Origin: a virus
Direction: 5' to 3' (one strand)
IMG/VR virus record: IMGVR_UViG_3300050343_000085
Location: 1-40,275 of that record
DNA: 40,275 nucleotides
This document shows positions 1 through 40,275 of this stretch, piece after piece (position 1 is the first letter of the stretch; each line of letters opens with the position of its first letter). Under the pieces are notes generated by a model. That model did no database searches. It was given only the letters and a program-made list of their open reading frames with translations, and was not told where the DNA came from. The translations under genes were made by a program, and so were the position numbers.

Positions 1-245
1 CCACACTGGCCCACACATGTCCACTATTGTCAACATAATTATTCACTTGACACTTGGGTACGGTGTGTGCTAGGGGTGTGCAAATAGTTGCATAGGGGGC
101 AGCACACCAGTGGCCTTGTGTCAACACTGGTTGTCCATGTGTGTAGCTTGGGGCGACATGTAGCCTCAGGCAAGCACCGCAGGTGCGGCTGACAGGCCAG
201 GAGAAGGGGCCCCGAGGGGTCTTGTGTATATTGAATTCTTAGTGG
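1..245. repeat. Terminal direct repeat, copy 1
   Basis: Positions 1-245 match positions 40049-40275 in the same orientation. About 170 bases at the left and 35 at the right match, apart from one base in a G run (five G here, four in copy 2). The middle differs: 171-210 here (40 bases, with a small GCACC/GGTGC hairpin) against 40218-40240 there (23 bases). The match runs exactly to both contig ends, which is what a terminally redundant or circularly permuted phage genome gives. No convincing ORF lies in it. Confidence 0.9.
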
Positions 246-434
246 TAGCCACTTCTCCACTTAAAAGGCCAAATTAAAAAGAGGTATTCCCTGGGGTTAT
301 ATCTCTATGTAGCCTCCTGATTTAATTGAGGATTCTTATGTACCTCCCTGGGACTCCTGGCGGGCACCGGAGGGGGGCTTAAGGCACACTTGAGGGGGTC
401 TTATGTGGCCATTAGTAGAAAGTTAAGATAATGC
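246..434. other. Non-coding stretch between terminal repeat and P1
   Basis: No ORF with a credible ribosome binding site was found here. It holds three related short words (CTATGTAGCC, CTTATGTACC, CTTATGTGGCC) about 35-60 bases apart, and a G/C-rich patch at about 350-380 that could fold weakly. Together with 39496-40275 it forms the roughly 1.3-kb control region between the two divergent gene blocks. Confidence 0.5.
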
Positions 435-463
435 TTGACATTTGGTTGAAAATATGATACTAT
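435..463 (+). promoter_or_regulatory. P1, sigma70-like promoter for the terminase/portal block
   Basis: TTGACA (435-440), a 17-base spacer and TACTAT (458-463), followed directly by ATAGGTATATAATG. The same arrangement recurs at P2 (5247), including the upstream TAATGCTTGAC and the downstream RGGTATA, so conservation within the genome supports it. Transcription would start near 470, leaving a leader of about 270 bases before the first gene at 744. Confidence 0.75.
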
Positions 464-499
464 ATAGGTATATAATGTATACACAGTTGTTTAGTCTTA

Positions 500-676
500 G
501 AGAGGTTCTTACATTCCCTCTCAACCTAAACGGTTGCTCGGTCATACGAACTGCCTTAAGTAAAGGCATCAACTATCCACACATATTGGATACTACCCAC
601 CTTTACTTAACAACACTACCAAATAAACCCACATATGAAGTGCCTACTAAGTAGTACATATCACCACTTATGTAGG
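500..676 (+). promoter_or_regulatory. Structured 5' leader of the P1 transcript
   Basis: Several inverted repeats lie between P1 and the first start codon. GAGAGG (500-505) pairs with CCTCTC (517-522). TTAAGTAAAGG (556-566) pairs perfectly with CCTTTACTTAA (600-610) and encloses TATCC/GGATA (574-578/588-592). TGCCTT/AAGGCA (552-557/563-568) forms a small hairpin that uses the left arm of the 11-bp stem, so the two are mutually exclusive. A 10-bp stem with one bulge joins 643-652 to 666-676. The pairing is seen in the sequence; a regulatory or RNA-processing role is inference. Confidence 0.5.
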
Positions 677-743
677 TATTTTGCCTCACTTAGAGGCCGC
701 TAAGGCTCATGTTCCTCCGTTTAATGGGAAAAGGAAAAGTAAA

Positions 744-1112
744 ATGCCAACTAAACCAAGTGGTAACCCTACGGGGCGTCCTAAGGCAAAGAAGAACCCT
801 GTAGGGCGGCCTAAGGGTGAAGGTACGGTGATGAAGGAGTACCGTCAAAGGATGCTGAATAGCCCTAAGAGCCGTAAGGTACTAGATTCCATCCTAAACG
901 CTGCCTTAGACAACGACCATAAGAATCAGGCAGCAGCTTGGAAGATAGTGGTTGACCGTATAATGCCTGTAAGTGCCTTTGACAAGTTAGCGGGTGCTGA
1001 TAAGGGCCGTAACGCCATCCAAATCAACATTTCGGGTGTTCCTGGGGTCGATGTGTCACCCATAGGTGGCGAAAGTGACCTAGAGGGCGATTATGAGTCT
1101 CTAGATGAGTGA
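744..1112 (+). CDS. terS: Terminase small subunit (probable)
   Basis: Predicted 122-aa protein. The start at 744 is chosen because AAGGA lies 8 bases upstream; the open frame extends back to a TTG at 681 with no ribosome binding site. The N-terminus has two GRPK motifs (GRPKAKK and GRPKGEG) in a basic, AT-hook-like segment; a helical middle and a very acidic C-terminus follow. Terminase small subunits recognise phage DNA and regulate the large subunit. The assignment rests on position, since it overlaps the large-subunit gene by 8 bases, and on the basic/acidic layout rather than a diagnostic motif. It is the first gene after P1. Confidence 0.7.
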   Translation: MPTKPSGNPTGRPKAKKNPVGRPKGEGTVMKEYRQRMLNSPKSRKVLDSILNAALDNDHKNQAAAWKIVVDRIMPVSAFDKLAGADKGRNAIQINISGVPGVDVSPIGGESDLEGDYESLDE

Positions 1113-1809
1113 TTTTAACGTAGAGTTGCTCCCTTGGCAGCAAGAGGTGTGGAACGATGGAACTAGATTCAAAGTCATTGCGGCGGGTCGTCGTTGTGGC
1201 AAGACGCGCTATGCTGCTTACAGACTGCTTATTGAGGCCTTACAATGCACCAAGGCAGATAGTCACGTCTTTTATGTTGCTGAGACTCAGGGGCAGGCCA
1301 GAGATGTACTATGGAGCACCCTGCTGGACATTGGGGGAGACCTCATAGCGAAGGCCCACATTAACAACCTACAGTTGACCCTCATAAACGGTGCTAAGAT
1401 AAGCCTAAAGGGCTCAGACAGGCCTGATACGATGCGCGGTGTTAGCCTTAAGTTTGTAGTGTTGGATGAGTTCGGTGGCATGAAGAGTGAGGTTTGGGAA
1501 GAGGTACTTAGACCTGCCCTCACTGACCAAAAAGGGTCTGCGGTGTTCATAGGCACCCCTCAGGGAAGAAATCACTTTTGGGAGTTATATCAGTATGGTG
1601 AAGTTGGAGATGACCCGGAGTGGAAAAGCTGGCACCTCACGTCTTACGACAATCCGTTGTTGGACCCTAGTGAGATTGAAGCAGCTAAACGCTCTCAAAG
1701 TCGTCTTTTGCTTTCCGACAGGAGTTTCTGGCGTCCTTTGAGGCCCGAGAGTCCCAGTTGTTCAAAGAAGAGTGGCTCAAGTTCGCAGAAGAGACCCCCA
1801 GTGGCCTAG
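1105..1809 (+). CDS. terL: Terminase large subunit, N-terminal ATPase part (frameshifted)
   Basis: This part carries the packaging ATPase: Walker A AAGRRCGKTR at about residues 26-35 and Walker B VVLDEFGG near 118-125. Residues up to about 197 read as terminase; the last 37 or so are out-of-frame sequence before a stop at 1809. The true continuation is in the +2-shifted frame and opens with SSFAFRQEF at about 1701. A single extra A in the AAA run at 1697-1699 would join the halves into one protein of about 422 residues. The large subunit packages DNA into the prohead and is essential, so a sequencing indel is more likely than real loss. It overlaps terS and has only a weak ribosome binding site, suggesting coupled translation. 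Confidence 0.88.
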   Translation: MSDFNVELLPWQQEVWNDGTRFKVIAAGRRCGKTRYAAYRLLIEALQCTKADSHVFYVAETQGQARDVLWSTLLDIGGDLIAKAHINNLQLTLINGAKISLKGSDRPDTMRGVSLKFVVLDEFGGMKSEVWEEVLRPALTDQKGSAVFIGTPQGRNHFWELYQYGEVGDDPEWKSWHLTSYDNPLLDPSEIEAAKRSQSRLLLSDRSFWRPLRPESPSCSKKSGSSSQKRPPVA

Positions 1810-2372
1810 AGTACTACATCACAGTAGACCCTGCTGGTTTTGAGCAGGTAGGTAACACGAAGTCTAAGAGTCGCCTAGATAACACGGCCATATGTGTCAA
1901 CGGAGTGAATCAGGCGGGCGATTGGTTCATCGAAGACATCATCTATGGGCGCTGGGACCTCGCAGAGACCGCTAGGCGCATCTTTGAGGCCGTTGCACAC
2001 TACAGACCTACTAAGGTAGGGATTGAGAAAGGAATCGCTCAGCAGGCCATTATGTCCCCTCTGAGCGACCTTATGAGGAAGAGGAACCGCTACTTTCGGG
2101 TTGAGATGCTGTCCCACGGGAACAAGAAAAAGACAGACAGGGTGGTATGGGCCCTACAGGGGCGCTTTGAGCACAAGAGAATCACCCTGAAGGTCGGTGA
2201 CTGGAACTCTAGACTGCTAGATGAGATTTTCCAGTTCCCCTCCAAATTAACACATGACGATTTGGTAGATTCGCTTGCATATCAAGACCAGATAGTGGAT
2301 GTGGCGTACGCTAGTGCCTTAGATGGCATGGATGATGACTGGACACCGATTGATGACCTCACGGGATATTAA
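1758..2372 (+). CDS. terL: Terminase large subunit, C-terminal nuclease part (frameshifted)
   Basis: Continuation of the gene above in another frame; coding sequence actually opens at about 1700, and the TTG at 1758 is only the first possible in-frame start. YITVDPAGF at residues 20-28 holds the first metal-binding Asp of the RNase H-like headful or cos nuclease. A later DDLVDSLAYQ segment near residue 174 holds the conserved C-terminal Asp pair. The nuclease cuts concatemeric DNA at initiation and termination of packaging. No ribosome binding site is visible at the TTG, which argues that this is not an independently translated gene. Confidence 0.85.
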   Translation: MFKEEWLKFAEETPSGLEYYITVDPAGFEQVGNTKSKSRLDNTAICVNGVNQAGDWFIEDIIYGRWDLAETARRIFEAVAHYRPTKVGIEKGIAQQAIMSPLSDLMRKRNRYFRVEMLSHGNKKKTDRVVWALQGRFEHKRITLKVGDWNSRLLDEIFQFPSKLTHDDLVDSLAYQDQIVDVAYASALDGMDDDWTPIDDLTGY

Positions 2373-2374
2373 AG

Positions 2375-2770
2375 ATGCCTTTTACAGAGCAGTTTAGGAC
2401 ATTACAGAGCGGTGACCCTGTACAGGTTACTCTACAGGACTCAAGCATCCTTAACGGCAACATTCGCCGTTTAGTGGCTGATGAGACCCTTATTTTAACC
2501 ACCCCTCTTAATGAGAACGACCCTGATTTACAGACCATACACTATATTCAAGATTATGTGTCGATGGTCTCCCCTGTTCCCGCCCCTGTAGTGGCGCAGT
2601 ATGCTGGTATACCGCCTTCGACACAGGTACGGGTTAAGTTCCGCGCCCAAGACGCATCAGACCTCACAGGTGTCCTCACAGGGATAGACACCATCTCAGG
2701 CACCATACAGGTCACTGTGGGTACTGATGTGTACGTCTGCAAAGACTTCTGGTGGTTTGAGATACTCTGA
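2375..2770 (+). CDS. Unknown protein between terminase and portal
   Basis: 131 residues, three bases after the terminase stop, with a poor ribosome binding site that suggests coupled translation. The sequence is mainly beta-type (alternating V/I/T/Q) with two similar halves, each containing a DxS-x-x-x-G turn (QDSSILNGNIRRL and QDASDLTGVLTGI), so it may be a duplicated small barrel. No signal peptide or membrane segment. Its place in the packaging/head region suggests a head-associated role, but I do not recognise the family. Confidence 0.7.
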   Translation: MPFTEQFRTLQSGDPVQVTLQDSSILNGNIRRLVADETLILTTPLNENDPDLQTIHYIQDYVSMVSPVPAPVVAQYAGIPPSTQVRVKFRAQDASDLTGVLTGIDTISGTIQVTVGTDVYVCKDFWWFEIL

Positions 2771-2820
2771 TAACAACACCCTAAAGGATACAACAATAGT
2801 CACTCAGTGGAGAATACATA

Positions 2821-3021
2821 ATGCCGACTAAGACCGAAGCAGAGAAGAAAGCCTCCAAAGCACGCCTTAAGGCTCACCTCGCTAAATTAGATAAGCAGTC
2901 TAAAGAAGAGGATAGGGTCAAACGTGCCCAGCTACGTACCAAGGTGGCTAAAGGCTCTCGCAAGGTACGTAAGCAGGCCGCCACTAAACTCAGCAACATG
3001 CCTCGTCAATTCAAGGACTAA
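2821..3021 (+). CDS. Small highly basic helical protein
   Basis: 66 residues, about one third Lys/Arg, predicted to be almost entirely alpha-helical with a repetitive K/A/E pattern and no membrane segment. It lies 5 bases before the portal gene and 50 bases after its left neighbour. The charge suggests nucleic acid binding or a structural role in the head, but neither can be shown. Family not recognised. An in-frame ATG with normal local spacing supports coding. Confidence 0.65.
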   Translation: MPTKTEAEKKASKARLKAHLAKLDKQSKEEDRVKRAQLRTKVAKGSRKVRKQAATKLSNMPRQFKD

Positions 3022-3026
3022 ACCCT

Positions 3027-5075
3027 ATGGCCACTCAATACGTAACAGAAGGTAAGATTGTAAACTCCCCGGAGGACACCTTCAACGACCCCATGTTGGA
3101 GTCCCAAGACTCCCTTGAGGCCTTTGTCCTATGGAAGACCCAAGAGTGGGGTGATTTTGCTGAGGCGAATTACTATTCACAATGGGACGAATTTTACCGA
3201 CTATGGCGAGGTCTTTGGGCTAAAGAAGACCAAACAAGAGAGACGGAGAGGAGCAGAATTGTTACACCAGCACTACAGCAAGCCGTTGAATCGTCAGTGG
3301 CAGAAATCGAAGAGTCTACTTTTGGCCTTGGGCGCTTGTTTACTATACGTGATGATTCGTCGGACCAAGACCCGATGGACGTGGCTCTACTGGAGACCAA
3401 ACTCACAGAAGATTTTAGAACTCAGCACATTAGACAGAAGTGCTCAGAAGTGCTCATCAATGCCGCAGTATACGGCACAGGAGTCGCAGAAGTAGTTATT
3501 GAGGAAGTCAGCGAGATGGTGCCTGCTACGGAAGGTGCTATGGGCGGCCAAGTGGAGATGGTGGGCACTCGTACACAGACGCGCAACGTCGTCAAGATGA
3601 AGCCCATCCAGATGAAAAACTTTAGGATTGACCCTGTAGCGACATGTGTCAACAGTGCTTTGGGTGTGGCTACGGATGAGTTTGTCCCTGCACACCATAT
3701 TACCGAGATGCAGGAATCAGGGGTCTACAAGGACGTCTACGTGGGCTCAGCAGCACAGGACCAAGACATTGAGCCTAATCCTGAAATGTCCACTGTCCCC
3801 TACGACGACAAAGTACGCCTCCTAAAGTATTATGGGCTGGTGCCTCGTCACCTCCTCAAGAAGGCTCAAGGTGTTGAGGCTAACCCTCAGGACGACATCT
3901 CAGAGAACGTAGAGGAGTTGTTCCCAGAGGACGCCTCAGAGGAGTCCTACTGGGTAGAGGCCATTGTGGTAGTCGCCAACGAAGGGGTACTGCTGAAGGC
4001 AGAAGAGAACCCCTACATGATGCAGGACAGGCCTATTGTTGCCTTTCAGTGGGACAACGTGCCCGGTCTGTTCTGGGGAAGAGGTGTGTGTGAGAAAGGA
4101 TATAACTCCCAAAAGGCCCTCGATGCCGAAATTCGTGCGCGTATTGATGCTCTCGCTCTTACTATCCACCCTATGTTGGCTATGGACGCTACACGAATCC
4201 CAAGGGGACACAAGCCTCAAATCAGACCAGGAAAGATGATTCTGACCAACGGTAACCCTAGAGAGGTGCTCAACGAGTTCAACTTTGGCAACGTCAACCA
4301 AATCACCTTCGCACAGGCAGCTGAGTTGCAGAAGATGGTACAACAGTCCACAGGTGCAGTCGATGGGGGTGAGTTTGCCCAAGGGATGGGTTCCAACAAT
4401 AAGACGGGCGCTGTCTCAATGGCGATGGGCGGTATCATCAAGCGTCAGAAGCGTACCGTGTTAAACTTCCAAGAGGGGTTCTGGATGCCTTTCGTAGAGA
4501 AGGCTGCGTGGCGTTATATGCAGTTTGACCCTGAGAACTACCCAGTGAACGACTATAAGTTCATTGTGGAGTCCACTTTAGGCACTATGGGCCGTGAGTA
4601 CCAGACCTCGCAGTTAGTACAACTCCTCCAGACAGCCTCTCCTGAGTCCCCCATGTACCCTGCCATTGTGCAGTCAATTGTGGACACTATGGACTTGGCT
4701 AATTCGGAGGAACTCCAGCAAATCCTTAAGGAAGCAGCACAGCCTAATCCTGAAGCGGAGGCTAAGCAGAAGCAGATGGAGGAGCAGATGCACCAGATGC
4801 AGATGCAGATGCAGCAGGCTCAGATTGCTGTCTTTGAGGCGCAGGCTGCTGAGTCCAATGCGCGTGCTCAAAAGTACACGGTTGAGGCAGAGCTGGAGCC
4901 CCAGAAGCTGGAAGTTGAGCGTATTGACGCTGTGGCTGATGTGCGTGACGGTGTGACAGCTGAGCAGTTTAGCAGACGCCTTAAGATTGCGGAGACTAAG
5001 CTGAAGGAGAAGGAACTCAATATAAAAGAGAAGGACATAGAGCTTCGCAGGGGAAGCAATAATCAAACACAATAA
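3027..5075 (+). CDS. Portal (head-tail connector) protein
   Basis: 682 residues, a usual size for podovirus portals. The N-terminal region (about 30-100) has the aromatic-rich WKTQEWGDFAEANYYSQW and YRLWRGLW pattern seen in this family, followed by RSRIVTPALQQAVES, a typical portal segment. The centre holds PYDDKVRLLKYYG and FWGRGVCEKGYNSQKALDAE, which correspond to the stem/wing region. The last 150 residues are a long Gln/Met/Glu-rich coiled coil (about 560-680). Portals form the dodecameric ring at one capsid vertex through which terminase loads DNA. It lies after terminase and before scaffold and capsid, as expected. Confidence 0.9.
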   Translation: MATQYVTEGKIVNSPEDTFNDPMLESQDSLEAFVLWKTQEWGDFAEANYYSQWDEFYRLWRGLWAKEDQTRETERSRIVTPALQQAVESSVAEIEESTFGLGRLFTIRDDSSDQDPMDVALLETKLTEDFRTQHIRQKCSEVLINAAVYGTGVAEVVIEEVSEMVPATEGAMGGQVEMVGTRTQTRNVVKMKPIQMKNFRIDPVATCVNSALGVATDEFVPAHHITEMQESGVYKDVYVGSAAQDQDIEPNPEMSTVPYDDKVRLLKYYGLVPRHLLKKAQGVEANPQDDISENVEELFPEDASEESYWVEAIVVVANEGVLLKAEENPYMMQDRPIVAFQWDNVPGLFWGRGVCEKGYNSQKALDAEIRARIDALALTIHPMLAMDATRIPRGHKPQIRPGKMILTNGNPREVLNEFNFGNVNQITFAQAAELQKMVQQSTGAVDGGEFAQGMGSNNKTGAVSMAMGGIIKRQKRTVLNFQEGFWMPFVEKAAWRYMQFDPENYPVNDYKFIVESTLGTMGREYQTSQLVQLLQTASPESPMYPAIVQSIVDTMDLANSEELQQILKEAAQPNPEAEAKQKQMEEQMHQMQMQMQQAQIAVFEAQAAESNARAQKYTVEAELEPQKLEVERIDAVADVRDGVTAEQFSRRLKIAETKLKEKELNIKEKDIELRRGSNNQTQ

Positions 5076-5096
5076 ACTAAACGAGAGGCAATACTT

Positions 5097-5243
5097 ATGA
5101 TGATGCGTGGTGATTTAAACAAGTTGGTCGAGCAAATTAACCCTATCCTTGAGGGGTACGATAAGCGGCTTAAGGCCCTAGAAGAGGCGATTAAGAACCA
5201 AAAGAAGCCCCCTAGCACCAAAAAGGACATAAAAGACAAATAA
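5097..5243 (+). CDS. Small charged coiled-coil protein
   Basis: 48 residues beginning MMMRGDLNKLVEQINPILE and ending in a Lys-rich tail (KKPPSTKKDIKDK). GAGAGG lies about 8 bases before the ATG triplets; any of the three could be the start. The body has a heptad-like Leu/Ile pattern (LVEQINPILEGYDKRLKALEEAI), so a short coiled coil is likely. The stop at 5241-5243 sits directly before P2. Function unknown. Confidence 0.65.
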   Translation: MMMRGDLNKLVEQINPILEGYDKRLKALEEAIKNQKKPPSTKKDIKDK

Positions 5244-5246
5244 TGC

Positions 5247-5275
5247 TTGACTTTTGAGTAAAAATGTGTTACTAT
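5247..5275 (+). promoter_or_regulatory. P2, sigma70-like promoter for scaffold and capsid genes
   Basis: TTGACT (5247-5252), 17 bases, TACTAT (5270-5275), then ATGGGTATAATAAG. It shares with P1 the upstream TAATGCTTGAC, the spacer length, the -10 hexamer and the RGGTATA just downstream. It starts a separate transcription unit for the capsid cluster, which ends at the terminators after 7640. Confidence 0.8.
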
Positions 5276-5342
5276 ATGGGTATAATAAGAATAAAAGAGT
5301 AACACATTTTACTACACAAGTCAACCTTGGCAAGGGGTAAAT

Positions 5343-5606
5343 ATGGCTAGTAACGAATCAGATGACGACTTCATGGACGACGAGGAGTACTTCGCGGAGA
5401 TGAAGACAATGTTTAAGACCCGTGGGTGGGAGCTACTGACCCAGGAACTCGCGGACAATATCCATCTACTAGAGGATATTCAGGACATTAAAGACGAGAA
5501 GGACCTTTACACGAAGCAAGGTAAGTTGGCTGCTATAGCCCTTATCATTAACTTCCCCTCCACGATACAACGAGCGGAGGAAGAGAACAGTGAAGGTTCT
5601 GAATGA
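5343..5606 (+). CDS. Small acidic protein of the capsid operon
   Basis: 87 residues, strongly acidic at both ends (DDDFMDDEEYF at 7-17; AEEENSEGSE at the C-terminus) with a helical middle. First gene after P2, with a roughly 60-base leader and AAGGGG about 6 bases upstream of the ATG. Small acidic proteins of this kind recur next to scaffold genes in short-tailed phages, so a virion-assembly role is plausible, but no motif proves it. The last 17 bases overlap the next gene. Confidence 0.75.
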   Translation: MASNESDDDFMDDEEYFAEMKTMFKTRGWELLTQELADNIHLLEDIQDIKDEKDLYTKQGKLAAIALIINFPSTIQRAEEENSEGSE

Positions 5607-5829
5607 TTTTCAGTGCAACGCTTGCGGCACTTTATACGTAGACAAGCTGGTAGAGAACACTGAACTGACGATTGATTGCCTAAATTGTCCGAACAGTGCT
5701 ACTAAAGTGCGAACTGTCCCTAACTTCAGCTTACCCGGAAATGACCCAGCTGGTTTTCCTACTGCTGCGGACAAATGGGTAAAAAAGCGGGAACAGAAGA
5801 TAGCACAAGAGAACACCCAACAATCTTGA
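5590..5829 (+). CDS. Zinc-ribbon protein (FmdB-like)
   Basis: 79 residues starting at GTG (5590), with a purine-rich GAGGAAGAG just upstream inside the preceding gene. FQCNACGTLY and DCLNCPN give a CxxC...CxxC zinc ribbon, and the layout (ribbon first, then a basic/Gln-rich tail) resembles FmdB-type small regulatory proteins. Such ribbons are found next to capsid genes in several phages with no settled function. The 17-base overlap with the gene before suggests translational coupling. Confidence 0.75.
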   Translation: MKVLNDFQCNACGTLYVDKLVENTELTIDCLNCPNSATKVRTVPNFSLPGNDPAGFPTAADKWVKKREQKIAQENTQQS

Positions 5830-5856
5830 TAATGCGTAAGCACAGGAGTAAACATT

Positions 5857-6669
5857 ATGGCAGCAGAGATACTGGAAGACGTAGCCCTAGACGAAAATCT
5901 TGACAGCCTACCAACGGACGAAGCAGCAATGTCGGCTAGTGATGTCGCCACCTCATTCGAGGCAGCAGACACTACAGCGGCCCCGCAGGAAGACGACCTC
6001 CCTGAGAAGTACCAAGGGAAGTCCATCCGAGAAGTAGTAGCGATGCACCAGAGTGCTGAGAAGCTCATTGGTTCACAAGGTTCTGAAGTAGGGGAACTGC
6101 GAAAGGTTGTAGACAACTATGTCATTAACCAAATCCAATCTCAATCACAGCCTGAACCGGAGCCCGTAGAGGAAGTAGATTTCTTCGAGGACCCCCAGAA
6201 GGCAGTAAACAGAGCTATTGAAACCCACCCCGAAGTGGTACAGGCACGTCAGGCCGCACAGAACATGCAACGAACTGCCTCAGTGCAGCAGCTGCAAGCT
6301 AAGCACCCTGACATGACACAGGTACTCCAAGACCCTAACTTTAAGACATGGGTTCAAGAGTCCGACATTCGGAAGGAACTGTTCCAGAGAGCAGACCAAG
6401 GTTACGAGCTAGGAGCCGCTGATGAGCTTATCAGTACCTTCAAGGAACGTGCCTCAGTCGCCCGACAGGCGGTTCAGAACGAGACTGTAGCACGACAGCA
6501 GGCTGTTAAGCAGGCGTCAACGGGTTCTACTACTGGCAGCGGTAACGCAGGTAGTAAACGGGTCTATCGTAGAGCTGACATAATTAAACTAATGAAAACA
6601 GACCCTGATAGATACGAAGCCCTGTCAAACGAAATTATGCAGGCGTATCAAGAAGGGCGAGTTCGCTAA
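5857..6669 (+). CDS. Capsid scaffolding/assembly protein
   Basis: 270 residues, acidic, low in aromatics, with a disordered N-terminal half (many D/E/A/S), a QSQSQPEPEPVEEVDFFEDP linker region near 95-115 and a helical C-terminal half ending in a basic segment (SKRVYRRADIIKLMKTDPDRYE), which typically contacts the coat protein. This composition, with its place directly before the major capsid protein, is the pattern of podovirus scaffolds, which template procapsid assembly and then leave. AGGAG lies about 9 bases before the ATG. Confidence 0.85.
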   Translation: MAAEILEDVALDENLDSLPTDEAAMSASDVATSFEAADTTAAPQEDDLPEKYQGKSIREVVAMHQSAEKLIGSQGSEVGELRKVVDNYVINQIQSQSQPEPEPVEEVDFFEDPQKAVNRAIETHPEVVQARQAAQNMQRTASVQQLQAKHPDMTQVLQDPNFKTWVQESDIRKELFQRADQGYELGAADELISTFKERASVARQAVQNETVARQQAVKQASTGSTTGSGNAGSKRVYRRADIIKLMKTDPDRYEALSNEIMQAYQEGRVR

Positions 6670-6686
6670 CGTAGAAGGAGCCTATC

Positions 6687-7640
6687 ATGGCTGGTTCAAA
6701 TCCTTATAATGCAGCACCACAGGTCACCAGTATTCCTGGTCCCGCTGGTAACACTGGTACAGCTGCCACATTCGTACCACAAATCTGGTCTGACGAAGTA
6801 ATTGCTGAGTACGAGAAGAACCTTGTACTTGCTAACCTCGTAAAGAAGATGTCTATGAAGGGCAAGAAGGGTGATACTATTCACGTACCTTCTCCCATTC
6901 GTGGTGATTCCTCTCAGAAAGTAGCAGAGACCTCTGTGTCCCTGATTGCTGAGACTGAGGGAGAGCTTGTCATTAACATCGACCAGCACTGGGAATACTC
7001 CCGCATGATTGAAGATATTACCGAGACACAGGCTTTGGCCTCACTGCGTCGGTTCTACACTTCAGATGCTGGTTACGCCTTGGCACGTCAAACTGACACC
7101 ATCCTGTTCTCTAACGGAACTAAGTTGGGTGACGGTACTGGTACTAACTTCCAGCACAGTAACTCCATCATGCCTGACGCCACTGATGGCGCAGCTGTTG
7201 CGTGGGACGGTGCTGCTGTTACTTCTGAGTTCACTGACGCTACTATGCGTGACGCACTACAGGTGCTGGACGACGCTGATGTGCCCATGTCTGGTCGCTT
7301 CTTTGTCATTCCTCCTTCACTGTGTAATGCCATCCGTGGTATTGAGCGGTACAACAGCACAGACTTTGTAAACAACAAAGGTACTGTGAACGGTAAGATT
7401 GGTGAGATTTACGGCGTAGATGTATACGTCAGCACCAATGTACCTGTACCCGACGGTGTATCCGGTGCTCGTGCAGCCCTTCTGGGCCATAAGGACGTCT
7501 ATGTCCTCGCAGAGCAGCTTGGCGTACGTTCACAGACACAGTATAAGCAGGAATTCCTGTCTACACTGTACACTGCTGACCGTTTGTTTGGCACTCAGTG
7601 CTACCGTCCAGAGAGCGGTGTCAACGTAATAGTTGGCTAA
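6687..7640 (+). CDS. Major capsid protein (HK97-like fold)
   Basis: 317 residues with AAGGAG upstream. The N-terminus is flexible; then IWSDEVIAEYEKNLVLANLV corresponds to the N-arm and long helix. GDTIHVPSPIRGD, IDQHWEYSRMIEDI (E-loop/P-domain border) and GRFFVIPPSLCNAI with the YGVDVYVSTNVP turn (A-domain) follow the order seen in HK97-like coats of T7-like and marine podoviruses. It builds the icosahedral shell on the scaffold encoded just upstream. Two terminators follow, so it is the last gene of the P2 unit, consistent with very high expression. Confidence 0.92.
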   Translation: MAGSNPYNAAPQVTSIPGPAGNTGTAATFVPQIWSDEVIAEYEKNLVLANLVKKMSMKGKKGDTIHVPSPIRGDSSQKVAETSVSLIAETEGELVINIDQHWEYSRMIEDITETQALASLRRFYTSDAGYALARQTDTILFSNGTKLGDGTGTNFQHSNSIMPDATDGAAVAWDGAAVTSEFTDATMRDALQVLDDADVPMSGRFFVIPPSLCNAIRGIERYNSTDFVNNKGTVNGKIGEIYGVDVYVSTNVPVPDGVSGARAALLGHKDVYVLAEQLGVRSQTQYKQEFLSTLYTADRLFGTQCYRPESGVNVIVG

Positions 7641-7650
7641 TCTTTTACTA

Positions 7651-7694
7651 GGGGGAACACTGCCAAAAGCGGCCAGTACCCCTTCCTCTTTTTT
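7651..7694 (+). terminator. Terminator 1 after the major capsid gene
   Basis: GGGG (7652-7655) pairs with CCCC (7679-7682), with inner pairing ACTG/CAGT (7659-7662/7674-7677) and CC/GG, followed by TTCCTCTTTTTT. Begins 10 bases after the capsid stop codon. Confidence 0.65.
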
Positions 7695-7747
7695 ACTAGG
7701 AGCTTCGTATGTACAAAATACAAAACACACGCTCCAGTAGTACACTA

Positions 7748-7770
7748 GGCCCCCTCATGGGGCCTTTTTC
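7748..7770 (+). terminator. Terminator 2 after the major capsid gene
   Basis: GGCCCC (7748-7753), loop CTCAT, GGGGCC (7759-7764), then TTTTT. A textbook rho-independent terminator, second in tandem, isolating the capsid unit from the fibre gene at 7831. Confidence 0.9.
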
Positions 7771-7830
7771 ACATGTATTCCCTTCTAGGAGAGCTACGAG
7801 CCTTTCGATGCTACATAAAGGAATTTTATA

Positions 7831-8955
7831 ATGTCAGTCAAGATTATCACTAAGCACGAAACAGGGGGCACTGGTGATGAGCCCCTATCAACTGACTTGG
7901 AAAAAGGTGAGTTAGGTGTAAATACGGTTGACGGTAAGCTGTGGGTCGGAGACGGTGCCTCAAAGAAACTTCTTACGCCCAGCGGTGGCTTGGTAGATGG
8001 TCTAGCGGACGGTAATACCCTCAGGTGGGAAGATAGTGCCTCTGAGTGGCAGGCCACCAGCGCCCTTGTGGTGGATGATGCTGGCAATGTCACCGCAACA
8101 GGCGATTTAACTGCGGCTTCTTTTATTGGCGACGGTTCACAGTTGACTAACGTGCCGGGGGCCACTCAGTGGGACGATGTCACTGGCGGTATTAACTACG
8201 CTGACGGGTCGGTTGGTATTGGAACTACTAATCCGGTATGGGGGCTTAATGTAGAGGCTTCCACGCAAACAATCGCTAGGTTTCAGTCTACTAGCGGCAC
8301 CTCTGCAATTATTGAGGTTGGCCCAACGAGCGTTACTGGGACTTACCCGCGCATCCAAGGAATGCCAGACGGTAGCATCAACCTTCTGGCTAGCGGGTTC
8401 CCTGTTATAGAGTGTGAAAAAGATGAAATACGCTTTAAGACTAACAGCGGCACCGAGCGTATGCGTATCGACACCAGCGGCAACGTCAAGATAAACACTG
8501 GCAACCTAGAGCTATCTGGTGGCGGTGGCTGGTATCAAACAGGCACGACATGGACTCGCTCTCTAAACGACGTAGCAGTTTACACTGGCAACACAGCGGC
8601 CACAGCATTCGCCACACCCGGTGACTTCACTGCTGGGTACTCAGACATGCGCCTCAAGACACATCTGGGAACTATCCCTGATGCCTTGGATAAGGTGTGT
8701 TCGCTGGAAGGTTTCTACTACGAGCGGAATGATACGGCGGTAGAGCTAGGTTATACAGGCGGTGAGCGTAGGGTCGGCCTTAGCGCACAGGATGTTCAGG
8801 CTGTCCTGCCAGAAGTGGTGAAGGACGCACCCATCAACATTGACCACGGCACCGATTATTTAACGATAGATTACGAGCGAGTAGTGCCTTTGCTGGTGGA
8901 GTCTATAAAAGATTTACGCGCAGAGATTGATGAATTGAAGAGGAACCAAAAATGA
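7831..8955 (+). CDS. Tail fibre/spike with C-terminal S74 chaperone domain
   Basis: 374 residues. The N-terminus (about 1-45) has the pattern GELGVNTVDGKLWVGDG that begins many trimeric phage fibres; repetitive beta sequence (TGDLTAASFIGDGSQLTNV) follows. Residues 271-374 are an intramolecular chaperone of the peptidase S74 family: SDMRLK gives the cleavage Ser271-Asp272 and the conserved Lys276, then VGLSAQDVQAVLPEVV, and the chain ends in a coiled coil (LLVESIKDLRAEIDELK). In this family the chaperone aids trimer folding and then cuts itself off. The fibre probably binds the host surface. AAGGA lies upstream, and the gene overlaps the next by 4 bases. Confidence 0.9.
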   Translation: MSVKIITKHETGGTGDEPLSTDLEKGELGVNTVDGKLWVGDGASKKLLTPSGGLVDGLADGNTLRWEDSASEWQATSALVVDDAGNVTATGDLTAASFIGDGSQLTNVPGATQWDDVTGGINYADGSVGIGTTNPVWGLNVEASTQTIARFQSTSGTSAIIEVGPTSVTGTYPRIQGMPDGSINLLASGFPVIECEKDEIRFKTNSGTERMRIDTSGNVKINTGNLELSGGGGWYQTGTTWTRSLNDVAVYTGNTAATAFATPGDFTAGYSDMRLKTHLGTIPDALDKVCSLEGFYYERNDTAVELGYTGGERRVGLSAQDVQAVLPEVVKDAPINIDHGTDYLTIDYERVVPLLVESIKDLRAEIDELKRNQK

Positions 8956-9407
8956 CAACTGACACAGTAAGCCGAGACACTAAAACAGAGTACGTTGCCT
9001 ACCTTAGCTTTGATAGGGTGGAGTGGCAGGAGTCTTACTCGTTCACCGATGGTGCGGGTAAGCCGCTTGGTGTTCTGCATGAGAACTTCCTGGCGTACCT
9101 CCGCGCAGCCTACACAGAAAACGTAGATGAGTGCTGTGTGCAGGTAGACGGTGGATTCAACACGGGCAGCGAGATAACTGTCAGCGGCACCTACACTCTG
9201 ACAACGGCGAATGAGGAAGGCGAACCCGTTGTTTCCCAAGAGGCGTTTTCCTCCAAGACAGTGCTGGACATGACGCTGGCAGCGGAACCTGCGTACATGC
9301 CTGTCAGTGATAGCTTGCTGGAGGACACAAAGAACATTTGGATTGAGATGGAGAGCGATGGCGATAGTCATAAGCCTTGTGGCACTTCAAGCACAGCCTC
9401 GCGGTGA
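8952..9407 (+). CDS. Unknown tail-associated protein (3' end frameshifted)
   Basis: 151 residues as it stands; ATGA overlap with the fibre gene. The body is beta-rich with an acidic surface and no known motif. Reading on after 9373 in the other frame gives LAVSDLKVSVTVSDD and a stop at 9488-9490 that overlaps the next start codon as TAATG, exactly like neighbouring junctions. One more A in the AA at 9372-9373 would restore a protein of about 180 residues running 8952-9490. A base-calling indel is the simplest explanation. Its position suggests a fibre-associated or chaperone protein; function not recognised. Confidence 0.7.
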   Translation: MTTDTVSRDTKTEYVAYLSFDRVEWQESYSFTDGAGKPLGVLHENFLAYLRAAYTENVDECCVQVDGGFNTGSEITVSGTYTLTTANEEGEPVVSQEAFSSKTVLDMTLAAEPAYMPVSDSLLEDTKNIWIEMESDGDSHKPCGTSSTASR

Positions 9408-9489
9408 GTGACCTGAAAGTCAGTGTGACAGTGAGTGACGATGTTGTGCCACAGATACCGCCCTCACCTAGCGCGGCTCGTTCACGCTA

Positions 9490-10542
9490 ATGGCTGTCCC
9501 TACTTCCAACATTACGCTTGCCTCTATCCAGCAGGAGTTTGGAGGCGCTGCGGCTAATCGTGCGCTGAAGAATTACTACGGTGCGGTGGCGGGTGTGCCT
9601 ACCTCTGGCGCGATTAAGTTCAAGGATTTTGCGGGTAAGTCTGCTGACATTGTGGGTTCTCAGTTATTTGAGTCCTCTGGGACTTTTACGGTTCCTGCGG
9701 GTGTAACATCTGTTCATGTCTGCTGCGTAGGCGGCGGTGGGCGAGGTTCGCCTGTGGTAGACCAAGCTCGAAGCGGTGGTTCTGCTGGTGCTTGTGCTTA
9801 CAAGAATAATATCGCCGTTACGCCGGGGCAGCAGATAACGGTGGTGGTAACGCTTGAAGGCGATACAAATACCACCAACGGTAGTTACTTCCTGAACACC
9901 TCAACCTGCAACGCCCGTACAGGGTTTCAGACTGCTATCAGCGGCGGAGCAGCTAACGCTGGGGACGCTGCCTTCAGGGGTGGTATGGGCGGCTCTGGTG
10001 GCACGATGAAATACGTTACCACTTATTTCACCATTTGGTACGCTATGGCTGGTGGAGGTGGTGGTGCAGCCTCTATGGTGGCCAATGGCCCTCGTGGAGG
10101 TAATAGCATTAATCCCGGCACTGGCACCTCCACCCCCACACCTCAACAGGGTGGCAACGGGCTTACGGCTAGTAGGGCTGGTGGTGGTGGTGGTGCTGCG
10201 GGAAATTATTTCTACGCAAATGGTGGCTCTGGAAATAATCCTGCTTACGAACCCACACTTAATAGTTCCTACTGGGGTTTTTCTAGTCACAGGGGCGGTG
10301 GCGTGGGTGTTGACTACGCGGGGCCAACAGGTGCTGCGGGTATAGGTTCCAAGACAGCGGGTGCGCCAACGAGCAGTAGCGTCACGGCACCTACAAATGG
10401 TGGTCAGGGTTCTAACGGTGATTACGGCGCGGGTGGTGGTGCGGGGACTAATCCTGGCACTGGCAAGACAAACGTCTACAAAGGTTCAGATGGTGCGGTA
10501 AATATCAAGTGGGGAAATTCAAATACGTTCCCTTGGTTATAA
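9490..10542 (+). CDS. Glycine-rich receptor-binding adhesin (probable)
   Basis: 350 residues. Residues 1-55 look like a virion-attachment segment (LASIQQEFGG, IKFKDFAGKS). From about 60 the chain has GTFTVPAGVTSVHVCCVGGGG, typical of phage tail proteins with glycine-rich domains, and then long Gly/Ala/Ser stretches such as AGGGGGAA and RAGGGGGAAGNYFYANGGSG. T-even gp38-like adhesins use similar polyglycine runs to form receptor-binding sandwiches, so host recognition is the likely role. Starts at TAATG with the frame-corrected upstream gene. The Gly-rich part is expected to vary quickly between relatives. Confidence 0.75.
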   Translation: MAVPTSNITLASIQQEFGGAAANRALKNYYGAVAGVPTSGAIKFKDFAGKSADIVGSQLFESSGTFTVPAGVTSVHVCCVGGGGRGSPVVDQARSGGSAGACAYKNNIAVTPGQQITVVVTLEGDTNTTNGSYFLNTSTCNARTGFQTAISGGAANAGDAAFRGGMGGSGGTMKYVTTYFTIWYAMAGGGGGAASMVANGPRGGNSINPGTGTSTPTPQQGGNGLTASRAGGGGGAAGNYFYANGGSGNNPAYEPTLNSSYWGFSSHRGGGVGVDYAGPTGAAGIGSKTAGAPTSSSVTAPTNGGQGSNGDYGAGGGAGTNPGTGKTNVYKGSDGAVNIKWGNSNTFPWL

Positions 10543-10555
10543 CGGAGATAGTTAA

Positions 10556-13500
10556 GTGGCAATGTTTGACGGTTTCACTAAAGAAGATTTCCAGAAGGCG
10601 GTTGCGGCTAACCCTGAGGCGTGGGATTTTGGGGCGAAGGCCCAGCCGACCCTAGACTTGTCAGGATACTACGGGGCTGGTGGTGCGGGTGCAGGTCTTC
10701 TATCACAGGACAGGATTGCCGCTAACAACGCCCAACAGTTGAACGTAGGGAGCCCATCGGGTAATCCAGGATTTAGCCTTTCTCCACAGGGTGAAATCGT
10801 ATGGATGAATGCTGGTGCGCCTACGCAGGCCAACAAGCAGCAGTTCGCGGACTGGCGTAACAGTCAGAACGGTGGGAACATGTCTGGGGACTTCGATGTG
10901 ACTACGTTGCAAGAGTCGTACCAACGCCAGATGGACGAAGCGGCCCCAAACATTATATTTAGTGATTCCTTCAAGCGTGTGGCCGACGGCACAGACGCCT
11001 ACCTAGGCCAGTCGTACCAGAAGTCTATAGGACAGGACAACAGGACGCCCAACGGTGTCTCTGGGGCCACTACTGGCCTCCCACAGGATTTCCTGAAAGA
11101 CTACTACAACACTGGTGCAGGTAAAGGGACTTTTGAGCAAGACAAGGCGGCTGTACAAGACACCACCATCACTGATGACCTTATGGACATGTTGCCTGAG
11201 GGGAAGCCTAAAGGTATGTTCGACGGTATGACTCAGGAGCAGGTTGCCCAAGCGTGGCAAGCTAACCCTGAAGGGTTCAAGAAAGGTATGCTAGAGAACC
11301 CTGAGGCGTGGGGTTTTAACCGCTACAACACACTGGATAACGGTAGGCTTATCGGCATCAATGCAGAAGGTGGTGGCCACAGAGTACTAGACCTAGGTTA
11401 CGAGGAGGGTGGTGCCGTAAACACAGGCGGCCCTAAGGGTGAGTTTAATGACGCCCTCGGCGTGAGCCAGAGGCCCGATAGCGCCCCTGCTGGTTCATAT
11501 CTACCTGCTAAGCCAGAGGACATGAGTGAAGAGAACGTCAAGAACTGGCACTCTTACTACAGAAACAACCCAGAGCTACAGCAGCACTTGTCCCTCGATG
11601 AAAGGCAAGACCTTAAGTACCTCGACTACCTCACAGGGAACTACGAGGGTGGCTACAAAGAATACAAGGAAGACTCCTACGCGCTCAGAAATGAGTTCGG
11701 CCTCGACAGACATTACTCCGTCCCCGGCAGGGACTCGCACCGCTTCGAGTATCAATACGAAGCACCTAAGCGTTATGACGGTGACGACATCTACGGCACG
11801 TTTGCAGATACACACGAAGATATTGGTGGGTTCTACAAGCAAGAAGGAAAACCCGGCCAAGGGTTTATTCAGGAGACCTTGTCGAAGCCTGCGGTTGGTA
11901 TTGCTCTCGCTCTGCTTGTCCCTGCTGCTGCTCCTGCCTTTGCTACAGCTATTGGTGTAGCTGACGCAGTAGGCGCAGCGATATTGGGTGGTGGTATGTC
12001 AGCCCTTAAAGGTGGAGACATAGGTGACATTATTACGGGCGCTGCTGGTAGCTACATAGGCGCAGGCGGCCTCTCTGGCGCATCCAACAGCTTAGCCGCT
12101 GGTCTAAACGTGTCTACGGACATTGCTGATAGCATTATCCAAGGTGGTTTTGAGTTAGTGCAGGGTGGCGACATAGAGGACGCCCTTGCTGCTGGCCTGA
12201 CTAAGTATGCGTTTACTCAGGGTGGTAAGCTGGCCCAAGAGTTGAAAGGCAAAATAGGCGAGAGTGGTGATATTCCTCAGGGAGAGTTAGATACGCTCAC
12301 AGAGTTTGATACTGACAAGTATGATGCTATGATGAAGCCTAACGTCGAGGACATTGCAGGCGGGCAGTACAACCCTGATGGCTCCTTGAAGATAACTCCT
12401 GATATTCCTGCTTCAGGTGCAAGTTCGCAAGTAGGTGGTGACCGATACACTACTACAGATAGCCCTGCGAATGATTCTTTAGGCGGTGACTGGGCAGGAG
12501 ATGACCCCTTCTTGAACCCTTCGGATACTGACTACGCTAAAGGCGCAACAGGGTTCACCAAAGGAGCTAATGGCGAACCTATCAAAGTCATTTATGACAC
12601 AGATAACTTTACCCCAGAAGACTTTATGACTCCTAGGCCGGGGCAGCACTTTGGCTACACACGGGTTGGGGACAGATTCTATATTACAAAGGCTGACGGC
12701 ACATACGCTCCGATGTCTGAAGGTTATAGCCCTGACACGAGGTACTCTATTGAGGCTCGTGATGGGTACGGCCAGTTTGCGGGTGAGCATACTTTAGAAG
12801 AGTGGGCAGAGATGGGCATAGGTAAGACAGCCCTCTATGACCAGATGCTGGCTAAGGCGGGTGTACCTCAGTTTGATAGTCCTGAGTGGCAGTCATTGCC
12901 TAACACTACAGGCCCTGTTGAAATCATGCCTATAGAGCCTGAGACGCCTGTAGAGAAGCCTCCATTGGAGCGTCCTGACACAGCCCCTATTGAGCAACCA
13001 GAGATACCTAAGCTCCCCTCTGACTCCACAGGCGGTGGTGGCGGTGGTGGTGGTGACCTTGCTGGTGGTGGTGAGACAGGCGCAGGAATGCCCTCACTGC
13101 CTCCTTTAGAGAACCCTCCTCCTATGCCTATAGGGGGTACAACAATCCCCGCTCCGGACATAGACGCTGCTTTAGATGTGTTTGATGATGTTGCTGATTG
13201 GGACCCCTCAATCTTAGTGGATACCGTTGACGACATTCTGAAAGCCTCGGACTTAGCGGGTGATGCTGAAGACATTGCGTCTCAGATTGAACATGGTGAG
13301 ACCGAAGGCGTACCTCAGGAAGTGGTGGACGGTTTAGAGGAAGAGGGTAAGACTACTGAACTTACGCAGGCTGAGAAGTTAGCTAAGTACTGGGAGGATA
13401 ATCCTGGTTCACTAGAGCAGGCCATCAAGGACAACCCTGAGGCGTGGGGCATAGAGCCTGACGGTGAGGGCACCCCTAATGGTTCAGGTGGCGGCGGTGA

Positions 13501-13858
13501 CACTAACGGCGGTACAGGTTCCGTAGGTGACGGTACTGGCGGTGGTGGTGATGTTGATAATACAGGTACTGGAGACACTACAAGCGGTGGTGCTGGCACT
13601 GGTGACACGTCTGGTGGCGGTACGGGAGAAGGTACTGACGCTGGGAAAGGTACAGGAACTGGTACAGGAACAGGCACAGGTGACGGCTCTGGTGATGGCT
13701 CTGGAACAGGAGGTGGCACAGGAGCGGGTGAAGGCTTTGGTAGCGGGGGTAAAAGCACCTCGTTCACACCCATCACATCTAAACTCTTTGACAACTTCCA
13801 CGTAGAGCAGCTAGAGTTCATTGACCTTATACAACCAACAGGAATGATGAGAAGATGA
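10556..13858 (+). CDS. Very large virion protein with NPEAW repeats and Gly-rich tail
   Basis: 1100 residues from GTG at 10556 (GGAG 8 bases upstream; an ATG two codons later is less well spaced). Three copies of a short unit containing NPEAW(G/D)(F/I) occur near residues 19-25, 248 and 960, the first two with FDG(F/M)T just before. Residues about 443-505 are Ala/Gly-rich and hydrophobic (GIALALLVPAAAPAFATAIG), as in proteins that insert into membranes during DNA ejection. A Pro-rich stretch and GGGGGGGG at about 825 come next, and a Gly/Thr/Asp-rich low-complexity segment spans about 975-1065. It lies between fibre and tail-tube genes, so it is probably a tail or ejected protein. No enzymatic motif was seen. 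Confidence 0.75.
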   Translation: MAMFDGFTKEDFQKAVAANPEAWDFGAKAQPTLDLSGYYGAGGAGAGLLSQDRIAANNAQQLNVGSPSGNPGFSLSPQGEIVWMNAGAPTQANKQQFADWRNSQNGGNMSGDFDVTTLQESYQRQMDEAAPNIIFSDSFKRVADGTDAYLGQSYQKSIGQDNRTPNGVSGATTGLPQDFLKDYYNTGAGKGTFEQDKAAVQDTTITDDLMDMLPEGKPKGMFDGMTQEQVAQAWQANPEGFKKGMLENPEAWGFNRYNTLDNGRLIGINAEGGGHRVLDLGYEEGGAVNTGGPKGEFNDALGVSQRPDSAPAGSYLPAKPEDMSEENVKNWHSYYRNNPELQQHLSLDERQDLKYLDYLTGNYEGGYKEYKEDSYALRNEFGLDRHYSVPGRDSHRFEYQYEAPKRYDGDDIYGTFADTHEDIGGFYKQEGKPGQGFIQETLSKPAVGIALALLVPAAAPAFATAIGVADAVGAAILGGGMSALKGGDIGDIITGAAGSYIGAGGLSGASNSLAAGLNVSTDIADSIIQGGFELVQGGDIEDALAAGLTKYAFTQGGKLAQELKGKIGESGDIPQGELDTLTEFDTDKYDAMMKPNVEDIAGGQYNPDGSLKITPDIPASGASSQVGGDRYTTTDSPANDSLGGDWAGDDPFLNPSDTDYAKGATGFTKGANGEPIKVIYDTDNFTPEDFMTPRPGQHFGYTRVGDRFYITKADGTYAPMSEGYSPDTRYSIEARDGYGQFAGEHTLEEWAEMGIGKTALYDQMLAKAGVPQFDSPEWQSLPNTTGPVEIMPIEPETPVEKPPLERPDTAPIEQPEIPKLPSDSTGGGGGGGGDLAGGGETGAGMPSLPPLENPPPMPIGGTTIPAPDIDAALDVFDDVADWDPSILVDTVDDILKASDLAGDAEDIASQIEHGETEGVPQEVVDGLEEEGKTTELTQAEKLAKYWEDNPGSLEQAIKDNPEAWGIEPDGEGTPNGSGGGGDTNGGTGSVGDGTGGGGDVDNTGTGDTTSGGAGTGDTSGGGTGEGTDAGKGTGTGTGTGTGDGSGDGSGTGGGTGAGEGFGSGGKSTSFTPITSKLFDNFHVEQLEFIDLIQPTGMMRR

Positions 13859-14592
13859 CGTACATACAATTAATCAACGCAGTTCTTACGAGGCTACGAG
13901 AAGACACCATAGATGCGTCTCAGGTTGACTCAGACCCCTATTTTAGGTCTATTGGTGCTCAAGTAAATGATGCTAAGGACCGTGTAGAAGATGCTTGGCA
14001 GTGGTCGGCCTTACGGGGTTCAGACCTAGTACGCATGGACACCCCCTCATCAGAGGCGGTTCTTGGTTCTGCATTTGCCTTACCTGACTCAGCGGATAAT
14101 CATTATATCATTAAGGGGTTCTACGGCTCTAATGACAGTAACCCCTCACAGTATCACAATGTACGTCAGATTTCAAGAGACCTTATGGTACAGCGGTACG
14201 CGAGTGGCACAAGCACACCCTCTGGTCAGCCTACAGAAGTGGCCGTAAATAAACGTGAGGTTGTGTCCGGTAATATCCAAATAATTGTGTATCCGGTACA
14301 GGAACTAACATCTACAGACACATTAATCGTTGACAGGGTGTCACATCAGCAGACGTTAGCTAATGCCGAAGACAGGCTTTTGGTCCCCTCCCTCCCCGTT
14401 TACACCCTTGCTACTGCTCTCGCCTCTCGGGAGCGTGGGGAGGTGGGTGGGACCCCTACGTCGGAACTCTTTGCCATTGCGGACAGGCACCTTTCTGACG
14501 CTATCGCACAGGACTCTTCCTTATACCCCGATGAGCTTGACTGGTACTCAGCAGGCGGTGATTGGGTCAACACTAACGTGAAGAACGCATAA
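13855..14592 (+). CDS. Head-tail adaptor / tail tubular protein A-like
   Basis: 245 residues, overlapping the previous stop by 4 bases. The N-terminus IQLINAVLTRLRE and the segment VNDAKDRVEDAWQWSALR are characteristic of the T7 gp11-like adaptor that binds under the portal. A beta-rich middle and a helical C-terminus with LATALASRERGE fit the family. It connects head and tail-tube hub. The next gene, also tail-type, follows with a 1-base overlap. Confidence 0.75.
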   Translation: MTYIQLINAVLTRLREDTIDASQVDSDPYFRSIGAQVNDAKDRVEDAWQWSALRGSDLVRMDTPSSEAVLGSAFALPDSADNHYIIKGFYGSNDSNPSQYHNVRQISRDLMVQRYASGTSTPSGQPTEVAVNKREVVSGNIQIIVYPVQELTSTDTLIVDRVSHQQTLANAEDRLLVPSLPVYTLATALASRERGEVGGTPTSELFAIADRHLSDAIAQDSSLYPDELDWYSAGGDWVNTNVKNA

Positions 14593-16193
14593 TGGCTCAA
14601 CCACAACAGAATGTAAGCCTCGTTGCTCCAGGATTTGCTGGGTTAAATACTCAGGACTCTCCTTTGGACATGGACATACAGTACGCCTCTCGTGCGGACA
14701 ACTGTACTATTGACCGATTCGGGCGTATAGCGTCCCGCAAAGGTTTCAGCTTCCTTTCTACGAACCCTTATGTGCTGGACGACAACCCTATTGTGTCGAT
14801 GGGTGAGTTCATCACCTTTGATGGTCAGGAGTGGTTGTTTGCGGCAGGCAACAATAAGATTTTCATACAGGAGCGTACAGGCACGTTAGAGCTAGTTGAG
14901 CTAACACTCCCCCTGACGCCCACTGAGAATCACTGGCAGATAATTTCATTCAACGATAAGTGCTATTTTATCCAGAGTGGACATAAGCCACTTGTCTTTG
15001 ACCCCGCAGTCTCTACCACTGCTCTGTCCTTCTGGGGTGAATACCCCTCAGGCATGGAGGCCTCCGGTTCGTGGCCTAATGCAGCACACGCAGCCTTTGG
15101 GCGTTTGTGGCTCGGTGACCTCGACGGTGACTCCACAACAGTCCTTTGGAGTGGTCTGCTGGACGGTGAGAACTGGACGTCCCTTGGGTGGGGCTCCATA
15201 CAGACGTCAGAGTATTGGCCTGCTGGGTACGACGAAGTGACTGCCTTAGCGGCACATAACAACTTTATGATTATCTTTGGTAGTCGTAATATCCTGCTGT
15301 ACTCAACTACCTCAGACGTTGTGTCTACACTACGCCTAGAGGATACCATTGAGGGCCTAGGGTGTATCTCTAGGGACTCTGTAGTGCCTACGGGCACAGA
15401 TTTCATGTTCGTTGATGCTACGGGTGTTCGCTCCCTGAACAGGACAATTGAGCAGAAGTCAGTACCTATTGGCGACATCTCAATGAATGTCCGAATAGAG
15501 TTCCAAGAGGCTTTGCGTAGGGAGGTTGTGCAGGACATTAAGGCTGTGTACCATGTGGAAGACAGTTTTTACGTCTGCTTCTTAGCTGACAACACAGAGT
15601 CTTACGTGTTCGATACGTGGTCTCCACTACCCACAGGGGCCGCTAGGTGTACTAAATGGACGCAGGTTCAGCCTCGATGCGGTGTGCGCACACAAGACCG
15701 TACTACGTACTTCGGCGGCGACGGTGGTGTATATACTTACGAGGGCGCACAAGATGTGGTTGCGGTACGTCCCACAGCAAGTGACCCCCTAGAGTCTGTC
15801 ATTAGTAGTATTAGCTTAGCCTACTTTACACACCCCTTGGACTTCGGCTCACCCGCCAGCCTACTCTTCCCTAAGCAGGTAGACGTAACAGTATTTGGCG
15901 GCTTTAATGGCAACCTAATGCTAAACTGGGCCTATGACTACAAAGAAAACTTTGCCACCAAGACACAGGCGCTAGTGCCTGCTGGTTCTCCGGGCTTTTG
16001 GGACACAGACGCAGAGTGGGGTACAGGAAACACTATTGAGTGGTCGGCCATCCTAACCAACCTGAACCAACTGAAGTACAACATTTGGGGTTCCGGTAGA
16101 AACATCAAGGTAGGTTTCACCACTGAAATATTCGGCTCCTCTGTGAGCATTCAAGAACTTAATGTACAGGTGTTACAAGGAAGACTATTATGA
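14592..16193 (+). CDS. Tail tubular protein B-like / tail stabilisation protein
   Basis: 533 residues, starting on the last base of the previous stop (TAATG). The opening VAPGFAGLNTQDSPLDMD and ASRADNCTIDRFGRIASRKG are typical of podovirus tail-hub proteins (T7 gp12-like in position and layout). The rest is beta-rich with several WxxG and FGS turns, compatible with a beta-propeller. It probably forms the tail tube below the adaptor, and fibres attach nearby. No catalytic motif is visible. Confidence 0.75.
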   Translation: MAQPQQNVSLVAPGFAGLNTQDSPLDMDIQYASRADNCTIDRFGRIASRKGFSFLSTNPYVLDDNPIVSMGEFITFDGQEWLFAAGNNKIFIQERTGTLELVELTLPLTPTENHWQIISFNDKCYFIQSGHKPLVFDPAVSTTALSFWGEYPSGMEASGSWPNAAHAAFGRLWLGDLDGDSTTVLWSGLLDGENWTSLGWGSIQTSEYWPAGYDEVTALAAHNNFMIIFGSRNILLYSTTSDVVSTLRLEDTIEGLGCISRDSVVPTGTDFMFVDATGVRSLNRTIEQKSVPIGDISMNVRIEFQEALRREVVQDIKAVYHVEDSFYVCFLADNTESYVFDTWSPLPTGAARCTKWTQVQPRCGVRTQDRTTYFGGDGGVYTYEGAQDVVAVRPTASDPLESVISSISLAYFTHPLDFGSPASLLFPKQVDVTVFGGFNGNLMLNWAYDYKENFATKTQALVPAGSPGFWDTDAEWGTGNTIEWSAILTNLNQLKYNIWGSGRNIKVGFTTEIFGSSVSIQELNVQVLQGRLL

Positions 16194-16408
16194 GCAACTA
16201 CACATACCCCAACTCTAGCCTGACTTTTGGGCAAAGGGACAACTTATCGCCTGGAAGCACAGAGAAGGTGGTTAAGGGTTCTCAGCTAGACTTTGAGTTC
16301 AATGCCTTAGTAACCTCTGTGAATTCTAAACTGAACACACTAAACCCCATTATAGAGGGGGACCTCACAGGAACCTCAGGGGCTAGGATTATAGGAGGAA
16401 CCTACTGA
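16190..16408 (+). CDS. Small virion protein (tail-associated)
   Basis: 72 residues, overlapping its left neighbour by 4 bases and its right neighbour by 1. The sequence SNYTYPNSSLTFGQRDNL and the central FEFNALVTSVNSKLNTLNP resemble the N-terminal attachment segment of tail fibres in related podoviruses, here as a free-standing small protein without a fibre body. A role in attachment or as a virion minor protein is likely but unproven. Confidence 0.7.
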   Translation: MSNYTYPNSSLTFGQRDNLSPGSTEKVVKGSQLDFEFNALVTSVNSKLNTLNPIIEGDLTGTSGARIIGGTY

Positions 16409-17406
16409 TGAGTTTTTGGGAGAGTGTATTAGGCGGTGGTGCAGGAGCCTACGGGTACAAAGAACTCATGGACCGGATGCAGGAACAACGTGGCGACGTC
16501 ATGGGCAGCATCGGTGACATTACACAGCAGGTTCAGAATCAAGGTGGGTTTACGCCTTGGGGTGTTCGTGCGGGTGGTCTAGGCAGTGGTTCCTATGACC
16601 CTGCGACGGGGCAGATGGACTATCAGTTAAATGAGGGTCAGAGGCAGCAGCAGAGCTACTACGGTGGCGCTGCTCAAGACATGTACCAAAAAGCCATGCA
16701 GATGAACCCTAGGTACGGGCAACAAGCCACCTTCTACAATGACGCATCACGTCAGGCGGCTAACCGTTCTATGCAGGACCCTACACAGCGTGAGGGGGAC
16801 ATATACAACCGCATACGTGAGATGCAGCGGCCCGGTGAGGAGCGCCAACGAGACCAGATGACGTCCAACCTCTTCGGTTCTGGTCGTGGTGGTATGAGTA
16901 GTGGTGCCTACGGTGCCTCTCCTGAGGAGTACGGCTTCAACATGGCACGTAATGAAGCCATGAACCAAGCCTCTATGCAGGCAATGGGGCAGGCGCAAAC
17001 AGAGATGATAAACCAAGGCCAGCTATCACAGCAGTACGGTCAGTTGGGAAATCAGACACTACAGCAAGGCACTACCGCACAGCAGATGTACGGGCAGCTT
17101 GGTGGTTCCATGTACGGTAATCAGTTCGGTGGTCTGGGTGCCTTACAGGGCCTCATGGGCCAAGGCATACAGGGGCAGCAGTTGCAGTCTCAGTCTGACC
17201 AGAACATGGCACAGATACTGGCTGAGCTGGGCTTAGGTGGCATAGGTACTGAACTCAACTACTCTAACTTAGAGAATCAGGCGTTTGGTAACATCATTCA
17301 GGCGGGTTCTGGGATGCTAACTGGTGTCGGTGGTGCTATAGATAAATCAGAGGGTCTCATGGACTTCCTCGGAAAAATCTTTAGGAGAGAGAACAATGGC
17401 GGGTAA
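16408..17406 (+). CDS. Gln/Gly/Met-rich internal virion protein
   Basis: 332 residues, extremely rich in Gln, Gly, Met and Tyr (for example QGGFTPWGVRAGGLGSG, GQLSQQYGQLGNQTLQQ), low in charged residues except at the ends. This composition and position correspond to small internal virion or ejection proteins of marine T7-like phages. There is no enzyme motif; a Gly-rich amphipathic stretch near 290-310 could contact membranes. It overlaps the next gene by 11 bases. Confidence 0.7.
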   Translation: MSFWESVLGGGAGAYGYKELMDRMQEQRGDVMGSIGDITQQVQNQGGFTPWGVRAGGLGSGSYDPATGQMDYQLNEGQRQQQSYYGGAAQDMYQKAMQMNPRYGQQATFYNDASRQAANRSMQDPTQREGDIYNRIREMQRPGEERQRDQMTSNLFGSGRGGMSSGAYGASPEEYGFNMARNEAMNQASMQAMGQAQTEMINQGQLSQQYGQLGNQTLQQGTTAQQMYGQLGGSMYGNQFGGLGALQGLMGQGIQGQQLQSQSDQNMAQILAELGLGGIGTELNYSNLENQAFGNIIQAGSGMLTGVGGAIDKSEGLMDFLGKIFRRENNGG

Positions 17407-18712
17407 CATAGCAGGAATGTTTAACCAAATAAACAGCGCAGTACAGGCGAACCCTCTAGGTGGCGAGATGGGCCAAGGGCTCCTCAACACTGCCTCACAG
17501 GGCGCAGGCAATATGATGGGTGGTGTCTTAGGCCAAGAGGGGACTGACTTTATGTCTCAGGGCGGTAAGGAGCTTCAGGCGCAAAAGATGCTATCAGAGT
17601 TGGACTTAGGTACCGCTGACGGTATGGCTAAGGCTGCTGAAGTCTACGGCATGGTGGGTGACACTGCTAAGCAAATGGCCATGACTCAGGCAGCACAGGC
17701 GAAGGCGGTCTCAGATGTTGAGTTACGGCGTGTACAGCTCAAGAGGGAGCAATTGGCCCAAGCGTATCGGAAGCGCGGTATGCCTGACGCCGCTGAACGT
17801 GCTCTTAGTGGTGGTGACGTCGAGAAGATGGGGGAGGAGCTTAGGGAGCTAGAGCGGGACGACATCTTGGCAAAGCAGAACTGGCCCACCAACAAGAAGC
17901 TACTAGAGAATGCTGGAGTAACTGCCTCCGACATTGAGAGTCTGAAAGACGCCTCCGCTGACACCATTAAGGAGTACCTCAACGGGCAGAAAGGTAAGAT
18001 ACAACCATTCCTGGATGCGGGTAATAATATTGTCTCCATACGAGAGAATGACTTTGGCCGTGTGTGGGACGAGCAGGCACAGAAGTGGGTAGACCCCTCT
18101 GCGATGGGCCTTAGCCCAGCACCTAGCCTATCTAGGATTCAGAACGTAAGCACTCAACTAGCTGATGATTTGGCGGGGCAGTCTGGTACCGTCTTCATGG
18201 AGGAGTACGCTGCCGCTAACGAGGCTCAAGGTGTTATAGACGGTATTGACCGGAGCCTACCTAAGATAGACGCCATGCCTACTGGTCTAGGGGCACCTAT
18301 AAAGCACTTCTACAACCAAGTGGCCAGTGCTATTGGTATGGAAGGTCCTGCTGCGGAGGCTGCTAACTATGACGAGTTTGTAGCTGAGGCAGGCACACGT
18401 GTCATGTCTAACATTAAAGCCTTTGGTAGTGGCTCTGCTATCTCTGATGCTGACCGTGAGTACGCTAAGCTCATATCGGCAGCTAACCCAGCCGCACAAG
18501 CACAGGCCCTCAAGAACCTCCTGAACATACAAAGGAAGGCGGCACAGGGTCAAATCAATAGATTCAAGGCGTCTAAGCACAGGATGCGTGGTCGTCTGGA
18601 GAAGGAAGGTAGAGGCTACGAGGTGGATGCCTTTGTCGTCCAAGCGCCCTCAGGTACCCCCGGCGTCCTGAGCGGGGCCTCTGAATCTGCTAAGAGCTAC
18701 TTTGAGGAGTAA
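17396..18712 (+). CDS. Internal virion protein
   Basis: 438 residues, mostly alpha-helical and Ala/Gln-rich, with a flexible Gly/Met-rich first 80 residues and a charged helical segment around 105-165 (ELRRVQLKREQLAQAYRKRG). The C-terminal 130 residues are helical and rich in Ala. No lysozyme or protease motif is apparent. Position among three other large, helical proteins suggests a component of the internal core/ejectosome that crosses the host envelope during DNA entry. The overlap with the preceding gene implies joint translation. Confidence 0.7.
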   Translation: MAGNIAGMFNQINSAVQANPLGGEMGQGLLNTASQGAGNMMGGVLGQEGTDFMSQGGKELQAQKMLSELDLGTADGMAKAAEVYGMVGDTAKQMAMTQAAQAKAVSDVELRRVQLKREQLAQAYRKRGMPDAAERALSGGDVEKMGEELRELERDDILAKQNWPTNKKLLENAGVTASDIESLKDASADTIKEYLNGQKGKIQPFLDAGNNIVSIRENDFGRVWDEQAQKWVDPSAMGLSPAPSLSRIQNVSTQLADDLAGQSGTVFMEEYAAANEAQGVIDGIDRSLPKIDAMPTGLGAPIKHFYNQVASAIGMEGPAAEAANYDEFVAEAGTRVMSNIKAFGSGSAISDADREYAKLISAANPAAQAQALKNLLNIQRKAAQGQINRFKASKHRMRGRLEKEGRGYEVDAFVVQAPSGTPGVLSGASESAKSYFEE

Positions 18713-18715
18713 GTA

Positions 18716-20302
18716 ATGGCTGAACCCACAAGAGAACAAATACTGTCTGCTGGTAAGAAGGCGTACGCTGCTGGGGACATGGCTGCTGCCAATGAGATAG
18801 CCGCAATGTTGGACAAAATGTACCCAGAAGAGACCCCTGCTGCTGTATCTGCGGCTGCCTCGGCTGCTGAGGCTGAGGCCAATGACCCCTCTCTACTGGA
18901 CCGCTTAGGAGATACCATAGACTCTGCCAGTACATCTATCACAGATACCTTGGCTAACTACGTAGGACTCGACCAAGAACAGCACGACATGCTGGGCATT
19001 GAAGGGCAGCGTCAGATAAGCGGGGGTGAGGCGCTAATACAGGGCGCAGGAGCCTTTATCGGTGGTGTGGCAGGCACTGTGGGTGACGTAGTGGCTGAGG
19101 GATACACTGAGTTGGCCCCTGATGTGGTTAAACATGGTGTAGAGCAGGCCACAGAAGCTCTGATGGAGACCCCTTTAGGTCAGAACGGCCTAGCGTTAGC
19201 TCAGAAAGGAGGTAAGGCGTGGGCTGCGTACGAAAAGAAGCACCCACAAGCAGCTAAGACGATAGCTTCGGCCCTTGAGATAGGTCTCTTAGTGCTCCCC
19301 TTGGGTGGTAAAACACTAAAGAGTACAGGGCACAACATGCTCCAGAAGGGCCTAGAGCAGCGAACTAACGCAGTGGCGCAGAAGCTGGCCCCTAAGAACA
19401 AAGTGGAGGTCAAGGGTCGGCAAGGTGACAGTGTTCAGGACTGGAAGGGTACCCGTAAGTACGAGCCAGGATACAGAGACATGGAGGTGGCTGAGGAAGT
19501 AGCCACTGTCAAAGGCTTCAAGCCCTCTTGGTCTTCTACACACGGGCACCAGAAAGTAAAGGAGAGCACTAAGAAGCTCCGTGAGTCGCTCGACCAAGAC
19601 ATAATAAACGCAGGGAACCCACAGATTGGCAAGACCGTCTTTATGGACGACTTGGCTAAACTTGTGGCTGAGTTTGAGGATAGTGACGCAGCTCTTATGC
19701 TACAGAAGCCTTCTAAGGACCTCGCAAAGAACATGCTGTATAAGATATATGATATGGTGGAAGCCTCCGATGGTTCCGCAGGGGCCCTCTTACAGATACG
19801 TAGGGACTTTGATGACTGGGTGATGGACCACGGGGGCAAGGCCTTTGACCCTACTGAAATCAACGGTAGGAACGCAGCTCAGAAAGTAATACGGGATAGG
19901 ATTAACAACGCAGTCAACGATGCAGTTCCTGATGTAAAAGTCAAAGAGAAGCTACGTAGACAACACCTCCAGCTGGAAGCTAAGGACATACTGTACGACC
20001 AAATGTCTGAGGAGGCTGAGACGCTCTTTGGAAGGCTCATAGGAGACATTACTCAACAAGGGCATGTGGGGCCTGTGGGTGCCGCAACCATCTTAGGTAG
20101 CGCGGGAGGCGCTCTGGGGCTAAGTCTAGGTTCGGGCCTTGTGGGGGCGGGTGCGGGGGTAGGTGCTGTTGCTGCCTACAAAGCTCTGGACTCAGCGGCA
20201 CGTAGGAAGCTCTTGGGCAGTCTCATACAGGCAGCGGGAACAACTCAAGCAGACAAACTATTACTAATAGACATGCTACAAGCAGAGTCAAGTGACCGTT
20301 AG
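18716..20302 (+). CDS. Internal virion protein with C-terminal hydrophobic segment
   Basis: 528 residues. Ala-rich helices at the N-terminus (about 10-70) are followed by Gly/Ala/Val segments near 105-120 (GAGAFIGGVAGTVGDVV) and a hydrophobic stretch at about 455-490 (GPVGAATILGSAGGALGLSL) that could insert in a membrane. The middle is charged and helical. Starts 3 bases after the previous stop. Most likely an ejected core protein; no catalytic motif found. Confidence 0.68.
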   Translation: MAEPTREQILSAGKKAYAAGDMAAANEIAAMLDKMYPEETPAAVSAAASAAEAEANDPSLLDRLGDTIDSASTSITDTLANYVGLDQEQHDMLGIEGQRQISGGEALIQGAGAFIGGVAGTVGDVVAEGYTELAPDVVKHGVEQATEALMETPLGQNGLALAQKGGKAWAAYEKKHPQAAKTIASALEIGLLVLPLGGKTLKSTGHNMLQKGLEQRTNAVAQKLAPKNKVEVKGRQGDSVQDWKGTRKYEPGYRDMEVAEEVATVKGFKPSWSSTHGHQKVKESTKKLRESLDQDIINAGNPQIGKTVFMDDLAKLVAEFEDSDAALMLQKPSKDLAKNMLYKIYDMVEASDGSAGALLQIRRDFDDWVMDHGGKAFDPTEINGRNAAQKVIRDRINNAVNDAVPDVKVKEKLRRQHLQLEAKDILYDQMSEEAETLFGRLIGDITQQGHVGPVGAATILGSAGGALGLSLGSGLVGAGAGVGAVAAYKALDSAARRKLLGSLIQAAGTTQADKLLLIDMLQAESSDR

Positions 20303-20328
20303 CCGTAGTCTACTGACGAGGAATAACA

Positions 20329-22110
20329 GTGAGTAAGCGTAATGACCTACTTAAGAAGTATCATGTAGCTAAGAACGGGCCAGAGAAGGAAGCCATACAG
20401 GCGCAAATTCTTGCCCTAGACATAGCCGCCTCCAAAGACCTCCCCCTTGAGCTACTGGACGTCCCTCGGGATAAGCTCAAGGGGCTCCTCAGCGGCGACG
20501 AGAGTATCTGGTACGAGAAGCCCGAAGGAATGCCTGTCGAATTGTGGGCAGCCTCTCAGGTGGCGGGTGACCTCCTTCTGGACCCCCTGAATGTGGTGGG
20601 TGGTTCGATGGCAAAGGGTGGCAAGGCTGTTAAGGGTGCTATCTCTTCGCTAGGCAACTACATCCCTAACTGGTACGGTCCAGGAAAACCTATCAACCCA
20701 GATGGCATGTTGTCCGCACAAGGGCAGGCTGGGCTACAGAAAGCGACAGGGCTAGGCGGTTGGTTAGTGGACAACGTACGCTCTGTTGGTGAGCATGTCT
20801 TTAGCCCACAGTCACGAGGCCTCTTTGAAGAGTACGGAACTAACATACCTTCACAGCGACGTATGACAGAGTACGCAGACCTCGAAGACCAACGTAAAGC
20901 ATTTAACGCAGAGAAGAAATCAGAAAGGGCTGCCGTAAAGGAGCAGCTGGATGCTGGTGAGCTGTCTAAAGAGGCCCACAAGGAACAGCTTAAGGAAATC
21001 GACGCAAAGAAATTCAAAGAGACTCGCGCAGACGCTAAGATTACTGGGGAGTTCCAGTACCAAGGACATATCGGCAAGCAGTCAGGCCACGAAGGTACTA
21101 AAGGAATGACCCCTGAGGCCGCAGAGATACAGCGCCGTAGCTACATGCAGGAGTACACCCCTGTGTCACAAGAGAACATGGAGGACGCCCTCAAGTCCTT
21201 CCCCACTGAGGTGAATGGTAGGGAGGTGTACGTCTCCGACAAAGAGGCTGAAATCTTTGCGGGGTACGGGCAGAGCCTAAAGAATGTCGTGGGTCGTCCA
21301 CTTAATGAAGGTGACAGCTTCGTGGTTAAGAACCCACGTTCATTGGTCACAGGGGCTCACCACCAAGACGTTGTACAGACCAACCCTGCTAACGCAGCCC
21401 TCGGGGAGGCTTGGGAGAAGTTTGCTGACAAAGACGGTAACGTAAATATAGAGCAGTTGTACGGGTGGCTTAAGCAGAACAAAGATAAGTACAACGAAAA
21501 GCTGGACCCCATGTTGCCTGTGGGTAAAAAGAAGAATCAGTGGGACTTGTTCAGTGGTGATATTGAGAGGGTACGGAAGAACGGCCTGTGGCTGACAGGC
21601 GGTCGAGTGGGCTCCGCTGTGACTGAGGGTGGTGTCTCTTGGCTAATGAAGATTGAGCCTGACGGTACTATGAAGGTGATGATGCGGGACCTGCATGACT
21701 TCGCAGAGAAAGTTCCTGGTGTGGGTAAAATAGCTGCTGTCAACTTACCGAATCAGGTGGTGGCTGTGTCCCCTGTAATGGTGAACAACATCAAGTCTAT
21801 TAAGAAGGGCATCACAACGACAGCCAAGGACGCTGAGGGCAATGTGATTAAGGAGCGTACAGGTGCCTCTCTCAAGTCTGGTGAGAAGCGCCTCCAGCAG
21901 CAGAAAGTAACTCATAGTGGGCCTGATTACCAGCACCCAGCTGCGCCCGGCGGGGAGCTTGCGGGCGAGACCTACTCTGACCTCGCTCGTGGCCACGCCG
22001 CACGTAAGGCCTCGCCTGAGGCACAGCGACGAGCACTGCGCCAGATGTCAGGTGAAGGTCTGCTGGCAGAAAGGCTTTATAGTAACACTAGAGCAGAAGA
22101 CACACCATAA
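20329..22110 (+). CDS. Large internal virion protein
   Basis: 593 residues from GTG at 20329, with GAGGA about 7 bases upstream. The N-terminal 80 residues contain ESIWYEKPEGMPVELWAASQ and a DLLLDPLNVVGG turn. A long charged helix (about 185-245, many K/E/A) probably forms a coiled coil. The last 100 residues are basic and flexible. Last of the large virion genes. In podoviruses the final internal protein of this cluster often carries a transglycosylase or protease, but I see no such motif here. Confidence 0.7.
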   Translation: MSKRNDLLKKYHVAKNGPEKEAIQAQILALDIAASKDLPLELLDVPRDKLKGLLSGDESIWYEKPEGMPVELWAASQVAGDLLLDPLNVVGGSMAKGGKAVKGAISSLGNYIPNWYGPGKPINPDGMLSAQGQAGLQKATGLGGWLVDNVRSVGEHVFSPQSRGLFEEYGTNIPSQRRMTEYADLEDQRKAFNAEKKSERAAVKEQLDAGELSKEAHKEQLKEIDAKKFKETRADAKITGEFQYQGHIGKQSGHEGTKGMTPEAAEIQRRSYMQEYTPVSQENMEDALKSFPTEVNGREVYVSDKEAEIFAGYGQSLKNVVGRPLNEGDSFVVKNPRSLVTGAHHQDVVQTNPANAALGEAWEKFADKDGNVNIEQLYGWLKQNKDKYNEKLDPMLPVGKKKNQWDLFSGDIERVRKNGLWLTGGRVGSAVTEGGVSWLMKIEPDGTMKVMMRDLHDFAEKVPGVGKIAAVNLPNQVVAVSPVMVNNIKSIKKGITTTAKDAEGNVIKERTGASLKSGEKRLQQQKVTHSGPDYQHPAAPGGELAGETYSDLARGHAARKASPEAQRRALRQMSGEGLLAERLYSNTRAEDTP

Positions 22111-22141
22111 ATACATACACAACCTTTATGAGGACGTAACA

Positions 22142-22333
22142 ATGATGACCAAAACAACCTATGCCTTAGCACTCGCGTGTGTTGTGGGTGTGACAGGGGC
22201 GTGTAGTGCCATAAGGACCATCGAAGAATGTGAGTTCTCTTGTACGGACTGTAAAGAAGTGAAGTTCAGGTGCCCAACTGATTCTAAGAGTATTGATATG
22301 GGGGTGCCTGACATTGCTATACCGAAGCCTTAG
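22142..22333 (+). CDS. Small putative lipoprotein, Cys-rich
   Basis: 63-64 residues (two adjacent ATGs, GAGGAC upstream). A signal peptide, TYALALACVVGVTGAC, ends in a TGAC site resembling a lipobox. The mature part is Cys-rich (ECEFSCTDCKEVKFRC), suggesting disulfides or metal binding in the periplasm. Its 3' end overlaps the next putative lipoprotein gene by about 20 bases. Two overlapping small lipoproteins after the virion genes recall spanin gene pairs, but no spanin-like inner-membrane coiled coil is evident in this one. Confidence 0.65.
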   Translation: MMTKTTYALALACVVGVTGACSAIRTIEECEFSCTDCKEVKFRCPTDSKSIDMGVPDIAIPKP

Positions 22334-22562
22334 TCTTATAGCCTTAGCACTGCTGGGCGGCTGCTCTAACCTATACTACCCAGAGCCTAAAGGCATCGTT
22401 GTGATTGAAGTGGTCGCAGATATAGCGGCTAAGTGTGGCAACGCTACAGCCTGTGCCAAGCTAGGTGACCCATGCACCGTATGGCTGTCTGAAAGGCCCA
22501 CGGACAACGAGATACTACATGAGGTGTCTCACTGCTGGGGACGGAGAGATGCCCCACAATGA
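22314..22562 (+). CDS. Putative lipoprotein with HExxH motif
   Basis: About 82 residues from TTG at 22314, preceded at 7 bases by GGGGGTG; the frame is open back to a TTG at 22293. The signal sequence YRSLSLIALALLGGC ends in a good lipobox (LLGGC), so the mature protein probably starts at Cys and is tethered to a membrane. Near the C-terminus LHEVSHCWGRRD contains HEVSH, the HExxH signature of zinc metallopeptidases, with CWG just after. Similar small lipoproteins occur late in other podovirus genomes. Proteolytic activity is inference; the protein is short for a peptidase. The start codon is uncertain. Confidence 0.65.
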   Translation: MLYRSLSLIALALLGGCSNLYYPEPKGIVVIEVVADIAAKCGNATACAKLGDPCTVWLSERPTDNEILHEVSHCWGRRDAPQ

Positions 22563-22723
22563 CAATTGAAGCAGACATGGCAAAAGAAATCGTAGAGCTA
22601 CAGCAGCGCATACGTGTGCTAGATAAGATAATCGTGACATTGATTGACAATGCCCCTGTAGAGCACATATCCGATGAGAAGTATAGAGTAGGTTTTAACC
22701 AACGAAAGGGAGAGCAAGGATGA
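22559..22723 (+). CDS. Small coiled-coil protein
   Basis: 54 residues. The ATG lies 4 bases inside the previous gene (ATGA overlap) and the stop overlaps the next ATG. The heptad-like EIVELQQRIRVLDKIIVTLI segment suggests a short coiled coil; the C-terminus is basic. No signal peptide. Function unknown; it sits within the small exported-protein cluster. Confidence 0.6.
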   Translation: MTIEADMAKEIVELQQRIRVLDKIIVTLIDNAPVEHISDEKYRVGFNQRKGEQG

Positions 22724-22968
22724 AATATTTAATGATAGGACTACTGATGTTGCCGACAGTGGCTTTGGCCCAGTGGGGCGAGTACCAGCAGGTATGGGTG
22801 CCAGCAGGCAAGAAGGTAATGATAGTGGATGAGCGTGTAGAGATTTCAAATGTTGTTGTAGTTCGTAATATTAAGGCCAGAGCAGCGACAGCGGAACCTC
22901 AAGAAGAGGTTGAATGTACACCCGCTGACGAACTCAAGCTAGGGCCGGGCACTGTTGTGTGTGACTAG
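22720..22968 (+). CDS. Small exported protein
   Basis: 82 residues with a clear signal peptide: MKYLMIGLLMLPTVALA followed by QWGEY, cleavable after ALA. The mature part has a beta-type middle (VMIVDERVEISNVVVVRNI) and two Cys (VECTP, VVCD). ATGA overlap with the previous gene; GGGAG upstream. Last + strand gene; its stop codon TAG (22966-22968) overlaps the stop of the convergent - strand gene. A role in the envelope at lysis is possible but not shown. Confidence 0.75.
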   Translation: MKYLMIGLLMLPTVALAQWGEYQQVWVPAGKKVMIVDERVEISNVVVVRNIKARAATAEPQEEVECTPADELKLGPGTVVCD

Positions 22969-23123
22969 GTGTCAGGAGGGGCTAGTTCCCTCCTCCCTGC
23001 CTCTACACCTAAACTATATGTGGCGATTACGACCACGAGTGCAATGGCCCCCTGAAAATACGTAAAGGTTAGGGTGGTTAGTACCAGTAGGTAGATACTA
23101 AGCCACATAAATGTCTCCCTCAT
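22965..23123 (-). CDS. Small membrane protein, possible holin
   Basis: 52 residues from ATG at 23123, chosen for the strong purine-rich site (GGGGAGGGGGA) about 7-14 bases upstream; the frame is open further upstream without such a site. Residues 6-41 (MWLSIYLLVLTTLTFTYFQG then AIALVVVIATYSLGV) are hydrophobic, enough for two short membrane passes, and the tail is charged (EAGRRELAPPDT). Size and layout suit a small class II-type holin, but many phage membrane peptides look alike and it lies at the end of the replication block. Overlaps the MazG gene by 4 bases. Confidence 0.65.
   Translation of the reverse strand: MRETFMWLSIYLLVLTTLTFTYFQGAIALVVVIATYSLGVEAGRRELAPPDT
22974..22994. terminator. 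Hairpin at the convergence point
   Basis: AGGAGGG (22974-22980), loop GCTAGTT, CCCTCCT (22988-22994): a perfect 7-bp stem between the convergent gene blocks, just past the + strand stop and inside the 3' end of the - strand gene. No T tract follows on either strand, so it would be a weak or factor-assisted terminator. Confidence 0.4.
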
Positions 23124-23437
23124 CTCAGGTTCCCCCTCCCCTGTATAGTGCCATTCTCGGCACGTCGTTTGAGTTTCTTTAGGTTGTAACATGCTACCTC
23201 TTCTAGGGTCACATCGTGGTCCTTGAGGAGGCACGCTAGGTTCCACAGCACGTCCCCCGCCTCAGATATGACCTCAGCCCTCTTTACCTCCTCCTTGTCC
23301 CCTCTCAGGTACGGTTTAATGAATAGGTCAGACAGTTCAGCTGCCTCCACCATGAGTGACGCGATGGGGTACATCGGGTCCTCGTAGATGGCAGTCTCTA
23401 CGGCTGCTAGTTGGTACTCGTTCATGTATGTGCTCAT
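23120..23437 (-). CDS. mazG: MazG-like nucleotide pyrophosphohydrolase
   Basis: 105 residues from ATG at 23437, with GGAGGT 7 bases upstream; the open frame reaches further but without a site. MVEAAELSDLF, EVISEAGDVLWNL and the C-terminal NLKKLKRRAENGTIQGRG follow the all-alpha NTP pyrophosphohydrolase pattern, where the paired acidic residues (EAAE...E..D) bind magnesium. MazG proteins hydrolyse (d)NTPs to monophosphates, which in phages may recycle nucleotides or lower alarmones. It lies next to the ribonucleotide reductase, consistent with nucleotide metabolism. Confidence 0.88.
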   Translation of the reverse strand: MSTYMNEYQLAAVETAIYEDPMYPIASLMVEAAELSDLFIKPYLRGDKEEVKRAEVISEAGDVLWNLACLLKDHDVTLEEVACYNLKKLKRRAENGTIQGRGNLR

Positions 23438-23492
23438 TGGTACACCTCCGTATATAATTCGTGTTCTCTTCTCACTAAAGTCCCCGATGTAC

Positions 23493-25256
23493 TCAGGGCA
23501 ACTCACAAGCACCCCCTGCACACGCCAGCTCCTGTGAGCCTAGGGTACTATCTGAGGCCCCCTCAAAGGCAGCCATCTCAGCCCAATCGAAAGTTGGCAT
23601 TGCCCCCGAAAGCTCCTCGTACTTTTCCTGGGTTATCTCTTGGTACGGAGCCTGCTGGTACGTGTGGTCACTGTACGGTAGCAAAGAGATGCCGCTCATC
23701 ATGTCGAAATTGTTCCACATCCAGCTACACACATCTAGGAACTCTTCGTCCTTGTAGTAGACTGTAATGGAGGGCTTGTGCTCACACCACGACTCTTGGT
23801 AAGTCTTCCACAAAGCCAGCTGTTGCATCGCGCCAACGTCTGAAGTGCAGACCGCACCATCGGGTGCTGCCACTGGAAAGCTAAAGACGAGATTTGAATC
23901 CTTAGTGACATCCACTTCGTAAGGAAAACCAGCCGCGACCATATACTGCGCCATTGGGTCCTTGACGTCGGCACGTACTGTACGAATATAGTGTGGAGCA
24001 AAACGAGGGTGGATACCACTAGCAGAATTAACCAGCTGAGACACAGTACCAGAAGGTTTAACGCATGTGATGGCCACAGAAGGATTAATACCCAACCGCT
24101 CAGCCCATTCTTTGTTTGTTTCAATGGCAACCTCCTTCATCTCGTTTAGCCACTCTTCAAGGTAGTTTATATCTACGTAAGGGTCTTCAGCATCTACCTG
24201 CCCAGAGAGCACAGGGTGGTCCATAATCCCCGTTAGCGATAGACCCAGCAGAGCTTCCTCTTCGGTGTTCTTCTTCCAGATTGAGCGGAGGTACCGGAAG
24301 TCAGTTAGCGAGGCTTGTAGCGTTCCAAGTATAGCTGCCTTACGGACTTTCTCCTTGAGCGTGTCGAGCGTATCCTCTGCTCTAACCACGACTTCGGTAA
24401 GGTTGCAGAACTGGTTGGGACGTAGTATGATTTCAGAGCATGGATTTGTTCCAAACTCGTAATCGGTATCACGCCTCCCGTTCTTACCTGCGACAGCTCT
24501 TGCAGCCACTCGGGAGAAGACTCCGCGCTCACCAGACTTACTTTCATAAAGTGCCCTCATCTCATCTAGGAAGAAATCAAACTCAGGACGCTCAGTGTAG
24601 CAAGCACTATTATTAGCAAGCGCACGTTGACCATTATCCAGCCACCACTGACCACTCTTTGCTCCCCTCAGACGCCCATCAGAAGGGTTAGAGAGGGAGA
24701 TTAGCGCACTACGGCGGACACCACCCACGACTATCACTTCAGCAATCTTACAGCACAGGTCGTGTGCCTCTAAAGAAGAAAGTTTGCGACCCGCTGCGTG
24801 CTTGAACAGGTCAGTTGTGAATACGAACAGGTCGATGAGGGGCTGAGGGCCAGAAGCGCGGCCTCCAAACGTCTTAAGTGGCTCTCCTGCGGCACGTACT
24901 CGACTGGTGTCCCACTGTGGTACTTCCCCTGCGTAGAGCAGAGATACCAACTGTCTAAAGGACTTAGCCCAACCAACCTTAGAGTCAGGTACGTGTATCG
25001 TTGTATCGCTTTCATCAAACTCCTCGGCTACATCGGGCAACTTGGCAATGTACTGTCGTTCCACTGAAAATCCCACTCCAGTGCCGCACAATAAGATATA
25101 CATGCACTCATCAAAGGCTCGTGGATGGTCAATAGGTAAGTAAGCACAATTAAATCCTGCAACATTGTCACGAGATAATGCCTCCCCTGCTGTCATTAAA
25201 CTTCTCATTGAACCTACTACCTCTAGGCCCTTGATTGCTTCTCTAATCGTACTCAT
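23493..25256 (-). CDS. nrdJ: Class II ribonucleotide reductase, large C-terminal part of a split gene
   Basis: 587 residues. All catalytic residues of the adenosylcobalamin-dependent, Lactobacillus-type enzyme can be located: Cys37 (DNVAGFNCAYL), the radical-site Cys273 with Glu275 (TNPCSEI), Cys284 (QFCNLTE) at the family spacing of 11, and the terminal CAGGACELP with Cys579 and Cys584. It reduces ribonucleotides to deoxyribonucleotides using coenzyme B12 and needs no oxygen. The start is abrupt: MSTIREAIKGLEVVGSMRS aligns inside the family, so about 60-100 N-terminal residues are missing and lie in the ORF at 25639-25821. AAAGGAG sits 7 bases before the ATG, inside the intervening gene. It could be translated as a separate subunit. 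Confidence 0.93.
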   Translation of the reverse strand: MSTIREAIKGLEVVGSMRSLMTAGEALSRDNVAGFNCAYLPIDHPRAFDECMYILLCGTGVGFSVERQYIAKLPDVAEEFDESDTTIHVPDSKVGWAKSFRQLVSLLYAGEVPQWDTSRVRAAGEPLKTFGGRASGPQPLIDLFVFTTDLFKHAAGRKLSSLEAHDLCCKIAEVIVVGGVRRSALISLSNPSDGRLRGAKSGQWWLDNGQRALANNSACYTERPEFDFFLDEMRALYESKSGERGVFSRVAARAVAGKNGRRDTDYEFGTNPCSEIILRPNQFCNLTEVVVRAEDTLDTLKEKVRKAAILGTLQASLTDFRYLRSIWKKNTEEEALLGLSLTGIMDHPVLSGQVDAEDPYVDINYLEEWLNEMKEVAIETNKEWAERLGINPSVAITCVKPSGTVSQLVNSASGIHPRFAPHYIRTVRADVKDPMAQYMVAAGFPYEVDVTKDSNLVFSFPVAAPDGAVCTSDVGAMQQLALWKTYQESWCEHKPSITVYYKDEEFLDVCSWMWNNFDMMSGISLLPYSDHTYQQAPYQEITQEKYEELSGAMPTFDWAEMAAFEGASDSTLGSQELACAGGACELP

Positions 25257-25642
25257 GCGTAGACTCCTTTACGGTTTACTACGTAGCTAATTGTAGAGTC
25301 TGCTACTCCATACGCAGCGGCTATGGCCCGTTGAGACCAGTTTTTACTTGCCACTAGCTTACGTATCTCGTCAGCCTCCCCCTCAGAAAACCGCTTAGTG
25401 TCATGCCTATTAGTTGCCAGCGTAGCCATGTAAACATTTCCTGGTTCATAGGCCCCCTTATCCTTATAGCGACACATTTGGTAGCTTTCAGAGGAAACTC
25501 CCCGCTTGTCCACGTAAGGCGACCACTCAGCCAGCCACTCGCTAAGGGTAAAGTTGAAGGCAATTCCTCGTGCTTTAGCAGAAGCCTTGTGTGCTACAAA
25601 TTTACCCTTGGGTGTTTTGTTGTATCTACTCTGTGCGCTCAT
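25253..25642 (-). CDS. HNH-like homing-endonuclease-like protein with C-terminal HTH
   Basis: 129 residues. The central MCRYKDKGAYEPGNVYMAT followed by LATNRHD matches the GNVxxxTxxxN core of small phage HNH-type endonuclease proteins, though a clear first His is not seen. The C-terminal 45 residues (EADEIRKLVASKNWSQRAIA, then YGVADSTISYVVNRKG) are a helix-turn-helix, often used by homing enzymes to bind their site. It sits between two pieces of the RNR gene and overlaps each by 4 bases (ATGA at both ends); AAGGAG lies upstream inside the N-terminal RNR piece. Most likely a mobile endonuclease gene that inserted into nrdJ. No intron or intein structure could be shown. Confidence 0.7.
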   Translation of the reverse strand: MSAQSRYNKTPKGKFVAHKASAKARGIAFNFTLSEWLAEWSPYVDKRGVSSESYQMCRYKDKGAYEPGNVYMATLATNRHDTKRFSEGEADEIRKLVASKNWSQRAIAAAYGVADSTISYVVNRKGVYA

Positions 25643-25821
25643 CCCATTATCTCCTTCAACTCTTCCAAATGCTTCTTAGATATGTCTGTTTTAGTTTCTG
25701 CCTGATATATCATGTAGTCAACGTAGCGGTCCACAGTCTCAGACCACTCCTCCCTACGCCCCTCTTCTGGCAACCATCGTGCATAACGTGATGCTCCGAT
25801 GAACTTTTGATATTCGTCCAT
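25639..25821 (-). CDS. nrdJ: Class II ribonucleotide reductase, N-terminal piece of a split gene
   Basis: 60 residues: FIGASRYARWLPEEGRREEW followed by SETVDRYVDYMI matches the N-terminal helical segment of class II RNR (in the Lactobacillus enzyme, YARWLPEKGR...W.ETV.R). It ends KKHLEELKEIMG, which leads straight into the IREAIKGLEVV that starts the large piece at 25256. It is in a different frame from both the endonuclease-like ORF and the large piece. AGGAG precedes the ATG by 8 bases, and the ATG directly follows the stop of the gene before. Either a separately made subunit fragment or a remnant of the disrupted gene. Confidence 0.85.
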   Translation of the reverse strand: MDEYQKFIGASRYARWLPEEGRREEWSETVDRYVDYMIYQAETKTDISKKHLEELKEIMG

Positions 25822-26055
25822 CTACTGTGCTCCTATTAACGCTGACTTTACAATCTCCAGCAGCATAAGTACTTCCGCTGGATTGGTCTCATTCGTAACG
25901 AAGGACATTGAATCCTCTGTGTCCCGCATCATAAAGAAGGTTCCCGCAGGCCCATTAGGGTCCACTTCAGAGGCCTCCAGAGCCGCTTGTATGGCCTCCA
26001 GCAGCTTCTTAGGCTCATCTTCCTGCCCTGTGTACGTCTCATCTACTACTCGCAT
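25822..26055 (-). CDS. Unknown small protein upstream of split RNR
   Basis: 77 residues from ATG at 26055 (an adjacent ATG at 26058 is too close to the GAGGAGG site). Helix-rich start (KKLLEAIQAALEAS), then a beta-type stretch (GTFFMMRDTEDSMSFVTN) and an amphipathic C-terminal helix (VLMLLEIVKSALI). The stop TAG abuts the ATG of the RNR N-terminal piece, so translation is likely coupled. No recognised family; cytoplasmic by appearance. Confidence 0.7.
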   Translation of the reverse strand: MRVVDETYTGQEDEPKKLLEAIQAALEASEVDPNGPAGTFFMMRDTEDSMSFVTNETNPAEVLMLLEIVKSALIGAQ

Positions 26056-26228
26056 CATCGGCCTCCTCTGTGGCGGCTAGGAGGCACCTTGACCTCCTTT
26101 ATGACCCCCTGTGTACCCATCTCAGCAGCCAACTTAGCTGCCTCTTTAGCACAGTTCGTCATGTGCTCGTACTGGTTTACTTTGGCCCCCTCAGGGGTAC
26201 CTACTACAAATACTGTCTTACTGGTCAT
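26055..26228 (-). CDS. Small basic protein (57 aa)
   Basis: A 57-residue ORF with GAGGAGGT 5 bases before the ATG. It reads MTSKTVFVVGTPEGAKVNQY, then an Ala/Glu helix (CAKEAAKLAAEMG) and a basic end (VPPSRHRGGR). Its stop TGA overlaps the next start, and its start overlaps the previous gene by 11 bases, fitting the compact operon. Family not recognised. Confidence 0.65.
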   Translation of the reverse strand: MTSKTVFVVGTPEGAKVNQYEHMTNCAKEAAKLAAEMGTQGVIKEVKVPPSRHRGGR

Positions 26229-26412
26229 TAAAGACCTCCTCTGCTGCTTCTGTGGAGCCCAAATACTGGGCCACTTGGTCGAATGTCATGTAGTAGAAGG
26301 CCGCCCTGCGGCACGCTGCCCTCAACTTGGGGCCCTCTGCGTTCTCTGCGTGCCACAACAGGTCCTCTGCTACTGTGGCTGCGAACCACTCCTCGTTTAG
26401 ATTAACTCCCAT
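26218..26412 (-). CDS. Small acidic helical protein
   Basis: 64 residues, acidic and helical (MGVNLNEEWFAATVAEDLLW; FDQVAQYLGSTEAAEEVF). Overlaps both neighbours by 11 bases. There is a central Cys and Arg pair (AACRRAAFYYM). No signal peptide or known motif; part of the replication operon between the DUF3310-like gene and RNR. Confidence 0.65.
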   Translation of the reverse strand: MGVNLNEEWFAATVAEDLLWHAENAEGPKLRAACRRAAFYYMTFDQVAQYLGSTEAAEEVFNDQ

Positions 26413-26653
26413 ACTTCAACTCCTTCAACAGCTCTACGTAGTGGATAACCTTATCCAAGTCTTGGAGACCGCCCTTGGCCGCATGACGGCATACGTATTT
26501 TATGATGTTCCCCTCGCAGTACCCTATGTTGTTCGCCATGATGAACTCAATGGGTTCAATCTTGAAGTCCTTGTAGTGGTTGCCTCCCACTTGGCGGCTC
26601 GTTGCGGCTGCTCGGTTCCACTCTTCCTCTGTGGCGTTATCAATTAGACTCAT
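26402..26653 (-). CDS. DUF3310-like protein
   Basis: 83 residues containing VGGNHYKDFKIEPIEFIMAN and IIKYVCRHAAKGGLQDLDKV, the hallmark of the DUF3310 family (small phage proteins, often annotated as nucleotide kinase-like without good proof). The HYVELL helix near the end is also typical. It is widespread in T7-like and siphovirus replication regions. It overlaps both neighbours by 11-14 bases, so it is co-translated. Biochemical function is unknown. Confidence 0.85.
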   Translation of the reverse strand: MSLIDNATEEEWNRAAATSRQVGGNHYKDFKIEPIEFIMANNIGYCEGNIIKYVCRHAAKGGLQDLDKVIHYVELLKELKYGS

Positions 26654-26804
26654 CTATATATTCCTCTAGTGCTTCTTGTTTCAACATTGCCCTGTCTTCG
26701 AACCTGTCGAGCAACTCCTCTGCGGATATGTCCAGCATCTCTATGAGGTCCTGAACATCCATCCTTACCAATATAGTATCACGTATCTCTTCAAATGTCA
26801 ACAT
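26640..26804 (-). CDS. Small phage protein, acidic helical (54 aa)
   Basis: 54 residues, MLTFEEIRDTILVRMDVQDL then IEMLDISAEELLDRFEDRA, with AAAGGAG about 10 bases upstream. The LLDISAEELLDRFED pattern recurs in small proteins of many podoviruses. It overlaps the endonuclease gene upstream by 14 bases and the DUF3310-like gene downstream. All-helical and acidic; function unknown, but the conservation pattern indicates it is real. Confidence 0.75.
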   Translation of the reverse strand: MLTFEEIRDTILVRMDVQDLIEMLDISAEELLDRFEDRAMLKQEALEEYIDESN

Positions 26805-27165
26805 TATCTGCGTACTCCTTTAAGTCAACCCCATCTACGAACCAAGGGAACCCCTCTTTGTCACACCACTGACCCATGTTCAACATCGCACCCTTCCGCA
26901 CCTTCTTGAAGGGGGACGAAAGGAAGAACACCAGATGTTGGTCAGTGCCTTCGAGGGTGTCCCTGATGGCCTTGTACTTCTGTGTGTCACCTTCCCTAAA
27001 GAACCCCTTGACCTCCACCAGGATTTCCCCGGTGCCTGTGTCATGCACGAAGTCTGGCGTGTAGGTGTGCTTAGTGGTGTACTTTATCTTGAATGGCTCG
27101 TACTTCCATTCCTTGCCCAGCAGGGCCGCTACCATTTCTTCTAGCTTGCTTCTAAAGTTAGGCAT
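26791..27165 (-). CDS. T7-like endonuclease I (Holliday junction resolvase)
   Basis: 124 residues. FRSKLEEMV supplies the catalytic Glu (residue 9), HTYTPDF the Asp (38), and ILVEVKGFF the Glu51 and Lys53, in the order and spacing of T7 gp3. A downstream LSSPFKKVRKGAMLNMGQWC also matches that protein. T7 gp3 is a dimeric structure-specific nuclease that cleaves branched DNA, helps host DNA breakdown and clears junctions before packaging. It overlaps the exonuclease gene by one base. Confidence 0.9.
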   Translation of the reverse strand: MPNFRSKLEEMVAALLGKEWKYEPFKIKYTTKHTYTPDFVHDTGTGEILVEVKGFFREGDTQKYKAIRDTLEGTDQHLVFFLSSPFKKVRKGAMLNMGQWCDKEGFPWFVDGVDLKEYADNVDI

Positions 27166-28028
27166 CAGAACCCCTCCGGTATTTCAAGTGTATTAGGCTC
27201 ACGTACGACCTTTGTGAGGTACCTTGCACCACTTGCGTACCCAAATACTCGCAAGTCTGGGTAACATTTGTGCTTGAACTCGCAGAAGGCGCAGCCCGAA
27301 GGCAATTTCATGTTTCCGCTCTTGCCATCTGGTATTGGGTCGTAGCAGACGTCTGGCAAACTCCCGTCCACGAGCAGCTTTACATCTTTGACCCTCTGCT
27401 CTACGTCCCAGTCTATGGCGTCTCCGTAGGCTGCTCCGTCGTGGTTCTCGTCGTACTGGAGCCATGCGAGGGTTCCATTTTGCTTGTCCATCGCAAGCCA
27501 CCCGTAGGTAGACTGTTGCTCAGCGTGTGCATAGCTACGGAGCTGAGGTATATATCCAAAGGGGTCGTCCTCGTGGAGTGTTCCCCTTTGAAACTTTTTG
27601 AATCCATAACTGCTGCATGATTTGACGTCCATGAGCACCCCGTCAATGTATCCGTCAATATGACCTTTAACTCCACCAACTTTCACCTCCTTCTGTTGTT
27701 CAGTAACAGAGTGTCCACTACAGCGTGTCAGTGCCAGAAGCATTGACTCGACGAGGTGACCGTACAGGAACTTGACATACGTAGACCCTGTGATGGGCTC
27801 GCCTTCCACACCGTTGTAACCGTGGTATAATTTTCTATCTGGTTTACCAATTCCACTGAGACGGAGCCTACCACGACCATCGTACTGTGTGGTGAGCTGC
27901 TCTCGTAGTACGTCTGCCATCTCTCGTCCAAATATGGCACATTGCTCATCTATATCCACTCCTTCCGGTATCTTCTTGGTTTCGAGGAGACGGTATATGT
28001 CCCCTATCAGGGTATCAACTGTTTTCAT
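27165..28028 (-). CDS. PD-(D/E)XK exonuclease, Cas4/RecB-like with iron-sulfur cysteines
   Basis: 287 residues with AAGGAG 7 bases before the ATG. GHIDGYIDGVLMDVKS holds the nuclease core (Asp125, Asp134, Lys136), and IPQLRSYAH (Gln162) is the RecB-type motif IV. One Cys near the N-terminus (Cys30) plus the C-terminal CAFCEFKHKC (246, 249, 255) gives the four-Cys layout of Cas4 and AddB 4Fe-4S nucleases. By position it replaces T7 gp6 exonuclease in degrading host DNA, removing primers or recombining ends. The gene sits between DNA polymerase and endonuclease I. Confidence 0.85.
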   Translation of the reverse strand: MKTVDTLIGDIYRLLETKKIPEGVDIDEQCAIFGREMADVLREQLTTQYDGRGRLRLSGIGKPDRKLYHGYNGVEGEPITGSTYVKFLYGHLVESMLLALTRCSGHSVTEQQKEVKVGGVKGHIDGYIDGVLMDVKSCSSYGFKKFQRGTLHEDDPFGYIPQLRSYAHAEQQSTYGWLAMDKQNGTLAWLQYDENHDGAAYGDAIDWDVEQRVKDVKLLVDGSLPDVCYDPIPDGKSGNMKLPSGCAFCEFKHKCYPDLRVFGYASGARYLTKVVREPNTLEIPEGF

Positions 28029-28197
28029 GCCATAACTCCTTAAGTTCTTCCTGCATCGAGTGGTATTCTCGGGAGACGTCTAGGTATCTGTCATAAAACT
28101 CCTGAGGAACATCAATTGTGTGTCTGAAGCCCAGCCACTCCTCCTTCTCGAGAAGATAGTTGGGCCATAACTCATCCTGGACTATAAATGCTTTCAT
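28015..28197 (-). CDS. Small unknown protein next to DNA polymerase
   Basis: 60 residues, rich in aromatic and acidic residues (FIVQDELWPNYLLEKEEWLG; FYDRYLDVSREYHSMQEELK). Its ATG shares one base with the polymerase stop (TAATGA), and its end overlaps the exonuclease gene by 14 bases. Predicted helical; function not recognised. Confidence 0.7.
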   Translation of the reverse strand: MKAFIVQDELWPNYLLEKEEWLGFRHTIDVPQEFYDRYLDVSREYHSMQEELKELWHENS

Positions 28198-29909
28198 TAG
28201 TGTGTTTCACTCCAGTTATCCCCTACTTTATACTCACCAGTGGTGGGACACCGTAGGTTGAAGTGTTCCCCTGCCTTTTCTATTGCCTGTACTGCCAGCT
28301 CTCCAAAGAAGTCTGTGTGTGCCTCTAAGACCTCCGCTTGCATCTCATCGTGGATATTTCCCACGAACTTGTAGTCCAGCCCATGTTCCTTAGCTGCCTC
28401 ATCAAGGAACACTAGGGCCTTCTTCATCACTACTGCCCCCGCACCTTGAAGTAGCGTGTTAAGCGCCGCATGGCTACTTCGGACATAGATTCTTCTACCG
28501 TCAAGTCCCTTGAGCCAACCCCTCTTAGCAGCTTGTTCCACTCTTCCTCTAAGAGTTCTGAGAGCAGGGGTGTTGGCGAGGAACTTTGCTTTGAGGCGTT
28601 TTCCAGTTGATTTAGTTCCGCCAACAATGCTTCCAATTTTGGCATCGCCTGCGCCGTAGAGAAAGGCATAGATAAAAGTTTTCGCCGCATCTCTTGTAGG
28701 CAGTCCTGCTGCTTGTTGATTAGCTGTGTGTACGTCTCCATCTAAAACCTCCTGTGTGTATTCATCGTCAGCCATGTAGTGTGCCAGCATACGCAGCTCC
28801 AGACCACTCGCGTCACACCCCACAATCTTGTACCCTTCACGCGAGGTCCAGCACTCACGCATCTCCTTGCCGTATATCTTAGAACCCGCTGTGACTTGAG
28901 CCATGTTGGGCTCGTAGTGTGTCATGCGACCTGTGACTGCACCGTTGCTGTTCACTCGACCATGTACTCGACCATCTTCTTGTACGAAGTCAAGCCAGGA
29001 TTGAGCCATCGCAAGGCGCTTCTGCACTGTCAGGAAGTCAGCTATCAGCTCAGCCTCGGGGAACCCCTCCAGACGCATCAGGACGCTCTCTGAGACGATT
29101 GGCTGACCTGTAGGTGTGAAGCTAGTGGGCTTCCAACCAAGTGCTACCAGACGCTCTCCTATCTGCTTACGGGACCCTAGGTTGAAGTCCTCAAACTCTA
29201 TACGTGTGTGAGTCCCACCCACCAACAGAAGACAGTCATCACCAAGATACTTAAGGCCAACTTTGCTGGTTGTCCCATCCTTCTTGATTTTGGGGGTAAT
29301 TTCACGCACAGCCTTTGCGACTGGTCTAAAAGTTGTGTGTACTTCGTCTTCCAATTCAAACTTTTTCTCCTTGAGGGTGGCCAGTAGGTCCCAGACTTTG
29401 CCTTGGTCCAGCAGCCAGCCGTTTTCAACCTGTTGATGTATGATACGTGCTACTTGGTGCTCAAGTTCAATGGACTCTTCGCTGAAGCCTCTAAGCTCCA
29501 CTTGTAGTCGCTTATGGACTTTGCTGAGCAGTTCCACGTCCCGCTTGCAGTATGTACGCATCTCATCTGACAGTTGTGTCCAGTCTGAGTGGTCGCCTTT
29601 GGCATAACCCAGAGTGCTGCCCCAAGCGTCAAGGGAATGGCCGTTATCGCGGCTAGGATTAGCAAGTCTTGAAAGTACCAGCGTGTCCTGAAGGCTTGCT
29701 CCAGTGTTAGAATCACCACAGCCCCACAGACGATTGAGGACAGGATAGTCAAAACCAATACCATTGTGTGCATAGTACGTTACTCCTTCTTCGTAGGTGA
29801 AATCCTGGAAGTGCTCAGTGTACACTCCGTCTACCAGTTGACCCAAAAGGTGAATCTTAGTTGGGTTGAGACCGTCTGTCTCTATGTCAATGTATGCCTC
29901 AGAACTCAC
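28197..29909 (-). CDS. T7-like family A DNA polymerase with 3'-5' exonuclease
   Basis: 570 residues from GTG at 29909, chosen because GGAGG lies 8 bases upstream; an upstream GTG at 29942 would add 11 residues with no site. Exonuclease: IDIETDGL (about 7-14), AHNGIGFDYP and YCKRDVELL (Asp124). Polymerase: motif A GCDASGLELRML (Asp366), motif B RDAAKTFIYAFLYGAG, motif C VGNIHDEMQ (520-521). The residue equivalent to E. coli Phe762 is Tyr (Tyr414), as in T7. It is shorter than the 704-aa T7 enzyme, mainly in the thumb where T7 carries its thioredoxin-binding loop. Replicates the phage genome with the primase-helicase just upstream. Confidence 0.95.
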   Translation of the reverse strand: MSSEAYIDIETDGLNPTKIHLLGQLVDGVYTEHFQDFTYEEGVTYYAHNGIGFDYPVLNRLWGCGDSNTGASLQDTLVLSRLANPSRDNGHSLDAWGSTLGYAKGDHSDWTQLSDEMRTYCKRDVELLSKVHKRLQVELRGFSEESIELEHQVARIIHQQVENGWLLDQGKVWDLLATLKEKKFELEDEVHTTFRPVAKAVREITPKIKKDGTTSKVGLKYLGDDCLLLVGGTHTRIEFEDFNLGSRKQIGERLVALGWKPTSFTPTGQPIVSESVLMRLEGFPEAELIADFLTVQKRLAMAQSWLDFVQEDGRVHGRVNSNGAVTGRMTHYEPNMAQVTAGSKIYGKEMRECWTSREGYKIVGCDASGLELRMLAHYMADDEYTQEVLDGDVHTANQQAAGLPTRDAAKTFIYAFLYGAGDAKIGSIVGGTKSTGKRLKAKFLANTPALRTLRGRVEQAAKRGWLKGLDGRRIYVRSSHAALNTLLQGAGAVVMKKALVFLDEAAKEHGLDYKFVGNIHDEMQAEVLEAHTDFFGELAVQAIEKAGEHFNLRCPTTGEYKVGDNWSETH

Positions 29910-31479
29910 CGTCTGTGCCTCCGTCGTCAATTGGTGCAGCACACTCAGTCATACGGTGTGTCGCAGGGTCGTACTTAAGGTAGCAGGCAATGCCTTGGTC
30001 GCCAGCCCAGCGGTTCTTAGTGACCACCACCGCCGTTGTGTTGGCAATCTCAGGGTCCTCGTGTTGGCTATCACGCTCTAAGAATATGACAGCATCGGCC
30101 AGCTTAGAGATGCCCTTAGACCCCCTCAAGGTGCGGTCACCGGACGTGTGGCACACGAGGTGCATACATATGTCCAGCTCGTTGACCATGCCTACGAGGT
30201 CCGTCATTAGCTCGTCGATGCCTGACCAGTCACCTGTCGCTCCCTGTACACTACTCAAGGCAATGTGTAGGTGGTCCAGTACAATCGTGTTGCAGCCCAT
30301 AGCGTGCTTCATATACCGGATGCGTGCCTTCAAGGTCTCGAGGTTAGAGCCCCAGCCCTTATGGTCCAGCAGTACCATACGGTCACCAGCAGTAGCCAGC
30401 TCCCAGTACTTCTTTAGTTCCTCATCCGGTATGGTGTTGAGTTCCTTGTGCAGTGGGCGACCAGCCTTGAAGGACATCCACCCTAGGGTAGTCTTCGCAA
30501 TACTCTCCTCCAGCATGAGACAGCCAACCACCTCATCCTTGGTGGAAGACACAAGATGGTCCTGAATCTCACGCATGGTCTGAGATTTACCGATACCTGT
30601 CTCAGCTGCCCAGATGTTGATTTCCTTCCTACGTTGACCTTGCAGTATGTCATTGAGTCCCTCCCAAGGGTACGGTATAGATGGTGTGTCGCGGTACTTG
30701 AGTACTTCGTCCCATGTCTCACTTACCTTCACGATGCCCACAGGCAGGTAGCTCTTAGCTTCCCAGAATGCCTTAGTGAACTCCCGAATCTTACCCTTCT
30801 GTAGCATGGCTCCAGCGTCTTTCATGGGCAGGGTCATAATCTTCAGCTTGTTAGGGCTGAACTTGTCCTTGACCTTATCGACTGCCTTCTGGCCCTCTGT
30901 GTCCATGTCGAAGCACAGAATGATATTGTCGTACCCTTCGAGGAACTGAATGTTCTCCGATATGTCCCTCTCAGCGGTCTGTGCACCGTCCTTAAGGCTC
31001 ACTACGTCCCACTTGGCATCAAACATCTCAGCCACGGCTAGGCAGTCTGCCTCACCCTCTGTGATAGTAATGTACTTGCCGTTACCTCGACAGGTGTTCT
31101 GTCCGAACAGGCCTGTACCACTACGGTCACCTGACCAGTAGAAGTCCTTAGTAGCACACTTGCGCTGCTTGGTGGCAGTAATCTGCTTGGTCTCAAGGTT
31201 GTAGTACGGGTAGTAATGTGACACTAAGTGCCCATCAGCCCCAGGAACCACTGTGACACCGTACTTCTCGCACGTTGCCTTGCTAATCTTACGGTCCTTA
31301 ATTGAACCTACTGTTCCACTCATCTCTAATTTACTCACTCTCTTCGTAGTTGGAACGAAGGACCCCCCGTAGGAGGCCCTCCACGCATCACACTTGTGGC
31401 AGTAGGTGTGCCCATCGTCGTAGATAGAGCACGCCGTACTATCACCACAGTCCACACAGGGGTTCTTGTGGTTCGCCAC
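29899..31479 (-). CDS. T7 gp4-like primase-helicase
   Basis: 526 residues from GTG at 31479 with GAGGAG 8 bases upstream inside the SSB gene. A Cys4 zinc motif at the N-terminus (Cys8, 11, 27, 30) reads the primase template. The TOPRIM core is ITEGEADCLA (Glu141) and FDMDTEGQ (Asp191/193). The helicase has Walker A AAETGIGKS (about 291-299), the Walker B segment TIVLDHLHI near 398 and a later LVCHTSGD. It unwinds DNA and makes primers for the family A polymerase. The 11-base overlap with polymerase suggests coupled translation. Confidence 0.95.
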   Translation of the reverse strand: MANHKNPCVDCGDSTACSIYDDGHTYCHKCDAWRASYGGSFVPTTKRVSKLEMSGTVGSIKDRKISKATCEKYGVTVVPGADGHLVSHYYPYYNLETKQITATKQRKCATKDFYWSGDRSGTGLFGQNTCRGNGKYITITEGEADCLAVAEMFDAKWDVVSLKDGAQTAERDISENIQFLEGYDNIILCFDMDTEGQKAVDKVKDKFSPNKLKIMTLPMKDAGAMLQKGKIREFTKAFWEAKSYLPVGIVKVSETWDEVLKYRDTPSIPYPWEGLNDILQGQRRKEINIWAAETGIGKSQTMREIQDHLVSSTKDEVVGCLMLEESIAKTTLGWMSFKAGRPLHKELNTIPDEELKKYWELATAGDRMVLLDHKGWGSNLETLKARIRYMKHAMGCNTIVLDHLHIALSSVQGATGDWSGIDELMTDLVGMVNELDICMHLVCHTSGDRTLRGSKGISKLADAVIFLERDSQHEDPEIANTTAVVVTKNRWAGDQGIACYLKYDPATHRMTECAAPIDDGGTDGEF

Positions 31480-31481
31480 TC

Positions 31482-31862
31482 CTAGAACTCCTCTGGGGTC
31501 TCATCAAGGTCATGCTCAGCGAACTCAACCACGCGCACCTTGTTGAGGTAGGTGCCTACACCATGCTGCGGGTGCTTCTGGCCGTCCTTCCACAACAGCC
31601 GCACTTTAGAGCCATAAGGCACCTCACCCTGCACAGGGTTGTTGTCCATGTCCAGTACGTCTACCTTGTACTTGGACGCGAACTTACGCTGCGCCTTACC
31701 ATCGTACTCACGCAGCTTGACACCCATGTCCTCCAGCACAGAGGCCTCCTTAGGCTCCATGTTAATCACCATCGAGTAGCGACCTGTGGATTGCCCGTCG
31801 AACACTTCATGCTCATCAAGGTTGCTGAATGCTACGATACCGCTAGTTACTAGTCCAGTCAT
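31482..31862 (-). CDS. Single-stranded DNA-binding protein (T7 gp2.5-like role)
   Basis: 126 residues, first gene after P3, with GGAGGG about 8 bases upstream. A beta-rich OB-fold-like body (RYSMVINMEPKEASVL; GSKVRLLWKDG; YLNKVRVVEF) ends in an acidic tail, EHDLDETPEEF, with terminal Phe, the usual feature of phage SSBs that contact polymerase and helicase. It coats and protects template strands. The assignment rests on layout and position more than on a unique signature. Confidence 0.75.
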   Translation of the reverse strand: MTGLVTSGIVAFSNLDEHEVFDGQSTGRYSMVINMEPKEASVLEDMGVKLREYDGKAQRKFASKYKVDVLDMDNNPVQGEVPYGSKVRLLWKDGQKHPQHGVGTYLNKVRVVEFAEHDLDETPEEF

Positions 31863-31937
31863 AATTTATCCCTCCAAACGAGATAATTGAAATTGAGAAG
31901 GAGTAAGTAGGATGCCTTCTCTTCACCCTATACCTAT

Positions 31938-31965
31938 ATTATACAGGAGTATCGGCCTGTGTCAA
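31938..31965 (-). promoter_or_regulatory. P3, sigma70-like promoter for the replication operon
   Basis: On the - strand TTGACA (31965-31960), 16 bases, TATAAT (31943-31938), then ATAGGTATAGGG. The AGGTATA just downstream of the -10 is shared with P1 (and as GGGTATA with P2). It sits directly after the stop of the gene at 31970 and about 70 bases before the SSB start. Confidence 0.8.
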
Positions 31966-31969
31966 GTTT

Positions 31970-32182
31970 TTATTCCTCGTACCCCCTATCTATTGCTTCC
32001 TGTTTCCAGAAGTCACAGGCTGAATCCAGGATTTCAAACTCCCTAGACAGCTCGTCAATCGTAGCACGCGCCTTGACTGCCATGTAGCCCTCTTTGTACA
32101 GCTTGTTTACCATATGACAACGCTCACCCTCCGACATGTCCTCAAACAACATGCCAATGTCGTACTGTGTTGTATTATCCAT
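31970..32182 (-). CDS. Unknown small protein
   Basis: 70 residues from ATG at 32182, with GGAGG 9 bases upstream; an ATG three codons earlier sits too close to that site. Acidic and helical: IGMLFEDMSEGERCHMVNKL, then ARATIDELSREFEILDSACD. The start overlaps the previous zinc-ribbon gene. P3 begins right after its stop. Function unknown. Confidence 0.65.
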   Translation of the reverse strand: MDNTTQYDIGMLFEDMSEGERCHMVNKLYKEGYMAVKARATIDELSREFEILDSACDFWKQEAIDRGYEE

Positions 32183-32309
32183 CAATCTCATCCTCCGTTT
32201 GCATTTCCTCGTAACAGTCAGGACATACTAACTCACCTTTAACCACTTCGCAAGGGCTATAGTCGTTGTCCACGTATGAATCACATTCTTGACAGCGATA
32301 GACAGCCAT
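32175..32309 (-). CDS. Tiny zinc-ribbon protein (44 aa)
   Basis: 44 residues, MAVYRCQECDSYV ... LVCPDCYEEM, giving CxxC-x20-CxxC, a minimal zinc ribbon. The ATG overlaps the stop of the previous gene (TAATG), and its end overlaps the next start by 8 bases. Likely a small nucleic acid or protein-binding factor. Confidence 0.65.
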   Translation of the reverse strand: MAVYRCQECDSYVDNDYSPCEVVKGELVCPDCYEEMQTEDEIDG

Positions 32310-32494
32310 TACTTATCCTCCAGTGCTGCTGCTGCTATGTCGATAACCATGTCTATGTCTGAGCAGTTATCGTATATCCGTTGCATGTCACCCTTCAGCC
32401 GCTCGACCTCTGCCTGTAGCCGCTCTACGTAAGTTGCGTTCTGGCAGTCCATCTTGTGTGTCTCTGTACCTCTACATATCGGGCAACTAATCAC
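32309..32494 (-). CDS. Small zinc-finger/coiled-coil protein
   Basis: 61 residues from GTG (32494), preceded by AAGGAGGT at 5 bases, which fixes the unusual start. The N-terminal MISCPICRGTETHKMDC has Cys and His residues suited to zinc binding. Residues 20-40 (TYVERLQAEVERLKGDMQRI) form a leucine-zipper-like coiled coil, and the end is acidic. Perhaps a small DNA-binding regulator, but unproven. Confidence 0.65.
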   Translation of the reverse strand: MISCPICRGTETHKMDCQNATYVERLQAEVERLKGDMQRIYDNCSDIDMVIDIAAAALEDK

Positions 32495-32517
32495 TCTCTA
32501 CCTCCTTGATGGCTTCA

Positions 32518-32613
32518 TTACAGAAGTCCAGCGTTATAGCCGCCCACTATATAAGCGGTGTAAGATGCAGCCAAACCCGTACTCCCAAGACCTATTAAAT
32601 AGTCAATACTCAT
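32518..32613 (-). CDS. Tiny hydrophobic peptide (31 aa)
   Basis: 31 residues, MSIDYLIGLGSTGLAASYTA followed by YIVGGYNAGLL, with AGGTGGAG upstream of the ATG. It could span a membrane once. Small and without recognised relatives; coding is supported only by the ribosome binding site, composition and its fit between neighbours. Confidence 0.4.
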   Translation of the reverse strand: MSIDYLIGLGSTGLAASYTAYIVGGYNAGLL

Positions 32614-32674
32614 CGCTCCACCTCTTGATGGCATCCTGCATCGCTGTTATGTCGCTGTCCTGCACTAGCCACAT
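32603..32674 (-). CDS. Possible tiny ORF (23 aa)
   Basis: MWLVQDSDITAMQDAIKRWS plus three residues, overlapping the next ORF by 11 bases. The ribosome binding site is weak (AGGT). The protein-like sequence and overlap hint at coding or at a remnant of a larger gene. Confidence 0.25.
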   Translation of the reverse strand: MWLVQDSDITAMQDAIKRWSDEY

Positions 32675-32719
32675 CTACCTAATGACGGAGGTAATACTCC
32701 ATGCTGCTTAGAGCATCCG

Positions 32720-32788
32720 CTATACTGCCTGTAGCTTGGCTATCTGCTCCTTCAGTTCCAGGATTTCTACTTGTGGGCACTTTTTCAT
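32720..32788 (-). CDS. Possible tiny coiled-coil ORF (22 aa)
   Basis: MKKCPQVEILELKEQIAKLQ then AV and a stop; the ATG overlaps the stop of the broken gene at 32785 (ATGA). The leucine spacing fits a short coiled coil. It might be the start of a longer gene that has been truncated or hit by an indel. Confidence 0.35.
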   Translation of the reverse strand: MKKCPQVEILELKEQIAKLQAV

Positions 32789-32969
32789 CGCTTAACGTAC
32801 TCCGACATAATTGAGCCTGTCTCTAGGTTAATCAAGCGCCACCGCTCCCCCTCTAGGGCGTTGTCTAGGCTGCCCTATCCCACTCATCCATAGCCTCACT
32901 CATGCTGTTGTAATTGCGTGTGACGGGGCGTTTGAGGCCCTCTGCTTGCATCTCGATTCTAATGTGCAT
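32785..32969 (-). pseudogene. Small gene interrupted by a one-base frameshift
   Basis: The ATG at 32969 (GGAG upstream) opens MHIRIEMQAEGLKRPVTRNY and continues to MSEAMDEWDRAA, stopping at 32865. A second frame then gives LDNALEGERWRLINLETGSI and MSEYVKR, with a stop at 32785 that overlaps the next ATG. One extra base in the GGG run (CCC at 32873-32875 on the + strand) would join them into about 61 residues. The protein-like continuation implies a recent indel or a sequence error. Function unknown. Confidence 0.5.
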
Positions 32970-32979
32970 CTTACTTCTC

Positions 32980-33492
32980 CTATAAGTTGACGTTCTGTAG
33001 TACCCGTTGCTCTTGACGCAGCGTGTACTGCGCCAGACGTTCTGGGTAGTTGCCAGCAGTGAAGTGTGTAATGAATTTGGTAGCCTCAGAGGAGCGCATC
33101 ATTCCACTGTCCACGATTGCTTGAGTCAGACCATCTGTGTCAGACAAGTCAAAGTTGATTTGCAGTCCTATTACAAATGACTGGTAACCTCGGTTGGCGG
33201 CAAACTTATAGCCGAGCTTCTTCAACTCTCGAAAGTCAGCGGGGAACTCAACATTGCGTGTCTGATACCCGTCCCGCTTATAACCATCTTTGTAGCTTTG
33301 ATAGGCCATCTTTTTTAACCTATCAAACATCGACTCAATGCTGCGGTCGTCAACCATGTGACCCTCAGCAAAATTACGGGTAGCGTGTCTAAATGAGCTA
33401 TGAGCGCCGTTCTTGTTTGCCATGCTCTCCTGCTCCATCTGGCGGTCTTTGTTGTTTATGCCATCTGGTTTCCAATGATACTTTCTGCTCAT
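32980..33492 (-). CDS. Unknown protein (170 aa)
   Basis: 170 residues with GGAGAAG 7 bases before the ATG. Basic, polar N-terminal third (NNKDRQMEQESMANKNGAHS), then a region with aromatic residues (MAYQSYKDGYKRDGYQTRN) and a helical C-terminus. No signal peptide, transmembrane segment or catalytic motif recognised. Lies 4 bases after the SGNH hydrolase stop, so it is probably co-expressed from P4. Confidence 0.65.
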   Translation of the reverse strand: MSRKYHWKPDGINNKDRQMEQESMANKNGAHSSFRHATRNFAEGHMVDDRSIESMFDRLKKMAYQSYKDGYKRDGYQTRNVEFPADFRELKKLGYKFAANRGYQSFVIGLQINFDLSDTDGLTQAIVDSGMMRSSEATKFITHFTAGNYPERLAQYTLRQEQRVLQNVNL

Positions 33493-33496
33493 TGCG

Positions 33497-34033
33497 CTAC
33501 TTCTCCTCCAGTTTCTTTGTTATCCACCGCGCAATTATCCCGTGGCGGCTGTCAGTTGGGTGCAGTCCATCGCTGGTGTCGGCAGTCAGGTAAGGTGCAG
33601 ACAGGACAGTCACGTTGTTATAGTCCTTTGCTACCGCCTTTGACCACTGACGGGCATCTCGGGTGCGCTGCTCATGTTCAGGTGACAGAGTCACGACGAC
33701 AGGCAAAACCATCCAGACCTTGCACCCCCTGCCTTCCAGGAATTGCATGTGGTCACGCAGAGATTGTTGGTAAGTGCCCTGTGGTACGCCGTAACCCGCG
33801 TCATTGGTTCCCAGCCAGTAAATGACTTCCCGCTTGTGGCACGATAGCTGCCTCGGTATGTCTGACTGTGTGAGTAGGCTCCCAGCTTGTGCCACGTTGT
33901 TGATGTGGAAGTCTACCTTGCTGGACCATGCCCCTGCGTCGGACGACAGGGAATCACCGAACAGGTAATAACTGGTGTCGGCACAGGCTGTCGTTGCTGC
34001 TAGGCTAAGTGCTGCTGCTGCTAAGTATTTCAT
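33497..34033 (-). CDS. Secreted SGNH/GDSL-family hydrolase
   Basis: 178 residues with a signal peptide (MKYLAAAALSLAATTACA, cleavage likely before DTSYY). Block I is YLFGDSLS (Ser28 nucleophile), block II AQAGS (Gly51), block III YWLGTNDAG (Asn77) and block V DGLHPTDSRH (Asp155, His158), so the full catalytic set is present. SGNH enzymes hydrolyse esters such as lipids, or acetyl groups on sugars or peptidoglycan. In this phage it would act in the periplasm or outside. It is encoded with early-type genes below P4, not with the virion genes, and could modify the host envelope or contribute to lysis. The substrate cannot be told. Confidence 0.85.
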   Translation of the reverse strand: MKYLAAAALSLAATTACADTSYYLFGDSLSSDAGAWSSKVDFHINNVAQAGSLLTQSDIPRQLSCHKREVIYWLGTNDAGYGVPQGTYQQSLRDHMQFLEGRGCKVWMVLPVVVTLSPEHEQRTRDARQWSKAVAKDYNNVTVLSAPYLTADTSDGLHPTDSRHGIIARWITKKLEEK

Positions 34034-34413
34034 CAGTCCATGCGTCCTATAATGCTGTCGTCACCGTCACTCACCGCCACAATAGCGTACCTGTAGACCA
34101 GAAAATCTATCTCATCAGTCAACTTAAACTGTAGCATAGGCTCCATGTCGCTATCTTCCTCGTGCTTAGAGATGTACTTCAGGCCCTCTACGTGCCCCCA
34201 TGAGGCACCAGAGAAGTCCCCCATGCCGTAGCACTCGGTTAGGGTGTCCCATGCCTCCTGAAGGCTCTCAGGCTGTGTCAAGGCTGCCTCTAGTGCAAAG
34301 TAAGGCAACAACCCTGCGGCATCCAGCAACTTAGTCGGTTTGATACCAGTGTAGGCGTCGTTGGGGTCAATCACGACCTCTAGACCCCCGTTCATTGTCT
34401 TTGTAATGCTCAT
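34033..34413 (-). CDS. Unknown protein (126 aa)
   Basis: 126 residues, acidic (many D/E near LTDEIDFLVYRYAIVAVSDG), sharing one base with the following hydrolase start and overlapping the previous gene by 4 bases. Helical middle (ALTQPESLQEAWDTLTECYG). No family recognised. Position suggests expression from P4 along with the nuclease-like protein. Confidence 0.65.
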   Translation of the reverse strand: MSITKTMNGGLEVVIDPNDAYTGIKPTKLLDAAGLLPYFALEAALTQPESLQEAWDTLTECYGMGDFSGASWGHVEGLKYISKHEEDSDMEPMLQFKLTDEIDFLVYRYAIVAVSDGDDSIIGRMD

Positions 34414-34820
34414 GCTATCTTCCTCTTAGGTGGATACTCAGTCAGATGGGCATCATACATACCATCTATCACAGTTGCAAGTGTTTTATTCTCCTCAATT
34501 GGAACCCAGGATTCCCCATCGTATACACTGTGGACAATACAGGCCGCAGCGTGTATGTCCTCAGATGCTCTAGTGGCGTGGTGGGCCAGTATAGCGTAGG
34601 CAGTGAGGCCTCCCTTCGTGATTGCCTTTACTATGCCCTCTAGGTGGTACTGCTGGCCTTTGGTCAACATCTTACCCTGTCCCTTCAGCTCAGTGAAGAT
34701 AAAGGTCTTACCCTGCCAGTCTAGGCTAATATCTATGTCGGTGGCACTGCAAAGACCCCACTTAAGGCCCTTAAAGTCTACCAGTTGCGCCGCTCTAGCT
34801 CTATTGTGGAAACTACTCAT
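34410..34820 (-). CDS. PD-(D/E)XK nuclease-like protein
   Basis: 136 residues, first gene downstream of P4. SATDIDISLDWQGKTFIFTE and LKGQGKMLTKGQQYH contain an Asp (28 or 30) followed by E-x-K (Glu44, Lys46) and a GQ helix, as in restriction-like nucleases and VRR-NUC relatives. Basic C-terminus (YPPKRKIA). It may cut DNA, perhaps host DNA, or serve recombination. Activity is inferred from the motif only. Confidence 0.65.
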   Translation of the reverse strand: MSSFHNRARAAQLVDFKGLKWGLCSATDIDISLDWQGKTFIFTELKGQGKMLTKGQQYHLEGIVKAITKGGLTAYAILAHHATRASEDIHAAACIVHSVYDGESWVPIEENKTLATVIDGMYDAHLTEYPPKRKIA

Positions 34821-34843
34821 TGCTCTACTTCCTCTCGTCTAAT

Positions 34844-34931
34844 GTGGTACCACTGTGGTACCTCTGTAGTAACTACCCTACTATCCTTTACTCTCCTTTT
34901 AAAGGGAAGTTAAGAAATGGTGGGTAGTTAC
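34844..34931 (-). promoter_or_regulatory. Structured leader below P4
   Basis: Between P4 and the start codon at 34820, the leader has a perfect 10-bp inverted repeat, GTAACTACCC (34869-34878) with GGGTAGTTAC (34922-34931), enclosing a CCTTTTAAAGG palindrome. Closer to the gene are two direct copies of TGTGGTACC (34843-34851 and 34854-34862, 11-base period), which also form the palindrome GGTACCACTGTGGTACC. This could be an RNA switch, an RNase site or an operator; only the repeats are observed. Confidence 0.5.
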
Positions 34932-34968
34932 CCCCGTTGTTCTTTCCTTGCGTGTTACTTATGTGTAT

Positions 34969-34997
34969 ATAGTATCATGGATTTGCCTCTAGGTCAA
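34969..34997 (-). promoter_or_regulatory. P4, sigma70-like promoter
   Basis: On the - strand TTGACC (34997-34992), 17 bases, TACTAT (34974-34969), then ATACACATA. Same -10 and spacer as P1 and P2. The -35 lies just past the 3' end of the zinc-finger gene at 34989-35165. It should drive genes from 34820 leftwards. Confidence 0.75.
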
Positions 34998-35165
34998 CCC
35001 CCTTACCTCTAATTCAGCATGATAGGCATCTTCGGTGGCCTCCCTGACCGCCTCTTGACTCACATCGTAGCAATATGAGCATAAATCAAGGAATTCTCCT
35101 GTTGACTTTTCCTTTTTCTTTACCTCACGCTCGTTTAACAGTGTATCACAGCTTTTGCATCTCAT
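34989..35165 (-). CDS. Small zinc-finger protein (58 aa)
   Basis: 58 residues; GGGGAGGC precedes the ATG by 6 bases. MRCKSCDTLLNEREVKKKEK then STGEFLDLCSYCYD gives CxxC...CxxC, a pattern common in small T7-like phage zinc proteins. The C-terminal helix is acidic. Possibly nucleic acid-binding. Its 3' end abuts P4. Confidence 0.7.
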   Translation of the reverse strand: MRCKSCDTLLNEREVKKKEKSTGEFLDLCSYCYDVSQEAVREATEDAYHAELEVRGLT

Positions 35166-35167
35166 CT

Positions 35168-35359
35168 TTATGCCTCCCCAGGAAAGTTAATTTTGTATAT
35201 CTCACGTACCTTTTCAGGCTCACGGTGTGCCAGTGCCAGCCAGCGGCCCTGTATGGCCTTCTCAGCCACTTTAAGCAGCTCCTGCATAGTTAGGGCTAGG
35301 TACTCCCTCTCGGCCAGCTCAGCGGCCATATAGCCCTCGTGGTATTCTGTATCGCTCAT
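35168..35359 (-). CDS. Small helical protein (63 aa)
   Basis: 63 residues from ATG at 35359 (GGGAG 9 bases upstream; an earlier ATG at 35380 lacks a site). Helical and charged: MSDTEYHEGYMAAELAEREY, then LALTMQELLKVAEKAIQGRW. Overlaps the previous stop by 4 bases. Unknown function. Confidence 0.6.
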   Translation of the reverse strand: MSDTEYHEGYMAAELAEREYLALTMQELLKVAEKAIQGRWLALAHREPEKVREIYKINFPGEA

Positions 35360-35472
35360 TCTGCTGTACTCCCGTACCATTTCATGGGGCTACCCTTTGC
35401 AGCCCACTCGTCTGCTTTCAAGTTGTAATATACCATATAGGCCAGCGTTGTACTACTGTTTTTTACACTCAT
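35356..35472 (-). CDS. Tiny protein (38 aa)
   Basis: 38 residues, MSVKNSSTTLAYMVYYNLKA and DEWAAKGSPMKWYGSTAE. The ATG lies 20 bases inside the Pyr_excise-like gene with no strong ribosome binding site, so it would depend on coupling. Its stop overlaps the next ATG (ATGA). Aromatic-rich; family not recognised. Confidence 0.5.
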   Translation of the reverse strand: MSVKNSSTTLAYMVYYNLKADEWAAKGSPMKWYGSTAE

Positions 35473-35827
35473 CTGGCATACATTGTGGCGGTTCTGTGAA
35501 CTTAAGTGCCTTAATGCCCTCAGGACAGCGTGAGAGGGCCTGTGAGTGCTCCCGCCATGTTTTATGTACCTTAGCGTACCTCTCGGTGTACTCATCGCTG
35601 AGGGCCTCTAGATGGGCGTACAGCCAACGGTAGTTTGCCACTGATTCACGCGCCCACACAGCACTGGGGTGGTTCTGGTGCGTCACCTTGTATGGCCCAC
35701 CCTCACCGCATAGGTGGTGCGCCGTAGACAACAGCTGTGCAGTCTCCAGTATCATCTTCACAACGTGCTTGTCACACTGCATCTGTGCCGCCTTAGTGGG
35801 GCACTTGGCCAGGAAAAATACATTCAT
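35453..35827 (-). CDS. Pyr_excise-like protein (putative pyrimidine-dimer glycosylase family)
   Basis: 124 residues from ATG at 35827 (GAGGG upstream; the longer open frame lacks a site). CDKHVVKMILETAQLLSTAH, then HQNHPSAVWARES and PPQCMPDECK are signatures of a common phage family annotated as pyrimidine-dimer DNA glycosylase-like (Pyr_excise). The T4 DenV enzyme of that fold repairs UV damage, but this family's activity is not firmly established. Conserved His and Lys residues occur early (DKHVVK). Confidence 0.78.
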   Translation of the reverse strand: MNVFFLAKCPTKAAQMQCDKHVVKMILETAQLLSTAHHLCGEGGPYKVTHQNHPSAVWARESVANYRWLYAHLEALSDEYTERYAKVHKTWREHSQALSRCPEGIKALKFTEPPQCMPDECKKQ

Positions 35828-35831
35828 TCTA

Positions 35832-36119
35832 CTACCCTCTGTTCCATTTTTCGGGGTCAAATACCACCAGCGTTTCAGCACCATCGTACTCACGAACCTG
35901 ATACAGGTCACCAGCGGCCACCTCTACCACGTAGCAGTCACGCAGACCGCCAGTGTAGCACCCTTCCCATTTGTCTTCAGCGTACGCTATAGCCCCACTG
36001 AAGTCCTCTGCTTCGACCAGTGCTACCAGCCCCGCATCAGTGGCGCAGCCGTCCCACTCAGTGTTCCAAGTGGACCAGCCTGCGCCGAACCCCGCACTTA
36101 CCAGTACTTTTGTAGTCAT
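35832..36119 (-). CDS. Conserved phage protein of unknown function (95 aa)
   Basis: 95 residues beginning MTTKVLVSAGFGAGWSTWNT, a start shared by a family of small phage proteins. It continues with an acidic helix (GLVALVEAEDFSGAIAYAED) and a beta segment (YVVEVAAGDLYQVREYDGAE). Overlaps the previous gene by 4 bases. No function known to me. Confidence 0.7.
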   Translation of the reverse strand: MTTKVLVSAGFGAGWSTWNTEWDGCATDAGLVALVEAEDFSGAIAYAEDKWEGCYTGGLRDCYVVEVAAGDLYQVREYDGAETLVVFDPEKWNRG

Positions 36120-36262
36120 TGCTCTATTCTCCCCTTGTGCTTCACATGGCCACGCTTGGCCTTCTGCTTCCTATCCACGAACGTATGCGCCATGTTAAAC
36201 GTACGGGCGTGTTTTGCTACCAGATTGCGCTGCTTGTCCTGCTGTTTACGCTTGTGTCCCAC
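36116..36262 (-). CDS. Small basic protein (48 aa, GTG start)
   Basis: 48 residues from GTG at 36262, with AAGGAG 7 bases upstream inside the preceding gene. Very basic: MGHKRKQQDKQRNLVAKHAR, then FVDRKQKAKRGHVKHKG. A similar small basic protein with the FVDRK...RG..KHKG pattern occurs in many T7- and T4-like phages. Probably binds nucleic acid; function unknown. Stop overlaps the next ATG. Confidence 0.75.
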   Translation of the reverse strand: MGHKRKQQDKQRNLVAKHARTFNMAHTFVDRKQKAKRGHVKHKGRIEQ

Positions 36263-36434
36263 TGTATAACTCCTTCATTCTCGCTATTGAAACCTCAGCG
36301 GGTGTGCCGAGGAAGTCTATCCTATTTAACAACCACTGAACTTCATCCTCTGTGAGGTCTGTGCGCGTCTCTAGTGTGTCGAGACAGGCCGCTGTATTAA
36401 TCCACTCGTAAGCCTCTAGGCGTTTACGGTTCAT
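36246..36434 (-). CDS. Small acidic protein (62 aa)
   Basis: 62 residues, MNRKRLEAYEWINTAACLDT followed by RTDLTEDEVQWLLNRIDFLG. Its ATG overlaps the previous stop (ATGA), with AGGAG upstream, and its 3' end overlaps the next gene by 17 bases. Helical; no recognised family. Confidence 0.65.
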   Translation of the reverse strand: MNRKRLEAYEWINTAACLDTLETRTDLTEDEVQWLLNRIDFLGTPAEVSIARMKELYSGTQA

Positions 36435-36547
36435 CTCGCATTGCTCCTATTGCATAGCATGTAAACAGTACCACAGGCGGGTAGCACGATTAGTGCCATG
36501 CACCCGAGGAACACTAACATAAGTACTGCGTTATGTCTAGGCCTCAC
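36431..36547 (-). CDS. Tiny membrane protein (38 aa, GTG start)
   Basis: 38 residues from GTG at 36547 with GGGAGG 7 bases upstream. A basic start (MRPRHN) precedes one hydrophobic span (AVLMLVFLGCMALIVLPACG) and a short basic tail (NRSNAR). The stop of the 21-aa peptide overlaps its start (GTGA). Single-pass membrane peptide; could interfere with host membrane processes or aid lysis. Confidence 0.6.
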   Translation of the reverse strand: MRPRHNAVLMLVFLGCMALIVLPACGTVYMLCNRSNAR

Positions 36548-36609
36548 TTTGTAGCCTCCCGTATAGCGATGATTGTAAAGACAATCAATAAACTACAAAG
36601 GGTTTCCAC
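36544..36609 (-). CDS. Tiny hydrophobic peptide (21 aa, GTG start)
   Basis: 21 residues: METLCSLLIVFTIIAIREAT plus Lys. A textbook GGAGGT lies 7 bases before the GTG at 36609, at the end of the methylase gene. The core SLLIVFTIIAI would insert in a membrane. Overlaps the next GTG by 4 bases. Very short, but the strong ribosome binding site and overlap support expression. Confidence 0.5.
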   Translation of the reverse strand: METLCSLLIVFTIIAIREATK

Positions 36610-36612
36610 TGT

Positions 36613-37605
36613 CTAAACCTCCATTTCAATTTGAGTTTGGATTATAGGGGCTTCTAACTGTGCTGTCAACCCCCATTGTGACATTATTTCGTCCCTATTC
36701 GCCTCGTATACGGCCTGTGCGAATCCTCGCGGGGTGAGGCTACGAATGTACTTGGTACGTGCAGACTTACCGCCCAGCTTCGTATGCCCAGGAAAATCCT
36801 TCCCTAGTGGCCACATCACCTTTTGTACTGGCTCACGGAACCCGTTACCGTGCCACATACCCGTCTTTTTGTTGTATCTGTCCTGCGGTGGGATAATCTC
36901 GGGGAATTCAGGGTGAGGGCCTTCTGGACAGTAGCCAGCGTAATCACACGGGTCCCAGTACATATCGGGTTTACGCCACATCGTAGCCAGCACACTAACA
37001 GGGTTTTCTACCATATATGGGCAATAGAAATACTCGACGAGCCGCGCCATCGCTACGGCCTCATGCTGAAAATTGGGGTTAGCTGCTGCCTTCTTAGCGA
37101 AGTGTGCCGCACCACTGACAGCTAAATCTGTACAGGGTGCGAATGATACCACTAGTGAGGGGTGCTCCAATCCTGCACCTTGTAGCATGCCTAATACTCG
37201 CTCTCCGGCTGCCCAGTGTGATAAGTCTAGGTTAAACACATTGTGACCTACGCTAGGCTCCCTGTGCGCCCCGCTGTGGTCTGTATCATCGTAGTCTACT
37301 GACACCACGTTAAACCCGCCATCGTCTAGCCACGGCTGTACTGCGTAGGAGCTGCTATTGAATAAAAATAGTACTGTTGGCTTGTTCATTTTGTTTTCTC
37401 CATGACATAGGTTTCCAGCCCTACGTGGGTGCTGGCGTAGGCTGTAGCGGCCTTTCAAGTAAGCAGAGCATGCCGCCTGCACCCTGTTGTAGTCTTTCTG
37501 TGGAAGTGTGAACCATTCCCCCACGCGCATAGACTCGAATTTGTCTTTCCATGAACTAGTATTGCTGTGTCGCCCTTTGGGCGCGGGTGTTTTTTTGTAT
37601 TTCAA
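36613..37605 (-). CDS. Cytosine-C5 methylase-like protein with extra N-terminal domain
   Basis: 330 residues as drawn from TTG at 37605. Residues 73-330 resemble phage Dcm-like methylases: SAM-binding start VLFLFNSSSYAVQPWLDDGG, the SFAPCTDL segment (Pro157-Cys158, the catalytic PC) and MVENPVS (ENP in place of ENV). Residues 1-70 form a separate domain (KFESMRVGEWFTLPQKDYNR) like a small stand-alone phage protein. An internal ATG at 37389 with GGAGA upstream could give the methylase alone. The better upstream start is ATG at 37615 (overlapping the previous stop), one base off frame across a 7-A run, so an indel is suspected. Could protect DNA from restriction. Confidence 0.72.
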   Translation of the reverse strand: MKYKKTPAPKGRHSNTSSWKDKFESMRVGEWFTLPQKDYNRVQAACSAYLKGRYSLRQHPRRAGNLCHGENKMNKPTVLFLFNSSSYAVQPWLDDGGFNVVSVDYDDTDHSGAHREPSVGHNVFNLDLSHWAAGERVLGMLQGAGLEHPSLVVSFAPCTDLAVSGAAHFAKKAAANPNFQHEAVAMARLVEYFYCPYMVENPVSVLATMWRKPDMYWDPCDYAGYCPEGPHPEFPEIIPPQDRYNKKTGMWHGNGFREPVQKVMWPLGKDFPGHTKLGGKSARTKYIRSLTPRGFAQAVYEANRDEIMSQWGLTAQLEAPIIQTQIEMEV

Positions 37606-37611
37606 AATGTT

Positions 37612-37752
37612 TCATTCTTCTGTACTCCAGTCGTTAATTTCATCCCAAAAAGAATCTGGCACTTGTTCTGCTATACACTCATCACACAGCCAGCCACAAA
37701 TGGGGTCTTTGTCGCACGGTTTCCCGCACTCCTCACAATTACCTTGTTTCAT
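37612..37752 (-). CDS. Small Cys-rich zinc-binding protein (46 aa)
   Basis: 46 residues, MKQGNCEECGKPCDKDPICG then WLCDEC, with seven Cys in CxxC pairs, so one or two zinc sites. The tail is acidic (DSFWDEINDWSTEE). Starts 4 bases inside the previous gene; GGAAGG upstream. Its stop overlaps an ATG at 37615. Confidence 0.65.
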   Translation of the reverse strand: MKQGNCEECGKPCDKDPICGWLCDECIAEQVPDSFWDEINDWSTEE

Positions 37753-38099
37753 AATGTATATACCTTCCTGTTAGTCATGTAAGCAAATTCAGAGCCACCA
37801 TAAGGCTCTAATGTGTCCTTGTCAACAAATGTTTCGTATTTATAGGGATTATATGTGACCTCAATCCCAGGAAAATACCCCTCTCTGCCAGTGTGTACCA
37901 GTGTGCCCACAATGCCAGCATGTACATTCTTGCGCTTGTCCCGTAGTACCCGCTGGCGTCCTGCCTCTGACACCCTACCAGCGGCGTCCTGTAGCAGTAC
38001 TGTGGGGCTGTGGCCTATCACTAAGCCCTTCTGTGGGCCTTCTAAGGCCTTAATACTCCAGACGTGCTTATGTAAGTTGTAGTATACGAATACCCGCAT
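37749..38099 (-). CDS. Conserved phage protein of unknown function (116 aa)
   Basis: 116 residues from ATG at 38099 with GGAGGGG upstream (frame open further without a site). MRVFVYYNLHKHVWSIKALE then EAGRRVLRDKRKN-like text (EAGRQRVLRDKRKNVHAGIV) is shared by many T7- and T4-like phages, with unknown role. Basic centre suggests nucleic acid contact. ATGA overlap with the zinc protein downstream. Confidence 0.78.
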   Translation of the reverse strand: MRVFVYYNLHKHVWSIKALEGPQKGLVIGHSPTVLLQDAAGRVSEAGRQRVLRDKRKNVHAGIVGTLVHTGREGYFPGIEVTYNPYKYETFVDKDTLEPYGGSEFAYMTNRKVYTL

Positions 38100-38113
38100 T
38101 GTGTGCCCCTCCA

Positions 38114-38215
38114 TTAGGACAGTAGTAATATTATGATGATACCCATAGGGAGCACTAGCAGCGGGTGTATCTGCCACAGCGCCGATAGGGTGATAATGGT
38201 AGCCACTAGGCGCAC
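38114..38215 (-). CDS. Tiny membrane peptide (33 aa, GTG start)
   Basis: 33 residues from GTG at 38215 with GGGAGGG 6 bases upstream: MRLVATIITLSALWQIHPLL then VLPMGIIIILLLS. Almost wholly hydrophobic with one Arg at the start, so probably two short or one long membrane pass. Third such peptide in the early block. Confidence 0.55.
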   Translation of the reverse strand: MRLVATIITLSALWQIHPLLVLPMGIIIILLLS

Positions 38216-38216
38216 G

Positions 38217-38345
38217 TTAGTACCCTCCCGTGGTTCTTACTTTTAATGTGGCTGTGTCAGCGGTGTACGTAATACCCTCACGCACTAGGCCAGCCACTAC
38301 CTCACATAATTCGCCTATGGTGCTACACTGTATCCAGTTATCCAT
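38217..38345 (-). CDS. Small protein (42 aa)
   Basis: 42 residues, MDNWIQCSTIGELCEVVAGL then VREGITYTADTATLKVRTTG. The ATG overlaps the stop of the DUF7227-like gene (TAATG), with a weak AGGA nearby. Beta-type end; function unknown. Confidence 0.55.
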   Translation of the reverse strand: MDNWIQCSTIGELCEVVAGLVREGITYTADTATLKVRTTGGY

Positions 38346-38450
38346 TATCCTACACTCGCTATAACGTCATTAGCAGCACCCTTACGGGTACCATGTACAG
38401 TGAACCCCACTATGTCCTTACGGTCCCCCACGCTGGCACAGCTGGCACGT
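38345..38450 (-). pseudogene. DUF7227-like gene, C-terminal fragment after second frameshift
   Basis: After the GGGGG run (CCCCC at 38425-38429 on the + strand) the next frame reads DRKDIVGFTVHGTRKGAAND and then VIASVG, with TAA overlapping the next ATG. The segment (I)VGF.(V)HG is what the family has after its CxxC..C cluster. One G fewer would fuse it to the main fragment. Confidence 0.6.
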
Positions 38451-38852
38451 AGCACATGATACAGCCTCCGTGTACTCCGCTGGACAGCGCACAATGGTTC
38501 CCTCTCGCCTACCATCGGTGCGCCAGAAATCCTCCGGCACAATGGTAACCCGTGGCTGTCCGTGGGTGGCCTCTAGCGCCTCTTGCGGGCTATTGTGGCT
38601 CACATTAATGGTAAAGCCAGCCCTATTAGAATCCGCTATGGTACGTAGGTTCTCACCTATGGGCGTATAGTGCGTGTAGGTGAACCCACGCTTACCTATG
38701 TTAGCTCTAACTAGTTGTTTCACACACTCCCTGTCGATAGTCCCACGCTCAGTCTGTGGTAGGTCACCCGCTACGTTATGACGCCACAGCTGTCCATCTG
38801 GCAGCTCATCTATCTGATTTACGAAAGGTCTCCCACTCCACTCCACGCTCAC
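38418..38852 (-). CDS. DUF7227-like gene, central fragment (frameshifted)
   Basis: The real sequence of this fragment starts at about FVNQIDELPDGQLWRHNVAG (near 38823). It holds KRGFTYTHYTP, GFTINVSHNS, VTIVPEDFW and CPAEYTEAVSCATCQLCQ, all marks of the DUF7227 family of phage proteins, which have Cys clusters suggesting metal or Fe-S binding. Upstream residues (MSVEWSGRP) are an out-of-frame artefact. One base fewer in the TTT of CCTTTCG (AAA at 38824-38826 on +) would link it to the N-terminal fragment. The family function is unknown. Confidence 0.78.
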   Translation of the reverse strand: MSVEWSGRPFVNQIDELPDGQLWRHNVAGDLPQTERGTIDRECVKQLVRANIGKRGFTYTHYTPIGENLRTIADSNRAGFTINVSHNSPQEALEATHGQPRVTIVPEDFWRTDGRREGTIVRCPAEYTEAVSCATCQLCQRGGP

Positions 38853-39021
38853 CGCTGTCTACCTTATCCCAATTCATACGGGTGTAGTACCCAGCCTCCG
38901 CGTAGCAGCCCCCCTTGCCCGATAGTGGGCACTCGGTGGGGCATGTGCTACGTGGTGACGTAGTGGTGGGTATAGGTCCAGTCTTAGCGTTACTGGACTT
39001 ACGGACTAATTGTATGTTCAT
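38806..39021 (-). CDS. DUF7227-like gene, N-terminal fragment (frameshifted)
   Basis: The ATG at 39021 has GAGGG 7 bases upstream and overlaps the previous stop (ATGA). MNIQLVRKSSNAKTGPIPTT and STCPTECPLSGKGGCYAEAG form the N-terminal Cys-rich part of the DUF7227 family. In-frame homology ends at GVEWETF; the remaining RKSDR is out of frame. The full gene would span 39021-38345, about 225 residues. Confidence 0.78.
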   Translation of the reverse strand: MNIQLVRKSSNAKTGPIPTTTSPRSTCPTECPLSGKGGCYAEAGYYTRMNWDKVDSGERGVEWETFRKSDR

Positions 39022-39314
39022 GCTACTACCCTCTCAATGATAATGTGGTTATGGTCATACTGGACGGAAACACTCTCGCTACCTTTCGCCCACTTAGTTA
39101 TCCTTTTAGACTCGAGGTCAATGACGCCGCCTTTCGAGGCTGTGACCTTTCGTGTCTTACCTACAGTATCTGGCAGGGACTTCATTAGGATAATAGTATC
39201 TAGTGTGTAGTCTACAGTGTATCTACTTCCACCGTGCCATCCTACGGCGCTAAGGCCCTCCAAAAATATACGGTGGCCCTTCGTGGTCGGTGCTATTACT
39301 GTGTTAGTTTTCAT
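39018..39314 (-). CDS. Conserved phage protein of unknown function (98 aa)
   Basis: 98 residues with AGGAG 10 bases upstream. MKTNTVIAPTTKGHRIFLEG, GWHGGSRYTV and KGGVIDLESKRITKW recur in small phage proteins adjacent to DUF7227-like genes. Beta-rich and basic. Overlaps the next ATG by 4 bases. Role unknown. Confidence 0.75.
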   Translation of the reverse strand: MKTNTVIAPTTKGHRIFLEGLSAVGWHGGSRYTVDYTLDTIILMKSLPDTVGKTRKVTASKGGVIDLESKRITKWAKGSESVSVQYDHNHIIIERVVA

Positions 39315-39327
39315 CTGTTTATTACTC

Positions 39328-39495
39328 CTAGTAAAGGTCTAGTGTGTCATTGTCGTAGCGGTCAAACCATACATCCTGTACGGCCTGTTCGCGGTCTATT
39401 GTAGCCTGTAGCTCGAGGGTATCCACCCGTTCGCAGTCTCCCGCCTCCCGAGCTGCTGCTATCAGTATGCTGTATTCCTGTTGTGTCAGTGTCAT
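39328..39495 (-). CDS. Small acidic protein, first gene of the right-end operon
   Basis: 55 residues from ATG at 39495 (GAGG about 10 bases upstream; a GTG at 39513 is possible). MTLTQQEYSILIAAAREAGD then CERVDTLELQATIDREQAVQ is helical and acidic. First gene after the long leader below P5. Family unknown. Confidence 0.6.
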   Translation of the reverse strand: MTLTQQEYSILIAAAREAGDCERVDTLELQATIDREQAVQDVWFDRYDNDTLDLY

Positions 39496-39822
39496 AGTGC
39501 TATGCCTCGCCACGGTGGGCTGTGATTGTGGTCATGTATCGTCGCTGTGCTACCAGTGTGAATGACGGTGAACTTACGGCCATGTACGTGTCCGTGTGTG
39601 CTGCGTAATGTATGTCCACAATGTCATGCACGTTCACGCTGTGGACAGGTCAGCTCTGTTGCGTCACTGTAGCCACCCAGGTTAAGGGTACACTTGTCGG
39701 TGCTCTTGCTTAAAGGTGCCGTAACGCTAGTAAAGATGGTGGTGTGTTTGCAGTGCTCATAGTGTGTCGCCTATATATAGTGGTGCTAGTGGTAGGGGCT
39801 GCCCCCTCTGTGTATGTCGCCC
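39496..39822. other. Non-coding leader below P5
   Basis: About 320 bases with no credible gene on either strand. It contains the TGTCCACA/TGTGGACA inverted repeat (39613-39647), a copy of TGTGCTA (39546) and an ACTATATATAGG word on the - strand near 39770-39782 resembling the start-site region of P1. It would be the untranslated leader of the right-end operon. Confidence 0.5.
39613..39647. repeat. Inverted repeat TGTCCACA ... TGTGGACA
   Basis: Perfect 8-bp arms at 39613-39620 and 39640-39647 with a 19-base loop. The core TGTCCAC also occurs in the terminal repeat (near 40065 and 17). Could be a protein-binding site or hairpin in the leader. Confidence 0.5.
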
Positions 39823-39850
39823 ATTATAGGGGTATGGCCACAGTTGTCAC
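39823..39850 (-). promoter_or_regulatory. P5, sigma70-like promoter for the right-end operon
   Basis: On the - strand GTGACA (39850-39845), 16 bases, a perfect TATAAT (39828-39823), then GGGCGACAT. It is the best promoter upstream of the - strand gene train starting at 39495, and faces away from P1. It lacks the RGGTATA word of P1-P3. Confidence 0.6.
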
Positions 39851-40048
39851 ATCATTTGTACTTATAGTGCATATCCATATGGTGAATGGCACATGTGTTG
39901 ACTCGAGGGGGTCACTACTGTGCTAACTCGCATGTGCGGGCGCATAGGTAATAGGTGACGCCACCCCACTAACGTGCACAGCTGTGCTACTACTGTCAAC
40001 CCTTGTGTTCTACTGTGTACTGTGCTAGGTAAGGCAGCATAGTGGTAC

Positions 40049-40275
40049 CCACACTGGCCCACACATGTCCACTATTGTCAACATAATTATTCACTTGACA
40101 CTTGGGTACGGTGTGTGCTAGGGGTGTGCAAATAGTTGCATAGGGGCAGCACACCAGTGGCCTTGTGTCAACACTGGTTGTCCATGTGTGTAGCTTGGGG
40201 CGACATGTAGCCTCAGGCGACAGAGCCGGGTTTAGGCGGCCCCGAGGGGTCTTGTGTATATTGAATTCTTAGTGG
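40049..40275. repeat. Terminal direct repeat, copy 2
   Basis: Repeats positions 1-245 with one G fewer in the GGGG run and a different 23-base middle (40218-40240, against 171-210). Sequence just before it (39851-40048) is non-coding and G/T-rich, with a TTGACT-17-TGCTAA promoter-like pair on + near 39897-39925 that I rate weak. Confidence 0.9.

Follow-up and report, generated by a model that had tools for sequence, protein, structure and literature searches.

A predicted exported SGNH/GDSL hydrolase from the early region of a marine phage is shared with unrelated phages together with a tail module

Phage SGNH esterases acting on O-acetylated surface polysaccharide occur in virion fibers. The tail fiber gp63.1 of phage G7C has reportedly been proven to deacetylate surface polysaccharide. 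The SGNH tail fibers of Klebsiella prophages likewise have esterase activity (PMC13123978). The protein described here belongs with these in the phage SGNH class, but they are fiber domains without a signal peptide, whereas it is a free enzyme predicted to be exported. Comparable stand-alone GDSL proteins, early and exported but uncharacterized, are already on record in Novosibovirus (Proteus phages PM75, PM16, and 309) and Kakivirus (Providencia phage PS3), where the "lipase/esterase" of 187 to 210 aa is the first early gene annotated and, in 309, the first one read rightward; its describers (PMC9229222) guessed that it serves adsorption or lysis. Like the hydrolase studied here, they are stand-alone early-region products of lytic phages with a hydrophobic signal or anchor leader and are not virion fibers. 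The initial annotation had described phage esterases as usually tail spikes without signal peptides, a generalization to which these proteins are exceptions. They had no BLAST-level similarity to our protein (no tblastn match), but hhalign aligned the two with 74% probability (E 2.8e-5, 23% identity), and this similarity, confined to the profile level, suggests that early exported SGNH proteins recur across phage lineages. An exported SGNH candidate was also noted in Salmonella phage vB_Sty_BCPSty_003 (L065:2641-3474), where a "hypothetical protein" of 277 aa combines a signal peptide-like N terminus with SGNH-like GDS, GTND, and DTIH motifs.

The window, i.e., the whole stretch of 40,275 nucleotides analyzed here, comes from a marine phage. 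Its DNA polymerase is related (41-51%) and its portal distantly related to those of marine podoviruses (HMO-2011, CRP, and HTVC groups), but a set of 50,697 phage records gave no relative at the DNA level. These records contained no relative of the SGNH gene, nor did 72,556 plasmids. The features of the locus are listed in Table 1.

Table 1. Coordinates of the SGNH locus and the tail module in the window
Feature	Position	Strand	Basis or remark
SGNH/GDSL hydrolase CDS, stand-alone, predicted exported	33497..34033	-	178 aa, ATG to stop; PF13472, Foldseek, dN/dS
Signal peptide (predicted; residues 1-18, cleaved after ACA18)	33980..34033	-	Sequence; pN ~0.5 vs mature dN 0.06-0.08
Block I GDS26-28, nucleophile Ser28	33950..33958	-	Invariant, 10 rows
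Block II, oxyanion Gly51	33881..33883	-	Invariant, 10 rows
Cys65, possible disulfide partner of Cys104	33839..33841	-	Conservation
Block III GTND75-78, oxyanion Asn77	33800..33811	-	Invariant, 10 rows
Cys104, possible disulfide partner of Cys65	33722..33724	-	Conservation; neighboring predicted strands
Block V DGLH, catalytic Asp155 and His158	33560..33571	-	Invariant, 10 rows
Upstream 126-aa gene	34033..34413	-	Stop overlaps SGNH start (ATGA)
Promoter P4, TTGACA-17-TATAAT	36641..36669	-	12/12 sigma-70 match; upstream of SGNH operon
Tail fiber with S74 intramolecular chaperone, first module gene	7831..8955	+	PF13884; 53-70% identical in G005/G004
Second tail-module gene	8952..9407	+	96-98% identical over 141 aa in G004/G005
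Glycine-rich probable adhesin, third module gene	9490..10542	+	Gly_rich_2; 79-83% identical in G003-G005

The 178-aa protein matched Lipase_GDSL_2 (PF13472) with 36.9 bits (E 6.6e-9), above the Pfam cut-off of 32.9 bits. In an alignment of 10 rows, reaching relatives of 48-50% identity and one cellular homologue at 31%, blocks I, II, III, and V were identical throughout, and the reading frame of the initial annotation was recovered at its exact coordinates, with the four blocks and the predicted signal peptide present. The mature part showed a dN of 0.06-0.08 and a dN/dS of 0.055-0.066 between the window and three phage relatives. Because this is strong purifying selection in the SGNH frame, a chance open reading frame is excluded, as it is by the Pfam match. 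The AlphaFold2 model was moderate (pLDDT 68, pTM 0.70). It was compared with solved structures by Foldseek; E. coli TesA was the top fold (E 5e-6, TM 0.61) and further SGNH esterases ranked below it, in agreement with a flavodoxin-like alpha/beta/alpha fold. PatB, a peptidoglycan O-acetylesterase, came only at rank 31 (E 6.6e-4). Membership of the product in the SGNH/GDSL superfamily is supported, and ester hydrolysis is predicted.

The N terminus (MKYLAAAALSLAATTACA, with DTS following the cleavage site) has the positive n-region, hydrophobic h-region, and A-x-A site of a Sec-type leader. The leader sequence turned over freely among the relatives (pN ~0.5), yet its hydrophobicity was kept, and an N-terminal signal or anchor was also present in the relatives of about 50% identity. 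The DNA common to the window and other phages stopped at 33980, exactly at the predicted boundary between leader and mature protein. C65 and C104, the sole cysteines of the mature protein, were both found in 9/9 close and 50%-identical relatives and were both missing from the 31% cellular homologue. They precede two adjacent predicted strands, which makes a disulfide plausible, and the conserved pair would be consistent with an oxidizing compartment. A cytoplasmic enzyme is disfavored by the maintained leader and the cysteine pair. The leader, the blocks, and the operon position support the earlier proposal of an exported SGNH hydrolase among early-region genes, as a prediction from sequence.

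The minus-strand module comprises a methyltransferase-type gene and genes for a single-stranded DNA-binding protein, primase/helicase, PolA, Cas4-type exonuclease, endonuclease, and ribonucleotide reductase, and the plus strand carries the virion genes. The SGNH gene sits in the pre-replicative operon downstream of P4. This promoter, postulated before, was found as a complete consensus match, one of two perfect sigma-70 sites in the window where shuffles predicted 0.03; the second, at 31965, starts the replication operon. Operon position and host-type promoters point to early expression of the SGNH gene, whose translation is probably coupled to that of the 126-aa gene, given the stop/start overlap. 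A promoter traveling with the gene was sought in G004 and G005, with nothing above chance. The protein is not a tail-spike or fiber esterase, being stand-alone, provided with a signal peptide, and encoded outside the virion block. The first complete reading frame past P4 (36431-36547, minus strand), which belongs to the esterase's operon, encodes a 38-aa hydrophobic, possibly lipidated peptide.

Relatives of the SGNH gene fell into four groups of viral metagenome contigs. They were 99-100% identical in the window's own lineage (L001-L003, with the final codons only in L008), 88% identical in G003/G004, where an integrase adjoins the gene, 83-84% identical in G005 and L006, and about 50% identical in the G006 group, in which the N-terminal anchor is longer. 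A single copy of 80% identity, with its own leader and ordinary neighbors, was located on the chromosome of the marine gammaproteobacterium HTCC2148 (Halieaceae). It is not part of a prophage, as phage genes were absent from the flanking 14 kb and a weak integrase match occurred only elsewhere. At such similarity the gene was present in 1/140 genomes of the family, which rejects it as a regular host gene. A search with the 31% cellular homologue gave no viral relatives. L058/G521 is collinear with the window and has both flanking genes without the SGNH gene; in G521, a complete genome with a 127-base terminal repeat, the homologue of the 126-aa gene is followed directly by another gene, leaving an empty site. 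An HNH endonuclease gene is inserted immediately upstream of the SGNH gene in L003, and in L006 the SGNH gene is placed ahead of the terminase. By these sequence comparisons the gene is accessory and mobile.

What is new here is that the SGNH gene and a tail module are the sole DNA shared pairwise by three unrelated phages. When the window, G005 (37.0 kb), and G004 (34.9 kb, with a terminal repeat), three otherwise unrelated backbones, were compared pairwise by blastn, 3/3 comparisons returned two shared regions only, the tail module (window 8017-10549) and the SGNH gene. The adhesin of the module matched Gly_rich_2 slightly under the Pfam cut-off (E 8.8e-5), and the second protein measured 151-179 aa across the phages. 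The window version of the latter (8952-9407, plus strand) ends prematurely by a frameshift relative to the 179-aa versions in L073, L074, and G004. Both in the window and in G005 a long distance separates the SGNH gene from the module, and they were therefore not transferred there as one block. About 0.2 kb separates them in G004, where they occupy opposite strands, and this one pairing of the three could reflect a single transfer. The fragment L006 carries the SGNH gene and a fiber region common with G005. G521 is without both the module and the SGNH gene and has other fiber genes at the same position, and G006, of the 50%-identical lineage, is without this module. The module was present in G523 (34.6 kb), an incomplete contig cut within the module, in which no SGNH gene was detected by profile or motif. 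The G005 tail fiber (L071:12251-14329, minus strand) has an S74 chaperone and a probable SGNH/GDSL domain with GGND and DYLH motifs, below the Pfam cut-off (E 3.1e-5) and matching the exported family with an hhalign probability of 33% only. G005, which also encodes the exported esterase, may thus have both SGNH types, and the fiber domain suggests an ester-decorated receptor. The sharing of gene and tail module suggests that the SGNH enzyme would alter the surface bound by the phage.

The best reading, which we hold tentatively and at slightly less than an even chance, is an exported esterase that deacylates an envelope or receptor component early and so blocks re-adsorption or superinfection. 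The small hydrolase would be exported into the periplasm by the host Sec route and take an acyl group, probably acetyl, off an envelope component that the cell produces or exposes while infected; the likeliest target is the glycan or lipid-linked structure that the receptor-binding tail module of the same phage recognizes. With that group gone early, neither superinfecting virions nor newly released progeny would be wasted on the infected cell or its debris, and the gene would travel as a mobile accessory with matching receptor-binding genes. The sequence itself shows that the catalytic residues are complete, that a signal peptide is present, that the gene is under selection and mobile, and that it co-occurs with the tail module; catalysis, substrate, timing, and the exclusion phenotype are inferences. 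Envelope modification and a block to superinfection had been raised in the initial annotation, and both gained indirect support from the co-occurrence in three unrelated phages, the joint absence in G521, and the lone HTCC2148 copy without phage neighbors, as would be expected if the gene is useful to a cell. A more specific version is doubtful, namely, that a secreted receptor-destroying enzyme is inherited across unrelated phages as a functional pair with the receptor-binding module and that the bacterium took a copy as receptor-masking protection. Against the best reading stand the number of lineages, three with one exception (G523), the absence of the module from the G006 lineage, the closeness of gene and module in G004, and the fact that a shared host could yield exchange of both genes anyway.

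Superinfection exclusion usually operates through small lipoproteins, DNA-entry blockers, or O-antigen transferases, and a search of the literature turned up no exported phage esterase credited with exclusion. The SGNH hemagglutinin-esterases of some animal viruses destroy receptors in a manner similar to that proposed, but the phage SGNH protein is a separate exported protein. If early receptor deacylation is true, phages gain a receptor-destroying enzyme, a secreted esterase paired with matching receptor-binding genes. This would explain the recurrence of early exported SGNH genes in unrelated lytic phages and predicts a surface group, an ester, needed by the tail module.

The main rival to receptor modification is a helper role in lysis, in which the exported esterase would remove peptidoglycan O-acetyl groups or phospholipid acyl chains and lysis would proceed without a canonical endolysin. 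No endolysin or holin was recognized in the window, and its large virion proteins, when searched for homologues among solved structures, yielded no endolysin either, in line with what had been noted from the sequence before; nevertheless, endolysins may hide among the largely uncharacterized virion genes. G521, without the SGNH gene, ends its late operon with genes for a three-transmembrane holin and an M15 endolysin (a peptidase), whose counterparts were not found in the window, and this difference lends some support to the earlier idea that the esterase stands in for part of lysis. In the G006 lineage, too, the SGNH gene lies near a convergent holin gene. In no phage seen, however, was it inside a lysis cassette. 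In the window, about 11 kb lie between the end of the late operon and the early-type module that contains it; in G004 it adjoins an integrase, and in L006 it precedes the terminase. An esterase by itself cannot cut peptidoglycan, and a lysis enzyme under constraint on a bacterial chromosome would be odd. We regard a lysis function as quite unlikely.

Small lipoprotein-like genes occupy the late-operon end of the window (22110-23100), the site of the holin and M15 genes in G521, and one of them (22293-22562) carries both a lipobox and an HEVSH motif. The gene right after the esterase in the 50%-identical lineage (L010:10552-10812, plus strand) encodes a DUF7220 two-helix membrane protein, and a convergent GTA-type holin lies beyond it.

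A TesA-like lipid enzyme, i.e., a periplasmic lysophospholipase/thioesterase remodeling host membrane lipids or recycling fatty acids for the phage, has a similarly low probability. E. coli TesA/TAP and bacterial periplasmic arylesterases have size, fold, export, and a single SGNH domain in common with the window protein, and TesA/TAP provided the nearest solved folds and best profile matches. Identity is about 20%, however, and membership in the TesA/TAP family (NF007819) was rejected with 22.8 bits against a cut-off of 270. Ordinary host TesA forms a different branch, and the co-occurrence with tail genes would be left unexplained. Less likely still is a cell-derived envelope esterase that aids the nutrition or fitness of the host or lysogen and is swapped among phages of one host, the tail co-occurrence reflecting that host; the single chromosomal copy in HTCC2148, the integrase-bearing G004, and the common hosts of phages with common receptors fit it, but the 1/140 frequency speaks against a regular host gene and these phages share no other accessory gene at the DNA level.

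The near-identical L001 was continuous across both window ends, and the window, though classed as linear, is therefore a near-whole, circularly permuted genome. Its terminase large subunit was split over overlapping frames (1105-1809 and 1758-2372, plus strand). L001 differed there by a short indel and its frame read on; a recent frameshift or an error in the sequence probably accounts for the split.
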